Assembly: GCF_900343125.1 (NCBI RefSeq)
Contig: NZ_OPYL01000003.1
Span: 372,001 to 436,000 of the forward strand
Direction of reading: 5' to 3'
Length of the DNA: 64,000 nucleotides
DNA from: Dysgonomonas sp. Marseille-P4361
Lineage (GTDB): Bacteria; Bacteroidota; Bacteroidia; Bacteroidales; Dysgonomonadaceae
Shown here: one piece after another, positions 1-64,000 of the stretch
Layout: each line of letters opens with the position of its first letter
How positions within the stretch are numbered: the first letter of the stretch is position 1
Program-made: the position numbers and the translations under genes
The notes under the pieces: generated by a model
The model's input: the letters and a program-made list of their open reading frames with translations, nothing else
Told to the model about the DNA's origin: nothing
The model's database searches: none

Positions 1-2
1 TG

Positions 3-602
3 GAAACTTTAACTAGCCAGGAACTACCTGTAGAGAAGAAAGAGCTGTTCATCGATCGTGCCTATCAGCAAAGTGTCCGTCTTTCAAACTTGATAGAAGA
101 CATTACTCTTATAAGCAAGATAGAGGAAACATCAAATCAGTTCCAGCTAGAAAAAATTTATGTAGCCCAACTGATTGAAGAATTACGAATCAATCTCACA
201 GATAAATTAGAGCAGAATGATATACAATTCAATTATAAGGTCAGAGATGACCTTGCTATAAAAGGGAATTATACCCTACTCTATTCTATATTCAGAAATC
301 TGATTGATAATACAATTAGTTATGCCGGAAAACATATAGAAATAAATATCAACAACTATATGGAAGATGAGACTTATGTTTATTTCTCATATTATGATAC
401 TGGTTGCGGTGTAGACGAGCAATATCTTCCTCGCCTTTTCGAACGTTTCTATCGTGTTAACGAAGGACGTACTCGCGATACGGGAGGTTCAGGACTTGGG
501 TTATCAATTGTAAAGAATGCTGTCTTATTCCATAAAGGAAAAATTCAGGTAAAAAACAGAAAAGGAGGAGGACTAGAATTCTTCTTTACATTGAGAAAGT
601 AA
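3..602 (+). CDS. Sensor histidine kinase, C-terminal part (5' end outside window)
   Basis: The reading frame is open from the first bases, so only the last ~199 residues are present. The segment begins inside the dimerisation/phosphoacceptor helix region (the phosphorylated His is upstream) and continues into a full HATPase_c domain. Visible ATP-binding boxes are the N box (LIDNTISYAGKH), G1 (DTGCGVD), F box (LFERFYRV) and G2 (GGSGLGLSIVKN). This is the arrangement of PhoR-like two-component kinases, which autophosphorylate and pass phosphate to a response regulator, probably encoded upstream. The signal cannot be told because the sensor region is missing. A TTG at 90 could be mistaken for a start but lies within the conserved region. 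Confidence 0.9.
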   Translation, partial: ETLTSQELPVEKKELFIDRAYQQSVRLSNLIEDITLISKIEETSNQFQLEKIYVAQLIEELRINLTDKLEQNDIQFNYKVRDDLAIKGNYTLLYSIFRNLIDNTISYAGKHIEININNYMEDETYVYFSYYDTGCGVDEQYLPRLFERFYRVNEGRTRDTGGSGLGLSIVKNAVLFHKGKIQVKNRKGGGLEFFFTLRK

Positions 603-691
603 TAGATATCTATTAGTGTAAAGGCAATTTTTAGTTGTTAAACTAATCCAATCTAGGTATAACCTCTTCGAGGAACTGAAAGGATCAGACC

Positions 692-1153
692 ATGAAATTA
701 CTAAAAGATTTTAATAGGCACAGCAGATATATAGAGTTTACCAGTAAAGAACAATATTTTGATTCTTCAAGGCTATCTCCTATAATTGGATGGTTCTGCA
801 AATTTGAAAATAACTTTTCAGCTTTATACATTGAAAATGATATCCTCTATTTTTTATTTAATAACAATAAAGCTCATATATCTCCAAATATAAAAGTAGA
901 ACTTTCTCAACCATTATTGATTGATACATCTTCACCTTTAAAATTGTATCAAAGAGAATTCAATATGTATGAAAGAAAGAGCTTATTTCGAAAAAAACTA
1001 TTATTCTCGTTTAGATATATTGTTGAGGAGTTTTATCAGTTGACAATGGAAAATGAAGAAGATTTCGATTGGGGTTTATTTGTGGCCAATATAGTTAACA
1101 ACCATAAAAGGCAAAAAACAATAATTGAGCTTTTAAATAAGAAAAAAGATTGA
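692..1153 (+). CDS. Hypothetical protein, 153 aa
   Basis: An ATG-started frame of 153 residues, 90 bp after the kinase gene and on the same strand, closed by a good terminator. No signal peptide, membrane segment or motif is recognised. The protein is rich in aromatic residues and Lys/Asn, with a very basic C-terminus (NNHKRQKTI...NKKKD). It may be co-transcribed with the kinase but nothing shows a functional link. The coding pattern (A/T-rich third positions) matches its neighbours, so I take it as a real gene of unknown function. Confidence 0.6.
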   Translation: MKLLKDFNRHSRYIEFTSKEQYFDSSRLSPIIGWFCKFENNFSALYIENDILYFLFNNNKAHISPNIKVELSQPLLIDTSSPLKLYQREFNMYERKSLFRKKLLFSFRYIVEEFYQLTMENEEDFDWGLFVANIVNNHKRQKTIIELLNKKKD

Positions 1154-1176
1154 CTTAATAAATTAAAAACAAAAAA

Positions 1177-1199
1177 GGAAGCTCGTTGAGCTTCCTTTT
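1177..1199. terminator. Bidirectional terminator between hypothetical gene and ferredoxin
   Basis: GGAAGCTC-GTT-GAGCTTCC hairpin with A-run before and T-run after. It sits between convergent genes and can serve both strands. Confidence 0.8.
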
Positions 1200-1221
1200 G
1201 TATTCTTTATTACCCGAGTAG

Positions 1222-1389
1222 TTATGCTGGGTGGATTGCCTCTGTTGGACAAGCATCAGCACAAGTACCACAATCTGTACAAGTATCTGCATCTATCACG
1301 TAGATATCTCCTTCCGAAATTGCACTTACAGGACACTCGTCGATACAAGTACCACAAGCGATACAATCTTCATTAATTACGTAAGCCAT
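1222..1389 (-). CDS. 2[4Fe-4S] ferredoxin, 55 aa
   Basis: A small gene below usual ORF size limits. The 55-residue product starts MAYVINEDCIACGTC and holds two classic CxxCxxCxxxCP clusters (CIACGTCIDECP and CTDCGTCADACP), so it should bind two [4Fe-4S] clusters. Bacterial ferredoxins of this type are cytoplasmic low-potential electron carriers for oxidoreductases such as the 2-oxoacid:ferredoxin oxidoreductase also encoded in this window (37.3-40.2 kb); that pairing is inference. It is monocistronic with its own promoter (about 40 bp upstream of the ATG) and converges on the gene at 692. An overlapping plus-strand frame is only its shadow. Confidence 0.95.
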   Translation of the reverse strand: MAYVINEDCIACGTCIDECPVSAISEGDIYVIDADTCTDCGTCADACPTEAIHPA

Positions 1390-1427
1390 GATTCTAGTTT
1401 TTTAATATTATTACTAACTTTGATACG

Positions 1428-1459
1428 CAAATATAGATAGTTTTTTGATTCATCCAAAA
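1428..1459 (-). promoter_or_regulatory. Bacteroidetes-type promoter of the ferredoxin gene
   Basis: On the minus strand, a -33 TTTTGG and a -7 box TATATTTG are separated by 19 bp (TTG to TA), matching the TTG/TAnnTTTG pattern of Bacteroidota primary sigma factor. It lies about 40 bp upstream of the ferredoxin ATG. Confidence 0.65.
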
Positions 1460-1683
1460 TTCACTTTATTAGATAATATAGATTACGATATTACTTTTAT
1501 CTATAACCCTATAAACATAGAATTATAAACAGATATAGAACAGCTTGTTAGGATGAAAGTAGAGGTGAGCAAAAAAAATAGACAATACGCTATTTTATAT
1601 TCGATCTAAGTAATATCAACGTAAAACAAAATAAAAAAACGATTGTAACGTTTTATAAATAACCTAAATAAACATTTACAGCA

Positions 1684-2400
1684 TTGAAAAAAGGAACAAA
1701 ACATATTATATATTTCTTCTTGACTTTTTTTATTTTCTCGACATATACAAATGCTCAATATAAAAAGCCCAAGAATCAACCTTTTGCAGATCAAAAACTG
1801 TATCATCTAGGGTTTTCGGTAGGATTGAATGCTCAGGATTTAATTTTATCTCATTCCGGCTTTGTAGGAGAAAACAAAGAGGCATGGTTTACCGAGATAC
1901 CTTCTTATTCTGTAGGGTTTAATGTAGGTATCGTAGGAGACCGATATATAAACGAATACCTCAACCTCAGACTGGCTCCTACCCTTTATTTCGGAGAAAG
2001 ACGATTTATATTTAAAGAACAAAAGACAAAGGAAGAATATAGCTTCAATATGCGAAGCAATTATATGACAATCCCCTTACTACTTAAAATAAGCGCTCCT
2101 AGATCTGGCAACTACAGACCATACCTATTGGCTGGAGGATATACAGCAATTGATATCAGCACAAAGAAAGATCAAGCTTTACGATTCAATAGCGTTGATT
2201 ATGGGTTGGAATTTGGCATCGGATGTAACTTCTATTTTCCTCTGTTTAAATTATGCCCCGAATTAAAGTTCTCTTTAGGGTTAGTTGACCTTGTAAAAAA
2301 AGACAGATCTGACCTTACGGACAAAGACCTGCTAAAATATACTCAAGCAATATCTTCTGGAAAATCCAGAATGATATCTTTAGTTTTCAATTTCGAATAA
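1684..2400 (+). CDS. porT: PorT-like outer-membrane beta-barrel protein, 238 aa
   Basis: A signal peptide (about residues 1-24, hydrophobic FFLTFFIFSTYTNA then Gln) precedes alternating beta strands ending in an aromatic residue (VFNFE), the hallmark of an outer-membrane barrel. Segments such as YHLGFSVGLNAQDL and LRLAPTLYFGERRF resemble the PorT/SprT family needed for type IX secretion and, in Flavobacteria, gliding. The only start after the upstream in-frame stop at 1669 is TTG at 1684. No other type IX component is nearby, so the role is assigned by family resemblance only; a generic PorT-family barrel of another function is possible. Confidence 0.65.
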   Translation: MKKGTKHIIYFFLTFFIFSTYTNAQYKKPKNQPFADQKLYHLGFSVGLNAQDLILSHSGFVGENKEAWFTEIPSYSVGFNVGIVGDRYINEYLNLRLAPTLYFGERRFIFKEQKTKEEYSFNMRSNYMTIPLLLKISAPRSGNYRPYLLAGGYTAIDISTKKDQALRFNSVDYGLEFGIGCNFYFPLFKLCPELKFSLGLVDLVKKDRSDLTDKDLLKYTQAISSGKSRMISLVFNFE

Positions 2401-2415
2401 TAAAATTATTATCGC

Positions 2416-3495
2416 TTACAATAAAAAGGCTCTATCTTTCTTGCTCATCAGATAGTAGTCCAGTATTGTCATCGCAGCCATAGCCTCTACAATCGGCACC
2501 GCTCTAGGCAAGACACATGCATCGTGACGACCTCTAGCTTTTAAGTCTACATACTCACCGTTTTTATCCACAGTATCTTGATGCATTAGGATAGTTGCAA
2601 CAGGCTTAAAAGCTACTCTAAAATAGATATCTTGCCCGTTAGAGATTCCGCCTTGTATTCCTCCTGAATGGTTTGTTCGAGTAGAAATTTTACCATTATC
2701 GTTATAGAATACATCATTCACCTCCGATCCCCGATGATTGACATCGAATCCATCTCCATACTCAAAACCTTTCACAGCATTGATGCTTAACATCGCACCG
2801 CCTAATGCTGCATGTAGTTTTCCAAAAACAGGTTCACCCAGTCCTACAGGAGCTCCTTTTATTATACATGTAATAACACCTCCGATAGTATCTCCCTTCG
2901 ACTTAACTTCTTGAATAAGTTCTATCATTTCGTTGGCTTTCTCCATATCAGGGCATCTCACAGGAGTAGTTTCAATCAGAGAAAGGTCATAGTCAGTATA
3001 GGATTTCTCCAGTTTTATCCCTCCCACTTGCGAAGTATAAGCAACAATATCCACACCAATTTGTCTCAGCGCTAACTTAGCCAATGCTCCGGCTACACAA
3101 CGAGCTATAGTCTCTCTTGCCGACGAGCGTCCTCCACCTCTATGGTCGCGGACTCCATATTTTTGAGTATAAGTAAAATCAGCATGAGAAGGTCTGTACA
3201 CCTCTCTCAAATTATCATAGTCTGACGAATGCTGATTGTTATTTCTAATCACGAATCCAATTGGGACTCCGGTTGTTTCACCTTCAAAAACACCGGATAG
3301 AAATTCTACTTCATCAGCTTCTTTCCTTGGTGTTGTTATTTTAGATTGTCCGGGACGACGGCGATTCAACTCATTTTGTATAAAATCCATATCTACAGCT
3401 ATGCCTGCTGGGCAACCATCTATTACTCCACCGATAGCTACACCATGAGATTCTCCGTATGAGGTCAGTCTGAAAATATTTCCAAAAGTATTCAT
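2416..3495 (-). CDS. aroC: Chorismate synthase
   Basis: Converts 5-enolpyruvylshikimate-3-phosphate to chorismate, the last common step of aromatic amino acid synthesis, with reduced FMN. The N-terminus [18 protein letters not shown] and the family signatures [27 protein letters not shown] and [13 protein letters not shown] are present. At 359 aa the length is normal. A longer frame begins at TTG 3504, but the family start MNTFG is the ATG at 3495, so I use that. It is a single gene converging on the PorT-like gene; the two stops are only 15 bp apart. Confidence 0.97.
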
Positions 3496-3726
3496 TTGTT
3501 TCAAGCTTTATGTTTTACAAATTTACATCAAAATATTGGATCTATACTTATTTTGATATTTTTTACAGTTTTATCTTACCCTTCTGCGATTAAACCATCA
3601 ATTAGATTGCAACCTCTATTTCTATTTAATACAATTTAAAATGTTTTTTTAGATTTTATTGCTAAATTTGTATTTCAGAATAAAAGACTGACTCGTGTTT
3701 TTTCACATAAAACAAGGTTAAACGGA

Positions 3727-5220
3727 ATGAGAATAATAAAATCCTATTTCAGCCTTTTTGTACTTTTCACTATATGCATCATATCCCTGAATGCCCAAGA
3801 GATAGATACTACAAGGGCTAAAGGAGACAGCTTGTTAAATAAGATAACAAACATTGATGCTAAACTGAAGAAAATATCTACAAAAGATACAACTAAAGGT
3901 TTTTCTGCTCCATTGGTAATTGATACAGCTTACCTCAACGATATACTAGAAGAGAGTATGAAACCCCTTCGTGATGAAAATGGCTTATTGCTTTTTGATC
4001 ACGAGTGGACTCCATTTGATGCGAATGTATCTTTCAGAGATACAGTTATACTTGAGCCAGCTTTCCTTCCCGTAGTATTTGATGGTAAGATCATCCCTTC
4101 TGATCTTAAATTTGAAAAGAAAGATAGTGTTAAGCGCAATAATGAATTCCGTTTAATATCTCCCGACCAAACTTTTGAAAAAGATTTAGAAAAAGTCGAT
4201 CAGATCCAAAATATACGACGCAAATATTACATGGCCAATCCGCAGAAAGTAAAACTTAATGCGCTTGAATTTGGAGAAGGTCCTGTTATAAAACAAGATA
4301 TTGTTAAAAAGAAAAGTCCTTTCGAAGAATTGCTTTCGGCCGATAATACCATTGATATTGCGGCTCCTAACATCGAGAAAACAAGCATAAAATCAATCTA
4401 TTGGATAAAAAATGGATCGCATAGATTAGACTTGAGTCAACATAATTTTTCGGAACATTGGCCTGGAGATAATAATTTCAATCTCTACAGTGAACATAAG
4501 ATCAATTTAAATTATAAAAAACAAAAAGTATATTGGAACAATCTTATCGAATGGCGTTTAAGTCTTCAACGAATGAAGCCTAAAGAAGAAGATGACTCCA
4601 AAAGAAAAGATATTAATGTTTTAGATGATCTTTTGAGAACATATAGCACATTTGGTATAGAAGCTTTCAAGAACTGGTCGTATTCATCCAACTTGGAACT
4701 AAAGACTCCTCTTTTTAATAAATTTAGTGGGGATACACGTCAAAGAGCTTTTCTTTCTCCTTTTGAGTTAAATCTCGGAGTAGGTATGACATATAATAAA
4801 GAAATCGTTTCTAAAATAGACAAATATAGAAAGTTTAATATAAGTATCAATCTTCCTGTATTATCTTTGAATTATAAGAATGTTAGAAGTGACGAAGTTA
4901 ATGTAGGGCAATTTGGTATAGAAGAAGGTTACAGTTCTAAACTTGATTATGGTTCTACCTTCAATATAAATATGTCTTATAGCCGTAATAGATATACTAA
5001 TTTCACATCTAGAGTACACTATTTCACCAATTATGACAGAGTATATATGGAATGGGAAAACTCTTTAAACTTCAAGTTAAATAGTTATTTTACGACTTCT
5101 CTATATTTTTATTTAAAATTTGATGATGCTGTAGGAGGAAGAAATCAATCTACAGATAGATGGGCAAGATATCTTTCATATTACCAACGGCTAGGTTTTG
5201 GCTTGTATTATAATTGGTAA
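3727..5220 (+). CDS. DUF3078 domain-containing secreted protein, 497 aa
   Basis: The signal peptide (about residues 1-23, LFTICIISLNA then Gln) precedes a long charged linker with many Lys/Asp residues. The C-terminal half (from about residue 210) is beta-rich with repeated aromatic strands (WNNLIEWRLSLQRM, YYQRLGFGLYYNW), typical of the DUF3078 outer-membrane family of Bacteroidota. Function is unknown; the terminal aromatic residue suggests barrel insertion in the outer membrane. A TAAATTTG box lies about 55 bp upstream of the ATG. It is followed by a terminator and appears monocistronic. Confidence 0.75.
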   Translation: MRIIKSYFSLFVLFTICIISLNAQEIDTTRAKGDSLLNKITNIDAKLKKISTKDTTKGFSAPLVIDTAYLNDILEESMKPLRDENGLLLFDHEWTPFDANVSFRDTVILEPAFLPVVFDGKIIPSDLKFEKKDSVKRNNEFRLISPDQTFEKDLEKVDQIQNIRRKYYMANPQKVKLNALEFGEGPVIKQDIVKKKSPFEELLSADNTIDIAAPNIEKTSIKSIYWIKNGSHRLDLSQHNFSEHWPGDNNFNLYSEHKINLNYKKQKVYWNNLIEWRLSLQRMKPKEEDDSKRKDINVLDDLLRTYSTFGIEAFKNWSYSSNLELKTPLFNKFSGDTRQRAFLSPFELNLGVGMTYNKEIVSKIDKYRKFNISINLPVLSLNYKNVRSDEVNVGQFGIEEGYSSKLDYGSTFNINMSYSRNRYTNFTSRVHYFTNYDRVYMEWENSLNFKLNSYFTTSLYFYLKFDDAVGGRNQSTDRWARYLSYYQRLGFGLYYNW

Positions 5221-5260
5221 CCCCACTACCGACAACAATCTACTAATCAATCTATAATAA

Positions 5261-5299
5261 AAAGAGGATAAAATAAATACTAATTTTATCCTCTTTTTA
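5261..5299. terminator. Terminator after the DUF3078 gene
   Basis: Long A/T stem with GAGGATAAAA pairing to TTTTATCCTC, loop of about 8 nt, then T5. It separates the protein gene from the tRNA. Confidence 0.8.
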
Positions 5300-5343
5300 T
5301 TTGGATTGTAATATTAAATTTCATACTTTTGCACTCGTTATAT

Positions 5344-5415
5344 CGCGGGATGGAGCAGTGGTAGCTCGCCAGGCTCATAACCTGGAGGTCGTCGGTTCGA
5401 ATCCGGCTTCCGCAA
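5344..5415 (+). tRNA. Initiator tRNA-fMet (CAT)
   Basis: Cloverleaf with anticodon loop CTCATAA. The C1 x A72 mismatch at the end of the acceptor stem (CGCGGGA ... TTCCGCA) and the A11-T24 pair in the D stem (GAGC...GCTC) mark the initiator rather than elongator Met. The anticodon stem is CCAGG/CCTGG, so two rather than three of the usual G-C pairs sit next to the loop. The 3' CCA is not encoded (the DNA reads CTA after the discriminator A). Confidence 0.93.
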
Positions 5416-5425
5416 CTAGAAAGAA

Positions 5426-5453
5426 AAGCAATCTCAAATGAGGTTGCTTTTTT
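5426..5453. terminator. Terminator after tRNA-fMet
   Basis: AAGCAATCTC-AAAT-GAGGTTGCTT hairpin followed by a T run. It also ends the convergent minus-strand gene. Confidence 0.75.
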
Positions 5454-5467
5454 GTTTATCAATTGAT

Positions 5468-5926
5468 TCATTTATTTTTGCTAGATGCTTTCTTTTTCAA
5501 TATTTTCATATAAAAATTCGCATCTCGCAGGAATTTAGACCAATAATAGATAACTGCATCATATCCTCCATTTTGGGACTTCTGCTCTTCATTGAATAAA
5601 ACAATGTTTGCAGAAGTATTTGATTCGTTTCTTGAAAATCGGCCTTTTTCACTCTCAAAATAATCTTTCTTGCTTTCCATATGCCCAGAAGATATAAAAA
5701 AGGCAACCTTCTTATTTGTAAAATCAAAGTTTCCGCGCTCTCTTCCAAATAATATATTGAAGTATTCTGCTTCATATTTGTTGAGGAGATAACTGTCATT
5801 GATTCCCATGCTGTCCAACTTACTAATCAAATATTTATTTTGTACAGAATCCTTAGTTAGCTCATATTGAGCATAAGAGTATAAGTTTACAAAAATTAGA
5901 ATAGAGGTGATAAATATTCTTTTCAT
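5468..5926 (-). CDS. Hypothetical secreted protein, 152 aa
   Basis: The protein begins MKRIFITSILIFVNLYSYAQ, a clear signal peptide cut after YA, so it is exported. The mature part has a patch FDFTNKKVAFFISSGHMESKKDYFE and ends in a Lys-rich tail. No family is recognised. A longer frame starts at 5983 but would overlap the upstream gene by 16 bp and bury the signal peptide, so I chose the ATG at 5926. It is the last of a run of small minus-strand genes (5.4-7.3 kb). Confidence 0.6.
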   Translation of the reverse strand: MKRIFITSILIFVNLYSYAQYELTKDSVQNKYLISKLDSMGINDSYLLNKYEAEYFNILFGRERGNFDFTNKKVAFFISSGHMESKKDYFESEKGRFSRNESNTSANIVLFNEEQKSQNGGYDAVIYYWSKFLRDANFYMKILKKKASSKNK

Positions 5927-5967
5927 AAGTGATATTTTTTGAAAATCTACTAAAAAAATAAATGACT

Positions 5968-6324
5968 TTATAATTCTTCCCATCCATTATTTTGAGGGTC
6001 ATACTTAGCAAATCCCCCTGTATCAGTAAATTCTGAAGCAGTCATGTTTATTTCAAATATACCTTCTCCTGTTGATGAGAAATATAGAGCATAGTCAGAG
6101 AGCAATACATTGATGCCCTCATCTTCGCTGAATTTGAAATGAATCCCATACTCACCTTCTCTATCGATAATATATTTGTACTTCAAAAGACGAGAAATTA
6201 AATATTCTTTTTGTTTATCTGTGAAAGGAAGCAAATTTTCTTTTTTCTCAAAAAAATCTCTATCTACTGACAGTTGCTCCATTTCCTTAACTTCTTTTCT
6301 ATATACATGAATATCGTAGCTCAT
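5968..6324 (-). CDS. Hypothetical protein, 118 aa
   Basis: Starts MSYDIHVYRKEVKEME and has no signal peptide or membrane segment; likely cytoplasmic and acidic. The order of short strands (YGIHFKFSEDEGINVLLSDYALYFSST) and the polar C-terminus (FAKYDPQNNGWEEL) are reminiscent of small immunity-type proteins, but I cannot name a family and do not assign one. It is 41 bp upstream of the secreted protein gene and may share its mRNA. Confidence 0.55.
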   Translation of the reverse strand: MSYDIHVYRKEVKEMEQLSVDRDFFEKKENLLPFTDKQKEYLISRLLKYKYIIDREGEYGIHFKFSEDEGINVLLSDYALYFSSTGEGIFEINMTASEFTDTGGFAKYDPQNNGWEEL

Positions 6325-6398
6325 GATTTCAACTTTTGTAAGTCACTGTATTTATTACCAAATCACAATAAATTATTCTAAATCACCATCCCCTTATA

Positions 6399-6675
6399 CT
6401 ATTGAGGAATATAAAGCTCAGCTTTCCAGCATTTTGGACAAATATAAATATCAAAACTCTCTCGGTTAACAAAAGCTTCTAACAGGTTTCCTAAAAGACC
6501 GTATTTAGTACCCTCATGAAACTTATAATTACCAGAATATATTAGTTTAATATCACATCTAAGACAGTTGATATTTCGCTCTATTTCTGACATCTCGCTG
6601 ATCTCTATAATTTCATTTTGGGCAAAACTCAAAACCTTCTTCAATACCAGCATTACAATTTGGACAATTTTTCAT
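6399..6675 (-). pseudogene. Zinc-ribbon protein gene broken by a frameshift
   Basis: Two frames make one plausible protein. From ATG 6675 the first frame reads MKNCPNCNAGIEEGFEFCPK and hits TGA at 6615-6613, exactly where a fourth zinc-ribbon Cys (TGT/TGC) is expected. Downstream, the +1 frame continues without interruption as NEIIEISEMSEIERNINCLRCD... to TAG/TAA near 6399 and holds a second pair of CxxC motifs (CLRC and CPKC). A 5-base deletion between AATG repeats would explain the break; sequencing error or a programmed shift are alternatives. Intact, the product would be about 105 aa, cytoplasmic, function unknown. Confidence 0.6.
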
Positions 6676-6764
6676 TATATGTATTTTTTTTAAATTCATG
6701 TTTCAAAGACAACAGTTATCATAGTCATTTCTCCAACTATAAATAAAAACAGCAACTAAAAAGA

Positions 6765-7274
6765 TTATTCTAGTCTTGTTAATTTATCTAGTTCTTTTAA
6801 TAAAGCAGGAAACCGATAAGCGCCACTCATACGCTCAATATTCCTTGTTGCGACATCCAGATCTAACCCAACAGTCGTAATATATAGAGGATTGGAGCTT
6901 TTACCTCGCAATAAGGATCTTTTATTTTCGACAATAGATGCAAAATTTGTTTTAGCAACCCCTATTATAGGAATTTTCTCTCCCAATGCTTTGTAGAGAT
7001 GCCCTCCTAATCCTAACCTATTATTATCATCCAAAAACACATATCCGTCTACTATAATACATTCGATATCACTTTGATTCAGATTCATTTTTTGCAAGAG
7101 ACTCAAAATACAAGGCAACTCCCTCCGATAAAATTCTCCTGGCGGATATTCTTCTACATTTTCTTTGATTTCTGAAAAGAAATCAGAAATTGAGTCATCG
7201 CTCCAGTCTGCAAATATAACACAAACTGTCTTCGCTCTATTTTCTGTATAGTAAGTATCAAAAGCGAGTATCAT
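6765..7274 (-). CDS. Endonuclease V-like protein, 169 aa
   Basis: The core of the Nfi/endonuclease V fold is visible: strand MILAFDTYY with an acidic residue, YPPGEFYRRELPCIL (the PG..x.RE motif), IIVDGYVFLDDNNRLGLGGHL (the LVDG-x-G/..HLG motif) and IPIIGVAKTNF. Endonuclease V cleaves DNA or RNA next to deaminated bases such as inosine. This protein is clearly shorter than the ~220 aa of E. coli Nfi, lacking the extended N-terminus and part of the C-terminus, so activity is uncertain. It lies alone between the small accessory genes and carbonic anhydrase. Confidence 0.75.
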   Translation of the reverse strand: MILAFDTYYTENRAKTVCVIFADWSDDSISDFFSEIKENVEEYPPGEFYRRELPCILSLLQKMNLNQSDIECIIVDGYVFLDDNNRLGLGGHLYKALGEKIPIIGVAKTNFASIVENKRSLLRGKSSNPLYITTVGLDLDVATRNIERMSGAYRFPALLKELDKLTRLE

Positions 7275-7344
7275 ATTATTTCGACAAATTATCTATAACG
7301 ATTCTTCTACTTAAGCAGAGGCATAAATATAATCCACAAACAGT

Positions 7345-8001
7345 CTATTTACTTGCCTTTCCTGTAATATTGTATGTCTTTTTAATTTTCTTTAGTTCTC
7401 CTTCAAAATCAATACGGAGATCATGCAGCTGAGCATCATTTATATCAAATACCCATCCTGCAACTCTTGGATAGCCATTCTCGTGAAAAGACCGTTGAAC
7501 TTCTGTCGTCTTTATCACATTGAGACATTGTTCATAAGTGTTTATTTCCACAAGACGACGAAGTCTGGCTTCTTCATCCTCAATAATGTCTAATTCATCT
7601 TGATGGAGACGATACACATCACGAATAGAGCGCAACCAGGGGTTAAGTATACCATAATCTAAATGCTCCATAGCTGCTTTTACACCGCCACAACCATAGT
7701 GTCCGCAAACTATTATAAATTTAACCTTCAGATATTCTACGGCATAATTGATTACAGAAAGAGCGTTCAAATCTGTAGCTATCACCATATTGGCAATGTT
7801 ACGATGAATAAAAACCTCCCCAGGTTTCAAACCCATTACTTGATTAGGATGCACTCTACTATCCGAGCATCCAATATATAGAAAATCAGGATGTTGATCA
7901 GCAACCAATAATTTAAACAGTCCTGGATTATCTACTTTATTTTTCTCAATCCACTGTTTATTGGCTTCGAATATCTTGTCATATTTTTCTTGATCTGTCA
8001 T
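7345..8001 (-). CDS. can: Beta-class carbonic anhydrase, 218 aa
   Basis: Interconverts CO2 and bicarbonate in the cytoplasm. Zinc ligands are in place: Cys45-Ser-Asp47-Ser-Arg49 (GCSDSRV), His101 and Cys104 (VCGHYGCGG). HRNIANMV and the C-terminal VAGWVFDINDAQLHDL are also typical. The length is normal for the family. It is monocistronic; a short inverted repeat (TTGGATA...TATCCAA, about 8040-8066) lies in the intergenic region before the next divergent gene. Confidence 0.95.
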   Translation of the reverse strand: MTDQEKYDKIFEANKQWIEKNKVDNPGLFKLLVADQHPDFLYIGCSDSRVHPNQVMGLKPGEVFIHRNIANMVIATDLNALSVINYAVEYLKVKFIIVCGHYGCGGVKAAMEHLDYGILNPWLRSIRDVYRLHQDELDIIEDEEARLRRLVEINTYEQCLNVIKTTEVQRSFHENGYPRVAGWVFDINDAQLHDLRIDFEGELKKIKKTYNITGKASK

Positions 8002-8196
8002 CTTTATAAACTTTTAATGAACAGGTAAAGATAATATTTGTTGGATAAATTACTAGTTATTCTATCCAATCCTAAGATCAAAGTGATAGAAAATCAACAT
8101 AGCAATTAAGATATCTTCTGTTTTTCATATCCTTATATATTCAAAATTCATTACTTTTGAAAAAACATCAGAAAACTGAATAAAAATACCTTATCT

Positions 8197-9291
8197 ATGA
8201 AAAAGCACAGAAAAAAATCAATCAACACCTTATTATTGAGCTTATTACTATTTACCACTCCAATCCTTAAAGCTCAACACAGAGCTGATCAGCAAAAATT
8301 AGATAATGAGAGCTCCTTTTCGATGATACTCTTAGGTGACCCTCAAGGATATGTAAAATACGATATAAATCAGGCAATATTTGATTTATGCACATCTTGG
8401 ATAGCCGATAATATTGAAAATCTAAATATTAAAGCCGTCCTATGTACAGGAGACCTCGTTGAGCAAAATGAAAACATTGTACTTAACAGAGCAATGCTAA
8501 ATCAGACCAGTAAAGAAATGTGGGAAGCAAGTTCTCAGGCATTCAAACGTTTAGACAATAAAGTGCCATATATAATTTCTTGCGGAAACCACGACTATGG
8601 CTACAAACACTCAGAGAATGGAATAACAAACTTTCCTGACTATTTCCCTTTCGAAAGAAACTCTACTTGGCGCAATACCTGCATATCTAATTACCCAAAC
8701 CGCAACCAAAAATCCTCTATAGAGAATGCTGCTTTTGAATTTGAAGATCCAAATTGGGGGAAATTATTAGTTATTACATCCGAATTTCACCCTCGAGACG
8801 AAGTTCTACAATGGGCTTTGGATCTTGTTTCTTCAGACAAGTATATAAACCATAAAGTTATATTTATGACTCACGGCTATCTAACTAACGGCCCTGAGGC
8901 AAAATGGATAGAAAAAGACAACTACCCTCTAAGCCCCGGAAATGCAGGAAAAGACATCTGGGAAAAGCTTATAAATAAATCTCCTAATATAGAATTGGTT
9001 ATATGTGGGCACACTGGTGATGGCAATCAAAAGTTTGAAGACAATGTTTCTTTCCGAACAGACGAGAAGGCAAACCGAAAGAAAGCTTATCAAATGATGT
9101 TTAATGTTCAAACTCTAGGTGGAGGATGGGAAGGAAATGGTGGTGATGGCTGGTTACGCATCCTAGAATTTATGCCGGATGGAAAAACAATAAAAGTAAG
9201 AACTTACTCCCCTCTTTTCGGTATTTCACCATCAACAAAGCATTTAGCTAAGCGCACCGAAGCATTTGATCAATTCGACATTGTATTTTAA
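8197..9291 (+). CDS. Secreted calcineurin-like metallophosphoesterase, 364 aa
   Basis: The signal peptide (about residues 1-27, basic start then LLLSLLLFTTPILKA) places it in the periplasm or outside. Metal-binding motifs of the superfamily follow in order: GDPQ, TGDLVE, GNHDYGY, a single His in MTHGYL, and CGHTGDG. The substrate is not evident. It is followed closely by the Vat-like acetyltransferase gene (40 bp), suggesting one mRNA, though their roles seem unrelated. A TACTTTTG -7-like box lies about 40 bp upstream. Confidence 0.88.
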   Translation: MKKHRKKSINTLLLSLLLFTTPILKAQHRADQQKLDNESSFSMILLGDPQGYVKYDINQAIFDLCTSWIADNIENLNIKAVLCTGDLVEQNENIVLNRAMLNQTSKEMWEASSQAFKRLDNKVPYIISCGNHDYGYKHSENGITNFPDYFPFERNSTWRNTCISNYPNRNQKSSIENAAFEFEDPNWGKLLVITSEFHPRDEVLQWALDLVSSDKYINHKVIFMTHGYLTNGPEAKWIEKDNYPLSPGNAGKDIWEKLINKSPNIELVICGHTGDGNQKFEDNVSFRTDEKANRKKAYQMMFNVQTLGGGWEGNGGDGWLRILEFMPDGKTIKVRTYSPLFGISPSTKHLAKRTEAFDQFDIVF

Positions 9292-9331
9292 TAAATATCT
9301 TTATTAACTAAACAAACGAAAGGGCTAAGGT

Positions 9332-9964
9332 ATGTATGGACCAACACCAGACTCGATTTATCCAAATGAAAAGATAAAGCAGGTTTGCTTTATTAAAAAT
9401 GTTATTAAAAACCCCAATATCATCATTGGCGAATATACTTATTATGATGATGAAGATGGAGCCGAAAACTTTGAGGAACATGTAACTCATCATTACGATT
9501 TTATAGAAGATAAGCTTATCATTGGTAAATTTTGTGCAATAGGACGAGGCATTGAATTCATTATGAATGGAGCTAATCATAAGATGAATGCAATAACAAC
9601 ATATCCATTCAATATAATGGGACATGGATGGGAAAAGACTACACCATCTATAGAAGATTTACCAATAAAAGGCGATACTATTGTCGGAAATGATGTATGG
9701 ATAGGCCAAAATGTTACAATCATGCCTGGTATTAAAATAGGAAACGGAGCAATTATCGCGGCAAATTCAACAGTATCAAAAGATATTCCGGCATACCATA
9801 TTGCCGGAGGAAACCCTATAAGAATTATAAAGAAACGTTTTGAAGATGATCTTATAGACTATCTACAAAAACTTAAATGGTGGGACTGGTCTGCAGAGAA
9901 AATAACGGAAAATTTAGAGATTTTACTCAGTTCCGATTTAGATAAAATAAAACAGATAAGCTAA
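9332..9964 (+). CDS. Vat-like xenobiotic O-acetyltransferase (hexapeptide repeat), 210 aa
   Basis: Left-handed beta-helix acetyltransferase closely resembling streptogramin A acetyltransferases (Vat family). Visible landmarks: GEYTYYDD, KLIIGKFCAIGRG, NGANHKMNA with the catalytic His at about residue 83, YPFNIMGHGWEK, LPIKGDTIVGNDVWIGQNVTIMPG and IAGGNPIRIIKKRF, then KWWDW. Family members use acetyl-CoA to acetylate a hydroxyl on drugs such as virginiamycin M; the chromosomal version may have another natural substrate. Length matches the family (205-215 aa). No mobile element is adjacent. Confidence 0.85.
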   Translation: MYGPTPDSIYPNEKIKQVCFIKNVIKNPNIIIGEYTYYDDEDGAENFEEHVTHHYDFIEDKLIIGKFCAIGRGIEFIMNGANHKMNAITTYPFNIMGHGWEKTTPSIEDLPIKGDTIVGNDVWIGQNVTIMPGIKIGNGAIIAANSTVSKDIPAYHIAGGNPIRIIKKRFEDDLIDYLQKLKWWDWSAEKITENLEILLSSDLDKIKQIS

Positions 9965-10217
9965 AGTTATATACTCAAATATACATCAAAGGGAATAACA
10001 TCAGAACAAAGTCTTTCTATTTTTAGCATTCTGAGCATTTTTTACTGTTTATTGAATAGTATTTTCCCTAGTATGTTATTAAAATAGCCGAATTTTACAG
10101 ATAATAAAACTAAGTCAAATAGGCTTGGGATGTAAGATTATGTCCATATATTATACCAGAAAGCAACAACTAGAGAGTAGTAATTCTAATATAAATACTA
10201 ATTAAACAATTAAACGA

Positions 10218-12715
10218 ATGATGAAAAAATCAATGCTTCTTTTCTTCTGCTTAGTATTATTGGCTGGCTGTAAGAGTGGAAAACAAAATCATGAAGTAAT
10301 TAAAAGTGATTTACGGGCACCAGCATACCCTCTAATCACAATTGATCCCTACACTAGTGGTTGGTCCTTTACCGACAAGCTATATGATGAATCAGTAAAG
10401 CATTGGACAGGTAAAAATTTCCCTCTCATCGGGGCTGTAAAGGTAGATAATCAAGTGTATCGCTTCATGGGGACAGAAGACATACCTATGATTGCTGTTG
10501 CTCCAACTTCTGAACAAGGAGGATGGACAGGCAAGTTTACTACAACCAAACCGTCAGGAGACTGGTTTAGCAAAGACTTTAACGACAGCAACTGGCAAGA
10601 AGGTTCTGCTTCATTTGGTTCAATACCTGAAGAACCTACAGCAAAAACGACATGGAATACCGAATTTATCTGGGTAAGACGTACAATTAACTTAGAAGAA
10701 GATTTAGTTGGTAAAAAAGTTTTCTTAGAATATTCACATGACGATGATGCTATCATATACATCAATGGAATAGAAGTTGTGAACACAGGAAATGCTTGCA
10801 AAAAGAATGCTCTCCTACCTCTATCGGATGAGGTGTTAGCTACATTGAAGAAAGGAGAGAATATCATCTCAGGATTCTGTCACGACCGTGGAGGAATTGC
10901 TTTATTCGACTTTGGCATCGTAAGAGAAACTGAACATAAAGAACTCTTAGTAAATACAGCTGTACAAAATCAGTAGATGTGCAAGCAACTCAAACTCATT
11001 ATGTATTTACATGCGGAGAGGTAGATTTGAAAGTCACTTTTTCTGCGCCATTATTTATGGATGACTTAGACCTTATTTCACGCCCAGTAAACTATATAAG
11101 CTATGAAGTTACATCTAACGATGCAAAGAATCATGATGTAGATCTATATTTTGAAGCTTCTCCGGCTTGGGCTTTGGATAAGCCATTGCAAGAAGCTGTT
11201 CTTGAAGGCTTCCAAGATGATGATATGGTATTCTTAAAGACAGGTAGCAAAGAACAAACAATTTTAGGTAAAAGTGGGGATAATGTTCGTATAGACTGGG
11301 GTTATTTTTATTTAGCAGCTGAAAAAGAGAACACATATTGCAGCATTGGACAAAGCGAAGCATTAAGAACAGACTTTGTTGAAGGAACTAAAACTGAATC
11401 TTTAAACAAAAGTGAAAATAGTGGAGACAAACTGGCTCTAACACGTTCTCTCGGAAATGTGAACAATGCCTCAGGTAAAATCATGTTAGGATATGATGAT
11501 ATCTATTCTATTCAGTACTTTGGAGAAAATCTGCGCCCTTATTGGAACAGAAAAGGGGATCAAAATATTGTTGACATTTTCAAAAAAGCAAATCAAGAAT
11601 ATGACCAACTCATAGAAAGATGTTATCAGTTTGATAAAAACTTGATGGAAATTGCTATTCAATCGGGAGGCAAGAACTATGCAGAACTTTGTGCTTTAGC
11701 ATACCGTCAAGCTATTTCTGCTCACAAGTTGGTAGAAACCCCTAACGGCGATCTTGCTTTTTTATCGAAAGAGAATTTCAGTAATGGGTCTATTGGGACT
11801 GTAGATGTTACATATCCTTCAGCCCCACTATTTTTGTACTATAATCCGGAATTAGCCAAAGGTCTATTAAATCACATATTCTATTATAGTGAAAGTGGTA
11901 AATGGGTAAAACCATTCCCTGCTCATGACGTAGGTACTTACCCTCTGGCTAACGGACAAACATACGGAGGAGATATGCCTGTAGAAGAGGCTGGAAACAT
12001 GCTAGCCTTAACTGCTGCTATTGCTAGGATAGAGGGAAATGCTAACTATGCAAAAAAGCACTGGAAAACATTAACTACTTGGGCTGATTATCTTGTAGAA
12101 AAAGGACTTGATCCTGAAAATCAACTTTGCACTGATGACTTTGCAGGACATTTTGCTCACAATGTGAACCTATCAGTAAAAGCGATTATGGGTGTAGCAT
12201 CTTATGGATACTTAGCCGACATGTTAGGTCAAAAAGATATTGCAGAGAAATATACTGCAAAGGCTAAAGAGATGGCACAAGAGTGGATGAAAATGGCTGA
12301 TGATGGGGATCATTACCGCTTAACCTTTGACAAACTGGGAACATGGAGTCAAAAATACAATCTGATATGGAACAAGGTACTAAATCTAGGCATCTTCCCT
12401 GCTGAAGTAGCACAAAAAGAACTAGCTTATTACTTGACTAAGCAAAACAAATATGGTCTTCCTCTCGACAATCGTGAGACTTATACTAAAACTGACTGGA
12501 TCATATGGACTGCAACATTAGCTGATGATAAAGCTACTTTTGAGAAATTCATCGACCCTGTGCATTTATTTATGAACGAAACTGTCGATCGTGTTCCTAT
12601 GTCTGACTGGGTATTCACAGATAAGCCTAACCAAAGAGGATTTCAAGCGAGATCTGTTGTTGGTGGTTATTACATCAAAATGCTAGAAGATAAACTAAAC
12701 CCGAATAGAAAGTAA
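10218..12715 (+). pseudogene. Secreted glutaminase-family protein (DUF4964/DUF5127/DUF4965/DUF1793), split by a 1-base frameshift
   Basis: The first frame (10218-10976) encodes a lipoprotein signal (LLLFFCLVLLAGC) and the N-terminal module, ending ...VNTAVQNQ-stop. The second frame (10979-12715) resumes ...VDVQATQTHYVFTCGEVDLKVTF and runs through the alpha/alpha barrel to the end. Adding one A to the AAAA run at 10966-10969 restores VNTAVQKSVDVQATQT and one ~832-residue protein, the normal length for the family. Relatives are annotated as glutaminase A-like periplasmic or surface enzymes. As sequenced the gene is broken; homopolymer sequencing error is a real alternative. Codon use is the same in both halves. 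Confidence 0.85.
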
Positions 12716-12739
12716 AACGTCTATTGATATTACAAAAAA

Positions 12740-12768
12740 GAGAGAAGCAAATTGCTTCTTTCTTTTTC
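12740..12768. terminator. Bidirectional terminator
   Basis: GAGAGAAGCA-AAT-TGCTTCTTTC hairpin flanked by A- and T-runs, between convergent genes. Confidence 0.75.
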
Positions 12769-12771
12769 TAT

Positions 12772-13272
12772 CTAAGAATTTGAACCATTCAAAATATCAA
12801 TTTCTTCTTCAATTACATCTAATTCTTCAGGAAGTATCTCCTCTACTTTCTTCTTTCGCCTAAAAATTATTATAGAATAAATAATAATAACAATTGTCGT
12901 TGCAGCCAGAAGATAAACACCTTTTCCTGCCTTTGGCAATTTATAGAACAGGTTAACGGTTACGATTGCGCTAAATACTCCTGTTATCATTAACAATATT
13001 CTAGCAAAACGAACTCTTAGGAAAAGCCAGAAAAGAATAACAAGGGAACTTAACACTGGAATTAGATAAACAACATGTGTTGAATATATCCAATCCTTCT
13101 TAGAGAAAAACTTAAAGAAGTTAGTCACTTTTGTCATCTTTTTCTGTAGTTCCGGTATATCCCACCCGGACACTTTGATTCCCCACATATCTAACCAAGG
13201 AAGAAAGAACGCAACAATAAGCAGTACTGCTAATAATAACTCGAAAGAGAGAAAACGATTTTTCTTAATCAT
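12772..13272 (-). CDS. Hypothetical four-helix membrane protein, 166 aa
   Basis: Four hydrophobic segments are visible, at about residues 9-26, 66-86, 90-108 and 118-136, followed by a basic FRRKKK stretch and a strongly acidic C-terminal tail (EEILPEELDVIEEEIDIL). The segment between helices 1 and 2 (about 40 residues, with WDIPELQKKM) would face outward. No family is recognised. It lies 18 bp downstream of the LuxR-type regulator on the same strand and is probably in its operon. Confidence 0.6.
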   Translation of the reverse strand: MIKKNRFLSFELLLAVLLIVAFFLPWLDMWGIKVSGWDIPELQKKMTKVTNFFKFFSKKDWIYSTHVVYLIPVLSSLVILFWLFLRVRFARILLMITGVFSAIVTVNLFYKLPKAGKGVYLLAATTIVIIIYSIIIFRRKKKVEEILPEELDVIEEEIDILNGSNS

Positions 13273-13290
13273 TTTATATCTATAAATCTT

Positions 13291-14169
13291 TTATAACTCA
13301 ACCTCATCGGCTGAAATGTAACCATGTGTCATACAATAAAATATAAGCCCCGAAACAGTCTTAATACCGAGTTTAGCTGTAATATTTTTCCGATGCGAAA
13401 GGACTGTATTCAAACTGATATTAAGCTTATCAGCAACCTCCTTATTCAAAAAGCCGAGAGCGACCAAACGAAGAACATCAAGCTCTCTTTGGGACAAATC
13501 TTTGTTTTTATTTGTTTTCAAAGTATTACTTGCTGCTATAAGCTCTTGTAAATCGGCCATTTCATACTCACCCAAGGCTTCAATCATTGGCTTAAGAATC
13601 TTGCCTCTAATTCTATTATTTTTTTCAAGATCTTTTTGAAAACTATCTATTGTAAATATTACAGCATAACACATATTCTCATTAAAGTTTCCTGAGATAT
13701 GTTTAATTATTATGCTTTTCAAATCGGCAAGGAGAGCCAAAGGAGTATCTCCATCTACCATCCCTTGCTCAATCTGCCCTGTCAACTCATCTTTAAATTC
13801 GGTAAACAGACGTCTTATCAATTTCAATTGCGTATTATTCGGATCACTCATCGAGAGAAATGCATTTAAGTGTTTCTCCAGATTATACAATTGCCCATGT
13901 ACGAGATAAGCATCTGTTTGCTTAAGATATTTAACGACAAGTTCTATATCAAATTTCTGAAGTTTCTTTTCAGGAAAATAGTCTTCGTTCAGAAAAGTGT
14001 TCAGTATTGCCAAAAAAAACTCCGTATTAACATCTACAGATTTACATATATCACCAATACTTCTATCTCCCAAACCCAGCTTAATACCAAAACGATTTAT
14101 TACAGGGATTAATTGATGGTTTTCTTCTACAACTTCGGATAATATGGATGATGAATCTAAAAAAATCAT
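13291..14169 (-). CDS. LuxR-type regulator with N-terminal DUF542/RIC-like domain, 292 aa
   Basis: The C-terminus (about 220-285) is a LuxR/GerE HTH: LSQRELDVLRLVALGFLNKEVADKLNISLNTVLSHRKNITAKLG. The N-terminus (about 5-60: SEVVEENHQLIPVINRFGIKLGLGDRSIGDICKSV) resembles the ScdA/DUF542 head of di-iron RIC proteins, but the usual paired Cys site reads LGLGD. The middle (about 80-200) is helical with scattered His (HGQLYNLEKH, IIKHISG), compatible with a hemerythrin-like fold. The domain order suggests a regulator sensing oxygen, NO or redox through this module; that is inference. It is divergent from the superoxide dismutase gene, 228 bp apart. Confidence 0.75.
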   Translation of the reverse strand: MIFLDSSSILSEVVEENHQLIPVINRFGIKLGLGDRSIGDICKSVDVNTEFFLAILNTFLNEDYFPEKKLQKFDIELVVKYLKQTDAYLVHGQLYNLEKHLNAFLSMSDPNNTQLKLIRRLFTEFKDELTGQIEQGMVDGDTPLALLADLKSIIIKHISGNFNENMCYAVIFTIDSFQKDLEKNNRIRGKILKPMIEALGEYEMADLQELIAASNTLKTNKNKDLSQRELDVLRLVALGFLNKEVADKLNISLNTVLSHRKNITAKLGIKTVSGLIFYCMTHGYISADEVEL

Positions 14170-14397
14170 ATATCAATCTATTATATGAAACAAATATAGT
14201 TATTAATTTCGAAAGTTTTTTTGTCATCCACATCTTTATAATTACGTCTATAGCGTCCTTCTTTCTACTTAGCTATCAATAGTTATAGATAAGGACAATA
14301 TGGAATTAAAAATAATTTATGACAATAAAGACAAAAATGTTAAACAAATTCTTCGCAAGGATTGTTAAATTCATAGTTGATAAGAAAGACAAAAAAA

Positions 14398-15072
14398 ATG
14401 AGAAAACTAATTATTGCTTATACAATGCTTTCAGTATTCTTGATAGGTACTGTAAATGCTCAAAATACAAATATTAACAACAAAAAAACAGAAACTATGA
14501 AATTTGAATTACCAAAGTTGCCTTATGCAACAAACGCATTAGAACCAGTTATCGGACAACAAACAATTGAATTGCATTACGGTAAACACCTTCAAACTTA
14601 TATCACTAACTTGAATAACCTTATTCAAGGAACTAAATTTGAAAATGCAGATCTAGAAACTATCGTAAAAGAAAGCGATGGTCCTATTTTCAACAATGCA
14701 GGTCAAACATTGAATCACAATATTTACTTCCTTTCTTTCAGCCCCAATGGTGGTGGTGAACCTAAAGGAAAACTTGCTGATGCAATTAATGCAGAATGGG
14801 GTTCTTTCGAAAACTTCAAAAAAGAGTTTAATGCAGCAGGAACAGCTGTTTTCGGTTCGGGTTGGGTATGGCTTTCTAAAGATAGCGAAGGTAAACTTCA
14901 CATCACTAAAGAAGCTAATGCAGGAAACCCTATCACAAAAGGATATACTCCGCTTCTAGGTTTTGACGTTTGGGAACATGCGTACTACTTAGATTATCAA
15001 AACCGTCGTGCAGACCACCTTGTTGAACTATGGAAGATCATAGACTGGGAAGCTGTTGGTGCACGTTACTAA
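14398..15072 (+). CDS. sodB: Superoxide dismutase (Fe/Mn type) with signal peptide, 224 aa
   Basis: Dismutates superoxide. The core begins at about residue 34 (MKFELPKLPYATNALEP). Metal ligands are the first His of HYGKH (residue 60), the His of LNHNIYF, and Asp/His of DVWEHAYYLDY. Gln in NNAGQTLNH is the iron-type active-site position. Unusually, a 33-residue extension precedes the core, MRKLIIAYTMLSVFLIGTVNAQ, a convincing Sec signal peptide, so the enzyme is predicted periplasmic. A longer frame starts at TTG 14377, but ATG 14398 gives the cleanest signal peptide. An internal ATG at residue 34 could yield a cytoplasmic form. Confidence 0.93.
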   Translation: MRKLIIAYTMLSVFLIGTVNAQNTNINNKKTETMKFELPKLPYATNALEPVIGQQTIELHYGKHLQTYITNLNNLIQGTKFENADLETIVKESDGPIFNNAGQTLNHNIYFLSFSPNGGGEPKGKLADAINAEWGSFENFKKEFNAAGTAVFGSGWVWLSKDSEGKLHITKEANAGNPITKGYTPLLGFDVWEHAYYLDYQNRRADHLVELWKIIDWEAVGARY

Positions 15073-15105
15073 TTGGAAGTATTTAATTTATAATACATAA
15101 ATAAA

Positions 15106-15137
15106 AAGAAGCAATCTGAAATCAGATTGCTTCTTTT
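15106..15137. terminator. Bidirectional terminator after superoxide dismutase
   Basis: GAAGCAATCTG ... CAGATTGCTTC, an 11-bp stem with a 4-nt loop, flanked by A- and T-runs, between convergent genes. Confidence 0.85.
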
Positions 15138-15156
15138 GTATCTATATAAAGCAAGT

Positions 15157-15825
15157 TTACTCTTCTAACGATTCTCCTTTATCAAAAACTTCTTCGGCAT
15201 AAAAGGAGTTTCCCGCACCTCCTTTTTCGATAAAGATCTTTTTAGCCACCTTACCCACAATCCTTGTTGTAATAGCATCAAAGGAACCGCCAACCACACC
15301 TCCAACTACAGGAACAGCCTTCCCCAAAGAAACAGCTCCCTTCTCTCCTACTTTGCTAGCAAGTTTAACGCTTACCTTCTCCACTATTCTCGAGAGCAGC
15401 TTTTCTCCTGCTTTTACACTTACTTCTTTTAATAGTTCTTTAGCTCCATTTCCGGCCATACTTATATAGACCAACGATTTCACGCGATCGTCTTGAACAT
15501 CGTGCCCACCCATATAAGCAATTGCCGTAATCATCCTAATCTGTATATAAATAACACTGGCAATATTAGCTGGCACAGTCAAAGGCATAACAGCCAGACC
15601 TCCGAGGCCTGTTACAAACCCGCTTGTCGCAGCCTTAGCTACCTGCCATTTAATCAGCGAATCTACTTGCTGCTCTAGACTGCCTTTTTGTTTCAAGAAA
15701 TTATTACCTAAATCATAGGCCGAATCAACACCGGCTAAACCACCTAGTGCCTTTTCATAAGCCCAATCCAATGTTTTAGCTATAATCCCTTTATTATCTT
15801 GTTTTACATTTCTTTGTGTTGCCAT
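15157..15825 (-). CDS. EcsC family protein, 222 aa
   Basis: The central region (about 60-130: AKAATSGFVTGLGGLAVMPLTVPANIASVIYIQIRMITAIAYMGGHDV) is characteristic of the EcsC family, membrane-associated proteins with Gly/Ala-rich helices and unknown biochemical role. A second glycine-rich stretch, GKAVPVVGGVVGGSFDA, follows near residue 180. The longer frame starts at a TTG (15846); the ATG at 15825 (MATQRNVKQ) is the better start. It appears monocistronic. Confidence 0.8.
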   Translation of the reverse strand: MATQRNVKQDNKGIIAKTLDWAYEKALGGLAGVDSAYDLGNNFLKQKGSLEQQVDSLIKWQVAKAATSGFVTGLGGLAVMPLTVPANIASVIYIQIRMITAIAYMGGHDVQDDRVKSLVYISMAGNGAKELLKEVSVKAGEKLLSRIVEKVSVKLASKVGEKGAVSLGKAVPVVGGVVGGSFDAITTRIVGKVAKKIFIEKGGAGNSFYAEEVFDKGESLEE

Positions 15826-15885
15826 ATATGTATTGTAACATTCCAAATATACGAAACAATAATGATGCCAATATATAAAAGAGAA

Positions 15886-15920
15886 AAAAGCGTCTCATCC
15901 ATTATAGATAAAACGCTTTT
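15886..15920 (-). terminator. Terminator of the thioredoxin-fold gene
   Basis: AAAAGCGT and ACGCTTTT arms with a 19-nt loop, followed on the minus strand by T-rich sequence, just after the stop of the gene at 15939. Confidence 0.65.
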
Positions 15921-15938
15921 AATAATTGATTAAATCTT

Positions 15939-16442
15939 TCAAATCTCATTTAAAACTTGATCTAATTCTTTTGGGCTTAAGTTCATGGCGATAATAACGC
16001 CATTCTCATCAATTAAATAATTTTTAAAGCCACTTTCCAATCGGTATTTTTTAAATACTTCTAAAGCATTGTCTTTTAGCAAAAACTGATATTCTGTATC
16101 AATTTTGTCCATTGCTAATGTTCTTTCAAAAACCGATTCATTCTTGTCAAAGGATATGGATAACATTTGAACTGCGTAACCTTCTTTCTCTATTAAATTC
16201 GAAAAAAGGACATTATTCTTATGAGAATTAGCATCATAAGCTGCCCAAAAATTCACCAATACCTTACGACCTCTTAGATCTGATAAATTAACTTTTATTC
16301 CTGATTCTTTTTCTAAATTTTTAATATCAGGAATTAGGTTTCCCGGATAAATACCTTCCGAAAGCCTAGAAGTTCTTGACGTATTAGAAGATAAACTTAT
16401 AAAGATTACCCCTACGATCAAGAGATACTTCAAATACTTCAT
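15939..16442 (-). CDS. TlpA/thioredoxin-fold exported protein lacking the CxxC, 167 aa
   Basis: A hydrophobic N-terminus (about 1-20, YLLIVGVIFISLSS) targets it to the envelope. Residues 33-165 follow the TlpA/AhpC-TSA pattern: PDIKNLEKESG..VNLSDLRGRKVLVNFWAAYDANSHKNN ... YLIDENGVIIAMNLSP. Where TlpA proteins have W-C-x-x-C, this one has Tyr69-Asp70-Ala-Asn-Ser73, so it cannot do thiol-disulfide exchange there. It may be a structural or ligand-binding member of the fold. Its mRNA leader is unusually structured (see the entry at 16507). Confidence 0.75.
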   Translation of the reverse strand: MKYLKYLLIVGVIFISLSSNTSRTSRLSEGIYPGNLIPDIKNLEKESGIKVNLSDLRGRKVLVNFWAAYDANSHKNNVLFSNLIEKEGYAVQMLSISFDKNESVFERTLAMDKIDTEYQFLLKDNALEVFKKYRLESGFKNYLIDENGVIIAMNLSPKELDQVLNEI

Positions 16443-16872
16443 AAAATAATCATTAGGTTACCACTAAGATTTCATTTTCTATTCCTCACAGATAAAAACA
16501 AAACCCTCCCAACTTTTGGGAACAAATAAGAAAACTTACGCTTAAGTCTTATTTATTTGTATATCGGGCACAAATATAATGCTTTAAATCAACAAAAAAG
16601 CCTTTTTAGAGTATTTTTATGCTAAAAAACACAAATAAATAATTGCACATCTAAACAAAAACTCTATTTTATAGTACAAAATTAAAGACTAAAATCGTTT
16701 ACCAGAAACACATTAAGTCACGCTGAAACCTATAAGAAAAAAAATAAAAACATTTACAACTTTTCCATCTCACATTTTCTATTTTTCTCATTAAATGCTA
16801 CATCTAAGGATAATGTCAAACTTTTTTATTTACTTTGTTTATTAGTGAACGATTGACACAATAATTTAATAA
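16443..16872. other. 430-bp divergent intergenic region
   Basis: Very AT-rich. It holds the promoter and structured leader of the minus-strand gene (16507-16578) on one side. The remaining ~290 bp before the DUF454 gene contain scattered A/T tracts and a TACTTTG-like box near 16840; I see no ORF or RNA gene there. Confidence 0.6.
16507..16578 (-). promoter_or_regulatory. Promoter and structured 5' leader of the redox-dead TlpA-like gene
   Basis: The minus strand shows TATATTTG (-7 box) at 16578-16571. Right after the expected start (about 16565) comes a long imperfect hairpin, 16560-16522, with outer arms ACAAATAA/TTATTTGT and inner arms ACTTA/TAAGT. A second hairpin TCCCAA-AAG-TTGGGA (16521-16507) follows, then GGGTTTTGTTTTTATC, which looks like a weak terminator. 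The two hairpins sit about 65 nt before the ATG. This could be an attenuated leader or a small RNA; no known riboswitch is recognised. Confidence 0.5.
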
Positions 16873-17325
16873 ATGACAAGGTACATTTTAATAGGGTTAG
16901 GATTAATAACATTAAGCTTAGGACTGATGGGTATTGTCACACCAGGACTCCCCACCACTCCTTTTATCCTTCTTACTGCTGCTCTATTTGCAAAAAGCTC
17001 CCCTCGTTTACATCAAAAATTACTCAACAATAGAGTAACCGGACCATACTTAAACAGAGTAAACAACGGGCTAGGGGTAAAAGGACTATTGATATCAATA
17101 AGCATTATGTGGTTTATGATTACTCTTAGCGTATTTTTTGTATTCAGAAACAGTGTAATGTTCTACATAATGCCATGTTTAGGAATAATTGGCACTATTG
17201 CCCAAATTATAGTTCTCAGCAAAAACAGAAGACGCAACAAAGTCAACGTACCATTATCTGAAAGCCATATCATTGCACAAGAAGCAGAACAACCTAAATC
17301 TTACAATATTAAAAAAAATGTATAA
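16873..17325 (+). CDS. DUF454 (YbaN) family membrane protein, 150 aa
   Basis: The N-terminus LIGLGLITLSLGLMGIVTPGLPTTPFILLTAALFAKSSPR is the DUF454 signature, with membrane segments at about 3-22, 26-44, 77-95 and 98-117. After that comes a polar tail (about 118-150). YbaN-type proteins are small inner-membrane proteins of unknown function, often next to heme, peptidoglycan or iron genes. It is 98 bp upstream of the DUF3467 gene on the same strand, with no terminator seen between them. Confidence 0.85.
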   Translation: MTRYILIGLGLITLSLGLMGIVTPGLPTTPFILLTAALFAKSSPRLHQKLLNNRVTGPYLNRVNNGLGVKGLLISISIMWFMITLSVFFVFRNSVMFYIMPCLGIIGTIAQIIVLSKNRRRNKVNVPLSESHIIAQEAEQPKSYNIKKNV

Positions 17326-17423
17326 TTGTGTTATATAATATACAAAACTCGCTTTGAGTTTAACTTTTAATTATGTTTCTTTGTATAAAGGCTAACTAAA
17401 TTCTTAGAGAAACTATCTATTAT

Positions 17424-17738
17424 ATGGAAGATAAAGAGACAATAAATAATCAAATACAAATAGAATTACCTGAAGACATTGCACAAGGAACATATTCAAA
17501 CCTTGCCATCATAGCTCATTCTTCATCAGAGTTTGTGATCGACTTTGTACGTATATTACCAGGCTTACCTAAAGCCAAAGTACAATCTCGAATCATATTA
17601 ACACCTGAGCATGCCAAACGTTTACTATTTGCCTTAAACGATAATATCAAAAGATTTGAGTCTCAAAGCGGAACTATCTCGGTGGACAACTCAGAAGGCT
17701 TTCTTCCTCCCATTAATGGAGCAATAGGAGAAGCTTAA
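17424..17738 (+). CDS. DUF3467 domain-containing protein, 104 aa
   Basis: A compact cytoplasmic protein matching DUF3467: IQIELPEDIAQGTYSNLAIIAHSSSEFVIDFVRILPGLPKAKVQSRIILTPEHAKRLLFALNDNIKRFE. This family is found across Bacteria and Archaea, often annotated from transcription-associated contexts, with no settled function. The C-terminal tail is polar and likely disordered. The next gene, cydA, is 240 bp away. Confidence 0.85.
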   Translation: MEDKETINNQIQIELPEDIAQGTYSNLAIIAHSSSEFVIDFVRILPGLPKAKVQSRIILTPEHAKRLLFALNDNIKRFESQSGTISVDNSEGFLPPINGAIGEA

Positions 17739-17978
17739 AAAACACACAGCAACAAAAAAAACAAAATATAAGCTAGTTAGATACTGATACAATAAAACAT
17801 ATTAATGTAAAAACTTATTTATATTAATTTTTAGATTTCTCTAACATTTTACATCGACAATATGAAAGATAAATGCCAACATTCAATTTCATCGTTAATG
17901 AAAAGTTAGTCAACAATCTATTATAGAAAAGTATAATTTTTAATCCTCATATATTTACTAATATAAAAACTATTATTT

Positions 17979-19535
17979 ATGGAATTACTAAGTACATCGT
18001 TAATTGACTGGTCTAGGGCCCAGTTTGCAATGACAGCAATGTATCACTGGTTGTTCGTACCATTAACCTTAGGGTTGGGTATTGTTATGGCAATCATGGA
18101 AACAATGTATGTCCGTACAGGTGATGAGCAGTGGAAAAAAACTGCAAAATTCTGGATGAATATCTTTGGTATCAACTTTGCGATCGGTATTGCAACAGGG
18201 CTTATCATGGAATTTCAATTCGGAACAAACTGGTCTAACTACAGCTGGTTTGTTGGTGATATCTTCGGAGCACCTTTAGCTATCGAAGCTACGGTTGCAT
18301 TCTTTATGGAAGCAACATTTATTTCTATCATGTTCTTTGGTTGGAAACGTGTAGGCAAAAAAGCCCACTTAGCTGCAACATGGCTTACAATAGCCGGAGC
18401 AACTATTTCTGCCCTATGGATCCTGATAGCTAATGCTTGGATGCAATATCCTGTAGGAATGGAATTCAACCCTGACACTACACGTAACGAGATGATCAAC
18501 TTTTGGGATGTAGCACTATCTCCTATGGCCATCAATAAATTTACACATACGGTTCTTTCCGGATGGGTATTAGGTGGAGTTTTTGTAGTTGGTGTGGCTG
18601 CATGGTACCTACTAAAAAAGCGAAACCATGCTTTTGCTATACAAAGTTTGAAAGTAGGTGTTGCTTTTGGACTTGTAGCATCTATCCTTATTGCATGGAC
18701 AGGACATGGTTCGGCTCAACAAGTAGCTGATAAGCAACCTATGAAGTTAGCTGTAATGGAAGGGTTATACGAAGGAGGTGAAGGTGTTGATCTCATAGCA
18801 TTTGCAATACCAAATCCGGCAAAAGAATCATATAATGATGATGTAGATCCTTTCTTATTCCCTCCTATCTCAATACCTAAAGGTCTTTCGTGGTTAAGCT
18901 TCGGAGAACTTGACGCATACGTTCCTGGTATAAAAGATATTATTGATGGAGGATATAAAGAACCGGATGGTTCGATCGCATTATCCTTTGCTCAAAAACA
19001 AGCAAATGGTAAAATAGCCATACAAGCTTTAGCTGACTACAAGAAAGCTAAAAAAGATGGTAACGAAACAGCAGCTGCTGAATATAAGAAAACACTAATG
19101 GATAACTATGCTTATTTCGGGTATGGTTACCTTGAAACTCCTGATCAATTAATACCTAGTATAGGTCTTGTATATTGGCCATTCCACATTATGGTATATC
19201 TTGGAGGTTATTTTATTCTTCTGTTCCTTGTTTTAGCATTCTTCGTTTACAAGAAGAAAGATTTAGAAAACAAGAAATGGTTACTATGGGTATGTATATG
19301 GACTATTCCACTAGCTTATATCGCAGGACAAGCAGGATGGATGGTTGCTGAAATAGGTCGTCAACCATGGGCTATCCAAGATGTTTTACCTCTTCAGGCC
19401 GCAGTTTCTGCATTATCTGCAAAATCTGTTATTATTACCTTCTGCCTATTCTTAGCTCTATTTACAGCTCTACTTATTGCAGAGATTCGTATTATGCTAA
19501 ATCAAATAAAGAAAGGTCCGGAGGACTCACACTAA
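17979..19535 (+). CDS. cydA: Cytochrome bd ubiquinol/menaquinol oxidase subunit I
   Basis: Heme-bearing subunit of the high-affinity terminal oxidase that reduces O2 to water and gives Bacteroidota tolerance of nanomolar oxygen. Landmarks: WSRAQFAMTAMYHWLFVPLTLGLG with the heme b595 ligand His23, GIATGLIMEFQFGTNW, THTVLSGWVLGG with the b558 ligand His, the periplasmic quinol loop, and WMVAEIGRQPW. At 518 aa with about nine membrane helices it has normal length. It is the first gene of cydAB. The 240-bp region before it is AT-rich, with no clear promoter. Confidence 0.97.
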   Translation: MELLSTSLIDWSRAQFAMTAMYHWLFVPLTLGLGIVMAIMETMYVRTGDEQWKKTAKFWMNIFGINFAIGIATGLIMEFQFGTNWSNYSWFVGDIFGAPLAIEATVAFFMEATFISIMFFGWKRVGKKAHLAATWLTIAGATISALWILIANAWMQYPVGMEFNPDTTRNEMINFWDVALSPMAINKFTHTVLSGWVLGGVFVVGVAAWYLLKKRNHAFAIQSLKVGVAFGLVASILIAWTGHGSAQQVADKQPMKLAVMEGLYEGGEGVDLIAFAIPNPAKESYNDDVDPFLFPPISIPKGLSWLSFGELDAYVPGIKDIIDGGYKEPDGSIALSFAQKQANGKIAIQALADYKKAKKDGNETAAAEYKKTLMDNYAYFGYGYLETPDQLIPSIGLVYWPFHIMVYLGGYFILLFLVLAFFVYKKKDLENKKWLLWVCIWTIPLAYIAGQAGWMVAEIGRQPWAIQDVLPLQAAVSALSAKSVIITFCLFLALFTALLIAEIRIMLNQIKKGPEDSH

Positions 19536-19568
19536 TACATGATTTTTTAACTAAAAAAAGATATAACT

Positions 19569-20711
19569 ATGGATTATTCATTTTTACAACATTATTGGTG
19601 GTTCCTTATTTGCTTGATCGGTGGAATATTTGCATTCCTGCTATTCGTTCAAGGAGGACAATCAATGCTTTTCTCTTTAGCTAAAGACGAAAAAGAGCGC
19701 ATGATATTAGTAAATGCTTTAGGCCGCAAATGGGAATATACATTTACTACTCTTGTTACATTTGGTGGAGCTTTCTTTGCTTCATTCCCCTTATTCTATT
19801 CTACTAGCTTTGGTGGAGCTTATTGGGTTTGGATGGCTATACTTTTCTGTTTTGTACTACAAGCAGTATCGTACGAATACCAATCAAAACCAGGGAATCT
19901 ATATGGAAAGAAAACTTACCAATCATTCTTGTTTATAAATGGTTTACTAGGAACATTCCTTGTAGGTGCTGCTCTAGCTACATTCTTTACTGGTTCTGAC
20001 TTTACAGTAGGAAAAGAAAACATGACTGATGTTTTAAATCCTGTTATTAGCCGTTGGGGTAGTGAATGGCATGGACTAGAAGCATTAGCAGAACCTCGTT
20101 GTTGGCTACTTGGCTTAGCTGTATTCTTCCTTGCAAGAACTTTGGCATGCCTATTCTTCATCAACCGTTTACAAGATGAAACTCTGGTAAATCGTTCTCG
20201 CAAATTCTTACTATACAACGCTGCTCCTTTCCTAGTATTCTTCCTTGCGTTTGTTATCTGGACATTCCTAGCGGAAGGGTTTGCAGTAAACCCTGATACA
20301 AAAGAAGTATACATGGAGGCAAATAAATATTTCTTCAACTTGATCGAAATGCCTATTGTCGGAATTGTATTCCTTGTTGGAGTTGTTCTTGTATTATTCG
20401 GAATTGGCAAATCGCTACTAGACTCTAAGTTTGGTAAAGGTATATGGTTTACTGGTGTCGGAACAGTTTTGACTGTATGTATGCTCCTTTTGATTACAGG
20501 ATATAACAATACAGCATACTATCCTTCTTTCGATTTACAAAGTTCATTAACTATCGAAAATTCTTCATCTAGTGAGTTTACTCTTACAGTGATGTCTATC
20601 GTTTCTCTTCTTATTCCATTTGTTCTTGCATATATTTTCTATGCATGGAACTCTCTTGAAAAGAAACGCTTCGATATTAAAGATCTGAAAGATGATGGCC
20701 ATGTATATTAA
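19569..20711 (+). CDS. cydB: Cytochrome bd oxidase subunit II
   Basis: Structural partner of CydA, 380 aa with about eight to nine membrane helices. The start MDYSFLQHYWWFLICLIGGIFAFLLFVQGGQSM resembles the CydB N-terminus (helix with Gln-Gly-Gly). GRKWEYTFTTLVTFGGAFFASFPLFYS and NSVDKKRF-like end motif (AWNSLEKKRFDIKDL) fit the family. It lies 33 bp after cydA in one operon closed by the terminator at 20725. No CydX-like small subunit ORF is visible after it. Confidence 0.95.
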   Translation: MDYSFLQHYWWFLICLIGGIFAFLLFVQGGQSMLFSLAKDEKERMILVNALGRKWEYTFTTLVTFGGAFFASFPLFYSTSFGGAYWVWMAILFCFVLQAVSYEYQSKPGNLYGKKTYQSFLFINGLLGTFLVGAALATFFTGSDFTVGKENMTDVLNPVISRWGSEWHGLEALAEPRCWLLGLAVFFLARTLACLFFINRLQDETLVNRSRKFLLYNAAPFLVFFLAFVIWTFLAEGFAVNPDTKEVYMEANKYFFNLIEMPIVGIVFLVGVVLVLFGIGKSLLDSKFGKGIWFTGVGTVLTVCMLLLITGYNNTAYYPSFDLQSSLTIENSSSSEFTLTVMSIVSLLIPFVLAYIFYAWNSLEKKRFDIKDLKDDGHVY

Positions 20712-20724
20712 TTGATATAAAAAA

Positions 20725-20759
20725 ACAGGGTGTTTAATATTAAACACCTTGTTTTTTTT
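20725..20759 (+). terminator. Terminator of cydAB
   Basis: ACAGGGTGTTTA-ATAT-TAAACACCTTGT, a 12-bp stem with one G-T pair, then T7. Convergent glycosyltransferase gene ends just beyond it. Confidence 0.9.
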
Positions 20760-20766
20760 ATATATC

Positions 20767-22020
20767 CTATCTAGCATTTGTCTTTTTTATAAAATCAATT
20801 GCTTTGTCAAATTTATTTACAACTATAGGCCAACTATAGTTACTTTCTACATACTCCCTCCCTTTTTCTGCTATAATCTCTTTATCTCTCTCAGATAAAT
20901 TTTGAATTTCATTTACTTGGTATACAAAATCATCTTTTTCCTTATAGAGGAGTCCAGCCTGGCTTATTTCTATATGACTCTTTAATACCGCACTGTATCC
21001 TGTTGCCAAAACAGGTTTTCCCATAGCCATTGCTTCTAAAGTTACCATGGATAAACTTTCGAAACGAGATGGAATAACGAGTGCTTCACAATTATTCAAA
21101 TAAGCATATTTATCTTGTTCATCTATAAATCCAGTAAAAATAATATCATCAGAAACCGGAGTATTCTTCAATATATTATTTCCTATCATTACTAATTTAA
21201 GATCAGATGTGGATAGGCTTTTCCAATGAAAGAAAAAGTTTAAGAGCTCTTCACAGCCTTTACTAGCATCTATACGACCAATATAGAGCAAATATCTATA
21301 ATCTGGTTTAAAATGATCTGCCACGAAATTAACCTTATCAAATCCAACTCCGGCAACATCAGTTTCAATCTCATCTATCTGAGGATATTCTTTTGAAACC
21401 AACTCCTTTTCAGCTATACTGTTAAACATTATAAACTTAGGGGCATAAAAAAGATTTAGCATCCCCTTATAATAGAAAAAAGGTTCGTCATGAGCCGTTG
21501 GAATAAAAATACTTTTATGTCCTACTTTAGGCATACCTGCATAAGTTGGATAATATAAATAAGTAAAAAAGATAAAAGCGTCATATTTATCTTTGCTAGA
21601 CTCAATATATTCTATCATTTCCGGCACATAAGGTCCTTGAGCAATTATCCACTCATCGAGAAGACGAGGATTTCTCTTCATCTTTCTGTAAAATATATTT
21701 TGAATCAAGCCATGATAAAGTTCTTTAAATCTTGACTTCGATTTAGTCGAGTTAATATCTTTCTCTAATATTCGTCCAAGATAGCTCTTCCTTCTGCGTT
21801 TTTTTCTTATTGTTTTGAAACGTTTTACTTTTACTCCTTCAATAACATCATCCCCTATATTATAGTATTCTTCCCACTTTGTATAATCTTTTGCTGTCGT
21901 AGTCAATACCTCAACATCATATTTCCCATTTAAATGATTTGCCAATAGACGGGCATGAGCTTCTGCCCCTCCGTTCACTTCAAGTCCATAACGCTGAACA
22001 ACAATCGCTATTTTATCCAT
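20767..22020 (-). CDS. Glycosyltransferase family 4, 417 aa
   Basis: GT-B fold enzyme. The N-terminal domain starts MDKIAIVVQRYGLEVNGGAEAHARLLANHL (GG and E/H nucleotide-sugar region). The C-terminal domain has YLLYIGRIDASKGCEELLNFF and the donor-site motif VIPSRFESLSMVTLEAMAMGKPVLAT (E-x7-E). Such enzymes build surface polysaccharide or lipopolysaccharide glycans. No other capsule gene is adjacent, so its acceptor is unknown. It is monocistronic between the cydAB terminator and a lipoprotein gene. Confidence 0.9.
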   Translation of the reverse strand: MDKIAIVVQRYGLEVNGGAEAHARLLANHLNGKYDVEVLTTTAKDYTKWEEYYNIGDDVIEGVKVKRFKTIRKKRRRKSYLGRILEKDINSTKSKSRFKELYHGLIQNIFYRKMKRNPRLLDEWIIAQGPYVPEMIEYIESSKDKYDAFIFFTYLYYPTYAGMPKVGHKSIFIPTAHDEPFFYYKGMLNLFYAPKFIMFNSIAEKELVSKEYPQIDEIETDVAGVGFDKVNFVADHFKPDYRYLLYIGRIDASKGCEELLNFFFHWKSLSTSDLKLVMIGNNILKNTPVSDDIIFTGFIDEQDKYAYLNNCEALVIPSRFESLSMVTLEAMAMGKPVLATGYSAVLKSHIEISQAGLLYKEKDDFVYQVNEIQNLSERDKEIIAEKGREYVESNYSWPIVVNKFDKAIDFIKKTNAR

Positions 22021-22097
22021 ATATCTGATCCTATCTTTTATTTTCTTAGAGGCTAAAGATAAATATTTATTTAGATGTTCTCCTTATAAGAATAAAA

Positions 22098-22127
22098 AAG
22101 TCTACTATTCATTGAATAGCAGACTTT
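22098..22127 (-). terminator. Terminator of the DUF5018-like lipoprotein gene
   Basis: AAAGTCTGCTATTCA ... TGAATAGTAGACTTT on the minus strand, about 14 bp stem, then T6. Confidence 0.85.
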
Positions 22128-22149
22128 CTTTAATATATATAATGATTCT

Positions 22150-23370
22150 TTAATTTCTCTTGTAAGGAGTACAATATGTATCTGTATCAACTTTGTCTCC
22201 ATTCTCCAATACGACTTTTAAATGATATCTACCTTCTGCAAGATTTGAGTTAGTACTTATATTCACATAATAGCTTCCTTCTGGCTTCTGAACAGTTCCT
22301 CCCAATGTACAAGGATATACTTGTTTTGTATCCACACTAGTAAGGCTCGCCTCTTTTATTTTACTTATTGCATCATAATAGATAATAAAATTCCCATTCT
22401 CGATAGGTGTACTTGATCTATAATCTTGATCATTGACAATTATTATTTTCTTTGCAACGACTTTAACTTTCTTTTGTACAGAATAACCAGATTCTGATGT
22501 TATTTCAAAAGGCACAATATTTCTAAAGTCTACGGACTCTCCTGATGAAGGTTTTATTGTTGCATTCTTAGAACATACTAAAGATGGTTTTACATTTGAC
22601 AAATCCTGTCCCTCAAGCACAAAGTATACTAAATCTCTATCTTCTAATCCTTCTCTGTATTTTTCATAAGTTGTGATTGCTGAAATATAAGATATACCAT
22701 AACTTCTTAATGGTAAATCAATCTTTATCAGTTCAGCCTCTGTATTTCTTACAATCAGTTTATAGTCTGTTTTTTTAGAATAATCTTCATTGAAAAGAGA
22801 GACTTTATCATATAATATTGTTTGTCCTTCTCCATCTATAGCATCTCCAGTCTTAGGTACTGAAGTAGAATACGAATCTCCCTGAAATGAAATATAGAAA
22901 AAGCTTTCTGATCCTAATGAACCATAAGGCATATCAATGGTTATAGTCTTAGCCTGTTCATCAACAACTCCTTCGCAGGTTATAGTCTGTCCGTATTTTG
23001 ATTTATAATTAACACCTACGGAACGTATACCTTCAAGTCTATTGATTACAACATCATACGATTTTTCGCTATTATCTTCAGCATACACTGTATAGTTAGT
23101 AATTTCCTCTAAGTTAACTTCTGTTCCTGACTCCGGATATACACTAGCTTTATCTGAAACAACAATGGTCGGAGTATATAAAGCATTATTTCTACTTGCA
23201 GGAAGTGTAACAATTATTTGATTGTTTTCTATTTTAGTTTCTATACCCTCAATAGAGAAACTAATTATATCTTTCTCTGAACTTGGAACATTTTCATCCT
23301 CTTTTGAACATGAGCTTAACAATACAATACTTAGAAGAAGTAAAAGTTGTAGTTTTTTTAAAATTTGCAT
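22150..23370 (-). CDS. Surface lipoprotein with Ig-like (DUF5018-type) repeats, 406 aa
   Basis: The signal (LLLLLSIVLLSSC) ends in a lipobox with Cys21. At least three related Ig-like modules follow, each closing with a 'xxYTVYAEDNSEKSYDVVINRL'-like strand pattern: about residues 36-110, 115-210 and 215-310, then a C-terminal domain. This architecture is common in Bacteroidota surface lipoproteins that sit in or near polysaccharide or adhesion systems. The partial gene at 62867 has a similar type of repeat. The function is unknown; cell-surface location is inferred. Confidence 0.8.
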   Translation of the reverse strand: MQILKKLQLLLLLSIVLLSSCSKEDENVPSSEKDIISFSIEGIETKIENNQIIVTLPASRNNALYTPTIVVSDKASVYPESGTEVNLEEITNYTVYAEDNSEKSYDVVINRLEGIRSVGVNYKSKYGQTITCEGVVDEQAKTITIDMPYGSLGSESFFYISFQGDSYSTSVPKTGDAIDGEGQTILYDKVSLFNEDYSKKTDYKLIVRNTEAELIKIDLPLRSYGISYISAITTYEKYREGLEDRDLVYFVLEGQDLSNVKPSLVCSKNATIKPSSGESVDFRNIVPFEITSESGYSVQKKVKVVAKKIIIVNDQDYRSSTPIENGNFIIYYDAISKIKEASLTSVDTKQVYPCTLGGTVQKPEGSYYVNISTNSNLAEGRYHLKVVLENGDKVDTDTYCTPYKRN

Positions 23371-23470
23371 AGTTGTATAAGTTTGGTTTTATAATATTTT
23401 AACTTGGAGGCAAATGCAATAATAAAAGACTAAGTATAAAAAATTTAAACTCAACTTTTCACCTAACAAA

Positions 23471-23498
23471 AAACCTACTCTCGCTTGAAAGTAGGTTT
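23471..23498 (-). terminator. Terminator of the ilv operon
   Basis: AAACCTACT ... AGTAGGTTT with a 10-nt loop, then TTTTTTG on the minus strand, about 25 bp after the ilvC stop. Confidence 0.85.
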
Positions 23499-23522
23499 TA
23501 ATATTTTCAAAAAATAGCCTTA

Positions 23523-24569
23523 TTAGTTATTTTCTGGTCTTAGTTTACGAACAACTTCTCCTGTACGCCACATTTCGCTTTCGCGAAGCGCTTTTAGTTC
23601 TTCTTCTAGTTTCTCGCGATAATCAGGCTGAGAGTTTGTATCAATTGAGCGTTGAGCTTCATTACCACATGCCACTTCTTTATAAAGCTTTTCGAATACA
23701 GGTTTTGTTGCATCATGGAAAGGTCCCATCCAATCTAAAGCTCCTCGTTGAGCTGTAGTAGAACAGTTTGCATACATCCAGTCCATACCATTCTCTGCAA
23801 ACAAAGGCATCAAAGACTGAGTCAATTCTTCTACTGTTTCGTTAAACGCTTCAGATGGAGTATGTCCATTTTCACGCAATACTTCATATTGAGCAAGAAG
23901 TAGTCCTTGTATAGCTCCCATCAATGTCCCACGCTCACCAGTCAAGTCTGAGTATACTTCACGTTTGAAGTCTGTCTCGAATAAATAACCCGATCCTACT
24001 CCAATACCCAAAGCAACAACTCTATCTTTAGCACGACCTGTTGCATCTTGGAATATCGCATAACTTGAATTCAATCCTCTACCTTCTAAGAACATGCGAC
24101 GAAGACTAGTACCAGATCCTTTAGGTGCAACTAGAATTACATCTACATCTGCCGGAGGAATAATACCTGTACGTTCTTTGTAAGTAATACCAAATCCATG
24201 AGAGAAGTAAAGAGCTTTACCCGCAGTTAAATAAGGCTTAATGCGAGGCCATACTTCTATTTGAGCAGCATCAGATAGCAAATACTGAATAATTGTACCT
24301 TTTTCTGCAGCTTCTTCTATTTCAAACAATGTTTCTCCCGGTACCCAACCATCAGCTATGGCTTTTTCCCAAGTTTTACCACCTTTACGTTGACCAACGA
24401 TTACATTAAACCCATTATCTCTCAAGTTCAATGCTTGTCCAGGTCCTTGCACCCCATAGCCAATAACAGCTATAGTTTCGTTCTTCAAAACTTCTCTTGC
24501 TTTCTCTAAAGGGAATTCTTCACGTGTAGCTACTTGTTCCACTACACCACCAAAGTTCATTTCTGCCAT
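23523..24569 (-). CDS. ilvC: Ketol-acid reductoisomerase
   Basis: Isomerises and reduces acetolactate or acetohydroxybutyrate with NAD(P)H, the second step of valine/isoleucine synthesis. The Rossmann motif GYGVQGPGQALNLRDNG lies near residue 37; GQRKGGKTWEKA follows. Catalytic acidic residues are in DLTGERGTLMGAI and the helix with E..E. At 348 aa it is a short (class I) enzyme. It is the last gene of the ilvD...ilvC operon, 60 bp after the thioesterase gene. Confidence 0.97.
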   Translation of the reverse strand: MAEMNFGGVVEQVATREEFPLEKAREVLKNETIAVIGYGVQGPGQALNLRDNGFNVIVGQRKGGKTWEKAIADGWVPGETLFEIEEAAEKGTIIQYLLSDAAQIEVWPRIKPYLTAGKALYFSHGFGITYKERTGIIPPADVDVILVAPKGSGTSLRRMFLEGRGLNSSYAIFQDATGRAKDRVVALGIGVGSGYLFETDFKREVYSDLTGERGTLMGAIQGLLLAQYEVLRENGHTPSEAFNETVEELTQSLMPLFAENGMDWMYANCSTTAQRGALDWMGPFHDATKPVFEKLYKEVACGNEAQRSIDTNSQPDYREKLEEELKALRESEMWRTGEVVRKLRPENN

Positions 24570-24629
24570 TTCTGTCTAATTTTTAGTAAGTTTTAATTAT
24601 TGTAATATTCTTGTTTCAATCTTAAAATG

Positions 24630-25364
24630 TTATTTCCAAGTTATTCTGGAAGAACAAACTGTTGTATCTCCGTCTTTCATCTCCAAGATAAATACATCTT
24701 TACTTTCTTCCCGTTCTAATATATCCAGTTTTGAACCATAAAGCCCTTCAGAAATATAGTTAATCTCAATTCGTCTAATTTCTTTCTCTATAAACATCTC
24801 TATATCGAATACATCAACAAAATGCTCTATATATTTCATACTATTCAGATGCTTGTTTATATCCACATCGCTATAATTGACTACAAATTCTGTAGCTTTC
24901 TTATAGTTATCTTTCAATAAAGGAATTTTCCCCATACCCGCAATAGGATTTTCTTTTTCAAAAATATAGTCGGATAGTCCTTCCAATTCTAAAACATTTG
25001 TAGGTTTTCTGTTTGTAAGATCTATCGATGCCCAAAGCGATTTGGCATATCCAATAGAGTTACCTTCTTCATCTTCGAAAGCAAAATAACGCTCTGTTAA
25101 GATTCTGTTTACAGAAGCTACCCAAGTCTTAATAACCATTATTGTATCATTCTTGGGATATTCAAACACTTCTATAGCCATACGGGACAACACCCACACA
25201 CGCTGCTTTGAGGTCATTGAAGAATAGCCAAAGCCACGTTCTTCTGCATGTTTCGTTGCAGCTTGCAACATAAATCCTCCTATCATAGGAAGTGTTGCCT
25301 TCCCTCTAAAGTCTGTTAAATATGCATCTATACCAAATTCGTATTTACCTACAGGTTCAAACAT
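24630..25364 (-). CDS. Acyl-ACP thioesterase, 244 aa
   Basis: Hotdog-fold enzyme releasing fatty acids from acyl carrier protein. The first hotdog holds MIGGFMLQAATKHAEERGFGYSSM and KQRVWVLSRMAIEVFEYPKNDTIMVIKTW, and the second VNYSDVDINKHLNSMKYIEHFVD, where Asn-x-His is the catalytic pair. A gene of this family between ilvN and ilvC recurs in Bacteroidota, perhaps tied to branched-chain fatty acid control; that link is inference. It has 44 bp to ilvN and 60 bp to ilvC. Confidence 0.9.
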   Translation of the reverse strand: MFEPVGKYEFGIDAYLTDFRGKATLPMIGGFMLQAATKHAEERGFGYSSMTSKQRVWVLSRMAIEVFEYPKNDTIMVIKTWVASVNRILTERYFAFEDEEGNSIGYAKSLWASIDLTNRKPTNVLELEGLSDYIFEKENPIAGMGKIPLLKDNYKKATEFVVNYSDVDINKHLNSMKYIEHFVDVFDIEMFIEKEIRRIEINYISEGLYGSKLDILEREESKDVFILEMKDGDTTVCSSRITWK

Positions 25365-25409
25365 TTATCTTTTATTTTTTGTGTAATTATTCTAAGTTTA
25401 TATTTTCTT

Positions 25410-25964
25410 TCAATTATTTACAGCCTTACGCTTGGCGTCTATTTCTTCAAGCATATCACTCAATCGTTCAATTTTGGACTTTGTTATAGCCACACGTCCC
25501 GAACGTATAAATTGCAATACACCTATTGTCTTACTCAATTCTTCAAATAGTTCCTGAGTTTCCTGATAGTGTCCTGTTTTCTCTAAAACAACACTATTTT
25601 CGTTTATATCCAGGATACGAGCATTATGCTTGCGAATAAGCTCTTCAACAGATTCTATCTTCAAAAATTCTTGAGTAGAAAGCTTATACAATGCGATTTC
25701 CTGATGTATCAATTCCTCATTTGTATTAAAATAAGATTTCAGAACATCTACTCGCTTATCTATCTGTAAGACTACTTTCTTTACAGTCTCTTCATCACAG
25801 AATACTGTCACCGTAAATTTGTGAATTCCCTCTAAAGCAGAAGCTGACACTGATAACGTTTCAATATTCAACTGACGACGTGTAAAAACACTTGTAACCT
25901 GACTCAAAAGTCCAACTGTATTTTCGGAAAATATAGTTATTGTATATAATGTTTTATCTTGCAT
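25410..25964 (-). CDS. ilvN: Acetolactate synthase small (regulatory) subunit
   Basis: Regulatory subunit giving valine feedback inhibition to IlvB. The N-terminal ACT domain (LYTITIFSENTVGLLSQVTSVFTRRQLNIETLSVS) is followed by a C-terminal ACT-like domain. A longer frame begins at TTG 25985; ATG 25964 gives the standard start MQDKTLYTI, 184 aa. It lies downstream of a lipoprotein gene that separates it from ilvB, which is unusual since ilvB and ilvN are normally adjacent. Confidence 0.95.
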   Translation of the reverse strand: MQDKTLYTITIFSENTVGLLSQVTSVFTRRQLNIETLSVSASALEGIHKFTVTVFCDEETVKKVVLQIDKRVDVLKSYFNTNEELIHQEIALYKLSTQEFLKIESVEELIRKHNARILDINENSVVLEKTGHYQETQELFEELSKTIGVLQFIRSGRVAITKSKIERLSDMLEEIDAKRKAVNN

Positions 25965-26004
25965 AATATTGGGTTTTAATATCAATCTGTTTTTATTAGG
26001 TAAA

Positions 26005-26952
26005 CTATCCTGAGATATCTGAAGTTTCTGATTCTATCAAAGTCCATTTTTCTCCATCAAATTTATATGTCTGCTCATAAAGATTGCCATGCCAAGAAGT
26101 GTAGGTAGTGGTAGTACTGTCAGTATAATTAATATCCGGCAATGTGTATACATCATCTAATATATCTGTAGGAGAATACATTTCTTCGTCAGGATTATAT
26201 AGCCAAAACATGAATTTATTGGGTGGATATGATGGGATAAATTCCATCATCGCTATATCGGGATAACCATCAAAGTTAAAGTCTTCCTGATAAACTGCAT
26301 AAGCTGACTCTACGGGATGTATATCTAGTGTAAAACTCGCATTTATCTCCTTATTCTGTATATACAATTCTGTAATATTTAGCGATACATACCCCGATTC
26401 ATATGTTTCTTTCTTGAGATCTACCCTAAACTCGAATTGAGGATAGCCCTTTTCATAATAATTCACTATCTCAAATGGCAGAATACGAATACTATCTACC
26501 GAATGCCATGTACCTGTTATTTTACCACTTTCATAGTTAAACGTCCCTTCAAAATAAGCCCCATTAGAAACATATACACTTTCTTGTTCATTATAAATAG
26601 TTTCTTCCAACCTTACATTACTATCATCTATTTTTCCTTTTAGTAATATTTCGTCTTTTTTTCCTTTGTAACGATAAAAGCCATCGACTTTACCACTATC
26701 GACTGTAAAATTCATTGTAAATGCATATTTCCCATCAATCTCTCCTTTCATGTAATAAGAAGATATTACTGGGATATGCGTTTTTTGTAAATATTCCACT
26801 TTTTCTTCCTCCATAGGAGCAGCTACTAACTCCTCATTACCAAAGTCACTACTAGCTGCTTCTTTCTTTAGCTTCCCTCCATTGCAAGAATACTGAAAAA
26901 TTAATAAGAACAGAGAGATTAAAAAGATATATTTTCTACAACGTCTATTCAT
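26005..26952 (-). CDS. Lipoprotein of unknown function inside the ilv operon, 315 aa
   Basis: An SPII signal (IFLISLFLLIFQYSC, Cys near residue 23) is followed by an acidic stretch and a beta-rich body with a repeated pattern YxxKGKKDEILLKGKIDDSN and FEGTFNYESGKITGTWHS. An Asp-rich segment DFNFDGYPDIAMM resembles FG-GAP/XAC2610-type calcium or binding motifs. Its start overlaps the end of ilvB by 8 bp, so the two are translationally coupled, yet its role in branched-chain synthesis is not evident. It may simply be a passenger. Confidence 0.75.
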   Translation of the reverse strand: MNRRCRKYIFLISLFLLIFQYSCNGGKLKKEAASSDFGNEELVAAPMEEEKVEYLQKTHIPVISSYYMKGEIDGKYAFTMNFTVDSGKVDGFYRYKGKKDEILLKGKIDDSNVRLEETIYNEQESVYVSNGAYFEGTFNYESGKITGTWHSVDSIRILPFEIVNYYEKGYPQFEFRVDLKKETYESGYVSLNITELYIQNKEINASFTLDIHPVESAYAVYQEDFNFDGYPDIAMMEFIPSYPPNKFMFWLYNPDEEMYSPTDILDDVYTLPDINYTDSTTTTYTSWHGNLYEQTYKFDGEKWTLIESETSDISG

Positions 26953-28645
26953 TTCCCAGCATTATATTTGTCACACAAGTTCCAGCAGGAACCATAGGAT
27001 AAACCATACCTTTTGTTTCTACTTGCACATCTAACAAATACGACCCTTTGTAAGAAATCATTTCTTCAATAGCTTTATCTAGTTCTGCTCTATCCGACAC
27101 TTTCTTTCCGGGTATATTATATGCTTCTGCAATCTTTACAAAATCAGGATTATTCATCACTGTTTCAGAATACCTTTCATCAAAGAAGAGTTCCTGCCAT
27201 TGACGTACCATTCCTAAGAAGTGATTATTCAGCAAGATTATTTTCACGTCAATTCCGTATTGCATAATCGTACCCAGTTCTTGAATCGTCATCTGAATAC
27301 CTCCATCACCTACAAAAAGGCAAACAGTACGATCCGGAGCACCGTATTTAGCTCCAATAGCAGCAGGCAAGCCAAACCCCATAGTTCCTAATCCGCCTGA
27401 AGTAACAACACTACGGCTTTGTGTATATTTAAAATAACGAACTGCCATCATCTGATGCTGACCAACATCGGTTACCAAAACAGCTTTATTATCAGTAGCT
27501 TCAGAAACTTTATTTATGACTTCTCCCATTTTTAGCTGACCTGAAGTAGGATACAATTCACTATCAATGACAGCATTATATTCCTTATCATAACATGCAT
27601 TAAACTCTTTCAACCACTCTGGATAAGTTTTCTCTTGCAATTGAGCTGTTATCAAAGGTAAAGTTTCTTTTACATCACCCAACACTCGTGCAGCTACAGG
27701 AACGTTTTTTCCTATTTCCGATTTATCTATATCTAGGTGAATTACCTTTGCTTGCTTCGCATAGGTATTCAAATCTCCTGTAACTCGGTCGTCGAAACGC
27801 ATACCAATAGCAATCAGCACATCACATTCATTGGTTTTCTGATTAGGGCCTACATTCCCGTGCATTCCTAACATTCCTACATTCTGCGAATGATTTGAAG
27901 GTACTGCCGAAAGGCCTAATACTGTAGAGGCAATTGGCATCCCTGATTTCTCAACGAAAGCTAACAATTCTTTTTCAGCATTACCTAAGATAACACCTTG
28001 TCCGACTAAGGTCATCGGCTTCTTAGCTTCATTTATAATTTGAGCCGCTACTTCTATTTCAGATTCTTTCACGTCCGGTTTAGGTTGGTAACTACGGATA
28101 AAATTGGTTTTCTTATATTCGTAATTATCTACTATCCCAAATTGTGCATCTTTCGTTATATCCAGAACCACCGGACCTGGACGCCCTGTAGAGGCAATAT
28201 AAAAAGCTCTGGATACAGCCCATGCAATATCCTCGGGGCGACGTATCTGGTAAGCCCATTTTGTAACAGGTTGCATTATGCCAACAACATCTGCCTCCTG
28301 AAACGCATCGCTACCGAGCAAAGACGATGCAACCTGACCTGAGATTACAACGATAGGTGTACTATCTATCATCGCGTCGGCAATACCTGTCACTGTATTT
28401 GTTGCTCCGGGTCCGGATGTTACTAGAGCAACTCCTACTCTACCCGATGTGCGGGCATATCCTTCAGCTGCATGGGTAGCCCCTTGTTCGTGACGAACCA
28501 AAATATGTTTCAATTTATCCTTGTAATCATAAAGACTATCAAAGACTGGCATTATCGCTCCTCCCGGATACCCAAATATGGTATCTACTCCCTCACTTAA
28601 AAGAGATTCTATAAGAGCTCTACTTCCTGTTATTTTGTTATCCAT
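26945..28645 (-). CDS. ilvB: Acetolactate synthase large subunit
   Basis: Thiamine diphosphate enzyme joining pyruvate with pyruvate or 2-oxobutyrate, first committed step of Val/Leu/Ile synthesis. Landmarks: GYPGGAIMPVFDSLYD, LVRHEQGATHAAEGYAR with the catalytic Glu, TSGPGATNTVTG, and the ThDP motif VGDGGIQMTIQELGTIMQYGIDVKIILLNNH. At 566 aa it has normal length. It follows a GT8 gene (62 bp) rather than ilvD directly. Confidence 0.97.
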   Translation of the reverse strand: MDNKITGSRALIESLLSEGVDTIFGYPGGAIMPVFDSLYDYKDKLKHILVRHEQGATHAAEGYARTSGRVGVALVTSGPGATNTVTGIADAMIDSTPIVVISGQVASSLLGSDAFQEADVVGIMQPVTKWAYQIRRPEDIAWAVSRAFYIASTGRPGPVVLDITKDAQFGIVDNYEYKKTNFIRSYQPKPDVKESEIEVAAQIINEAKKPMTLVGQGVILGNAEKELLAFVEKSGMPIASTVLGLSAVPSNHSQNVGMLGMHGNVGPNQKTNECDVLIAIGMRFDDRVTGDLNTYAKQAKVIHLDIDKSEIGKNVPVAARVLGDVKETLPLITAQLQEKTYPEWLKEFNACYDKEYNAVIDSELYPTSGQLKMGEVINKVSEATDNKAVLVTDVGQHQMMAVRYFKYTQSRSVVTSGGLGTMGFGLPAAIGAKYGAPDRTVCLFVGDGGIQMTIQELGTIMQYGIDVKIILLNNHFLGMVRQWQELFFDERYSETVMNNPDFVKIAEAYNIPGKKVSDRAELDKAIEEMISYKGSYLLDVQVETKGMVYPMVPAGTCVTNIMLGNE

Positions 28646-28707
28646 TATTATTTAGTTTTAATGTGATAGCAGATTATTTATTTTTATATTGAGTTGTTAC
28701 AACTCAC

Positions 28708-29676
28708 TTATCTAAAAGTGTACTTTCCTGTTGCAACATCTTTTTTTATCTTATAATATCTAGGTCTTCTTAATCCTAAACTCATTAAGATTTTCTTTTC
28801 ATAATACTTATATTTTTCTTGGAATGTATTCTTCTTCCAGATCAAAGGTGCATCTTTCCATAAAGACAAAGATTTGTATTTCAAATACTCTTCCTTCATA
28901 GGGTGCATACAAGTTTTCATCCAAGGTTTATCAGCACCTGAGTAATGTATTATAGCCGGATCTTCTATCGCTTCAGCAATCTCTTCTCTATTTCCTAACC
29001 TTTTTGTTCTACGTCTATAATAATACTCATGTACATTATATTTTACAGGCAAAAGTAATTTTGTATCATACAAAGTGCCATTCAGGATATCTTGATCGTA
29101 GAAAAACAATTTACCTTCTATCTTTTTAAAATAATCTAGAAAAACAGTTACCAGATCATGTTTCCTCCAATATTCAATATTTATAAAAACTATTCCGGCA
29201 TTGAAATATTTGTAACTCTCATCGTATCCTAAAAATTTAAATATTGAAAACTTTTGGCTGCTTGCATACAAATCTTCTATTCCTGCAATTGAATAATTTT
29301 CAATATCTATTTGCCATAAATCAGATAAATCCTTCCGAACTATAACATCACAATCGAGATAAATAACTTTCGTCACATCTTCAGGCAAGATATCTCCTAA
29401 GAAGAGTCTCATATAAGTAGCTACACTCATATATTGAGAATCAAACACCGAAAAATTATAGGACTCTATAAAATCTTTCTTTAACTCATAGAATTTAAAC
29501 GTAGCATTATCATAGATGGAAGAAATTGAGCGCAACTTATCTTTTACACTCTCAGCTAAGTCCATACTTACAATATGGAATACGAGTGAGCTTTTTTTAT
29601 TATTCTCCAATATAGAGGTTATTGTTACCCCGCATGGCATTGCATAATTATTATCTGTACAAAGGACAATATCCAT
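28708..29676 (-). CDS. Glycosyltransferase family 8, 322 aa
   Basis: GT-A enzyme with the family start MDIVLCTDNNYAMPCGVTITSIL and DxD motif VIYLDCDVIV (about residue 106). HYSGADKPWM near the C-terminus is typical of LPS galactosyl/glucosyltransferases. It uses a UDP-sugar and a divalent metal. Its gene sits between ilvD (18 bp) and ilvB (62 bp), with no terminator on either side, so it should be transcribed with the ilv genes despite an unrelated function. Confidence 0.88.
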   Translation of the reverse strand: MDIVLCTDNNYAMPCGVTITSILENNKKSSLVFHIVSMDLAESVKDKLRSISSIYDNATFKFYELKKDFIESYNFSVFDSQYMSVATYMRLFLGDILPEDVTKVIYLDCDVIVRKDLSDLWQIDIENYSIAGIEDLYASSQKFSIFKFLGYDESYKYFNAGIVFINIEYWRKHDLVTVFLDYFKKIEGKLFFYDQDILNGTLYDTKLLLPVKYNVHEYYYRRRTKRLGNREEIAEAIEDPAIIHYSGADKPWMKTCMHPMKEEYLKYKSLSLWKDAPLIWKKNTFQEKYKYYEKKILMSLGLRRPRYYKIKKDVATGKYTFR

Positions 29677-29693
29677 TTCTATCTCAACTCTAT

Positions 29694-31523
29694 TTATTCT
29701 ATAATTCTAACTCCACCTAAATCTGCAGAACTCACCATGCTTGCATAAGCTCTTAATGCCTTAGAAACAGTACGGTTTCGATTTGGTTTGAATGCATCTT
29801 TACCTTTAGCCAATTCTTCTTGACGACGCTTTTCAAGTTCATTGTCGGATAATCTAACATTTATAGAGCGGTTAGGAATATCAATATCTATAATGTCTCC
29901 ATCACGCACCAAACCAATAGCCCCGCCCGAAGCTGCCTCCGGAGAAACATGCCCGATAGAGAGACCTGATGTACCACCCGAAAAACGTCCGTCCGTAATT
30001 AAAGCACATTCTTTTCCTAAGTGTCTGGATTTGATATATGAAGTAGGATAAAGCATTTCTTGCATACCCGGTCCACCTTTAGGCCCTTCGTATGTAATAA
30101 TAACTACATCTCCAGCCACAACCTTTCCTTTAAGGATTCCTTCACAAGCATCATCCTGAGAATGGAAAACTTTTGCTGTACCCGAAAACTTGAATATGCT
30201 TTCGTCCACACCGGCTGTTTTTACAACACAACCATTTAGAGCAATATTCCCTTTCAGTATAGCTAATCCTCCATCTTGAGTATAGGCATGCTCAATATCT
30301 CGGATACAGCCTTCTGTGCGGTCAGCATCTAAAGTTGGATAATAGTTATCCTGAGATCCCATAACCAGGTTAAAGCGATTTCCCGGTGCTGACTTATATA
30401 GAATTTCTGCATCTTTAGAGACACTAGAAGATGTTATATTATATTTTTCTATCGCTTGAGCCAAAGTTAAACCATCAACCCTTGATACAGAAGTATCTAT
30501 CAGCTTGGCTTTTTCCAATTCTGCCATTATAGCAAGAATACCTCCTGCTCTGTTTACATCTTGAATATGATATTTCTGCGTATTTGGAGCAACCTTACAG
30601 AAGCAAGGAGTTTTGCGCGAAAGTCTATCAATATCATCCATCGTAAAGTCGACCTCTGCTTCCTGAGCGATAGCTAACAAGTGAAGGATTGTATTCGTAG
30701 ATCCCCCCATAGCAATATCAAGAGTCATCGCATTTAAGAAGGCTTGTTTTGTTCCTATATTCCGAGGAAGGACTGACTCATCCCCATCTCTATAATATCG
30801 ATAGGCATTTTCTACAATTTGTTTTGCTGCATCTTTGAATAGCTTTGATCGATTAGCATGTGTAGCTACAACCGTTCCGTTACCAGGCAAAGCCAATCCT
30901 ATAGCCTCATTCAGACAGTTCATCGAATTTGCCGTAAACATTCCCGAACAAGATCCACATGTAGGGCAAGCTGCACGCTCGATCGCATTTACCTCTCTGT
31001 CAGAAACCGTATCATCTGCAGCTTTTATCATTGCATCGATAAGATCCAGATGTTTATTATCTAACTCTCCGGCCTCCATAGGACCTCCAGAGACAAATAT
31101 TGCAGGAATGTTCAGACGCATAGCAGCCATCAACATACCCGGGGTGATTTTATCACAATTGCTAATACAAATCATAGCATCAGCCTTATGTGCATTTACC
31201 ATATATTCTACGCTATCGGCAATCAGATCTCTAGAGGGCAAAGAATATAACATGCCATCATGCCCCATTGCAATTCCATCGTCAATAGCGATTGTATTAA
31301 ATTCAGCTGCGAAGCATCCTAAAGCCTCTATCTCGGCTTTTACTTTCTGACCTATTTCATGCAAATGGACATGCCCCGGAACAAATTGTGTGAAAGAATT
31401 CACTATAGCGATCAATGGTTTTCCCATTTGTTCTTCTTTCATCCCGTTGGCTCTCCATAGAGCTCTTGCTCCGGCCATACGGCGTCCTTGTGTGCTAGTA
31501 GAGCTTCTTAGTTCAAATTTCAT
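29694..31523 (-). CDS. ilvD: Dihydroxy-acid dehydratase
   Basis: Dehydrates dihydroxyisovalerate and dihydroxymethylvalerate, third step of branched-chain synthesis, with an iron-sulfur cluster and Mg2+. Cys motifs [12 protein letters not shown] and [20 protein letters not shown] are present, plus [24 protein letters not shown] longer frame begins TTG-AGT upstream; ATG 31523 (MKFELRSST) is the better start, 609 aa. It is the first gene of the operon and lies right behind the attenuator. Confidence 0.97.
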
Positions 31524-31540
31524 ACTCAAATGTTGTTATA

Positions 31541-31646
31541 AAAAAATAGCCTTTCCCACAACGAGAAAGGCTTATATTTCATTTAGTCCTTATAATTTAT
31601 TCATTATAATACATACCTTCCTCATCTATTCTGCTCGACGAGGAGA
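31541..31646 (-). promoter_or_regulatory. Transcription attenuator upstream of ilvD
   Basis: Four segments of the leader RNA can pair in exclusive ways, reading the minus strand. Segment 1 (31646-31637, AA..UCCUCGUC) covers the Leu-Leu-Val codons; segment 2 (31626-31616, GAUGAGGAAGG); segment 3 (about 31572-31563, AGCCUUUCUC); segment 4 (31557-31548, GGGAAAGGCU). UCCUCGUC pairs with GAUGAGGA; GAGGAAGG pairs with CCUUUCUC; segment 3 pairs with 4 to make a terminator followed by A-UUUUUU (31547-31541). Stalling at the branched-chain codons would free 2 to block the terminator. A second mini-ORF (ATG 31625) overlaps the leader stop. Confidence 0.85.
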
Positions 31647-31684
31647 ATATCAAGAATAAGAATATGTAAAAAACAATTTGTCAT
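31622..31684 (-). CDS. ilvL: ilv leader peptide, 20 aa
   Basis: ATG at 31684 opens a 20-codon frame, MTNCFLH then Ile-Leu-Ile-Leu-Asp-Ile-Leu-Leu-Val, then EQNR and TGA at 31624-31622. Eight of nine consecutive codons encode Ile, Leu or Val, the amino acids of the downstream pathway. It sits about 20 nt after the predicted transcription start and 98 bp before the ilvD ATG, with a terminator in between. The stop codon falls inside segment 2 of the attenuator, as the mechanism requires. The gene is too short for ordinary gene calling. Confidence 0.88.
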   Translation of the reverse strand: MTNCFLHILILDILLVEQNR

Positions 31685-31706
31685 ATTTTTGTTGTCAATG
31701 ATATCA

Positions 31707-31736
31707 CAAAGTTATAAACTTTTTTTTATTATCAAA
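31707..31736 (-). promoter_or_regulatory. Promoter of the ilv operon
   Basis: On the minus strand, TTTG (-33) at 31736-31733 and TAACTTTG (-7) at 31714-31707, 18 bp apart from TTG to TA. This is close to the Bacteroidota consensus. Transcription would start near 31700, about 16-20 nt before the leader ATG. Confidence 0.7.
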
Positions 31737-31872
31737 TTTTATCATTCTTTTTTTAGCTACAGCTTATAAAAAAAGTAACAAGGCGTAACAAATTAGGACA
31801 TTTTCTCTTAGAGAAGAGAGATTACCAAACTTAGAATCAAGCAACCTCTCTTTTCTTTATTTATTCTTTTCT

Positions 31873-34236
31873 TCAATCTTTTTTATTTATCCTCATCGAA
31901 TAGAATGAACGATAAACAAAGACCAAAGCTACAACTAAGAACCCGACTCCTATCCAAGAGCTATAATCGCTCAACCCATCAGAAATAGCAATCTCTACTG
32001 CTAATAGTCCAAACAATGTTGAGAACTTTATTATTGGATTAAGTGCTACCGAAGAAGTATCTTTATAAGGGTCTCCGACCGTATCCCCCACTACTGTTGC
32101 CTCGTGGAGTGGTGTATTGCGTTCTTTTAGTTCTACCTCCACAATCTTCTTCGCATTATCCCACGCCCCTCCGGCATTAGCCATATAGATAGCCTGAAAT
32201 AAACCAAACACGGCTATAGAAATAAGATAGGCCACAAAGAAGTTAGGATCGATAAAGGCAAAAGCCAAGGTTATAAACAATAGAGCCAAAAAGATATTCC
32301 ACATGCCTATTTGAGCATATTGTGTACATATTTTCACAACAGCTTTGGAATCTTCTATATCAGCCTCATCCTTATTCAGATTTATGTTCTGTTTTATATA
32401 TTCAACAGCACGATATGCACCTGTTGTAACCGCTTGCATAGATGCTCCCGAGAACCAATAAACCACAGCTCCACCACAGATAAAACCGAGAAGAACCGGA
32501 GCTGCTATCAGGTCGATATTCAATATTCCTAGTTTCTCCAACACCAAAATAATAGAGAAAATCATGGTTGTTGCTCCAATTACCGCAGTCCCAATCAACA
32601 CTGGTTTTGCTGTAGCCTTAAAAGTATTACCTGCTGAGTCATTCTCTTCCAGATATTCTTTTCCTGCTTCGAAGTCGGGGGTAAAACCAAAATCTTTTTC
32701 TATTTCTTTATCTATACCAGGTAGATCTTCTATCCGGGAAAGCTCAAATACCGATTGAGCGTTATCCGTCACCGGACCATAACTATCTACCGCAATTGTT
32801 ACCGGTCCCATACCCAATAGTCCGAAAGCGACCAGCCCAAAAGCAAAGATAGATGGATGTAGCATCAACTCCCCTAAATCCTGTATGGATATAAAATAAG
32901 CTAAAGCCATAAGGAAAGCAATTGTTAATCCTTTCCAGAAAGCGCTGAAATTACCGGCAACCATGCCCGACAAAATATTCAACGAAGCTCCACCTTCGCG
33001 TGATGCGATTACAACCTCTTTCACATGACGGGACGACGAACTGGTAAAAGCCTTGGTCAGCTCTGGAATAACAGCAGCAGCCAATGTTCCGCAACTAATA
33101 ATAGAAGCTAGTTTCCACCAGACACCATTATCCATATCTTTCAGCATAAAATAGCTAGCTACAAAAGTGGCACAGATAGACACAACAGATGTAATCCATA
33201 TTAATGAAGTCAATGGAATTTCAAAATCAAATTTCAGAACATTCTTATATTTAGATGTAGCAATACCTTGATTGATGTAGTAAGATAATATTGAAGTAAA
33301 TAACATTATCAGACGCATCACAAATATCCATACTATAAATAGTGCCTGATATTCTACATTCAATACAGCTAATATAATGAATGAAATAAGTGCAACACCT
33401 GTTACTCCATATGTTTCAAACCCATCAGCTGTTGGCCCGACACTATCCCCTGCGTTATCTCCCGTACAGTCGGCAATAACACCCGGATTGCGAGGATCAT
33501 CTTCTTTTATATTGAAAACAATCTTCATCAGGTCGGCACCGATATCTGCAATCTTCGTAAAGATACCTCCGGCAATACGCAAAGCCGATGCACCTAACGA
33601 TTCCCCTATGGCAAACCCTAGTAAACAAGCTCCCGCCATATCACCGGGAACGAACAAAAGAATCACCAACATCATTATCAACTCTACAGTAATCAGCATC
33701 ACCCCTACACTCATACCCGCCTTAAGCGGAATATTCACTACATCCCAAGGACGCTTGCGCAAGGATGCAAATGCTGTTCGAGAATTAGCAAGTGTATTGA
33801 TACGAATACCATACCAAGCCACTCCGTACGATCCTAGGATACCCAAGACTGTCCAGAAAAGAACAAATGCAAGGAACGTAGATCGGCCAACTTCACCTTC
33901 AACTACAATATCAGGATTAGAAAGAAACCCGAAATAAATAAGCATGACTGCTGATATAATCAACAACAGATAAAAGAGAAACCTTCCTTGCTGCAACAAG
34001 TAGGTTTTACAGGTCTCAAAAATAGTTTTTGACACATTAAGCATCGATTGATGCGCTGGCAACCTTTTTATATCAAAATACTGAACCAGACCGAATGCTA
34101 TACCAAGCAACAGAATTAAAAGCCCCCACAACAAGGTATAATATCCTTCTCCGAGGTCAGGAACTTTTAAATCTGCTTCACTTGCCATAAGGCCTAGAGG
34201 AGCCATAATAAAAACAAGAAGCAATAATTTTTTCAT
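31873..34236 (-). CDS. hppA: Membrane-bound proton/sodium-translocating pyrophosphatase, 787 aa
   Basis: Hydrolyses pyrophosphate and pumps ions across the inner membrane, salvaging the energy of PPi made in biosynthesis. About 16 membrane helices. Substrate motifs: GADLMKIVFNIKEDDPRNPG, ADCTGDNAGDSVGPTADGFETYG, AVDSYGPVTDNAQ and GDTVGDPYKDTSSVALNPIIK. In the K+-discriminating motif this protein reads AGNTFKATAKP, with Lys where K+-dependent enzymes have Ala, suggesting a K+-independent proton pump; that prediction rests on one residue. It carries a predicted cleavable N-terminal leader, as many bacterial members do. Monocistronic. Confidence 0.93.
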   Translation of the reverse strand: MKKLLLLVFIMAPLGLMASEADLKVPDLGEGYYTLLWGLLILLLGIAFGLVQYFDIKRLPAHQSMLNVSKTIFETCKTYLLQQGRFLFYLLLIISAVMLIYFGFLSNPDIVVEGEVGRSTFLAFVLFWTVLGILGSYGVAWYGIRINTLANSRTAFASLRKRPWDVVNIPLKAGMSVGVMLITVELIMMLVILLFVPGDMAGACLLGFAIGESLGASALRIAGGIFTKIADIGADLMKIVFNIKEDDPRNPGVIADCTGDNAGDSVGPTADGFETYGVTGVALISFIILAVLNVEYQALFIVWIFVMRLIMLFTSILSYYINQGIATSKYKNVLKFDFEIPLTSLIWITSVVSICATFVASYFMLKDMDNGVWWKLASIISCGTLAAAVIPELTKAFTSSSSRHVKEVVIASREGGASLNILSGMVAGNFSAFWKGLTIAFLMALAYFISIQDLGELMLHPSIFAFGLVAFGLLGMGPVTIAVDSYGPVTDNAQSVFELSRIEDLPGIDKEIEKDFGFTPDFEAGKEYLEENDSAGNTFKATAKPVLIGTAVIGATTMIFSIILVLEKLGILNIDLIAAPVLLGFICGGAVVYWFSGASMQAVTTGAYRAVEYIKQNINLNKDEADIEDSKAVVKICTQYAQIGMWNIFLALLFITLAFAFIDPNFFVAYLISIAVFGLFQAIYMANAGGAWDNAKKIVEVELKERNTPLHEATVVGDTVGDPYKDTSSVALNPIIKFSTLFGLLAVEIAISDGLSDYSSWIGVGFLVVALVFVYRSFYSMRINKKD

Positions 34237-34419
34237 AGATATAATTTAAATGGTTAATACTTTCAAGGCTTTACAGTTAACAACAATCGTAAATATAGAA
34301 GAAAAATAATAAAATTTGCCATACACACTTGACAATTTTACTTTGTTTTTTGATCGTATTGCCTTTTTATTAGAACAAATCAGTACCCTAGTACAATATA
34401 TAAAACAGGATTACAGCGT

Positions 34420-34464
34420 AAAAAAGAGGCACCCTTTGTCTATCTTAGACACAAAGGGTACCTC
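34420..34464 (-). terminator. Strong terminator of the gene at 34524
   Basis: GAGGcACCCTTTGT...ACAAAGGGTaCCTC, a stem of about 17 bp with single mismatches, then a T run on the minus strand. Confidence 0.88.
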
Positions 34465-34523
34465 ATAAACTTATAGATAACAGATAGCAAGTACGAGGTC
34501 TGAAACCTCAGCACATAAATACA

Positions 34524-34913
34524 TTACAATATATCAGGCAATTCTTCTTTAGGAATTTTATCTTTCACCGCCTTTAGCCAAGATTCTTTATTTTCACCCC
34601 AAATTGCATATTGATCTTCGGTCAATATTCCTTTTACGTTAGTGTCTAACGAAGCATCAATAGTTTCAATATCTTCATCTGTCAATGCGACTGTAGTAAA
34701 AAGAGACAGAGCGTAGGCTTGATTAAAGTCGGCTATCGAATCACTTTGCTCTTCTGTCAATTCTAGAGCTTTTATCATTTCTGTTGTCAACTTATCTGCA
34801 GCTTCTTTTGCAGCTTTCTTCTTGCTATCATCCTGAGCTAATAGCACCATTGTTGTTGAGAATAACATTGTAAATAACAATATAATTCCTCTCTTGATTG
34901 CGTTTGTTTTCAT
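34524..34913 (-). CDS. Small exported alpha-helical protein, 129 aa
   Basis: A signal peptide (about 1-26, GIILLFTMLFSTTMVLLA then Gln) precedes a helical, Lys/Glu/Asp-rich mature part of about 100 residues. The pattern KLTTEMIKALELTEEQSDSIADFNQAYA followed by LTEDQYAIWGENKESWLKAV resembles Spy/LTXXQ-like periplasmic helical proteins, which bind unfolded proteins or metals; that resemblance is weak. No other gene is in its transcription unit. Confidence 0.6.
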   Translation of the reverse strand: MKTNAIKRGIILLFTMLFSTTMVLLAQDDSKKKAAKEAADKLTTEMIKALELTEEQSDSIADFNQAYALSLFTTVALTDEDIETIDASLDTNVKGILTEDQYAIWGENKESWLKAVKDKIPKEELPDIL

Positions 34914-35152
34914 AACCTAAAATTTTTAATTAATAAACTTTCGCCCATCGGAATTAAGTTCCATGGTTTATTATTAAAACACGAAACAAACGCAAAGTAT
35001 TATTTTCATCACGAAGATTTAATTTTTATTGATTTCTGCGCATTGCAAATATTATTCTTTCATAAACAAAAAAAATAAGTCGTAACCAATAATAACAAAA
35101 ATCAATTTTCACACTTTAAAAGAGAATTTAAGGGAAGAGCGTCTAAGCAAGG

Positions 35153-35524
35153 CTATACAATAATCCTTATTTTCAAATCACGTTTTGTTATAGTCCTCTT
35201 CCTAACCTCCACTCTTGCTAAGTCTTTAATCTGTTTTACGACATCACTGTAATTTACTCCAAGAGCTTTACATATTACATACCCTGAAAGCTCTGAGGAT
35301 TTGCTTAATCCATTAGTATCTTTAGAGTTCTTAATGTGCATCCTTGCTGTATTTACGGATATATGCATTTCATCCGCTATTTCATCCGCCTGCTTCCCTA
35401 CTGCTGTAAACATTAATGCTAAAGATTCTTGGCGCGTATATCCATCCTCTTTTAATGAAGTTAAAAGTCCCTCTAAGTTTATTCCTATTTCTGTTTTCAT
35501 AATTTTTGATTTATTTGTTTTCAT
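35153..35524 (-). CDS. Small LuxR-type HTH protein, 123 aa
   Basis: A stand-alone HTH: QADEIADEMHISVNTARMHIKNSKDTNG is a GerE-type helix-turn-helix (about residues 45-73) with no receiver domain. The C-terminus is basic (VRKRTITKRDLKIRIIV). A second Met at residue 9 (ATG 35500) is an alternative start. It is divergent from the S24-type repressor gene, and their promoters face each other (see 35596). It is probably a DNA-binding regulator of its own region; the target is unknown. Confidence 0.7.
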   Translation of the reverse strand: MKTNKSKIMKTEIGINLEGLLTSLKEDGYTRQESLALMFTAVGKQADEIADEMHISVNTARMHIKNSKDTNGLSKSSELSGYVICKALGVNYSDVVKQIKDLARVEVRKRTITKRDLKIRIIV

Positions 35525-35595
35525 TTTAATTTTATTAATACAATATAATTTTCATAATAACCATTAATGATATATTTTTACTCAAACAATTAATA

Positions 35596-35643
35596 TATAT
35601 TTGTTCTATAAATCCATAATGAATATTTATTACAACAAATATA
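35596..35643. promoter_or_regulatory. Face-to-face promoters in an inverted repeat between two regulator genes
   Basis: A TATATTTG -7 box lies on the plus strand at 35596-35603, and another on the minus strand at 35643-35636. Each is the end of an arm of an imperfect dyad: tatatttgttctataaat (35596-35613) and atttattacaacaaatata (35625-35643), identical when one is reversed except for 2-3 positions. Transcripts started from the two boxes would overlap by about 20 nt at their 5' ends. The arms are good candidates for a shared operator of the two regulators. Confidence 0.6.
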
Positions 35644-35727
35644 GGGCACATTTTCATAATAAGGCTAAAACAGAAGTTAAATATTTATAAATGAACATAT
35701 ATATTTATTAATTTTAAAATACAGAAT

Positions 35728-36453
35728 ATGAACAAGCAAGAAGAACTTAACAAACTAAAAGAAGTTACATTTAATTTAATAGACGAAATGAAAGGACAGT
35801 TATCCGAGAGACGTATTTCTATAGATGCTGGAGTTTCCCCTACAACTCTTTTCAATTGGCGAAATGGTATCACTACACCTACTTACACTTCCTTAAAGAA
35901 AATATACGATTATTTAAGCATTTTTAAGGCTAACATGCAAAGGATAGAGGGCGGATTTTCAGAGACATCACTAAGTAGTGCAATAAAAGAAACAATTTCA
36001 ACAGAGTACTCACTAATACCCATGGTAACTATACGGGCAAAAACAGGATATTCAACAGACTATTCAAATAATATCTATTTAGATTCTTTACCCAAAATAC
36101 CTGTCAGAATAGACAGAGAATATAAAGGGAAATACTTAATCTTTGAAATAGAGGGAGATAGTATGAATGACGGGTCTGCTGATTCTTTATTCAGTGGAGA
36201 TCATGTATTATGTAAGAATATAGGTAAAGAGCATTGGAGATACCCACTACCAATAAGAGACTGCTTTTTTATTATAGTCCATAAAACAGAAGGAATTATT
36301 GCGAAAGAAATAATAAAGCATGATGTAGAAAAAGGGATTATCACATGCCATTCTTTAAATATGCTATATGGCGAAGATTTTGAAATACACCTGCGTGATG
36401 TTGTAGAATTATACAGTATAACGGAACTAATCAAAAGACCTTTAAGAAAGTAA
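35728..36453 (+). CDS. XRE/S24 LexA-like repressor, 241 aa
   Basis: The N-terminus (about 20-70: LSERRISIDAGVSPTTLFNWRNGITTPTYTSLKKIYDYL) is an XRE-type HTH. The C-terminus (about 120-230) is an S24 peptidase-like module, GKYLIFEIEGDSMNDGSADSLFSGDHVLCKNI, with the G-D-S-M catalytic Ser context and a later Lys in IIAKEIIKHD. This layout is that of phage CI-like and LexA-like repressors that self-cleave on DNA damage. It lies 3' of tRNA-Leu, a common prophage site, but no phage gene is seen here. Confidence 0.82.
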   Translation: MNKQEELNKLKEVTFNLIDEMKGQLSERRISIDAGVSPTTLFNWRNGITTPTYTSLKKIYDYLSIFKANMQRIEGGFSETSLSSAIKETISTEYSLIPMVTIRAKTGYSTDYSNNIYLDSLPKIPVRIDREYKGKYLIFEIEGDSMNDGSADSLFSGDHVLCKNIGKEHWRYPLPIRDCFFIIVHKTEGIIAKEIIKHDVEKGIITCHSLNMLYGEDFEIHLRDVVELYSITELIKRPLRK

Positions 36454-36461
36454 CATAATAA

Positions 36462-36494
36462 AAAAAGAGGCCTTAAGCAGCAAAGCCTCTTTTT
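36462..36494. terminator. Terminator between repressor gene and tRNA-Leu
   Basis: AAAAGAGGCCTT ... AAAGCCTCTTTT hairpin with A/T flanks, usable on both strands. Confidence 0.8.
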
Positions 36495-36503
36495 CATTAT
36501 TTG

Positions 36504-36587
36504 TGCACACGGCGAGACTCGAACTCGCACGGGATAACTCCCACTACCCCCTCAAAGTAGCACGTCTACCAATTTCGCCACGTGTGC
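36504..36587 (-). tRNA. tRNA-Leu (GAG)
   Basis: 84-nt cloverleaf with acceptor GCACACG/CGTGTGC, discriminator A, anticodon loop TTGAGGG (GAG), and a long variable arm (GTGGGAGTTATCCC) as expected for leucine. CCA is not encoded. Confidence 0.93.
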
Positions 36588-36626
36588 ATACCCATAAACA
36601 AAAAAATGTGACATTTGCCACATTTG

Positions 36627-36699
<73 letters not shown>

Positions 36700-36914
36700 A
36701 ATTGAGACTGCAAATATATAGGCTATTTTTAATTTTTCAAAATTTTTCTTTTGATAATTTTCGATTCTGCATTCACTTATTTCTTTTAGATAGCCAATTG
36801 AAAGAATTACACCATTTTTCATTGGAATAAAAACTTTTATTCATAACTTGTGTTATTAATTAAAAGTATTCAAATCACTAACAAACAAAATCAAAACTTA
36901 AAAAACTTAGAAAG

Positions 36915-37241
36915 ATGGGAAAATTTGAAGTTAAAACGAGAAAAAACGGAGAATTCCAGTTCAACCTTAAAGCTAGTAATGGACAAGTAATTCTTAGCAG
37001 CGAGGGATATACAACAAAAGCTAATTGCATGAATGGCATCGAGTCTGTAAAAAGGAACAGCCAAGTAGAAGCTAGATTCGACAAACTAGAAGCTAAAAAC
37101 GGAAAATTCTATTTCAACCTTAAGGCTACAAACGGTCAAATCATTGGCACTAGCGAAATGTATGAAACTGCTGCTAGCAGAGACAATGGTATAGCTTCGG
37201 TTCAAAAAAATGCTCCTGATGCAGAAGTTGTAGAAATCTAA
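36915..37241 (+). CDS. YegP family (DUF1508) protein, 108 aa
   Basis: Two tandem DUF1508 units: residues 4-50 (FEVKTRKNGEFQFNLKASNGQVILSSEGY) and 56-104 (FDKLEAKNGKFYFNLKATNGQIIGTSEMY), each ending with NGIxSVxxN. The family is small, cytoplasmic and of unknown function; members appear in stress-related contexts. It is monocistronic with a strong terminator after it. Confidence 0.9.
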   Translation: MGKFEVKTRKNGEFQFNLKASNGQVILSSEGYTTKANCMNGIESVKRNSQVEARFDKLEAKNGKFYFNLKATNGQIIGTSEMYETAASRDNGIASVQKNAPDAEVVEI

Positions 37242-37270
37242 TAGCTTATTATGCTCCATAGATAAAATAA

Positions 37271-37297
37271 AAAAGACCTCAAGTTGAGGTCTTTTTT
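37271..37297. terminator. Bidirectional terminator after the YegP gene
   Basis: AAAAGACCTC-AAGTT-GAGGTCTTTT hairpin with T run, serving the convergent korB as well. Confidence 0.85.
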
Positions 37298-37314
37298 ATT
37301 ATTTAGAATTATGT

Positions 37315-38346
37315 CTATTTTACTTCCCATACATCCTTAGTCATCAAATAATCGGTAAGCTTGCGAATAGGATTTTTCGCTTGCACCTCCTTTATTTGTT
37401 CCTCAACACAAGTGTCATAATTCGGAGCTTTCACATCTCTGATAACTCCCAGTGCTACAGGTAGCCCTGCTTCGTGCGACATCAGTCCTAATTTTGTATG
37501 CAGTGTATTATCTTCGAGAGTAACATCATGTACCAACACATCATCTATTGTGTATCCATCCTCTCCGATTGTTACAGCCTTAAGACTCCAACCATCCATC
37601 ACAAGACCTTTCTCCTGATTTGCGCCGAAAAGCATTTTTTCGCCATGCTTCAACAAAATTGTACGGTCGGCACGCCATGCTTTATCAACAATATTCTTAT
37701 GAATATCATCATTGAAGATAACACAGTTTTGCAACACCTCTACAACTGAAGTTCCTTTATGCTTAGCGGCTTCTGTCAAAATATTTGTTGTATTGGCCAA
37801 ATCAACATCTATGCAACGTGCAAAAAATGTACCTCTAGCACCTAAAGCCAATTCTGATGGATTGAAAGGATCTTCTACTGTACCGTAAGGAGATGATTTG
37901 GTGACAAAACCTCGATCAGACGTAGGAGAAAACTGCCCTTTAGTCAGACCATATATTTTATTATTTAACAGCAATATATTAATATCTACGTTACGACGCA
38001 CTGCATGAATAAAGTGATTTCCTCCAATTGCCAAGCAATCTCCATCGCCCGTCGCCAACCAGACACTCAGTTCGGGTTTAGCAGTCTTCACACCTGTAGC
38101 TACAGCAGCTCCTCGTCCGTGTATTGTATGAAAACCATAAGTGTTCATATAATAAGGTAAACGCGAAGAACATCCGATTCCTGATATTACAGCAGTCATA
38201 TGTGGTTCGATACCTAAGTCAGCCATTGCTTTGTGCAAACAGTTTAGCAATGCATGGTCGCCACATCCCGGACACCAACGCACATATTGATCACTCTTAT
38301 ATTCTTTAGCCTGACGAGCAGAAGCTATTTTCAAATTTGTATCCAT
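37315..38346 (-). CDS. korB: 2-oxoacid:ferredoxin oxidoreductase beta subunit
   Basis: ThDP-binding subunit, 343 aa, of the enzyme that converts 2-oxoglutarate and CoA to succinyl-CoA, CO2 and reduced ferredoxin (or the reverse). Motifs: RWCPGCGDHALLNCLHKA, GIGCSSRLPYYMNTYGFHTIHGRGAAVATG and the ThDP site ATGDGDCLAIGGNHFIHAVRRNVDINILLLNN. The C-terminal part is charged. It lies 3 bp downstream of korA. The 2-oxoglutarate specificity is taken from the typical Bacteroidota KorAB pair and is not proved by motifs. Confidence 0.9.
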   Translation of the reverse strand: MDTNLKIASARQAKEYKSDQYVRWCPGCGDHALLNCLHKAMADLGIEPHMTAVISGIGCSSRLPYYMNTYGFHTIHGRGAAVATGVKTAKPELSVWLATGDGDCLAIGGNHFIHAVRRNVDINILLLNNKIYGLTKGQFSPTSDRGFVTKSSPYGTVEDPFNPSELALGARGTFFARCIDVDLANTTNILTEAAKHKGTSVVEVLQNCVIFNDDIHKNIVDKAWRADRTILLKHGEKMLFGANQEKGLVMDGWSLKAVTIGEDGYTIDDVLVHDVTLEDNTLHTKLGLMSHEAGLPVALGVIRDVKAPNYDTCVEEQIKEVQAKNPIRKLTDYLMTKDVWEVK

Positions 38347-38349
38347 TGC

Positions 38350-40197
38350 TTATTCTCCTATTTGATTTGTGAACGCCTCTATTAATTCCGAAACATTGAA
38401 AGGCTGACCTTCAACTTTATTGTAACGAGACACTTGCAATCCCAGATTTTTTTCCATTAAGTAGCCGGCAAATTGACCATTATTCTGTTCGGCAACGATA
38501 ATATTATCAAACTTATTTAATATCTCATTTGTATTTGATGGCAAAGGACTGATAAAGCGGAAATGAGCCAAAGCCACTTTTTGTCCGGCATCATTCATTT
38601 TTTCTACAGCCTCGCGCAGATGTCCGTAAGTGCCACCCCAACCAACAACTAACAAATCTGCATCTTCTGCTCCTAATAGTTCTAACTTTGGAATATGATT
38701 TGCAATCTCATCAACTTTAGCCTGACGGGCATCTACCATTTTTTGGTGATTTCCCGGATGAGTAGATATTGCCCCAGTATTATAGTCTTTTTCGAGTCCA
38801 CCTATACGATGCATATAACCTTTCTGACCAGCAGCTGCCCAATAACGTGCTTTATTCCTCTCATCTCTAAGGGCAGGAGTCCAGCTAGCCTCATCGACTA
38901 AAGTCTCATCGTGAGGAACAATAGTAGGATATTTATCTAAATCCGGAATTCTCCATGCAGAAGAGCCATTAGCAATATAACCATCCGTTAACAATATTAC
39001 AGGAGTAATATGCTCCAATGCTACTTTGGATGCCCAATACGCCATATCGAAACAATCGGTAGGACTTGCCGCTGCCATCACCACAATTGGACTTTCACCG
39101 TTTCGTCCATACAAAGCCTGACGCAAATCGGTCTGTTCTGTCTTTGTAGGCAATCCGGTAGAAGGACCTCCACGCTGTACATCAATAATAACTAAAGGTA
39201 ATTCAGCCATTACTGCAAGACCTATAGCCTCACCTTTCAGCGCGAGCCCCGGACCTGAAGTTGATGTTGCAGCCAAATTCCCAGCAAAGCTAGCTCCTAT
39301 AGAGGTACAAATACCGGCAATTTCATCCTCTGCCTGTACTGTTTTAACTCCAAGCTGATTGAATTTTGCCAATTCGTGTAATATATCTGTTGCCGGAGTA
39401 ATAGGATATGACCCTAGAAACAATGGTCTGCCCGATTTTTCAGAGGCAGCGATCAAACCGTAAGCCGTAGCTGTATTCCCATTTACATCCAGATAAAAGC
39501 CTTTCTCCACATCTACAGTTTCAACACGGTACGATGATATTGTCATATCGGTATTTTGCCCATAGTTGAAGCCATCAGCCAACACTTTCAAGTTTGCTTG
39601 TACCAATAAAGGTTTTTTAGCAAACTTAGCCGACAACATATGATTGGCTACATCTAGGGGACGATTAAATAACCAGCAAACCAATCCTAGAGCAAACATA
39701 TTCTTACAGCGAACTTTTGATTTCGCATCTAAATCCATTTCAGCCAAACTATCTTTGGTTAAGGATGTTATTGGCACAGAAATCACTTGCTGTGTCGTTA
39801 AGCCTAACTCTGCAAATGGATTATCTGTAGCAAAAAGAGCTTTCTCCAGATCTCTTTTTGAGAAAGAGTCCTGATCTACAACTATTACTGAGTCTTTTTT
39901 CAGATGATTTACATTCACCTTCAGTGCAGCAGGATTCATTGCTACCAATACATCTGACTGATCGCCAGAGTTATAAATTTTATTTCCTAAGTGAACCTGA
40001 AAACCCGACACTCCGGATAGAGTTCCTTGAGGAGCTCTGATTTCAGCCGGATAATCCGGGAACGTAGCTATTTGGTTTCCAAAAATGGCTGACAGATTAG
40101 AGAAAATTGTTCCCGTTAACTGCATACCATCACCGGAATCACCCGAAAATCGAATAACTACATCCTTGACGTCTTTTACTTTTACCGTGTTTCTCAT
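38350..40197 (-). CDS. korA: 2-oxoacid:ferredoxin oxidoreductase alpha subunit (gamma-alpha fusion)
   Basis: 615 aa. The first ~190 residues form the gamma domain (VVIRFSGDSGDGMQLTGTIFSNL, VAMNPAALKVN). From about 215 the alpha part carries GSYPITPATDILHELAKF and VQAEDEIAGICTSIGASFAGNLAATSTSGPGLALKGEAIGLA. LLVVGWGGTYGHLREAV is typical near the C-terminus. Works with KorB. There is no ferredoxin-like delta subunit in the operon, so a separate ferredoxin is needed. An inverted repeat lies about 90 bp upstream. Confidence 0.9.
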   Translation of the reverse strand: MRNTVKVKDVKDVVIRFSGDSGDGMQLTGTIFSNLSAIFGNQIATFPDYPAEIRAPQGTLSGVSGFQVHLGNKIYNSGDQSDVLVAMNPAALKVNVNHLKKDSVIVVDQDSFSKRDLEKALFATDNPFAELGLTTQQVISVPITSLTKDSLAEMDLDAKSKVRCKNMFALGLVCWLFNRPLDVANHMLSAKFAKKPLLVQANLKVLADGFNYGQNTDMTISSYRVETVDVEKGFYLDVNGNTATAYGLIAASEKSGRPLFLGSYPITPATDILHELAKFNQLGVKTVQAEDEIAGICTSIGASFAGNLAATSTSGPGLALKGEAIGLAVMAELPLVIIDVQRGGPSTGLPTKTEQTDLRQALYGRNGESPIVVMAAASPTDCFDMAYWASKVALEHITPVILLTDGYIANGSSAWRIPDLDKYPTIVPHDETLVDEASWTPALRDERNKARYWAAAGQKGYMHRIGGLEKDYNTGAISTHPGNHQKMVDARQAKVDEIANHIPKLELLGAEDADLLVVGWGGTYGHLREAVEKMNDAGQKVALAHFRFISPLPSNTNEILNKFDNIIVAEQNNGQFAGYLMEKNLGLQVSRYNKVEGQPFNVSELIEAFTNQIGE

Positions 40198-40287
40198 TAT
40201 ATAATAATATTTATATCATACATTCATCAATGAACAAAGTAAAAAAGTATTCATTAATAAACCAATATATTCGAGGCAAAAAACAAG

Positions 40288-40309
40288 TATGGTAATTTTT
40301 ATTACCATA
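40288..40309. promoter_or_regulatory. Perfect 9-bp inverted repeat upstream of korA
   Basis: TATGGTAAT-TTTT-ATTACCATA. It lies 91 bp before the korA start and 95 bp past the stop of the gene at 40404. It could be an operator for korAB or a hairpin ending the upstream transcript; on the minus strand ACTTGTTTTTT follows it. Confidence 0.4.
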
Positions 40310-40403
40310 TAATTAAAACTACTAGAATTTAGTCTCTCAATAAGATTTAGTTCCCTTAGAATAATAACTCCAGATCACATCACCGACAAAGACCTCTAGG
40401 CTT

Positions 40404-41063
40404 CTATTCTCTTATAAATTTTGAGCAAAAAGCTATTGTTTTTTTCACCCCCTCAATGTTATCCCAATCAAGTTTCTCAGCCTTTATAAAATCTTCAATT
40501 TCAACTTCATGCCCCTTAAACAATTTAGTCAGACTCGATTTTTTAGTCACATTCTTCAATTTACCTTTAATCTTTATATAATAAAAATTATTTGGTTTGA
40601 CCACATAAGACTCATTTACACTTAACCCTGTAAAGCCTGACGGAGTATATATTGAAGTCTTACTATCTATAGACGAGGAAGGATTCTTCATACCATAAGC
40701 ACCTACCTTTCCTTCTGAGAACATATCTGAGTGCCACCTTATATATAAGTAAACATTATTATCAACAGGAACCCTCTCATAAAATGATCCATTTTTGATA
40801 TGTTCAAAAATGCGTTCATTGATCTTTAAAATTAAAATAGCAGAAGGATTAGCTACCTCCATCACTGTAGAATCTCTTGCTACAAAAACCAGTTTTTCAT
40901 TAACTGTATTATAGTTAAATAAACCTTCACTCTTACCTCCATCTTTATATATCAGCACTCCTTCCTCAAAAACATCCAATAAAAATGGAGTCTCTCTATG
41001 CTGAGCACAAACTATATTAACAAAAGTGACTGTTATAATTAACAAAACCATTTTTAATCTCAT
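40404..41063 (-). CDS. Hypothetical exported protein, 219 aa
   Basis: The signal peptide is clear (MRLKMVLLIITVTFVNIVCAQ). The mature part is predicted beta-rich in its first two thirds (ILIYKDGGKSEGLFNYN, VYLYIRWHSDMF) with a Lys-rich helical end (KLFKGHEVEIEDFIKAEKLDWDNIEGVKKTIAFCSKFI). No family is recognised. It is monocistronic and divergent from metA, 194 bp apart. Confidence 0.65.
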   Translation of the reverse strand: MRLKMVLLIITVTFVNIVCAQHRETPFLLDVFEEGVLIYKDGGKSEGLFNYNTVNEKLVFVARDSTVMEVANPSAILILKINERIFEHIKNGSFYERVPVDNNVYLYIRWHSDMFSEGKVGAYGMKNPSSSIDSKTSIYTPSGFTGLSVNESYVVKPNNFYYIKIKGKLKNVTKKSSLTKLFKGHEVEIEDFIKAEKLDWDNIEGVKKTIAFCSKFIRE

Positions 41064-41201
41064 AACATTCCCTTATTTAGTAAAACAAATACTTACATAA
41101 CAAATATAGCTAAATTAGAAAAGCAAACATCACTAGGTATCTTTTATATAAAGATTATAATATTAGAGTATTATCTATCTCTAAAAAGCCAAGTCTCTTA
41201 A

Positions 41202-41234
41202 TTGCTAAACCTACTATTTATTTTTATAACTTTG
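41202..41234 (+). promoter_or_regulatory. Candidate promoter of metA
   Basis: TTG at 41202 and TAACTTTG at 41227-41234, about 22 bp apart. A start would lie near 41241, leaving a short leader; no riboswitch is seen. Confidence 0.5.
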
Positions 41235-41257
41235 TATGTTATTAAAAATGATTTGAA

Positions 41258-42205
41258 ATGCCAGTTAATATACCAAACAATCTTCCGGCAATAGAAATAT
41301 TAAAGAAAGAGAATATCTTCGTTATGAGTGAACTAAGGGCTAATATGCAAGACATACGCCCCCTTCGTGTACTCATTCTCAACTTAATGCCTATAAAGAT
41401 TACTACCGAAACGGATCTGATCCGTTTATTATCGAATAATCCGTTGCAGGTTGAGATCGATTTCTTAAAACTGGAAACTCATATTTCAAAAAATACATCT
41501 GAAGAACATCTACTTATGTTTTACAAAAACTTCAGTGAGATTAAAGAGGATTACTACGATGGAATGATTATTACCGGCGCACCTGTAGAACTATTAAAAT
41601 ATGAAGAAGTTAACTACTGGCCTGAGATCTCATCTATTTTTGACTGGGCAAGAACGCATGTTACTTCTACCCTATACATCTGCTGGGCTGCACAAGCTGC
41701 TTTATATCATTTCTATGGAGTAGACAAGCACGTTCTTTCCGAAAAAATGTTTGGCGTATTCAAGCACTCTATTCACAATAAGAAGTTTCCTTTATTTAGA
41801 GGTTTCGATGATGAGTTTTATATTCCTCACAGCAGACATACCGAAGTTACCAGAGAAGACATCCTTAAGGCTAAGGATTTAACAATATTATCAGAATCGG
41901 ATGATTCTGGTGTTGGCATAGTTATGTCAAGAGGTGGACGTGAATTTTACCTGACAGGGCATTCCGAATACGCTCCATATACACTACATAATGAATATGC
42001 CAGAGATGTAGAGAAAGGACTTCCCATAAAGGTTCCTATCAACTATTACAAAAATGACAATCCGAATAATGCTCCCGTCATGAGGTGGGCTGGTCATGGA
42101 AACCTATTATTCAACAACTGGTTAAACTACTTTGTTTATCAGGAAACGCCATACGATAAAACTCAAATTAAAAATTTGGGGAACATACAACCTATAACAG
42201 AATAG
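41258..42205 (+). CDS. metA: Homoserine O-acyltransferase, probably acetyl-CoA specific
   Basis: First committed step of methionine synthesis. The 315-aa protein has the MetA fold with catalytic Cys142 ([16 protein letters not shown]) and the late His in GHSEYAP. Position 111, which sets acyl-donor preference, is Glu ([14 protein letters not shown]); Glu is known to favour acetyl-CoA over succinyl-CoA in this family, so I predict a homoserine O-acetyltransferase. Codon 1 is the ATG at 41258. The next gene starts 3 bp after its stop. Confidence 0.93.
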
Positions 42206-42208
42206 ATC

Positions 42209-44047
42209 TTGTTAAAAACTAGAAAGATAGAACTTTTAGCCCCTGCCAAGAATCTTGAATGCGGAATAGAGGCTATTAATCATGGTGCCGATGCTGTATA
42301 CATTGGCGCTCCAAAATTCAGCGCGCGTGCTGCTGCAGGAAACACACTGGAAGATATCACCTTACTGGCAGAACATGCACATTTATACAATGCGAAAGTC
42401 TATGTCGCACTTAATACAATATTAAACGACAAAGAGCTGAAAGATGCCGAGCGCCTCATCTGGCAACTTTATAACGATGCGAAAGCTGATGCTCTTATCA
42501 TCCAAGATATGGGTATTACTAAACTATCACTTCCTCCAATTCCTCTGCATGCAAGTACACAAATGGACAACAGAGGTATTGAGAAAGTAAAGTTTCTTGA
42601 AGAAGCAGGTTTCAGTCAAATTGTTTTAGCCCGCGAATTGACAGTAGATGAAATACATGACATTGCTGCTCAGACAAAAACTCCATTGGAAGTATTTGTG
42701 CATGGTGCATTATGTGTCTCGTATAGTGGACAATGCTTTTTGAGTCAGGTTTTATCAGGACGCAGCGCAAATAAGGGAGCTTGTGCCCAATATTGCCGTC
42801 TGCCATACGACCTTTCTGATGCTGAGGGTGAAGAAATATTAAATAAAAAGCATCTTTTATCAATGAAAGACCTTAATCTTTCCGAGAATTTAGAAGAATT
42901 GTTAGATGCCGGAGCCTCGTCCTTAAAAATAGAAGGGCGTCTTAAAGATATTTCATACGTAAAAAATACTGTCGCTTATTATCGCAAAAAGCTAGATGAA
43001 ATTATTGCCCGAAGACCTGAGTACATAAGAGCTTCTTCGGGGACATCCTCTTATATCTTTGAACCTAGCCTGAGCAAAAGCTTCAATAGAGGCTTTACTA
43101 ACTATTTCTTTCACAACCGTTCGAAAGAGATATGGTCTATCGACTCTCCCAAAGCCATAGGCGAACCTATCGGAAAAATAACAGAGGTCACGACGAAATA
43201 CATAAAGATAAATACAACTAAAAAGCTCAACAATGGCGATGGTCTTTGTTTCTTTAACTATAAAAGAGAGCTTGAAGGTATGCAGGTTAATCGCGTAGAG
43301 GGTGACATTATTTATCCAGCAACTGTACCCAATGTAAAGAAGGGAACATTTATATATAGAAACTTTGACCATGAGTTTGAAAAAAACTTATCAAAGAAAA
43401 CAGCAGAGCGAAAAATTTCGGCAACAATAGAAATCTCCGAGATTCCTTTTGGTTACTCTCTGAGAATAACTGACGAAGATGACAATTATGCTATACTAAA
43501 CTTCGAATACGAGAAGCAGGTTGCCCAAAAGGATCAGAGTGAAAACATAAAGAACAATCTGAGCAAAACAGGAGGAACAATCTTCCTTATCGATCAAGTT
43601 CTCATCGATTTTCAGTCTAGTTGGTTTATCCCTGCATCTGTCCTGTCCGAATGGAGAAGACAACTTGTGGACAAACTTCTATCCGTTCGAAAAATACGAT
43701 ACAGACAAGACATTGTTCATTTTAAGCAGACATCACATCCATATCCGGTTAAGAATATAACTTACCTTGGCAATGTGATGAACGAAATGAGCAAGCAGTT
43801 TTATGAGCAACATCAATCTACAGTTTCACAGCCTGCAATAGAGAGACAAGTACAGGAAGGAGTTCCATTGATGTTCACTCGTCATTGTATCAAACAATCG
43901 TTAGGCTGGTGCCCTAAAGAACAAACGGAAAAACGCCCTTACATAGAGCCTTTCTTTTTGACATATAACAACACCAAACTGCGACTATCGTTCGACTGCA
44001 AGGCTTGCGAAATGAAAGTTTTCAATGAAAACAGCAGCAGGCAATAG
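42209..44047 (+). CDS. U32 family peptidase-like protein (RlhA/YdcP type), 612 aa
   Basis: The N-terminal ~300 residues form the U32/PF01136 domain: IELLAPAKNLECGIEAINHGADAVYIG and HGALCVSYSGQCFLSQVLSGRSANKGACAQYCRLPY, in which the Cys set is thought to bind an iron-sulfur cluster. The second half carries the DUF3656-like beta module and Cys near the end (FDCKACEMKVF). Members such as E. coli YdcP/RlhA take part in rRNA hydroxylation. It begins at TTG, 3 bp after metA, the only start that keeps the conserved N-terminus. Confidence 0.85.
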   Translation: MLKTRKIELLAPAKNLECGIEAINHGADAVYIGAPKFSARAAAGNTLEDITLLAEHAHLYNAKVYVALNTILNDKELKDAERLIWQLYNDAKADALIIQDMGITKLSLPPIPLHASTQMDNRGIEKVKFLEEAGFSQIVLARELTVDEIHDIAAQTKTPLEVFVHGALCVSYSGQCFLSQVLSGRSANKGACAQYCRLPYDLSDAEGEEILNKKHLLSMKDLNLSENLEELLDAGASSLKIEGRLKDISYVKNTVAYYRKKLDEIIARRPEYIRASSGTSSYIFEPSLSKSFNRGFTNYFFHNRSKEIWSIDSPKAIGEPIGKITEVTTKYIKINTTKKLNNGDGLCFFNYKRELEGMQVNRVEGDIIYPATVPNVKKGTFIYRNFDHEFEKNLSKKTAERKISATIEISEIPFGYSLRITDEDDNYAILNFEYEKQVAQKDQSENIKNNLSKTGGTIFLIDQVLIDFQSSWFIPASVLSEWRRQLVDKLLSVRKIRYRQDIVHFKQTSHPYPVKNITYLGNVMNEMSKQFYEQHQSTVSQPAIERQVQEGVPLMFTRHCIKQSLGWCPKEQTEKRPYIEPFFLTYNNTKLRLSFDCKACEMKVFNENSSRQ

Positions 44048-44099
44048 ACATATTGATATTTTACGTATCTTTGAAAGATATTATTGAGGCTATAAGTGT

Positions 44100-44519
44100 A
44101 TGCTAAAAAAGATTTTCAAATATAGCTGGCCTCCAGCTATTGTAGCAATAATTATATTTTATTTGTGTTGCTTACTTCCAAGTAAGGATATTCCCGATGT
44201 TGGATTCGACTTTTTTATTCCGGCTGACAAAATCGTTCATTTTTTGATGTATTTCGGACTGTCATTAGTCGCCTCTTTCAACTATATTTACGATAAAAAC
44301 GGAAATATTATTATCCTTAAACTGATCATTTTTGCTATTTGCATTCCGATTCTGTACGGAGGGGTAATAGAAATTATACAGGACAATTATTTTCAAGGAA
44401 GAAGTGGTGACTGGTACGACTTTTTAGCCGATACACTAGGGGCTATTGCTTCCATTCCTTTTTCCTTATGGTTTAGACGTTTTTTATTAAACAGACAAGA
44501 ATTAGAACAAGAAGTATGA
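44100..44519 (+). CDS. VanZ-like family protein, 139 aa
   Basis: Small inner-membrane protein with about four helices. The conserved VanZ pattern is visible: DKIVHFLMYFGLSLVASF, then GGVIEIIQDNYFQGRSGDWYDFLADTLGAIASIPFSLW, containing the Glu...Arg...Asp-D...N/D motif. Function is unknown; family members are named after teicoplanin-resistance VanZ. Its stop overlaps the ATG of the next gene (ATGA), so the two are coupled. Confidence 0.88.
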   Translation: MLKKIFKYSWPPAIVAIIIFYLCCLLPSKDIPDVGFDFFIPADKIVHFLMYFGLSLVASFNYIYDKNGNIIILKLIIFAICIPILYGGVIEIIQDNYFQGRSGDWYDFLADTLGAIASIPFSLWFRRFLLNRQELEQEV

Positions 44520-45046
44520 AAAAACTATTAATTTGCTTAATCAGCCTATTATTTATATCGTATAACACATACGGACAAAATGGGTACGAATATCAATACA
44601 AAGTAAAAGTGGGAGAAATAGCTCCCGATTTTGAAATGGAACTCCCTTCCGGAGAAAAAGTTAAGCTATCTTCACTGAGGGGAAAAGTTGTAATGTTACA
44701 ATTTACTGCAAGCTGGTGCGGCGTATGTCGCAAGGAGATGCCACATATAGAAAAAGAAATCTGGCTAAAACATAAAGACAATCCGAACTTTGCTCTCTAC
44801 GGAATTGACAGGGAAGAACCTGCCGAGACGGTTGAAAAATTTGCCAAGGCAACAAAGGTTACCTACCCTATCGGTCTTGATCCTACAGCTGACATTTTCG
44901 GATTATATGCAGAGAAGACAGCCGGAATCACAAGAAATATTATCATCGACAAGGACGGAAAAATAGTTATGCTCACCAGACTGTTTAAAATGGAAGAGTT
45001 TAACGAAATGGTAGAACTTATAGACTCTCTATTAGCTGAGAAATAA
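44516..45046 (+). CDS. TlpA-family thioredoxin-like disulfide reductase, 176 aa
   Basis: Signal peptide (about 1-20, LLICLISLLFISYNTYG). The thioredoxin fold has an intact active site, FTASWCGVCRKEMPH, Cys68 and Cys71. Downstream are YGIDREEPAETVEKF, TYPIGLDPTADIFGLYAEKTAGITRNIIIDKDGKIVML with the cis-Pro-like loop replaced by Gly-Ile-Thr. It should reduce disulfides in the periplasm, for example during cytochrome maturation. It contrasts with the redox-dead homologue at 15939. It lies between the coupled VanZ gene and hisH, 3 bp before hisH. Confidence 0.9.
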   Translation: MKKLLICLISLLFISYNTYGQNGYEYQYKVKVGEIAPDFEMELPSGEKVKLSSLRGKVVMLQFTASWCGVCRKEMPHIEKEIWLKHKDNPNFALYGIDREEPAETVEKFAKATKVTYPIGLDPTADIFGLYAEKTAGITRNIIIDKDGKIVMLTRLFKMEEFNEMVELIDSLLAEK

Positions 45047-45049
45047 ACA

Positions 45050-45646
45050 ATGAATGTAGTAATAATCAGATACAATGCAGGTAATATTTTTTCTGTAAAG
45101 AATGCTCTAAAGCGTGTAGGGATAGAGCCTGTCATCACATCCGACAAGGAGCTTATACGGAAGGCAGACAAAATTATATTTCCCGGAGTTGGAGAAGCCA
45201 GCTCAACAATGCTACATTTAAAAAAATCGGGATTAGATCAATTAATCCCTGAGTTAAAACAGCCTGTTCTCGGTATCTGTCTGGGTATGCAAGTAATGTG
45301 CTCTCATTCAGAAGAAGGCAATGTTGATTGTCTTGGCATATTCGACGCGGAAGTGAAACGCTTCATCCCACAAAGTAAGGAGGACAAAGTTCCTCACATG
45401 GGTTGGAATAATCTAATGAATACGAAAAGTGCTATTTTTGACACTTCCATTGAAGATCAATTCGTTTATTTTGTACATAGTTATTATGTACCATTGAACG
45501 AACATACTGCTGCAACAACGGACTACATACTTCCATTCAGTGCAGCATTAAACAAAGACAATTTTTATGCGACACAATTCCATCCAGAGAAAAGCGGTGT
45601 AGTTGGAGAAGGAATTTTAAATAACTTTTTATCAAATACTAAATAA
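45050..45646 (+). CDS. hisH: Imidazole glycerol phosphate synthase, glutamine amidotransferase subunit
   Basis: Class I glutaminase that channels ammonia to HisF. FPGVGEASSTM, catalytic Cys in LGICLGMQVMCSHSEE, and His/Glu in TQFHPEKSG make the triad. 198 aa, normal. It follows the TlpA-like gene by 3 bp, so histidine genes are embedded in a longer mixed operon. Histidine genes hisG, hisD, hisC and hisB are not in this window. Confidence 0.97.
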   Translation: MNVVIIRYNAGNIFSVKNALKRVGIEPVITSDKELIRKADKIIFPGVGEASSTMLHLKKSGLDQLIPELKQPVLGICLGMQVMCSHSEEGNVDCLGIFDAEVKRFIPQSKEDKVPHMGWNNLMNTKSAIFDTSIEDQFVYFVHSYYVPLNEHTAATTDYILPFSAALNKDNFYATQFHPEKSGVVGEGILNNFLSNTK

Positions 45647-45653
45647 GAATACT

Positions 45654-46112
45654 ATGAGTAAATATGATGATTTAAGCAAACTAGAAGAGCTTAGAGCCCA
45701 AGGTGCTATTACAGAAGAAGAACTTCAACGAGAAAAACAAAATATACTCAACAGCTCTAACCAAGACACTGTTGGCGGGATGGATGAGAAAACATACATT
45801 ACATTAATGCATCTTTCTCAATTTGCTGGCCTTATTATTCCTGGTCTAGGTTTTATTGCTCCTATCGTTATGTGGTTGATAAAATCGAAAGAAAATACTA
45901 ACATAGACAAGCATGGTAAGAACATTGCAAATTTCTTGCTCAGCATGATAATCTACGCAGTAGTTTCAGGTATTCTCGTCATCGTACTTATAGGCATACC
46001 TATGCTTATAGCATTGGGCTTAATCGAAATAGTGTTCATCATTATTGCTGCAGTAAAAGCATCTAACGGCGAGTATTGGAAATACCCTCTTGCTATTCCG
46101 TTCTTCAAATAA
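45654..46112 (+). CDS. DUF4870 domain-containing membrane protein, 152 aa
   Basis: The N-terminal ~35 residues are a SHOCT-like helix ([29 protein letters not shown]). Then comes the DUF4870 module with about three helices: [48 protein letters not shown] and [30 protein letters not shown]. Function is unknown. It sits between hisH (8 bp) and hisA (9 bp) and must share their transcript, though no link to histidine synthesis is apparent. Confidence 0.88.
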
Positions 46113-46120
46113 AAGAAAAT

Positions 46121-46837
46121 ATGATAGAAATAATTCCGGCAATTGATATTATCGACGGCAAATGTGTTCGGCTTTCGCAAGGTGACTACAACGAAAAGAA
46201 AGTTTACAATGAAGATCCATTAGAGGTAGCCAAGATGTTCGAAGATGCAGGTATAAAGCGCCTACATCTTGTTGACTTGGATGGAGCAAAAGCCAAACAT
46301 ATTGTCAACACCTCTGTCCTTGAAAAAATAGCGACAAACACCAAGCTCATTATCGACTTTGGAGGAGGTGTGCAAAGCGACAAGGATATAGAGATTGCCT
46401 TCAATGCCGGAGCTTCTATGGTTACCGGAGGGAGTATCGCTGTTCGCAACAGAGAATTATTCTCCGGCTGGATAGATAAATTTGGCAACGACCGTATTAT
46501 ATTAGGCGCCGATTGTAAAGACCACAAGATAGCTGTATCGGGTTGGCAAGAAGCAACCTCTCTGGACATACTTGACTTTATACAAGATTATACCCAGAAA
46601 GGAATTACTAAAGTTGTTTGTACCGATATTAGTAAAGATGGGATGTTGCAAGGTCCATCTATCGATCTTTACAAAGAGATTCTATCTTCTTTTCCTGAAC
46701 TATACCTAATAGCAAGCGGGGGAGTCAGTTGTTTCCAAGATATTCTTGATCTGGAATCAGCCGGTGTACCTGCCGTTATTTTAGGAAAAGCGATATATGA
46801 AAATAGAGTGACACTTAAAGAATTAAGCAGAAGCTAA
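46121..46837 (+). CDS. hisA: ProFAR isomerase (HisA)
   Basis: Amadori isomerase of the fourth step of histidine synthesis, TIM barrel, 238 aa. Catalytic Asp in [11 protein letters not shown] and [13 protein letters not shown]; phosphate sites DFGGGVQS and ASGGVS. A longer frame reaches upstream into the DUF4870 gene, but [11 protein letters not shown] at 46121 is the family start. The half-barrel repeat between [10 protein letters not shown] and ILGADCKDH is visible. Confidence 0.97.
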
Positions 46838-46961
46838 TCTGATTAGAAATTAAACATTTATCTATATATACAGATAGATGTAAGAAGAACAAGGAAGCTC
46901 TAAACAAGATAAAGAAAACTGTAACCTTTGTTACTTTTTAGTTAAAATAGAAACACATAAT

Positions 46962-47714
46962 ATGTTAGCAAAAAGAATTATTCCATGCCTTGATGTAAAA
47001 GATGGCAAAACTGTAAAAGGAACAAACTTTGTTAACCTGCGAGAAGCTGGCGACCCTGTCGAATTGGCTATCCAATATAGCGAACAAGGAGCAGATGAGC
47101 TTGTTTTCCTCGATATTACAGCATCTTTCGAAGAACGCAAAACATTTATTGATTTAGTCAAACGCATTGCTGAAAACATAAGTATTCCGTTTACTATAGG
47201 AGGTGGAATAAATGAGGTTTCGGATGTAGACCGCTTGCTGAATGCCGGAGCTGATAAAGTTTCTTTAAATTCCATTGCTGTCAGAAACCCTCAAATAATA
47301 ACAGATATTGCAAAAAACTTTGGTTCTCAGGTATGTGTTTGTGCAATAGATGCTAACTTTGAAGATGATAAATGGATCTGCTATACAAGTGGCGGACGAA
47401 ACAGGACTGATAAAGAATTATTCTCTTGGGCCAAGGAAGCTGAAAATCTTGGTGCAGGCGAAATTCTCTTTACCAGCATGAGCCATGATGGCGTAAAAAC
47501 CGGATATCCGAATGAAGCTTTACGACATCTGCACGATACGCTAAATATTCCGGTTATTGCTTCCGGAGGAGCAGGCAAAATGGAGCATTTCAAAGATGTT
47601 TTCATTGAAGGAAAAGCCGATGCTGCATTAGCTGCCAGTGTTTTTCATTTTGGCGAAATAAAGATTAAAGAGTTAAAAGATTATTTGAGACAAGAAAAAA
47701 TAAATATACGATGA
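46962..47714 (+). CDS. hisF: Imidazole glycerol phosphate synthase, cyclase subunit
   Basis: Uses ammonia from HisH to make imidazole glycerol phosphate and AICAR. 250 aa TIM barrel with Asp in [20 protein letters not shown] and in [17 protein letters not shown]; phosphate motifs IGGGINE and [11 protein letters not shown]. The 124-bp gap after hisA holds small inverted repeats (for example GTAAC-CTTT-GTTAC near 46921) but no clear promoter or terminator. Its stop overlaps the hisIE start by 4 bp (ATGA). Confidence 0.97.
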
Positions 47715-48307
47715 CACTCGATTTTGAAAAAGTTGGAGGATTGATCCCTGCAATAATACAAGACAACGAAACCAGCAAAGTATTGATGCTGGGCTATATG
47801 AACGAAGATGCGCTGAAAAAGACACAGGAAACCGGCAAAGTGACATTCTTCAGCCGTACAAAACAACGTCTTTGGACAAAGGGCGAAGAAAGTGGAAATT
47901 TCTTGAATGTTGTAAGCATCAAGGATGACTGCGATCATGATACTCTTCTTATTAAGGTTAATCCAGTTGGTCCAGTTTGCCATACGGGAGCCGATACCTG
48001 CTTTGAGGAAGAAAATAAAGAAGACATTTTATTCTTCAAATACCTTCAACACTTTATAGAGAAAAGATATAAAGAAATGCCTGAAGGTTCGTATACAACA
48101 TCGCTCTTCCAGTCGGGAGTAAATCGAATGGCTCAAAAAGTTGGAGAGGAAGCTATTGAGTCTGTTATAGAAGCATGTAATGGAACTGACGACCGCTTGA
48201 TATACGAATCTGCTGATATGCTATATCACCTTATTGTATTACTTACATCAAAAGGACTTAGCATAGAAGACCTTTCTCGCGAATTGCAAAAAAGACACAA
48301 AAAGTAA
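47711..48307 (+). CDS. hisIE: Bifunctional phosphoribosyl-AMP cyclohydrolase / phosphoribosyl-ATP pyrophosphatase
   Basis: Fusion of steps 2 and 3 of histidine synthesis, 198 aa. The HisI part (about 1-105) has [20 protein letters not shown] and the metal ligands in [25 protein letters not shown]. The HisE part (about 108-198) has [23 protein letters not shown], the Glu-rich MazG-like site, and [11 protein letters not shown]. It is the last histidine gene here. Confidence 0.96.
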
Positions 48308-48375
48308 AAAGGAGAAGAACTATAATTACTACTTTTCGTTATTAGAAATAGATATTTGCTTAAATAGGACTTAGT

Positions 48376-49065
48376 ATGAATTCAGAAAAAGACATTATCA
48401 TAAAATACCAAGGTGTAGAGTTAGACAGAGATGGCAATAACATACTGTCGGACATCAACATATCTATATGCGAAGGCGAATTTATATATCTAATAGGAAA
48501 AGTTGGTTCGGGAAAAAGTACTTTTTTGAAAAGTCTTTATTACGAAATACCCTTCAGCAAAGGAAGTGGTAGAATTCTTGATTACGAATTAACAAGCCTT
48601 AAGAAGAAAGACATTCCTTTTCTTCGACGAAAAGTTGGAATTGTTTTTCAGGACTTCCAACTGCTAATAGACCGTACAGCTGCAAAAAATCTTGAATTTG
48701 TATTGCGTGCTACCGGATGGAGCAACAAAGGTCTTATTGAGATGAGAATAGAAGAAGTTCTCACTAAAGTAGGAATGCAAAACAAAGGCTACAAAATGCC
48801 TCACGAACTTTCGGGTGGAGAGCAACAGCGTATAGCCATAGCTAGGGCATTACTAAATTCACCTGAAGTTATCCTTGCCGATGAGCCTACCGGAAATCTA
48901 GACCCTGAGACTGGGACACAGATCGTGAAGCTATTACATTCAATTGCAGAATCAGGGACTGCTGTTATTATGTCGACACATAACTATGCCGTAGTACAAA
49001 AATATCCGGGAAGAATTATCAGATGTGAAGACGGAGTGCTTAAAGATGTAAAATTAAATAATTAG
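48376..49065 (+). CDS. ftsE: Cell division ATP-binding protein FtsE
   Basis: ABC ATPase of 229 aa that works with FtsX to activate peptidoglycan hydrolases at the septum. Walker [11 protein letters not shown]-loop [10 protein letters not shown], signature [16 protein letters not shown], Walker [11 protein letters not shown] and the H-loop MSTHNYAVV are all present. [17 protein letters not shown] is typical of FtsE. No FtsX gene is adjacent, a frequent situation in Bacteroidota, so assignment over other small ABC ATPases is by length and sequence type. It lies 68 bp after hisIE. Confidence 0.88.
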
Positions 49066-49078
49066 GAATAGACGAATC

Positions 49079-49609
49079 ATGGAAATAAGGAAACTAAACA
49101 TTTCGAATGAGCAGGAAATAACATTTATAGAGAATCTTTATATAGAATCATTCCCTTTAAGTGAACGGCGTCCTGTTGACGAAATGCTGGATCTTTATAA
49201 AAATGATTCTTCTTTTATTATCTCTAATGCTATTAATGAAAATCAACCAGTCGGCTTTCTTACCCACTGGGATCTGAACAAATTCATTTTTGCCGAACAC
49301 TTTGCGATCTCCCCTCAATTCAGAAATGGAGGTTTTGGACAGAAAGTTATGGATTTATTTATAGCCCAAACAAACAAACCTATCGTCTTGGAAGTAGAGC
49401 TGCCAACTACAATTTTGTCAGAACGACGAATTGGCTTTTATCAACGTATCGGATTCCGTTTGTGGGAAGAGGTACAGTACCAACAGCCATCTTATTATAA
49501 GGGAGGAAATGCCATCCCGATGAAACTAATGTCATACGGGAATATTAATATTGAAAAAGACATTAAGGACATACGAAACGATATATACTCAAGAGTATAC
49601 AAATACTAA
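49079..49609 (+). CDS. GNAT family N-acetyltransferase, 176 aa
   Basis: Acetyl-CoA-binding motif ISPQFRNGGFGQKVMDLFI (R/Q-x-x-G-x-G pattern) is near residue 80-98, preceded by VGFLTHWDLNKFIFAEHFA and followed by VELPTTILSERRIGFYQRIGFRLWEE. The substrate is unknown. It begins 13 bp after ftsE and probably shares its mRNA. The last ~25 residues are polar and likely disordered. Confidence 0.85.
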   Translation: MEIRKLNISNEQEITFIENLYIESFPLSERRPVDEMLDLYKNDSSFIISNAINENQPVGFLTHWDLNKFIFAEHFAISPQFRNGGFGQKVMDLFIAQTNKPIVLEVELPTTILSERRIGFYQRIGFRLWEEVQYQQPSYYKGGNAIPMKLMSYGNINIEKDIKDIRNDIYSRVYKY

Positions 49610-49632
49610 TCTTTAATAAAAAGGGAGAAAAA

Positions 49633-50256
49633 TCACTTCCACGAATTATAATTTCGGGCATAATTGATATCAATAGTACCTTCTTCTATCTGCAGAACGA
49701 TTGCTTCAATAGCCGAATCTTTACCATCCGGATCATATTCAGCTTTCAAGCTGTTTCCAAACAAGCTGGCAAAGGCATTATAGAAAGTAGCTTTAAAACT
49801 GCCAAGTAAAGCTTTTACTATATTATATGACGATGTATTACATTCGCGGTCAACTAGTTTTATCAATATTTTCCCTTGTGTTTTGGTCATCTTCTTCATT
49901 TTGGGCTTATACTCTGCCATCAAGTATTTCTGTACATCTTCCAGATACTTTTGCTTTTCTTTTTCAGTAGGTAGTGTCTGCATATACTCATAAGTTTCGA
50001 TGATAGAGTAAGCAATAACTTTTGCATATGGATAAGCTATTCTGACATCTCTTACCAGCTTCGAATAAGCTTGTCGTTCTTTCTCATTTTTGAATTTCAT
50101 CGGAGCAAAGACATGAACCGGTCGCAAGGGAACAAGTGCAGCTGAATCTCCTTGATACATAAGCCATGTCTCCTGATAAGCATCAACTTCATCCTGAGAC
50201 TTTACTGTCGCAGAGAGAAGGAATAATAGAGATAATATGGCTACAATACGCATCAT
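49633..50256 (-). CDS. DUF4294 domain-containing exported protein, 207 aa
   Basis: The signal peptide is MMRIVAILSLLFLLSATVKS. The central section (about 70-190) matches DUF4294: YSKLVRDVRIAYPYAKVIAYSIIETYEYMQTLPTEKEKQKYLEDVQKYLM, then YKPKMKKMTKTQGKILIKLVDRECNTSSYNIVKALLGSFKATFYNAFASLFGNSLKAEYDPDG. The family is restricted to Bacteroidota and of unknown function. A longer frame begins at TTG 50280; ATG 50256 gives the signal peptide. Confidence 0.85.
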   Translation of the reverse strand: MMRIVAILSLLFLLSATVKSQDEVDAYQETWLMYQGDSAALVPLRPVHVFAPMKFKNEKERQAYSKLVRDVRIAYPYAKVIAYSIIETYEYMQTLPTEKEKQKYLEDVQKYLMAEYKPKMKKMTKTQGKILIKLVDRECNTSSYNIVKALLGSFKATFYNAFASLFGNSLKAEYDPDGKDSAIEAIVLQIEEGTIDINYARNYNSWK

Positions 50257-50341
50257 TGTTAAATGTATATAGTTACTCAAATATACAAGAAAATAAGAAA
50301 CGTAGATTTAATTTAGGATAAATTATAGGAAAAGGTCTTCT

Positions 50342-51361
50342 TTATCTCAACTTGGAATATTTTCTTATAAACTTAAGGTAGTATGCTGCAAGAATACTTT
50401 TTTGATATATTGTTTCTGGAGTAGAGACTTTAGCTTTACATAGATTTTCTTGACGCGACTCCCTATAGTCCCTCCTATTGTCATAGAAGTCTTTGTGCGC
50501 CCTGATTACCTCTTTTGCATTAACATAACTTCCTGTAAGAGTAAATTGTATTGCTGCCACATAATCCAAAATCAAGCGAATGACCATAACCCTTTTCAGA
50601 TGCCTTTGAGGCAAGTTTTTATAAAGCATCAGTAAGTTATTCCTAAAGTTGAGATATGTTTTGCGCGGACTTTCTTTCTTCAGTGTTGCAGCGCCTACAT
50701 GATAAACAGTCGACTGAGGAATACAAACAACCCTACGTCCTCTGCAATTCAGCCTCCAACACAGATCTATCTCCTCCATATGAGCAAAGAATGAAGCATC
50801 AAAACCTCCTGTTTCAAAAAAATCATTGGAGCGTATTACCAAACATGCACCTGTCGCCCAAAGCACATCTATTGGCATATCATATTGCCCAAGATCTTCC
50901 TCCACAGCTTTGAAAATACGCCCTCTGCAAAAAGGATATCCAAAGCGGTCTATAAATCCTCCGGAAGCCCCAGCATATTCAAAATACGATCTATTTCTTT
51001 GAGATAAAATTTTAGGTTGTGCAGCTGCTACATCCAAATTTGAGTCCAGATATGATGCTATTGGAGTAAGCCAGTCTTTCGTTACTTCTACATCTGAATT
51101 TAACAGCACAAAGTATTCTGCTTCAACCTGCTCTAAGCCTTTATTGTATCCACCGGCAAAACCATAGTTCTGAAACAATTGAACAATCCTTACCTGAGGA
51201 TATGATGCGGACAAAAAGCCAATAGAATCATCCGTAGATCCATTATCAATAACAACTAACTCAATATCAGGTACGGTAGAATATTCTACAACAGAAGGAA
51301 GGAACTCTTCTAAAAGCTTCTTTCCATTCCAGTTAAGTATAACTACTGCTATTTTCTTCAT
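50342..51361 (-). CDS. Glycosyltransferase family 2, 339 aa
   Basis: GT-A enzyme starting KIAVVILNWNGKKLLEEFLPSVV, with the nucleotide motif VIDNGSTDDSIGFL and metal-binding LLNSDVEV (about residue 97). WATGACLVIRSNDFFETGGFD and FFAHMEEIDLCWRLNCRGRRVV are typical of rhamnosyl/glycan-chain transferases. Likely makes a cell-surface glycan. The start ATG overlaps the stop of the acyltransferase gene (ATGA), so it is translationally coupled with it. Confidence 0.92.
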   Translation of the reverse strand: MKKIAVVILNWNGKKLLEEFLPSVVEYSTVPDIELVVIDNGSTDDSIGFLSASYPQVRIVQLFQNYGFAGGYNKGLEQVEAEYFVLLNSDVEVTKDWLTPIASYLDSNLDVAAAQPKILSQRNRSYFEYAGASGGFIDRFGYPFCRGRIFKAVEEDLGQYDMPIDVLWATGACLVIRSNDFFETGGFDASFFAHMEEIDLCWRLNCRGRRVVCIPQSTVYHVGAATLKKESPRKTYLNFRNNLLMLYKNLPQRHLKRVMVIRLILDYVAAIQFTLTGSYVNAKEVIRAHKDFYDNRRDYRESRQENLCKAKVSTPETIYQKSILAAYYLKFIRKYSKLR

Positions 51362-52269
51362 TTACGTTGAGCTTGTTCTACTTCTTCTCTAGTTCTTTTC
51401 CATCTCTTGTGAGTCCATAACCAATAAGCTGGATTGCGAAGAATCGTTTTCTCCATCATCCGAATATAATCCTCTGTTATTTTAAACTCTGGTTCTTCTT
51501 TAGGCGAGTCTGTTACCAGATTAACTTTTGCATTATAACATCCTCTACCTACTTTTTCTATATCAAGATAGACGACAGCAAATCCTGTTTTCTTAGCAAT
51601 TCGCTCTACACCTGTAAAGACAGGAGTATCCTGATTCAAAAAATCTGTCCAATAATGAATATTCATTATTGAAGGGGTTTGGTCGGCCATGAAGCCTATA
51701 ATAATTTGCTTGTTTTCCCTGCGTAATTTTACGATTGTACGCAATGTGTCATTTTTGGGAATTGCTAACGAACCAAAACGACTACGTATTTTCAGGAAAA
51801 TATCATCAATGGATTTATTCCTAAGAGGTTTATATATTTCACCTAAATTACGATTCTCCTCCCCTTTAAAAGATAAGGTTATAGAAGTAACCCATTCCCA
51901 ATTGCAATAATGTCCCAAATACATAAGAACAGAATTGCCATCTTCCATAAGATCTTTAACTAGCTCAACATTTTCAAACTTCATTCGTCGGCTCATTTCT
52001 TCGTCCGAAATATGCAAAAGCTTGATTGTCTCTACGAAGTAGTCACAAAAATGATGATAAAACTCTTTTTCAATAATGCTTCTTTCCTCATCTGTTTTAT
52101 CAGGGAAAGATGCTCTCAAATTCTGCCTTACAACTTTCAGGCGATATCTGATTATTTTATATACTAAAACATACAATATATCCGACAATACATACAATGC
52201 CCAAAAAGGAAGAAGAGCATGCAAGTACATCCAAGAATATACAATGTAGTAAAGTATCTTATTCATCAT
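51358..52269 (-). CDS. LpxL/HtrB-like lysophospholipid acyltransferase, 303 aa
   Basis: One N-terminal membrane helix (about 6-30), then the acyltransferase motif YLGHYCNWEWV (H-x4-E, as in the lipid A late acyltransferases) and FMADQTPS. It should add a secondary acyl chain to lipid A. The gene lies between mtaB and the GT2 gene, overlapping both by 4 bp. Co-location with a glycosyltransferase fits envelope synthesis. The exact lipid A position cannot be told. Confidence 0.88.
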   Translation of the reverse strand: MMNKILYYIVYSWMYLHALLPFWALYVLSDILYVLVYKIIRYRLKVVRQNLRASFPDKTDEERSIIEKEFYHHFCDYFVETIKLLHISDEEMSRRMKFENVELVKDLMEDGNSVLMYLGHYCNWEWVTSITLSFKGEENRNLGEIYKPLRNKSIDDIFLKIRSRFGSLAIPKNDTLRTIVKLRRENKQIIIGFMADQTPSIMNIHYWTDFLNQDTPVFTGVERIAKKTGFAVVYLDIEKVGRGCYNAKVNLVTDSPKEEPEFKITEDYIRMMEKTILRNPAYWLWTHKRWKRTREEVEQAQRK

Positions 52270-53576
52270 TTACCTACTAGAGCAGTTTTGTCATTATTAA
52301 ATTCGCCTAATGTCACTAGTTCCACAACATTTGCTTTTGCTTGGTCAAAAGGAGCTTCTACTTTAACGTAATTTTCAGTAAATCCATACATTACGTCGCC
52401 ATGTTGCGTATGCTCAAACAAGACTTTTCTTGTAGTTCCTTGTTGCGATTTATAAAATGCATGTAACTTAGCTTCAGACAAATCTAATAAAATTTTACTT
52501 CGTGCATGCTTTGTTTTGGTATCAACCTCATGTTCTATTTTAAGAGCCTGCGTATTTGGACGCTCCGAATATGTAAAGACATGCAATTGTGAAAAATCAA
52601 GACTTTCTAAAAACAGACGACTTTCTTCGAAGTACTCATCTGTTTCACCCCTCGTTCCCACAATAACATCCACTCCTATAAAAGCATCGGGAATAATCGA
52701 TTTTATTTTTTCTATCTTATGTCTGAATAAGGCTGTATCATACCTGCGTCGCATCAATTTAAGCACTTCGTCCGAACCTGCCTGCAACGGAATATGAAAG
52801 TGAGGAGCAAATCGCTTAGATTTAGCTACAAAATCTATTATTTCGTCAGTCAGCAAATTAGGTTCTATTGATGATATACGGTAGCGCTCTATACCCTCTA
52901 CCTCATCAAGAGCCTTCACCAGATCGAAGAATGTTTCACCTGTTGTCTTCCCAAAATCACCAATATTTACTCCGGTAAGAACAATTTCCTTACCTCCTTT
53001 GGCAACGACGTCTTTCGCTTGTTGAACCATCGAATCTATCGTACCATTACGACTTCTACCTCTGGCAAAAGGAATTGTACAAAAAGAACAGAAATAGTCA
53101 CATCCGTCCTGTACTTTCAGAAAATAACGGGTTCTGTCATCCTGAGAACAAGAAGGAACAAACACTCTTATCTGATTTGTCTTAGTCGTATAAGCAGTAC
53201 CCTTATCCTTCTTCTTCAGCTCATCCAGATAAGCGACTACATCTAGCTTCTGTTCAGAACCTAGTACAATATCAACTCCATCGATATTTGCTATTTCCTC
53301 CGGTTTTAATTGTGCATAACAACCTGTTACAATAATATAAGCTCCGGGATTTTCTTTTATCATCTTGCGTACTGCCTGCCTACACTTCTTATCAGCCAGT
53401 TCGGTTACAGAACAAGTATTTATTACACATATATCAGCACGCTCGCCATCTCTTGCTTTACGGACTCCTATTTGCGAGAGCTGTTTACCTATAGCTGAAG
53501 TCTCCGCAAAATTGAGTTTACATCCCAAAGTCAAATAAGCTGCGGTTTTATTCTCAAATATTGAATTATCTATCAT
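52266..53576 (-). CDS. mtaB: tRNA (t6A37) methylthiotransferase
   Basis: Radical SAM enzyme adding a methylthio group to t6A at tRNA position 37. UPF0004 domain (about 1-120) has three conserved Cys (TLGCKLN, INTCSVTE, VTGCYAQ). The radical SAM motif CDYFCSFCTIP (C-x3-C-x2-C) is at about residue 155-165, and a TRAM domain closes the protein (about 375-436). 436 aa is normal. First gene of a three-gene envelope/tRNA operon. A terminator-free overlap couples it to the acyltransferase. Confidence 0.93.
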   Translation of the reverse strand: MIDNSIFENKTAAYLTLGCKLNFAETSAIGKQLSQIGVRKARDGERADICVINTCSVTELADKKCRQAVRKMIKENPGAYIIVTGCYAQLKPEEIANIDGVDIVLGSEQKLDVVAYLDELKKKDKGTAYTTKTNQIRVFVPSCSQDDRTRYFLKVQDGCDYFCSFCTIPFARGRSRNGTIDSMVQQAKDVVAKGGKEIVLTGVNIGDFGKTTGETFFDLVKALDEVEGIERYRISSIEPNLLTDEIIDFVAKSKRFAPHFHIPLQAGSDEVLKLMRRRYDTALFRHKIEKIKSIIPDAFIGVDVIVGTRGETDEYFEESRLFLESLDFSQLHVFTYSERPNTQALKIEHEVDTKTKHARSKILLDLSEAKLHAFYKSQQGTTRKVLFEHTQHGDVMYGFTENYVKVEAPFDQAKANVVELVTLGEFNNDKTALVGK

Positions 53577-53694
53577 TGTTTAGTGAAAAGCCTAAATAAG
53601 TTATTTTAAGTAATATAGTGTCTTATCTCCCAAAACACATTTTTAATAAGGCGTACAAAATTACACATTTGTATCAAATTAAGCTATAAAATAC

Positions 53695-53725
53695 TTGCGG
53701 ATTATAAGGAGACTCTCTATTTTTG
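53695..53725 (+). promoter_or_regulatory. Promoter of the acyl-CoA ligase gene
   Basis: TTG at 53695-53697 and TATTTTTG at 53718-53725, 20 bp apart, matching the Bacteroidota pattern, about 30 bp before the ATG. Confidence 0.75.
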
Positions 53726-53754
53726 CACAAAATCATTCAAAATGAGCAAAAATT

Positions 53755-55422
53755 ATGATTAAAGAAAATTTTGTTGAATTATACGAAAATAGCTTCAAAA
53801 ACAACTGGGATTTGCCCGCACTCTCTGATTATTCTGAAAAGAAAACTCTACATTATAAAGATTTAGCTAAAGAGATAGCTCGCATACACATCCTATTAGA
53901 AGCTGCTCAAATAAAAAAAGGAGATAAAATAGCCCTTATCGGAAAAAACAATATACCTTGGTGTGTAACATACCTTGCTGTGGTTACTTACGGTGCTGTA
54001 ATCGTACCTATTCTACAAGATTTCCATACGGATAGCGTTCAGCACATCATCAACCATTCCGATTCGGTTCTTTTATTTACGAGCAACCAGATATGGGATG
54101 CGATAGATGAGGACTCTACCCCCGCCATCAGAGGAGCTTTTAGCATCAATAATCTTGATTTTAAATGCTTATATCAACAAAAGAGCGAAAGCCTATCAAA
54201 TATCGTTGCTACTCTCGATGACAAAATGAACACAAAATATCCTGATGGATATACTATTGAAGATATAAAATATGCAAAGGTAGATAACTCTGAGCTTGTA
54301 CTTATTAATTATACATCAGGTACAACGGGCTTTAGCAAAGGAGTTATGCTTACAGCGAATAACCTAGCAGGAAACGTTACTCATTCTCACAAGTTGGAAT
54401 TGTTATTCAGAGGACAAAACATTGTATCATTCCTTCCTTTAGCACATGCTTATGGTTGTGCTTTCGAGTTTTTATATGCATTATCAACAGGAGCACATGT
54501 TACATTATTAGGCAAAGCTCCATCACCTAAGATTCTTTCCGAAGCTTTTGCTGAGATTAAGCCAAACCTTATTATATCTGTTCCTCTAGTAATAGAAAAA
54601 ATATATAAGAAATCGATTTTACCTCAGATAGAAAAACCGGCTATCAAAATGGCTCTGAAAATTCCTATTATTCGAGACCAAATATATGCAAAAATAAGAA
54701 AAGGATTGATGGAAGGTTTAGGCGGAAATTTCACTGAGGTTATCATCGGAGGAGCTGCATTCAACAGTGAGGTAGAGGCATTCTTGTATAAAATAAAATT
54801 CCCATTCACAGTAGGCTATGGGATGACCGAATGTGCCCCCCTAATCTCTTATGCCCACAACTATGACTTCGTCCCAACTTCGTGCGGAAAGCCATTGGAG
54901 GGAATAATGGAAGTAAGAATTGATTCTCCAGATCCTCAGAATGTGGTTGGAGAAATACAAGTGAGAGGCGAAAATGTAATGATAGGATATTACAAGAACG
55001 AAGATGCAACCAAAGCTACTTTCACAGAAGACGGATGGTTAAAGACAGGTGATTTAGGAACACTTGGAAAAGACAATAGACTATATATCAGAGGTCGTAG
55101 CAAAACAATGTTGCTTGGACCGAATGGGCAGAATATATTTCCAGAAGAAATAGAAGCCAGACTTAACAATATGCCTTTTGTTTTAGAATGTCTTGTGGTA
55201 GAGAGAAATGGGAAATTAGTAGCCTTAGCTCATCCCGATTTTGAAGCAATGGATGCTGCACATGTTGACCATGATATGCTACCTGCAATAATGGAAGAGA
55301 ATAGACAAAGCCTGAACAAAATGCTGGCTAGCTACGAACAGATTTCAGCGATACAGATATTCCCTAGCGAATTTGAGAAGACGCCAAAGAAAAGTATTAA
55401 GAGATATTTATACGAAAACTAA
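53755..55422 (+). CDS. Long-chain acyl-CoA ligase (AMP-forming)
   Basis: ANL superfamily enzyme, 555 aa. The ATP motif YTSGTTGFSKGVMLT (about residue 186), FLPLAHAYGCAFE, the ADP-binding VGYGMTECAPL, and the hinge region WLKTGDLGTLGKDNRLYIRGRSKTMLLGPNGQNIFPEEIE identify it. It activates fatty acids for phospholipid synthesis or breakdown. The C-terminal Lys in TPKKSIKRYLY is catalytic for adenylation. It has its own promoter and terminator. Confidence 0.92.
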   Translation: MIKENFVELYENSFKNNWDLPALSDYSEKKTLHYKDLAKEIARIHILLEAAQIKKGDKIALIGKNNIPWCVTYLAVVTYGAVIVPILQDFHTDSVQHIINHSDSVLLFTSNQIWDAIDEDSTPAIRGAFSINNLDFKCLYQQKSESLSNIVATLDDKMNTKYPDGYTIEDIKYAKVDNSELVLINYTSGTTGFSKGVMLTANNLAGNVTHSHKLELLFRGQNIVSFLPLAHAYGCAFEFLYALSTGAHVTLLGKAPSPKILSEAFAEIKPNLIISVPLVIEKIYKKSILPQIEKPAIKMALKIPIIRDQIYAKIRKGLMEGLGGNFTEVIIGGAAFNSEVEAFLYKIKFPFTVGYGMTECAPLISYAHNYDFVPTSCGKPLEGIMEVRIDSPDPQNVVGEIQVRGENVMIGYYKNEDATKATFTEDGWLKTGDLGTLGKDNRLYIRGRSKTMLLGPNGQNIFPEEIEARLNNMPFVLECLVVERNGKLVALAHPDFEAMDAAHVDHDMLPAIMEENRQSLNKMLASYEQISAIQIFPSEFEKTPKKSIKRYLYEN

Positions 55423-55489
55423 TTAATAAACAGCACATTAGAACACAGGAAGTATTTTATATTAAATTTCCTAGAAAAATTTCAAAAAA

Positions 55490-55530
55490 AAACCTAAACA
55501 TGCTATATAACATGTAAAGGTTTTTTTTAC
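55490..55530 (+). terminator. Terminator of the acyl-CoA ligase gene
   Basis: AAACCTaaACATG ... CATGTaaAGGTTT with an 8-nt loop, then T8. The -7 box of the next gene starts inside the T tract. Confidence 0.8.
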
Positions 55531-55558
55531 CTTTGCGCCGTGTTATGGGAAATAACAC
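55528..55558 (+). promoter_or_regulatory. Promoter -7 box and 5' hairpin of the small lipoprotein mRNA
   Basis: TACCTTTG (55528-55535) overlaps the end of the upstream terminator. A hairpin GTGTTAT-GGGAA-ATAACAC (55540-55558) would form at or near the 5' end of the transcript. Such 5' hairpins can stabilise mRNA. No clear -33 TTG was found. Confidence 0.5.
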
Positions 55559-55598
55559 AAGTAAACATATACGTTTAAAGTATTAATTAGAAAAGAAA

Positions 55599-55793
55599 AT
55601 GAAAAAATTAGTTTTATCTGCTGTTGCTATCTTAGCAATCTCTTTTGCATCATGTGGTGGTAACAAAGCTCAAGAAGAAGCAACTCAAGAAGTAGAAGCT
55701 GTACAAGAAGAAGTTATTACTGAAGTAAAAGCTGCTACTGACTCAGCTGTACAAGTTGTAGATTCTCTTGTAAACGAAACTGTTGCTCAATAA
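55599..55793 (+). CDS. Very small acidic lipoprotein, 64 aa
   Basis: SPII signal VLSAVAILAISFASC with Cys19, then a short acidic, Ala/Val/Glu-rich tail (NKAQEEATQEVEAVQEEVITEVKAATDSAVQVVDSL) predicted as a single amphipathic helix. It reads like an abundant outer-membrane anchored peptide, comparable in size to Braun's lipoprotein but with no Lys end. Codons are simple and repetitive. Function unknown. Confidence 0.85.
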   Translation: MKKLVLSAVAILAISFASCGGNKAQEEATQEVEAVQEEVITEVKAATDSAVQVVDSLVNETVAQ

Positions 55794-55823
55794 TCCAGCA
55801 GACAGCAATAAAAGAAATTGTAG

Positions 55824-55852
55824 ACCTATATGAGTATTCATATAGGTTTTTT
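55824..55852 (+). terminator. Terminator of the small lipoprotein gene
   Basis: ACCTATATGA ... TCATATAGGT hairpin with a 4-nt loop followed by T6. Confidence 0.85.
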
Positions 55853-55896
55853 GTTTTCTTTACAGTTTATAACAAGAACTGATTTACTCGTGATTG

Positions 55897-56688
55897 ATGC
55901 AAAAAAGAAAAGACATATTTGACCTCAAGTCAATGCTTGATAGTAAAGTTGAGCAATACAATACAAGTGACTTTATCAAGGATGATCCTATCTGTATTCC
56001 TCATCTCTTCTCAAAAAAAGAAGATATTGAGATAATGGGTTTCTTTGCTGCCATTTTTGCATGGGGACAAAGAAAAACTATTATAAACAAGTGTAAAGAA
56101 CTAGCCGAGCGGATGGACAATAGCCCTTATGATTTCATTAAAAACCACAAGGACACTGATCTCACTAAGCTATTAGGCTTCAAACATCGCACATTCAATG
56201 ACTCTGATCTCCTCTATTGCATCGACTTCACGCAAAGACATTACTCAATGTTTGAAAGTCTGGAAGACGCCTTTTTCCCGACAGAAGATACAAACGTAGA
56301 GAAAGCTTTAAACCATTTTCAGGAATACTTTTTCGATTCGCCAAATACACTACAACGAACTAGAAAGCACATTCCATCTCCAAAACAAAAGTCTGCATGC
56401 AAAAGACTCAACTTGTATCTACGATGGATGGTACGAAAAGATAAGAATGGTGTAGACTTCGGTTTATGGGAAAAAGCCAAACCTAAAGATCTCATTATCC
56501 CTTTAGATCTGCATGTAGAGCGAACTGCACATAAGCTAGGATTATTAAAGAGAGACAAGCCTGATTGGAGTGCAACAATGGAGCTAACAGAGAACCTAAG
56601 ATTACTGGATATCAACGATCCTGTAAAATACGATTATGCTTTATTCGGAATATCTGTAGAAGAAAAAAATATAATTAAGAAAACCTAA
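55897..56688 (+). CDS. TIGR02757 family protein, 263 aa
   Basis: A conserved Bacteroidota protein family (TIGR02757). Landmarks: DPICIPHLFSKKEDIEIMGFFAAIFAWGQRKTIINKCKEL, AFFPTEDTN, KRLNLYLRWMVRKDKNGVDFGLW and IPLDLHVERTAHKLGLL. The helical domain and the 'R-W-M-V-R' and 'D-x-H-V-x-R' segments resemble HhH-GPD/DNA glycosylase folds, but function is not established. TTG 55894 precedes the ATG at 55897, which is used here. It lies 78 bp upstream of rsmI, whose own -7-like TATATTTG box is in the gap. Confidence 0.9.
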   Translation: MQKRKDIFDLKSMLDSKVEQYNTSDFIKDDPICIPHLFSKKEDIEIMGFFAAIFAWGQRKTIINKCKELAERMDNSPYDFIKNHKDTDLTKLLGFKHRTFNDSDLLYCIDFTQRHYSMFESLEDAFFPTEDTNVEKALNHFQEYFFDSPNTLQRTRKHIPSPKQKSACKRLNLYLRWMVRKDKNGVDFGLWEKAKPKDLIIPLDLHVERTAHKLGLLKRDKPDWSATMELTENLRLLDINDPVKYDYALFGISVEEKNIIKKT

Positions 56689-56765
56689 CAAGCATTATTT
56701 ATACATGCTCAGGTATTTTTTTTACTATATTTGCGACTATATACGATCATAAAACGACAAAAAGG

Positions 56766-57470
56766 ATGGGGAAATTATACGTTGTACCAACACCTGTTGG
56801 CAACTTAGAGGATATGACTTTCAGGGCAATACGCATACTAAAAGAAGTAAGCCTGATCCTTGCTGAAGATACTCGTACAACTGGTATTTTGTTGAAACAT
56901 TTCGATATACAAAATAAAATGCAGTCGTACCATAAATTCAACGAGCATAAAGTCGTAGCACAGATTGTAGATCGAATAAATGCAGGAGAAGACATAGCCC
57001 TTGTCTCCGATGCAGGTACTCCTGGTATATCCGACCCCGGTTTTTTAGTAATAAGAGAATGTACTAAAGCCAATATAGAGATTGTATGTTTACCCGGAGC
57101 AACAGCTTTCGTTCCCGCATTGGTAGCATCAGGTATTCCTTCCGATCATTTTTGCTTCGAAGGTTTTCTTCCTCAAAAGAAAGGAAGAATGACCCGATTA
57201 AAAACTTTAGCTGAGGAAACTCGCACTATAGTTTTTTATGAGTCCCCTCACAGAGTATTAAAAACTCTAACTCAACTATCTGAATATATGGGAGAAGAAC
57301 GATATGCCGCTACTTGTCGCGAGATCTCGAAAGTATACGAAGAAATACGTAGAGGCACTCTTTCCGAACTCATTTCACACTTTTCCATGAACGAACCCCG
57401 AGGTGAATTTGTTATTATCTTATCGGGGAAGGATCTGGATAAAATTAACAATAAAGAAACTAACAAGTAA
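56766..57470 (+). CDS. rsmI: 16S rRNA (cytidine1402-2'-O)-methyltransferase
   Basis: SAM-dependent tetrapyrrole-methylase-fold enzyme acting on C1402 in the decoding site. Motifs: LYVVPTPVGNLEDMTFRAI, LAEDTRTTGILLKHF, VSDAGTPGISDPGF and LPGATAFVPALVASG. 234 aa is slightly short for the family but complete. It lies just upstream of a lipoprotein gene (11 bp). Confidence 0.95.
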   Translation: MGKLYVVPTPVGNLEDMTFRAIRILKEVSLILAEDTRTTGILLKHFDIQNKMQSYHKFNEHKVVAQIVDRINAGEDIALVSDAGTPGISDPGFLVIRECTKANIEIVCLPGATAFVPALVASGIPSDHFCFEGFLPQKKGRMTRLKTLAEETRTIVFYESPHRVLKTLTQLSEYMGEERYAATCREISKVYEEIRRGTLSELISHFSMNEPRGEFVIILSGKDLDKINNKETNK

Positions 57471-57481
57471 ATTATTTGTAT

Positions 57482-58354
57482 ATGAAAAAATTATTTGTAG
57501 CAGGCCTATGCTTATTAGCCATGGCTTCATGTAACGTAAAAAACTCAGATGAATATAAGGCTGTACAAGCCGAAAAAGATTCATTATTGCAAATTGTAAA
57601 TCAAAGCAACAGCGAATTAACTGAAACGAACGCTTTAATTAATGAGATAGAAGAAAATTTCAAACAAATTAGAGAGGCTGAAAAATATTTGACATTAGAA
57701 TCAAAGAACAAAGGAGAAATGTCGAGAGATACAAAAGCTCGAGTAAAAGACAACTTCGAAATGATCAACGAAATTCTTAAAAAGAATAAGGCAGATATAG
57801 AAAAATTAAACAAAAAACTAGGCAGCAACACTGGGCAGATGTCTAGCCTTAAAGGCACTATCGATAGATTAAATAAAGAGTTAACAGAAAGAGCCAGTAC
57901 AATAAACGAACTACAAACTTCTTTAGCTACACGTGATGCTCAAATAGCTTTACTGCAAACAAACGTAGATAGCCTGACTCAAAATGTAGTTATACTATCT
58001 GAACAAACATCTGATCAAGCTGCTAAAATAAAAGAGCAAGACAAAGAGTTGAATACAGCTTATTACATGTTTGGAACATCTAAAGAATTAAAAGAAGCAA
58101 AAGTAGTAACTGGCGGATTCTTAGTATCACCTAAAATATTAAATGAAGGAATAGAAAAGAGTAAATTCATCCGCATTGATATTAGAGATACCAAAAGTAT
58201 TCCTATGTATGACAAGAAAGCAAAACTTCTTTCTGATCATCCTAAAGACAGTTATACACTAGACAAAAACGAAAAAGGAGAGATTGTAGTTAATATTACC
58301 GATTACAAACGCTTCTGGAGTCTATCTAAGTTTTTGATTGTAGAAGTAGGATAA
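57482..58354 (+). CDS. Coiled-coil lipoprotein, 290 aa
   Basis: Lipobox LCLLAMASC with Cys18, then a long heptad-rich coiled coil over about residues 30-200 (EKDSLLQIVNQSNSELTETNALINEIEENFKQI, LNKELTERASTINELQTSL). It ends with a globular domain (about 200-290, FRI..FIRIDIRDTKSIPMYDKKAKLLSDHPKDSYTL). A Bacteroidota family of unknown function, likely periplasm-facing on the outer membrane. Starts at the ATG, not the TTG six bases earlier. It is coupled to rsmI. Confidence 0.85.
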   Translation: MKKLFVAGLCLLAMASCNVKNSDEYKAVQAEKDSLLQIVNQSNSELTETNALINEIEENFKQIREAEKYLTLESKNKGEMSRDTKARVKDNFEMINEILKKNKADIEKLNKKLGSNTGQMSSLKGTIDRLNKELTERASTINELQTSLATRDAQIALLQTNVDSLTQNVVILSEQTSDQAAKIKEQDKELNTAYYMFGTSKELKEAKVVTGGFLVSPKILNEGIEKSKFIRIDIRDTKSIPMYDKKAKLLSDHPKDSYTLDKNEKGEIVVNITDYKRFWSLSKFLIVEVG

Positions 58355-58374
58355 TTTCATTATCATTCATACAA

Positions 58375-58410
58375 TAGAAGAGACCGGTATTTTAATATCG
58401 GTCTCTTCTA
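58375..58410. terminator. Bidirectional terminator after the coiled-coil lipoprotein
   Basis: AGAAGAGACCGGTATT ... AATATCGGTCTCTTCT, a 16-bp stem with one G-T, with T/A-rich flanks, between convergent genes. Confidence 0.85.
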
Positions 58411-58424
58411 TTATACGGTATAAT

Positions 58425-59870
58425 TTAAATAGTCTTTCTTTTAGAAATAATAAATAGCCCGACAGCAGTCAGCAAACCATTAAACAACAAAATTTCATAG
58501 CCTACCTGATAAGAATACAGCTCGCGCAAAATAAATTCTAACAGATAACTAACTATAGGAGCTAAAACACAAATCAGAGGAACCATCTTATCTTTCACAT
58601 TTATTTTAGTAAACAGCCCAAAGAAAAATAGTCCTAATAATGGTCCATAAGTATATGATGCTATAGTATAAATGGTATCCAGTATATTCTCTTGCTGCAC
58701 AGCATTAATAATCAAAATAACAACCATAAATGCTAAACTAACCAATACATGCACCTTCTTTCTTATCGATTTAGCCTTATCTGCATCTTTCTTATTCACA
58801 TCTAACAAGTCCACACAAACAGACGTTGTTAAAGCTGTCAATGCTGAATCAGCACTAGAAAATGCTGCGGCAATAATTCCAATCGTAAAAAATATTAAAA
58901 CAGGTAATCCCAAATAGTTTGTTGCTAAAACAGGTAATATCTGATCCGAGTTTTCGGGTAGAATAATGTTATATTGAGCTGCAAATAGCAATAATAAAAC
59001 ACCTAGAGATAAAAATAAAAAGTTGATTGGTGCGAAGGAAAAGCCATAAGTAACCATATTTTTTTGTGCATCTTTCAAGGTTTTACAAGTCAGATTTTTT
59101 TGCATCATATCCTGATCCAATCCCGTCATTACAATTGTAATAAACATTCCACTAAAAAACTGTTTAAAAAAATTCTGACGAGAAGCCCAATCATCAAAAA
59201 CAAACATTCGAAAATGCTCACTATCTGCAATCACATTTACCAACTGCAAAGCATCCATGTCCATTTTTGTCGCCACCTGCCAGATAATAAGGATCACTCC
59301 CAATATAAGACAAGTTGTCTGCAATGTATCAGTCCATATAATAGTTTTTATACCACTCCTATGTGTATATCCCCATATAAGTAATATTATCCCCAACACT
59401 GTAACCCAAAATGGGATATTCCACTGAGCAAACACCAATGTTTGCAAAATCATTGCTACCAGATATAACCTTGCTGCAGCCCCTATAATTTTAGATAGGA
59501 TAAAGAAAGAAGCTCCCGTTTTATACGAAAAGAAACCAAATCGTTGTTCTAAATATCCATATATAGTTGTAAGATTTAACCTGTAGTAAAGAGGAAGCAA
59601 TACATACGCTATGACAAAATAACCGACTACAAAGCCAAACACCATCTGCATATATGTCATATCAAACTTTCCGACCATCCCCGGTACCGAAACAAAGGTT
59701 ACACCAGAGATAGATGTACCAACCATAGCTATTGCTACCAAAGGCCAAGGAGACTGCCTATTCCCTAAGAAGAAAGCATCATTATCGCTACTTTTCTTAC
59801 TTACAAAATAAGAGATTAAATACAAGGCTCCGAAGTATATGGCTATTATGACAAGAATATATGCACCCAT
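58425..59870 (-). CDS. Sodium:solute symporter (SSS family), 481 aa
   Basis: Thirteen or so membrane helices. The N-terminus VIIAIYFGALYLISYFVSKKSSDNDAFFLGNRQSPW and MVGTSISGVTFVSVPGMVG are typical of this family, and FFTIGIIAAAFSSADSALTALTTSVCVDLL is the conserved sodium-site helix region. The substrate cannot be told from sequence. It is divergent from htrA and has no partner gene. Confidence 0.9.
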   Translation of the reverse strand: MGAYILVIIAIYFGALYLISYFVSKKSSDNDAFFLGNRQSPWPLVAIAMVGTSISGVTFVSVPGMVGKFDMTYMQMVFGFVVGYFVIAYVLLPLYYRLNLTTIYGYLEQRFGFFSYKTGASFFILSKIIGAAARLYLVAMILQTLVFAQWNIPFWVTVLGIILLIWGYTHRSGIKTIIWTDTLQTTCLILGVILIIWQVATKMDMDALQLVNVIADSEHFRMFVFDDWASRQNFFKQFFSGMFITIVMTGLDQDMMQKNLTCKTLKDAQKNMVTYGFSFAPINFLFLSLGVLLLLFAAQYNIILPENSDQILPVLATNYLGLPVLIFFTIGIIAAAFSSADSALTALTTSVCVDLLDVNKKDADKAKSIRKKVHVLVSLAFMVVILIINAVQQENILDTIYTIASYTYGPLLGLFFFGLFTKINVKDKMVPLICVLAPIVSYLLEFILRELYSYQVGYEILLFNGLLTAVGLFIISKRKTI

Positions 59871-60091
59871 CTGAAAAGAGGTATTTTTTTGACAAACAAA
59901 TATACATTAAATTACAATTCACTCATCTTCAATCTGACAAAAAGGCGGATCAAAATGTTAAAATTGCAATAAAGAATTTATACTCGGTTAAAAGTGTTAA
60001 AAAACGAGATTCTATGAGATCAAAAGTACACTTTTTGTGTTTACATTTGAGAAGACCAAAATTAGAAAACAAAATTTTAAAATATTTACGT

Positions 60092-61609
60092 ATGAAAAAG
60101 TTTATAAAAAGCATTTCAACCTATGTTGCGGTTGCACTGGTAAGTATAGGAGCTACTTACGGTATGTATAGCTACATGGATAGCAAAAGAGATAACAGCT
60201 CCACTAATTACAACAACCATGGTGGTACATTTAAACAAGAGAATGTTCATTTTGCCAGCCTTACTTCCGATGGATACCCTGACTTTACCAAAGCAGCAGA
60301 AAGTTCGATTCACGCTGTTGTACATATCAAATCAACAGTCAAAGGTTCTCCTCAGAGCAGACGTCAGATAGATCCATTTGAATACTTCTTCGGTCCAGGT
60401 CAAGGCAGAGAATACCAATACGAGCCTCAGCCCAGAGTAGGTTTTGGTTCTGGAGTAATTATTTCAAAGGATGGCTACATCATTACAAACAATCACGTAA
60501 TTGACAAAGCTACCGAAATTGAAGTTTCATTGAATGACAACAGAAAACTCAATGCTAAATTAGTAGGAACAGACCCACAAACAGATATAGCTCTATTAAA
60601 AGTTGAAGGAGATGATCTTCCTTATATTCCTTTTGGGAATTCTGACCAATTAAAAGTAGGTGAATGGGTTTTGGCTGTAGGTAACCCCTTCAACTTAACA
60701 TCTACTGTCACCGCAGGTATCGTAAGTGCTAAAGGGCGTGGCGGTATTGGTAATGCACCTGAAGATATACAATCTTATATACAAACAGATGCTGCTATCA
60801 ACCAAGGAAATAGTGGTGGAGCACTAGTCAACACAAACGGAGAACTAGTCGGTATCAACACAGCTATTTATTCCCGAACAGGAGATTTTGCTGGAGCCGG
60901 ATTTGCTGTACCAATTTCTATAGCAGGAAAAGTTGTAGCTGATATAAAAGAATACGGAACCGTACAGCGTGCTATTTTGGGGGTATCGGTAATAGAACTC
61001 TCTAAAGCAAAAGAACTAGCCTCAAGTGGTGAAAAAGGATTTGAGGGAGCAGAAAAAATCAAGATAGAAGTAGGTGCATACATAGGCGGCCTATCTGAAG
61101 AAAGTGCAGCCAAACAAGCAGGACTAAAAGCAGGTGATGTAATCACAGCTGTCAATGGAGTAAAAATCAAAAACGGTAGTGAACTTCAAGAACAGATATC
61201 TAGATTCAACCCCGGAGATAAAGTTAAAGTTACCATCAATAGAGATAATAGTGAAAAGACTTTTGATATAACTCTCAAAAATACTTCTGGTAATACATCC
61301 ATCGTAAAGAAAACAGATGTTATGTCTAACCTTGGAGTTGTCTTTAAGGAACTGACTGATGAGCAAAAGAAACAACATGGCATAAGCTCAGGTGTATATG
61401 TAGCAGGAGTAGAAAATGGTGGCGCCTTCGCTAAGAGCGGTCTTACAAAAGGATATATAATCCTTAGAATGAATGGAGAAAGTGTCTCAACCCCAGGACA
61501 AGCTGAAAGTATCATCCAATCAGCAGCAAAAAGTCCAGATAAGTCTTTGTTCTTATCTACTCTTACTCCTACAGGACAAAGAAAACTTTTCGCAATTGAA
61601 TTAGAATAA
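60092..61609 (+). CDS. htrA: Do-family periplasmic serine protease (HtrA/DegQ-like), 505 aa
   Basis: N-terminal anchor or signal (KSISTYVAVALVSIGATYGMYS). Protease domain with the triad: His in TNNHVIDKA, Asp in DPQTDIALLKV, Ser in NQGNSGGALVN. Two PDZ domains follow (about 290-390 and 410-500). It degrades misfolded envelope proteins. A longer frame starts at 59861 but overlaps the divergent symporter and is not conserved-looking; ATG 60092 is the better start. It lies upstream of rpoD with a hairpin between. Confidence 0.93.
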   Translation: MKKFIKSISTYVAVALVSIGATYGMYSYMDSKRDNSSTNYNNHGGTFKQENVHFASLTSDGYPDFTKAAESSIHAVVHIKSTVKGSPQSRRQIDPFEYFFGPGQGREYQYEPQPRVGFGSGVIISKDGYIITNNHVIDKATEIEVSLNDNRKLNAKLVGTDPQTDIALLKVEGDDLPYIPFGNSDQLKVGEWVLAVGNPFNLTSTVTAGIVSAKGRGGIGNAPEDIQSYIQTDAAINQGNSGGALVNTNGELVGINTAIYSRTGDFAGAGFAVPISIAGKVVADIKEYGTVQRAILGVSVIELSKAKELASSGEKGFEGAEKIKIEVGAYIGGLSEESAAKQAGLKAGDVITAVNGVKIKNGSELQEQISRFNPGDKVKVTINRDNSEKTFDITLKNTSGNTSIVKKTDVMSNLGVVFKELTDEQKKQHGISSGVYVAGVENGGAFAKSGLTKGYIILRMNGESVSTPGQAESIIQSAAKSPDKSLFLSTLTPTGQRKLFAIELE

Positions 61610-61637
61610 AAGGGTTTTAACTTAATTAATACAAAAT

Positions 61638-61674
61638 AGCGCTTAAGCCTAAACTATACACTGGGCTTAAGCGT
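61638..61674 (+). terminator. Hairpin terminator after htrA
   Basis: AGCGCTTAAGCC ... GGCTTAAGCGTT, 12-bp stem with one G-T, 13-nt loop. The downstream T-tract is weak (ATCTATTTG), so efficiency is uncertain. Confidence 0.65.
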
Positions 61675-61847
61675 TATCTATTTGTGCAAAACTTATAATC
61701 GTCTTTACACAACTATACGACAAGACAATAAATAAGTCAATAATTTAATAATAACGTGTTCAATTAAACGAAGACTATAGCCTATATATGGCTTTTTTTT
61801 CGTAAATTTGCAGACGTTTTGGTGTTTTTAGATATATATATCTGTAT

Positions 61848-62708
61848 ATGAGGCAGTTAAAGATTACAAAGTCAATTACGAATCGTGAAAGTGCGTCTTT
61901 AGACAAGTACTTGCAAGAAATTGGTCGTGAAGACTTAATTACAGTTGAAGAAGAGGTAGAGTTAGCTCAAGCCATCAAAAAAGGTGACAGAGCAGCATTA
62001 GAGAAACTAACCAGAGCCAATTTAAGGTTCGTTGTTTCCGTTGCAAAACAATACCAAAATCAAGGATTAAGTTTACCTGACCTTATCAACGAAGGAAATC
62101 TAGGACTAATCAAAGCTGCGGAAAAATTCGACGAAACCAGAGGTTTTAAATTTATCAGTTATGCAGTATGGTGGATACGCCAATCTATATTGCAAGCATT
62201 AGCAGAACAATCGCGTATCGTACGCCTTCCGCTAAACCAAGTAGGTTCGCTAAATAAGATTAGCAAAGCCTTCTCTAAGTTTGAGCAGGAAAACGAACGC
62301 AAGCCGTCGGCAGAAGAGCTAGCTGAGCAATTAGACATACCTGTAGAAAAAATTTCTGACTCTCTGAAAGTTTCGGGACGACACATTTCGATGGATGCTC
62401 CTTTTGTTGAAGGAGAAGACAACAGCTTACTCGACGTATTGGTAAACGATGACGCGCCTATTGCTGACCGCAAGTTGATTAATGAATCGCTACAACAAGA
62501 AATTGAGCGGGCATTATCAACATTGACTGAAAGAGAAAGTGAAATCATCAAGATGTTCTTCGGTATTGGTTACCAAGAAATGACATTAGAAGAAATTGGT
62601 GATAAATTTCAACTGACACGTGAGCGTGTACGTCAAATCAAGGAAAAAGCAATTAAGCGCTTAAGACAAAATTCACGTAGTAAATTACTAAAAAGTTACT
62701 TAGGATAA
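61848..62708 (+). CDS. rpoD: RNA polymerase primary sigma factor
   Basis: 286 aa, short as in Bacteroidota primary sigma factors, which lack most of region 1.1. Starts [26 protein letters not shown]. Region 1.2/2 contains [18 protein letters not shown]-like sequence, then [58 protein letters not shown]. Region 4 has [48 protein letters not shown], the HTH reading the -33 element. The gene has a TAAATTTG -7-like box at 61803-61810. Confidence 0.96.
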
Positions 62709-62739
62709 GGGATTTATCTCTAAGTATAAGAGTTATATA

Positions 62740-62769
62740 AAAGCGAAGATTATTTTAATCTTCGCTTTT
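62740..62769 (+). terminator. Terminator of rpoD
   Basis: AAAGCGAAGATTA-TTT-TAATCTTCGCTTT perfect 13-bp stem with T run. Confidence 0.92.
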
Positions 62770-62805
62770 TTATTTTTATATATAGAAGTTTATTTAACTA
62801 ATAGT

Positions 62806-62847
62806 AAATGATAAAGGCGGAGAATAACTTCTCCGCCTTTATCATTT
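62806..62847. terminator. Perfect 19-bp stem terminator before the PCMD gene
   Basis: AAATGATAAAGGCGGAGAA-TAAC-TTCTCCGCCTTTATCATTT, a perfect 19-bp stem with a 4-nt loop. It is read by the minus-strand gene at 62867 and lies 37 bp from the rpoD terminator. Confidence 0.85.
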
Positions 62848-62866
62848 AAAATACTCTTTTCTATCT

Positions 62867-64000
62867 TTATTCTGAGATAATTTCTATATCATCTACATAA
62901 AGCACACTTCCAGGGGCTCCACTAAATGTATCTCCCCATTTGCTTGAAGAACAAATTATAGCTAGACGATAAGTTTTATTCGGATCGTAAGGCTTAATAT
63001 ATTCAAAATCGATATCAAAAAAAGAATACTCTTCTTTTTTTGTTCCATCCTTAAGCTTTGCAATAGCTGTTAATTTAGTTTCATCATAAGCATCTACACC
63101 TGTTAAATATGTACCTTTTTCATCTACTTCATAAAGGATGGCATTAATAGCACATTCATCTGTTGTTGTAGGTTCAGCAACCACTACATTGTAGCTTTTA
63201 GGATTAGGGCAACGGTAAAAAACTGAACCCGGAGTATATTTATAATAGCCTTTTACGCTAGTTGGCTTTTTATCATATATCATCCCAAATTTTGTACTTT
63301 TTAGTGTATTGATGATATCTGTTTTAAATGTACCTATGAATAAAGACCCTGTAGTTACCACAGGATAAGTAGCAGCTCCTGTACCATCTATTTTATTTGA
63401 CTGAATTGTTTCAATTCGAGCAGCACCTGTACCACTATTCGCATCATCGGTTTTAGTTACTACAACTTTATCTACCTGACCAAGCAAAACCAGAAAGTTT
63501 GCTCCGCCATTACTTGAACTCCAATTTCCTAATGGTGCATAATAATCAATAGTCAGTTTATTGGCTGCATTTTTAGCTGTACCTTCAAGAGCCCAATGCT
63601 CAAAATTAAATTTATTCTGCCAAGGGATAATTTCATATGTTGCTTTTGTTTTCCCATCTCCTGATGTGACTGTATAAACAACAGGTCCTTTAGACAAATC
63701 GATCTCAGCCCCCAACTTAGGAGAAACTGTAGCGTATTTAGGTATTTCAAAAGTTGGTATAATTTTATTTAAGTCATCCAATGTAGCATCGTTTGATATT
63801 TCATAAAGGTAACTTGCCCCTTTTACAACTGGATCTTTTGTTATTACAGAACTTGTTAATGCAAAATTTGCAAGGTATGCTTCAGTACTCGTATTTTTCT
63901 TATAAGAAGCCGAATAGATCGTTTGAGTCACACCATCTTCCGCTGTCACCAAAAACCTCACTGGCTTATGTTCACTATTGCCTTCTTCTGCTTGTGAGAA
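62867..64000 (-). CDS. PCMD domain surface protein, C-terminal part (5' end outside window)
   Basis: The minus-strand frame stays open to the end of the window, upstream of the apparent GTG start at 63961, so the N-terminus is missing. It includes Ig-like modules with the DUF5018-type ending (YTVTSGDGKTKATYEIIPWQ) and a C-terminal PCMD domain: HWALEGT, ARIETIQSNKIDGTGAATYPVVTTGSLFIGTF, YYKYTPGSVFYRCPNPKSYNVVVAEP and the ending GAPGSVLYVDDIEIISE. Such proteins are predicted surface lipoproteins associated with carbohydrate use. Function is unproven. Confidence 0.82.
   Translation of the reverse strand, partial: FSQAEEGNSEHKPVRFLVTAEDGVTQTIYSASYKKNTSTEAYLANFALTSSVITKDPVVKGASYLYEISNDATLDDLNKIIPTFEIPKYATVSPKLGAEIDLSKGPVVYTVTSGDGKTKATYEIIPWQNKFNFEHWALEGTAKNAANKLTIDYYAPLGNWSSSNGGANFLVLLGQVDKVVVTKTDDANSGTGAARIETIQSNKIDGTGAATYPVVTTGSLFIGTFKTDIINTLKSTKFGMIYDKKPTSVKGYYKYTPGSVFYRCPNPKSYNVVVAEPTTTDECAINAILYEVDEKGTYLTGVDAYDETKLTAIAKLKDGTKKEEYSFFDIDFEYIKPYDPNKTYRLAIICSSSKWGDTFSGAPGSVLYVDDIEIISE

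Follow-up and report, generated by a model that had tools for sequence, protein, structure and literature searches.

Organization of the ilv operon and its leader

The stretch of Dysgonomonas DNA analysed here (the window, 64,000 nucleotides of a 3.3-Mb genome) carries on its minus strand ilvD, with ilvB, ilvN and ilvC downstream on the same strand and three other genes interspersed. The ilv genes are as follows.

29694..31523, minus strand: ilvD, dihydroxy-acid dehydratase, first gene after the putative attenuator (TIGR00110, 803.7 bits, cut-off 618.15)
26945..28645, minus strand: ilvB, acetolactate synthase large subunit (TIGR00118, 714.8 bits, cut-off 538.35)
25410..25985, minus strand: ilvN, acetolactate synthase small subunit (TIGR00119, 85.3 bits, cut-off 56.9)
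23523..24569, minus strand: ilvC, ketol-acid reductoisomerase (TIGR00465, 331.3 bits, cut-off 226.15)

The genes after ilvD are presumably co-transcribed with it. A family-8 glycosyltransferase gene (28708-29676, minus strand) separates ilvD from ilvB; in 17 relatives inspected by eye the same position holds a similar gene, unrelated genes or nothing, as though the operon had a slot for cargo here. The other two interspersed genes (24630-26952, minus strand) encode a 315-amino-acid protein without Pfam match, in the ilvB-ilvN gap, and an acyl-ACP thioesterase, in the ilvN-ilvC gap.

Upstream of ilvD, positions 31736-31540 of the minus strand contain a promoter, a leader ORF, mutually exclusive RNA pairings and an intrinsic terminator, as read from the sequence.

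31707..31736, minus strand: promoter of Bacteroidota type (TTTG at 31736-31733, 18-nt spacer, TAACTTTG at 31714-31707)
31622..31684, minus strand: leader ORF of 20 codons, MTNCFLHILILDILLVEQNR followed by a stop, containing ILILDILLV
31662..31668, minus strand: outer 5' arm of the family-wide 1:2 hairpin, UACAUAU, in codons 6-8 (partner 31616-31610; the alignment is fitted to this hairpin)
31637..31644, minus strand: segment 1 as folded in the window genome, UCCUCGUC, within the Leu-Leu-Val codons (folds of 31535-31697 and 31535-31650)
31615..31626, minus strand: segment 2, GAUGAGGAAGGU; the stop codon of the leader, UGA (31624-31622), lies within it
31563..31570, minus strand: segment 3, CCUUUCUC, partner of segment 2 (antiterminator) or of segment 4 (terminator)
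31548..31557, minus strand: segment 4, GGGAAAGGCU, 3' arm of the terminator
31572-31548, minus strand: stem of the intrinsic terminator, 11 pairs
31540..31546, minus strand: T tract of the intrinsic terminator

The promoter at 31736-31707 was called by its match to the Bacteroidota consensus. The Ile/Leu/Val codons of the leader ORF are codons 8-11 and 13-16, and the terminator ends 16 nt before the ilvD ATG (31523). The promoter, the 20-codon ORF with its ILILDILLV run and the U-tract terminator that the original prediction had placed before ilvD are all present.

Conservation of the leader before ilvD and leuA

A pattern built from the leader found 26 matching stretches (17 from Dysgonomonas, 6 from Prevotella sp. 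and 3 from other Bacteroidales or Bacteroidia); ilvD lies directly downstream in 25 of them, and the 26th ends before ilvD could show. Within the family, 61 genomes were searched for ilvD and 56 matched; one locus from each of 54 genomes was used, leaving out a locus without anchor (L027 of genome G054), a genome in pieces (G045), the second copies L055-L058 and other extra copies. The full leader unit is present at 23 of the 54 loci, and at all examined loci in 5 of 15 genera (13/13 in the window's genus, then 6/6, 1/1, 2/2 and 1/1 in four further genera); when the U tract was judged by a strict rule, the scan found 22 family leaders and missed L049. The unit is absent at 31 of the 54 loci, from ten genera, and at many leaderless loci the end of a leuB-like gene lies just upstream of ilvD, as judged by eye. 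Among the family leaders Ile/Leu/Val content is kept despite changes in the DNA (for example MTNYLLHNLVSLNLLLIIRDK and MAINSAYNLVVLVICQCE). All 23 aligned leaders have the promoter motif TAnnTTTG with an upstream TTG, at a distance of 29-33 nt upstream of the leader ATG (TAnnTTTG alone occurs in 59/920 random windows from the same loci), and their segment 3 is identical in all eight bases. Genome G034, at 2.2 Mb the smallest of 13 examined in the genus, has a leader (L011) whose DNA has visibly drifted and whose Ile/Leu/Val content and pairings are kept.

These comparisons bear on the proposal that the leader ORF acts not on termination but by raising ilvD translation through reinitiation, or by encoding a small peptide with a function of its own. 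Short upstream ORFs near gene starts of Bacteroidetes do show a peak, which the available text of PMC4833913 places at 11-14 bp, and would fit such a role. However, 98 nt and the terminator separate the leader stop codon from ilvD, and the length and order of the residues vary among relatives while the Ile/Leu/Val content stays constant. We therefore regard this proposal as very improbable and favour control of termination.

A leuA gene scored above cut-off in 52 of the 61 family genomes, and all 52 loci carry upstream an Ile/Leu/Val-rich ORF (at least 6 of 10 residues) followed by a terminator; in at least four of them (L155, L158, L169, L225) the ORF picked as best seems to be out of frame or too long, though the terminator is present. 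The leuA leader of the window genome reads MSTHSNIILSSLIILWKNFGVSIAM (L212). In genomes such as G004, G036 and G040 a distance of 5-7 kb separates leuA from ilvD on the same strand, and a single leader, that of leuA, may there act on ilvD as well.

For the order, 28 ilvD loci were used from 35 matching genomes, leaving out two already in the family set, L119 (no anchor) and four weaker rows without locus. A branched-chain amino acid (BCAA) ORF with a terminator lies upstream of ilvD at 19 of these 28 Bacteroidales loci, versus 0/112 shuffles, and two of the 19 rest on doubtful ORF picks (L106, L133). The scan found no leader at the other nine, two of which (L129, L142) are matched by a covariance model built from the 23 family ilvD leaders. 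Run on the order and on the phylum with stricter filters, at which weak matches are lost, this model matched 42/295 Bacteroidales genomes (3 of them training genomes). Thirty of the 52 model matches listed were decoded, 24 lying before ilvD and 6 before leuA as judged by the N-termini of the genes, and all 30 give a BCAA-rich reading, 7 without an ATG at the model's first position; for L111 this reading needs a different frame (by eye).

In the phylum the model matched 10/296 genomes, 8 of them outside the order. A fitting leader is present at four of these eight loci (L333, L334, L335, L339), and nothing fitting was found at the other four. L335 is a BCAA leader before an ilvD-like gene and L339 a BCAA-rich leader. 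L333 (MTTNNTIIITIITTGINLGGR) and L334, from the class outside the order, are Thr/Ile-rich leaders before an aspartate-kinase-like gene; Thr and Ile are also the regulatory residues of E. coli thrL. The class search listed 23 places, from which 15 more ilvD loci were taken; among them there is one clear leader, L341, from the same order, and one possible leader, L350. L353 passed the scan, but only by way of the apparent end of a membrane protein.

Alternative pairings of the leader RNA

The 163-nt leader folds at -37.9 kcal/mol, versus -25.1 (sd 3.3) for shuffled sequences, none of 200 being as good. Segment 3 CCUUUCUC can pair either with segment 2 (GAGGAAGG) or with segment 4 (GGGAAAGG); folded alone, the 2:3 piece reaches -14.6 kcal/mol and the 3:4 piece -15.0 kcal/mol, and in each case 1/200 shuffles is as good. 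All three states are able to form in 23 folded relatives, and 2:3 and 3:4 have near-equal energies in the longer folds, so that the outcome must depend on co-transcriptional timing, as in the classical model.

The 1:2 pairing proposed at the outset, UCCUCGUC with GAUGAGGA, stands in part: it forms in longer pieces of the window genome, but the relatives share a longer hairpin (UACAU..CC with GG..AUGUA, plus AUUCU:AGAAU). The 1:2 hairpin is also less certain than 2:3 and 3:4, with a double change at all 15 model pairs, in an alignment fitted to this hairpin, but details that vary between species and a fold that is not significant on its own in the window genome, where the 1:2 piece (31684-31600) reaches -16.7 kcal/mol and 28/200 shuffles do as well. 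A second start codon at GGUAUG/GGUGUG, after segment 2, was considered and dropped by eye, the frames that follow being short and mutually unlike; the A/G change there also fits pairing with CAUAU/CAUGU, which argues against a start codon.

Covariation was measured on 70 model matches from 79 sources (69 distinct, 23 being the training set), an alignment that replaced a looser one of 90 matches containing opposite-strand chance matches. The 2:3 pairing is not part of the covariance model. It is paired in 86.7% of cells over the 70 leaders, and slid partners in 43-60%. Double-changed cells number 34, versus 10.4 in shuffles, a value that none of 500 shuffles reaches, and the covariation score is 0.146 versus 0.075. 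The number of 2:3 pairs with a double change (5, reached by 70/500 shuffles) and that of further pair types (17, reached by 39/500) are not clearly above chance. Joint changes of the two segments can be seen directly, as in GAGAAUGG/CCAUUCUC, GAAGAAAGG/CCUUUCUUC and CCGGGAAGG/CCUUCCCGG. The model pairs of 1:2 and 3:4 together have 172 double-changed cells versus 42.4, in an alignment that leans to these pairs; the 3:4 helix, to which the alignment is also fitted, is 95.8% paired over the 70 leaders and has the compensatory changes in relatives that had been anticipated.

Each segment 2 was also scored against its own segment 3 and against unlike segments 3, with p-values that ignore relatedness. 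In the order ilvD set the own pairing averages -15.1 kcal/mol and the unlike pairings -10.6 (p 9.5e-6); the p-values are 4e-4 for leuA, 3.7e-4 and 3.4e-3 for hisG and 1e-6 for pheA leaders (for these other operons, see below). The effect is barely present in the ilvD family set (p 0.041), in which both segments show little variation, and it is absent from trpE leaders (p 0.28). The double changes and the fit of each segment 2 to its own segment 3 bear out the prediction of a 2:3 antiterminator maintained by compensatory changes.

Codons, stop codon and predicted ribosome position

From the first base of the last regulatory codon to the start of segment 2, the median distance is 15 nt in the family ilvD leaders, 15 in the order ilvD leaders, 17 at leuA, 17 at hisG and 14 at pheA (Phe or Tyr); at trpE segment 2 starts a median of 22.5 nt after the last regulatory codon, with wide scatter. 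The stop codon lies within about 15 nt of the start of segment 2 in 22/22 family ilvD, 17/19 order ilvD and 44/52 leuA leaders, and less often at hisG (17/24), pheA (10/25) and trpE (7/18). Relatives had been expected to retain the codon run as well as a stop at segment 2, and the family ilvD leaders do. This spacing is read against the size of a ribosome footprint: in ilvD and leuA leaders a stalled ribosome would just free segment 2, and a ribosome at the stop codon would cover it.

The Ile/Leu/Val fraction is 0.46, 0.50 and 0.43 in frame versus 0.23-0.29 and 0.09-0.13 in the other frames. CTC makes up 57% of the Leu codons of the 23 leaders and GTC 89% of the Val codons, versus 5% and 9% in 30 long ORFs of the window, where they are the rarest of their sets; this bias could be explained by slow decoding or by pairing. 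Val residues average 3.39 per leader in 41 ilvD leaders and 1.50 in 52 leuA leaders (p 2e-8, relatedness ignored), which would be expected if ilv were under stronger valine control than leu.

If the RNA itself sensed an amino acid or a metabolite, as a riboswitch or as a leader bound by a protein, the ORF would be incidental. The presence of CCUUUCUC in many ilvD and leuA leaders across the order, beyond the needs of pairing, speaks for such a device, as does the precedent of Streptomyces ilvB, a look-alike that failed: its regulatory codons were mutated without effect, according to the available text of PMC1262725, which counts against attenuation. However, the codon and stop spacing fits a ribosome, conservation is concentrated in codons, pairing arms and U tract, and no Rfam 15 family, T-box and known amino-acid riboswitches included, reaches its gathering score in the window leader, the best sub-threshold one being PyrR (23.6 bits versus 54). 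Such a sensor thus seems to us a very unlikely explanation, and a ribosome translating the ORF much the better one.

Leaders of other amino-acid operons

The upstream regions of hisG, pheA and trpE were scanned identically, with fixed thresholds and without the covariance model. The sets comprise 30/46 rows of the order search and 29/103 matching genomes of the phylum search for hisG (the locus of the window genome is in the order set only), 27/29 rows for pheA (the fragments L265 and L273 were dropped) and the best 27 rows for trpE (L274-L300; L301-L303 and weaker rows, which resemble other chorismate-using enzymes, were dropped). The threshold for the matching residue was passed for Ile/Leu/Val at 19/28 ilvD loci of the order and 47/52 leuA loci (at least 7 of 10 residues), and, in the order, for His at 23/30 hisG, Phe at 19/27 pheA and Trp at 18/27 trpE loci; phylum-wide, His passed at 10/29 hisG loci. 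In shuffles the matching threshold was passed in 0/112 (ilvD), 0/208 (leuA), 0/120 (hisG), 0/108 (pheA) and 0/108 (trpE) cases. Over all sets, with 108 to 216 shuffles each, Ile/Leu/Val, His and Trp never passed, and Phe passed in 1/208 for leuA and 2/108 for trpE.

The His and Trp thresholds were passed at no non-matching gene set. Other non-matching thresholds were passed at some loci: Phe at 16/52 leuA and 5/27 trpE, Ser at 13/54 family ilvD and 15/52 leuA, and Ile/Leu/Val at 3/30 hisG, 4/27 pheA and 1/27 trpE. The window genome itself has leaders at ilvD, leuA, hisG (MNNKMHHHHHFLLSTGK, within a longer ORF) and pheA (MKNFSFTYFFYFYFYFKGKTGFCM). The scan gives no leader at its trpE, which is probably not the first gene of its operon, the preceding gene looking by eye like trpB.

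Three pheA leaders (L246, L258 and L260) have at least five Phe codons in a row, as in MRRNSFRFFFFFAFFFCNGRNGVSYLY, and in others Phe alternates with Tyr. Many ilvD and leuA leaders across the order share an almost constant segment 3, CCUUUCUC, and hisG, pheA and trpE leaders have other sequences at this place; the sharing between ilvD and leuA leaders reflects either common origin or an additional constraint.

The match between residue and operon also bears on a third alternative, in which the hairpin simply terminates transcription of the pyrophosphatase gene upstream and the leader ORF is a hydrophobic ORF arisen by chance. In its favour, the pyrophosphatase gene shares the strand of the hairpin and has its end 301 nt ahead of it. 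Against it, a promoter match stands between the upstream gene and the leader ORF in every aligned leader; the unit of ORF and terminator recurs at leuA throughout the family set and at ilvD in further families of the order; and residue content tracks the operon. We consider this the least probable of the three alternatives and retain attenuation.

A model for control of the ilv operon

The locus combines a short ORF rich in the regulated codons, a terminator before the first gene, a 2:3 pairing exclusive with it, and a placement of codons and stop (looser in the pheA and trpE leaders) characteristic of attenuators. Taken together, the promoter match, the ORF, the covariation of 2:3 and 3:4, the codon and stop spacing and the matching of codons to operons, all of them properties of sequences, make it very probable that the ilvD operon leader is a classical ribosome-mediated transcription attenuator.

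In such an attenuator RNA polymerase would start near 31700 and a ribosome would translate the 20-codon leader, the two being coupled. When charged Ile-, Leu- or Val-tRNA is scarce, the ribosome would stall in codons 8-16, blocking the pairing of segment 1 and leaving segment 2 free to capture segment 3 as it emerges; the terminator would then not form and ilvD would be transcribed. With plentiful amino acids the ribosome would reach the stop codon on segment 2 and mask it, 3:4 would form with the U tract, and transcription would end. Without translation, 1:2 would form and lead to termination too, which is the role we propose for this hairpin. Termination would thus be conditional, and readthrough would be expected to respond to starvation.

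A wider proposal is that Bacteroidales inherited attenuation as their default way of controlling amino-acid biosynthesis (in ilv, leu, his, phe and trp operons, and elsewhere in the class through Thr/Ile leaders of thrA-like genes), that coupling is required over the leader RNAs, and that CCUUUCUC marks one ancestral BCAA switch that spread between operons; we give this an even chance of being right.

Comparison with known systems

The original prediction knew of no described case of attenuation by leader peptide in this lineage, and on this point it has to be corrected. Rfam family RF01692 (Bacteroid-trp), a 'Bacteroidete tryptophan peptide leader RNA' from PMC2864571 according to its available description, resembles the window leader in being a cis-regulatory RNA with a leader peptide at an amino-acid operon of this phylum, but for Trp instead of Ile/Leu/Val. 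Its covariance model does not match the window leader at gathering score; in a scan of 20 loci it matches 2/10 trpE loci and none of the 5 BCAA, 2 hisG and 3 pheA loci. Strong clues for leader-peptide attenuation before amino-acid operons, with 5' elements at pheA and hisG, are described for Flavobacterium psychrophilum in the available text of PMC9723704, in whose main text ilvD and branched-chain do not occur, and short ORFs reminiscent of leader peptides are mentioned for B. thetaiotaomicron in that of PMC7366714. In the literature searched, largely open-access main texts, we found no description of BCAA leaders in Bacteroidales. Flavobacterium psychrophilum belongs to the Flavobacteriaceae, outside the window's order, and Vitreschak (2004) reportedly may list cases from Bacteroidetes/Chlorobi. 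The window leader is, judging from its sequence and that of its relatives, a real and well-conserved attenuator of classical build, of a kind known in the lineage and thinly documented.

The leader set as a whole is a more interesting result than the single ilvD attenuator. A 2013 survey of Rfam motifs suggested that amino-acid attenuators may have arisen in gamma-proteobacteria, with very few transfers (PMC3766115, available text); an operon-matched set of leaders in many Bacteroidales speaks against such an origin with few transfers. In addition, classical attenuation needs a ribosome that keeps pace with the polymerase, so that these leaders could be used to test transcription-translation coupling directly in a phylum described, in the available text of PMC9723704, as lacking Shine-Dalgarno sequences. 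They could also act as amino-acid sensors in Bacteroides genetics.

Outside the phylum, the actinobacterial ilvB leaders likewise place a BCAA leader peptide and a terminator before an ilv operon, as far as the available texts of PMC1262725 and PMC11857589 describe them. A broader comparison is offered by the leader-peptide attenuators of Proteobacteria.

The classical members of that group are ilvL, ivbL, leuL, hisL, pheL, trpL and thrL. The window leader resembles them in its short ORF, in which the regulated amino acid abounds, in the 2:3 and 3:4 pairings, in a U-tract terminator ahead of the first biosynthetic gene and in rare leader codons, and differs from them in its phylum, its sequence, its Bacteroidota promoter and in having ilvD as the first gene.
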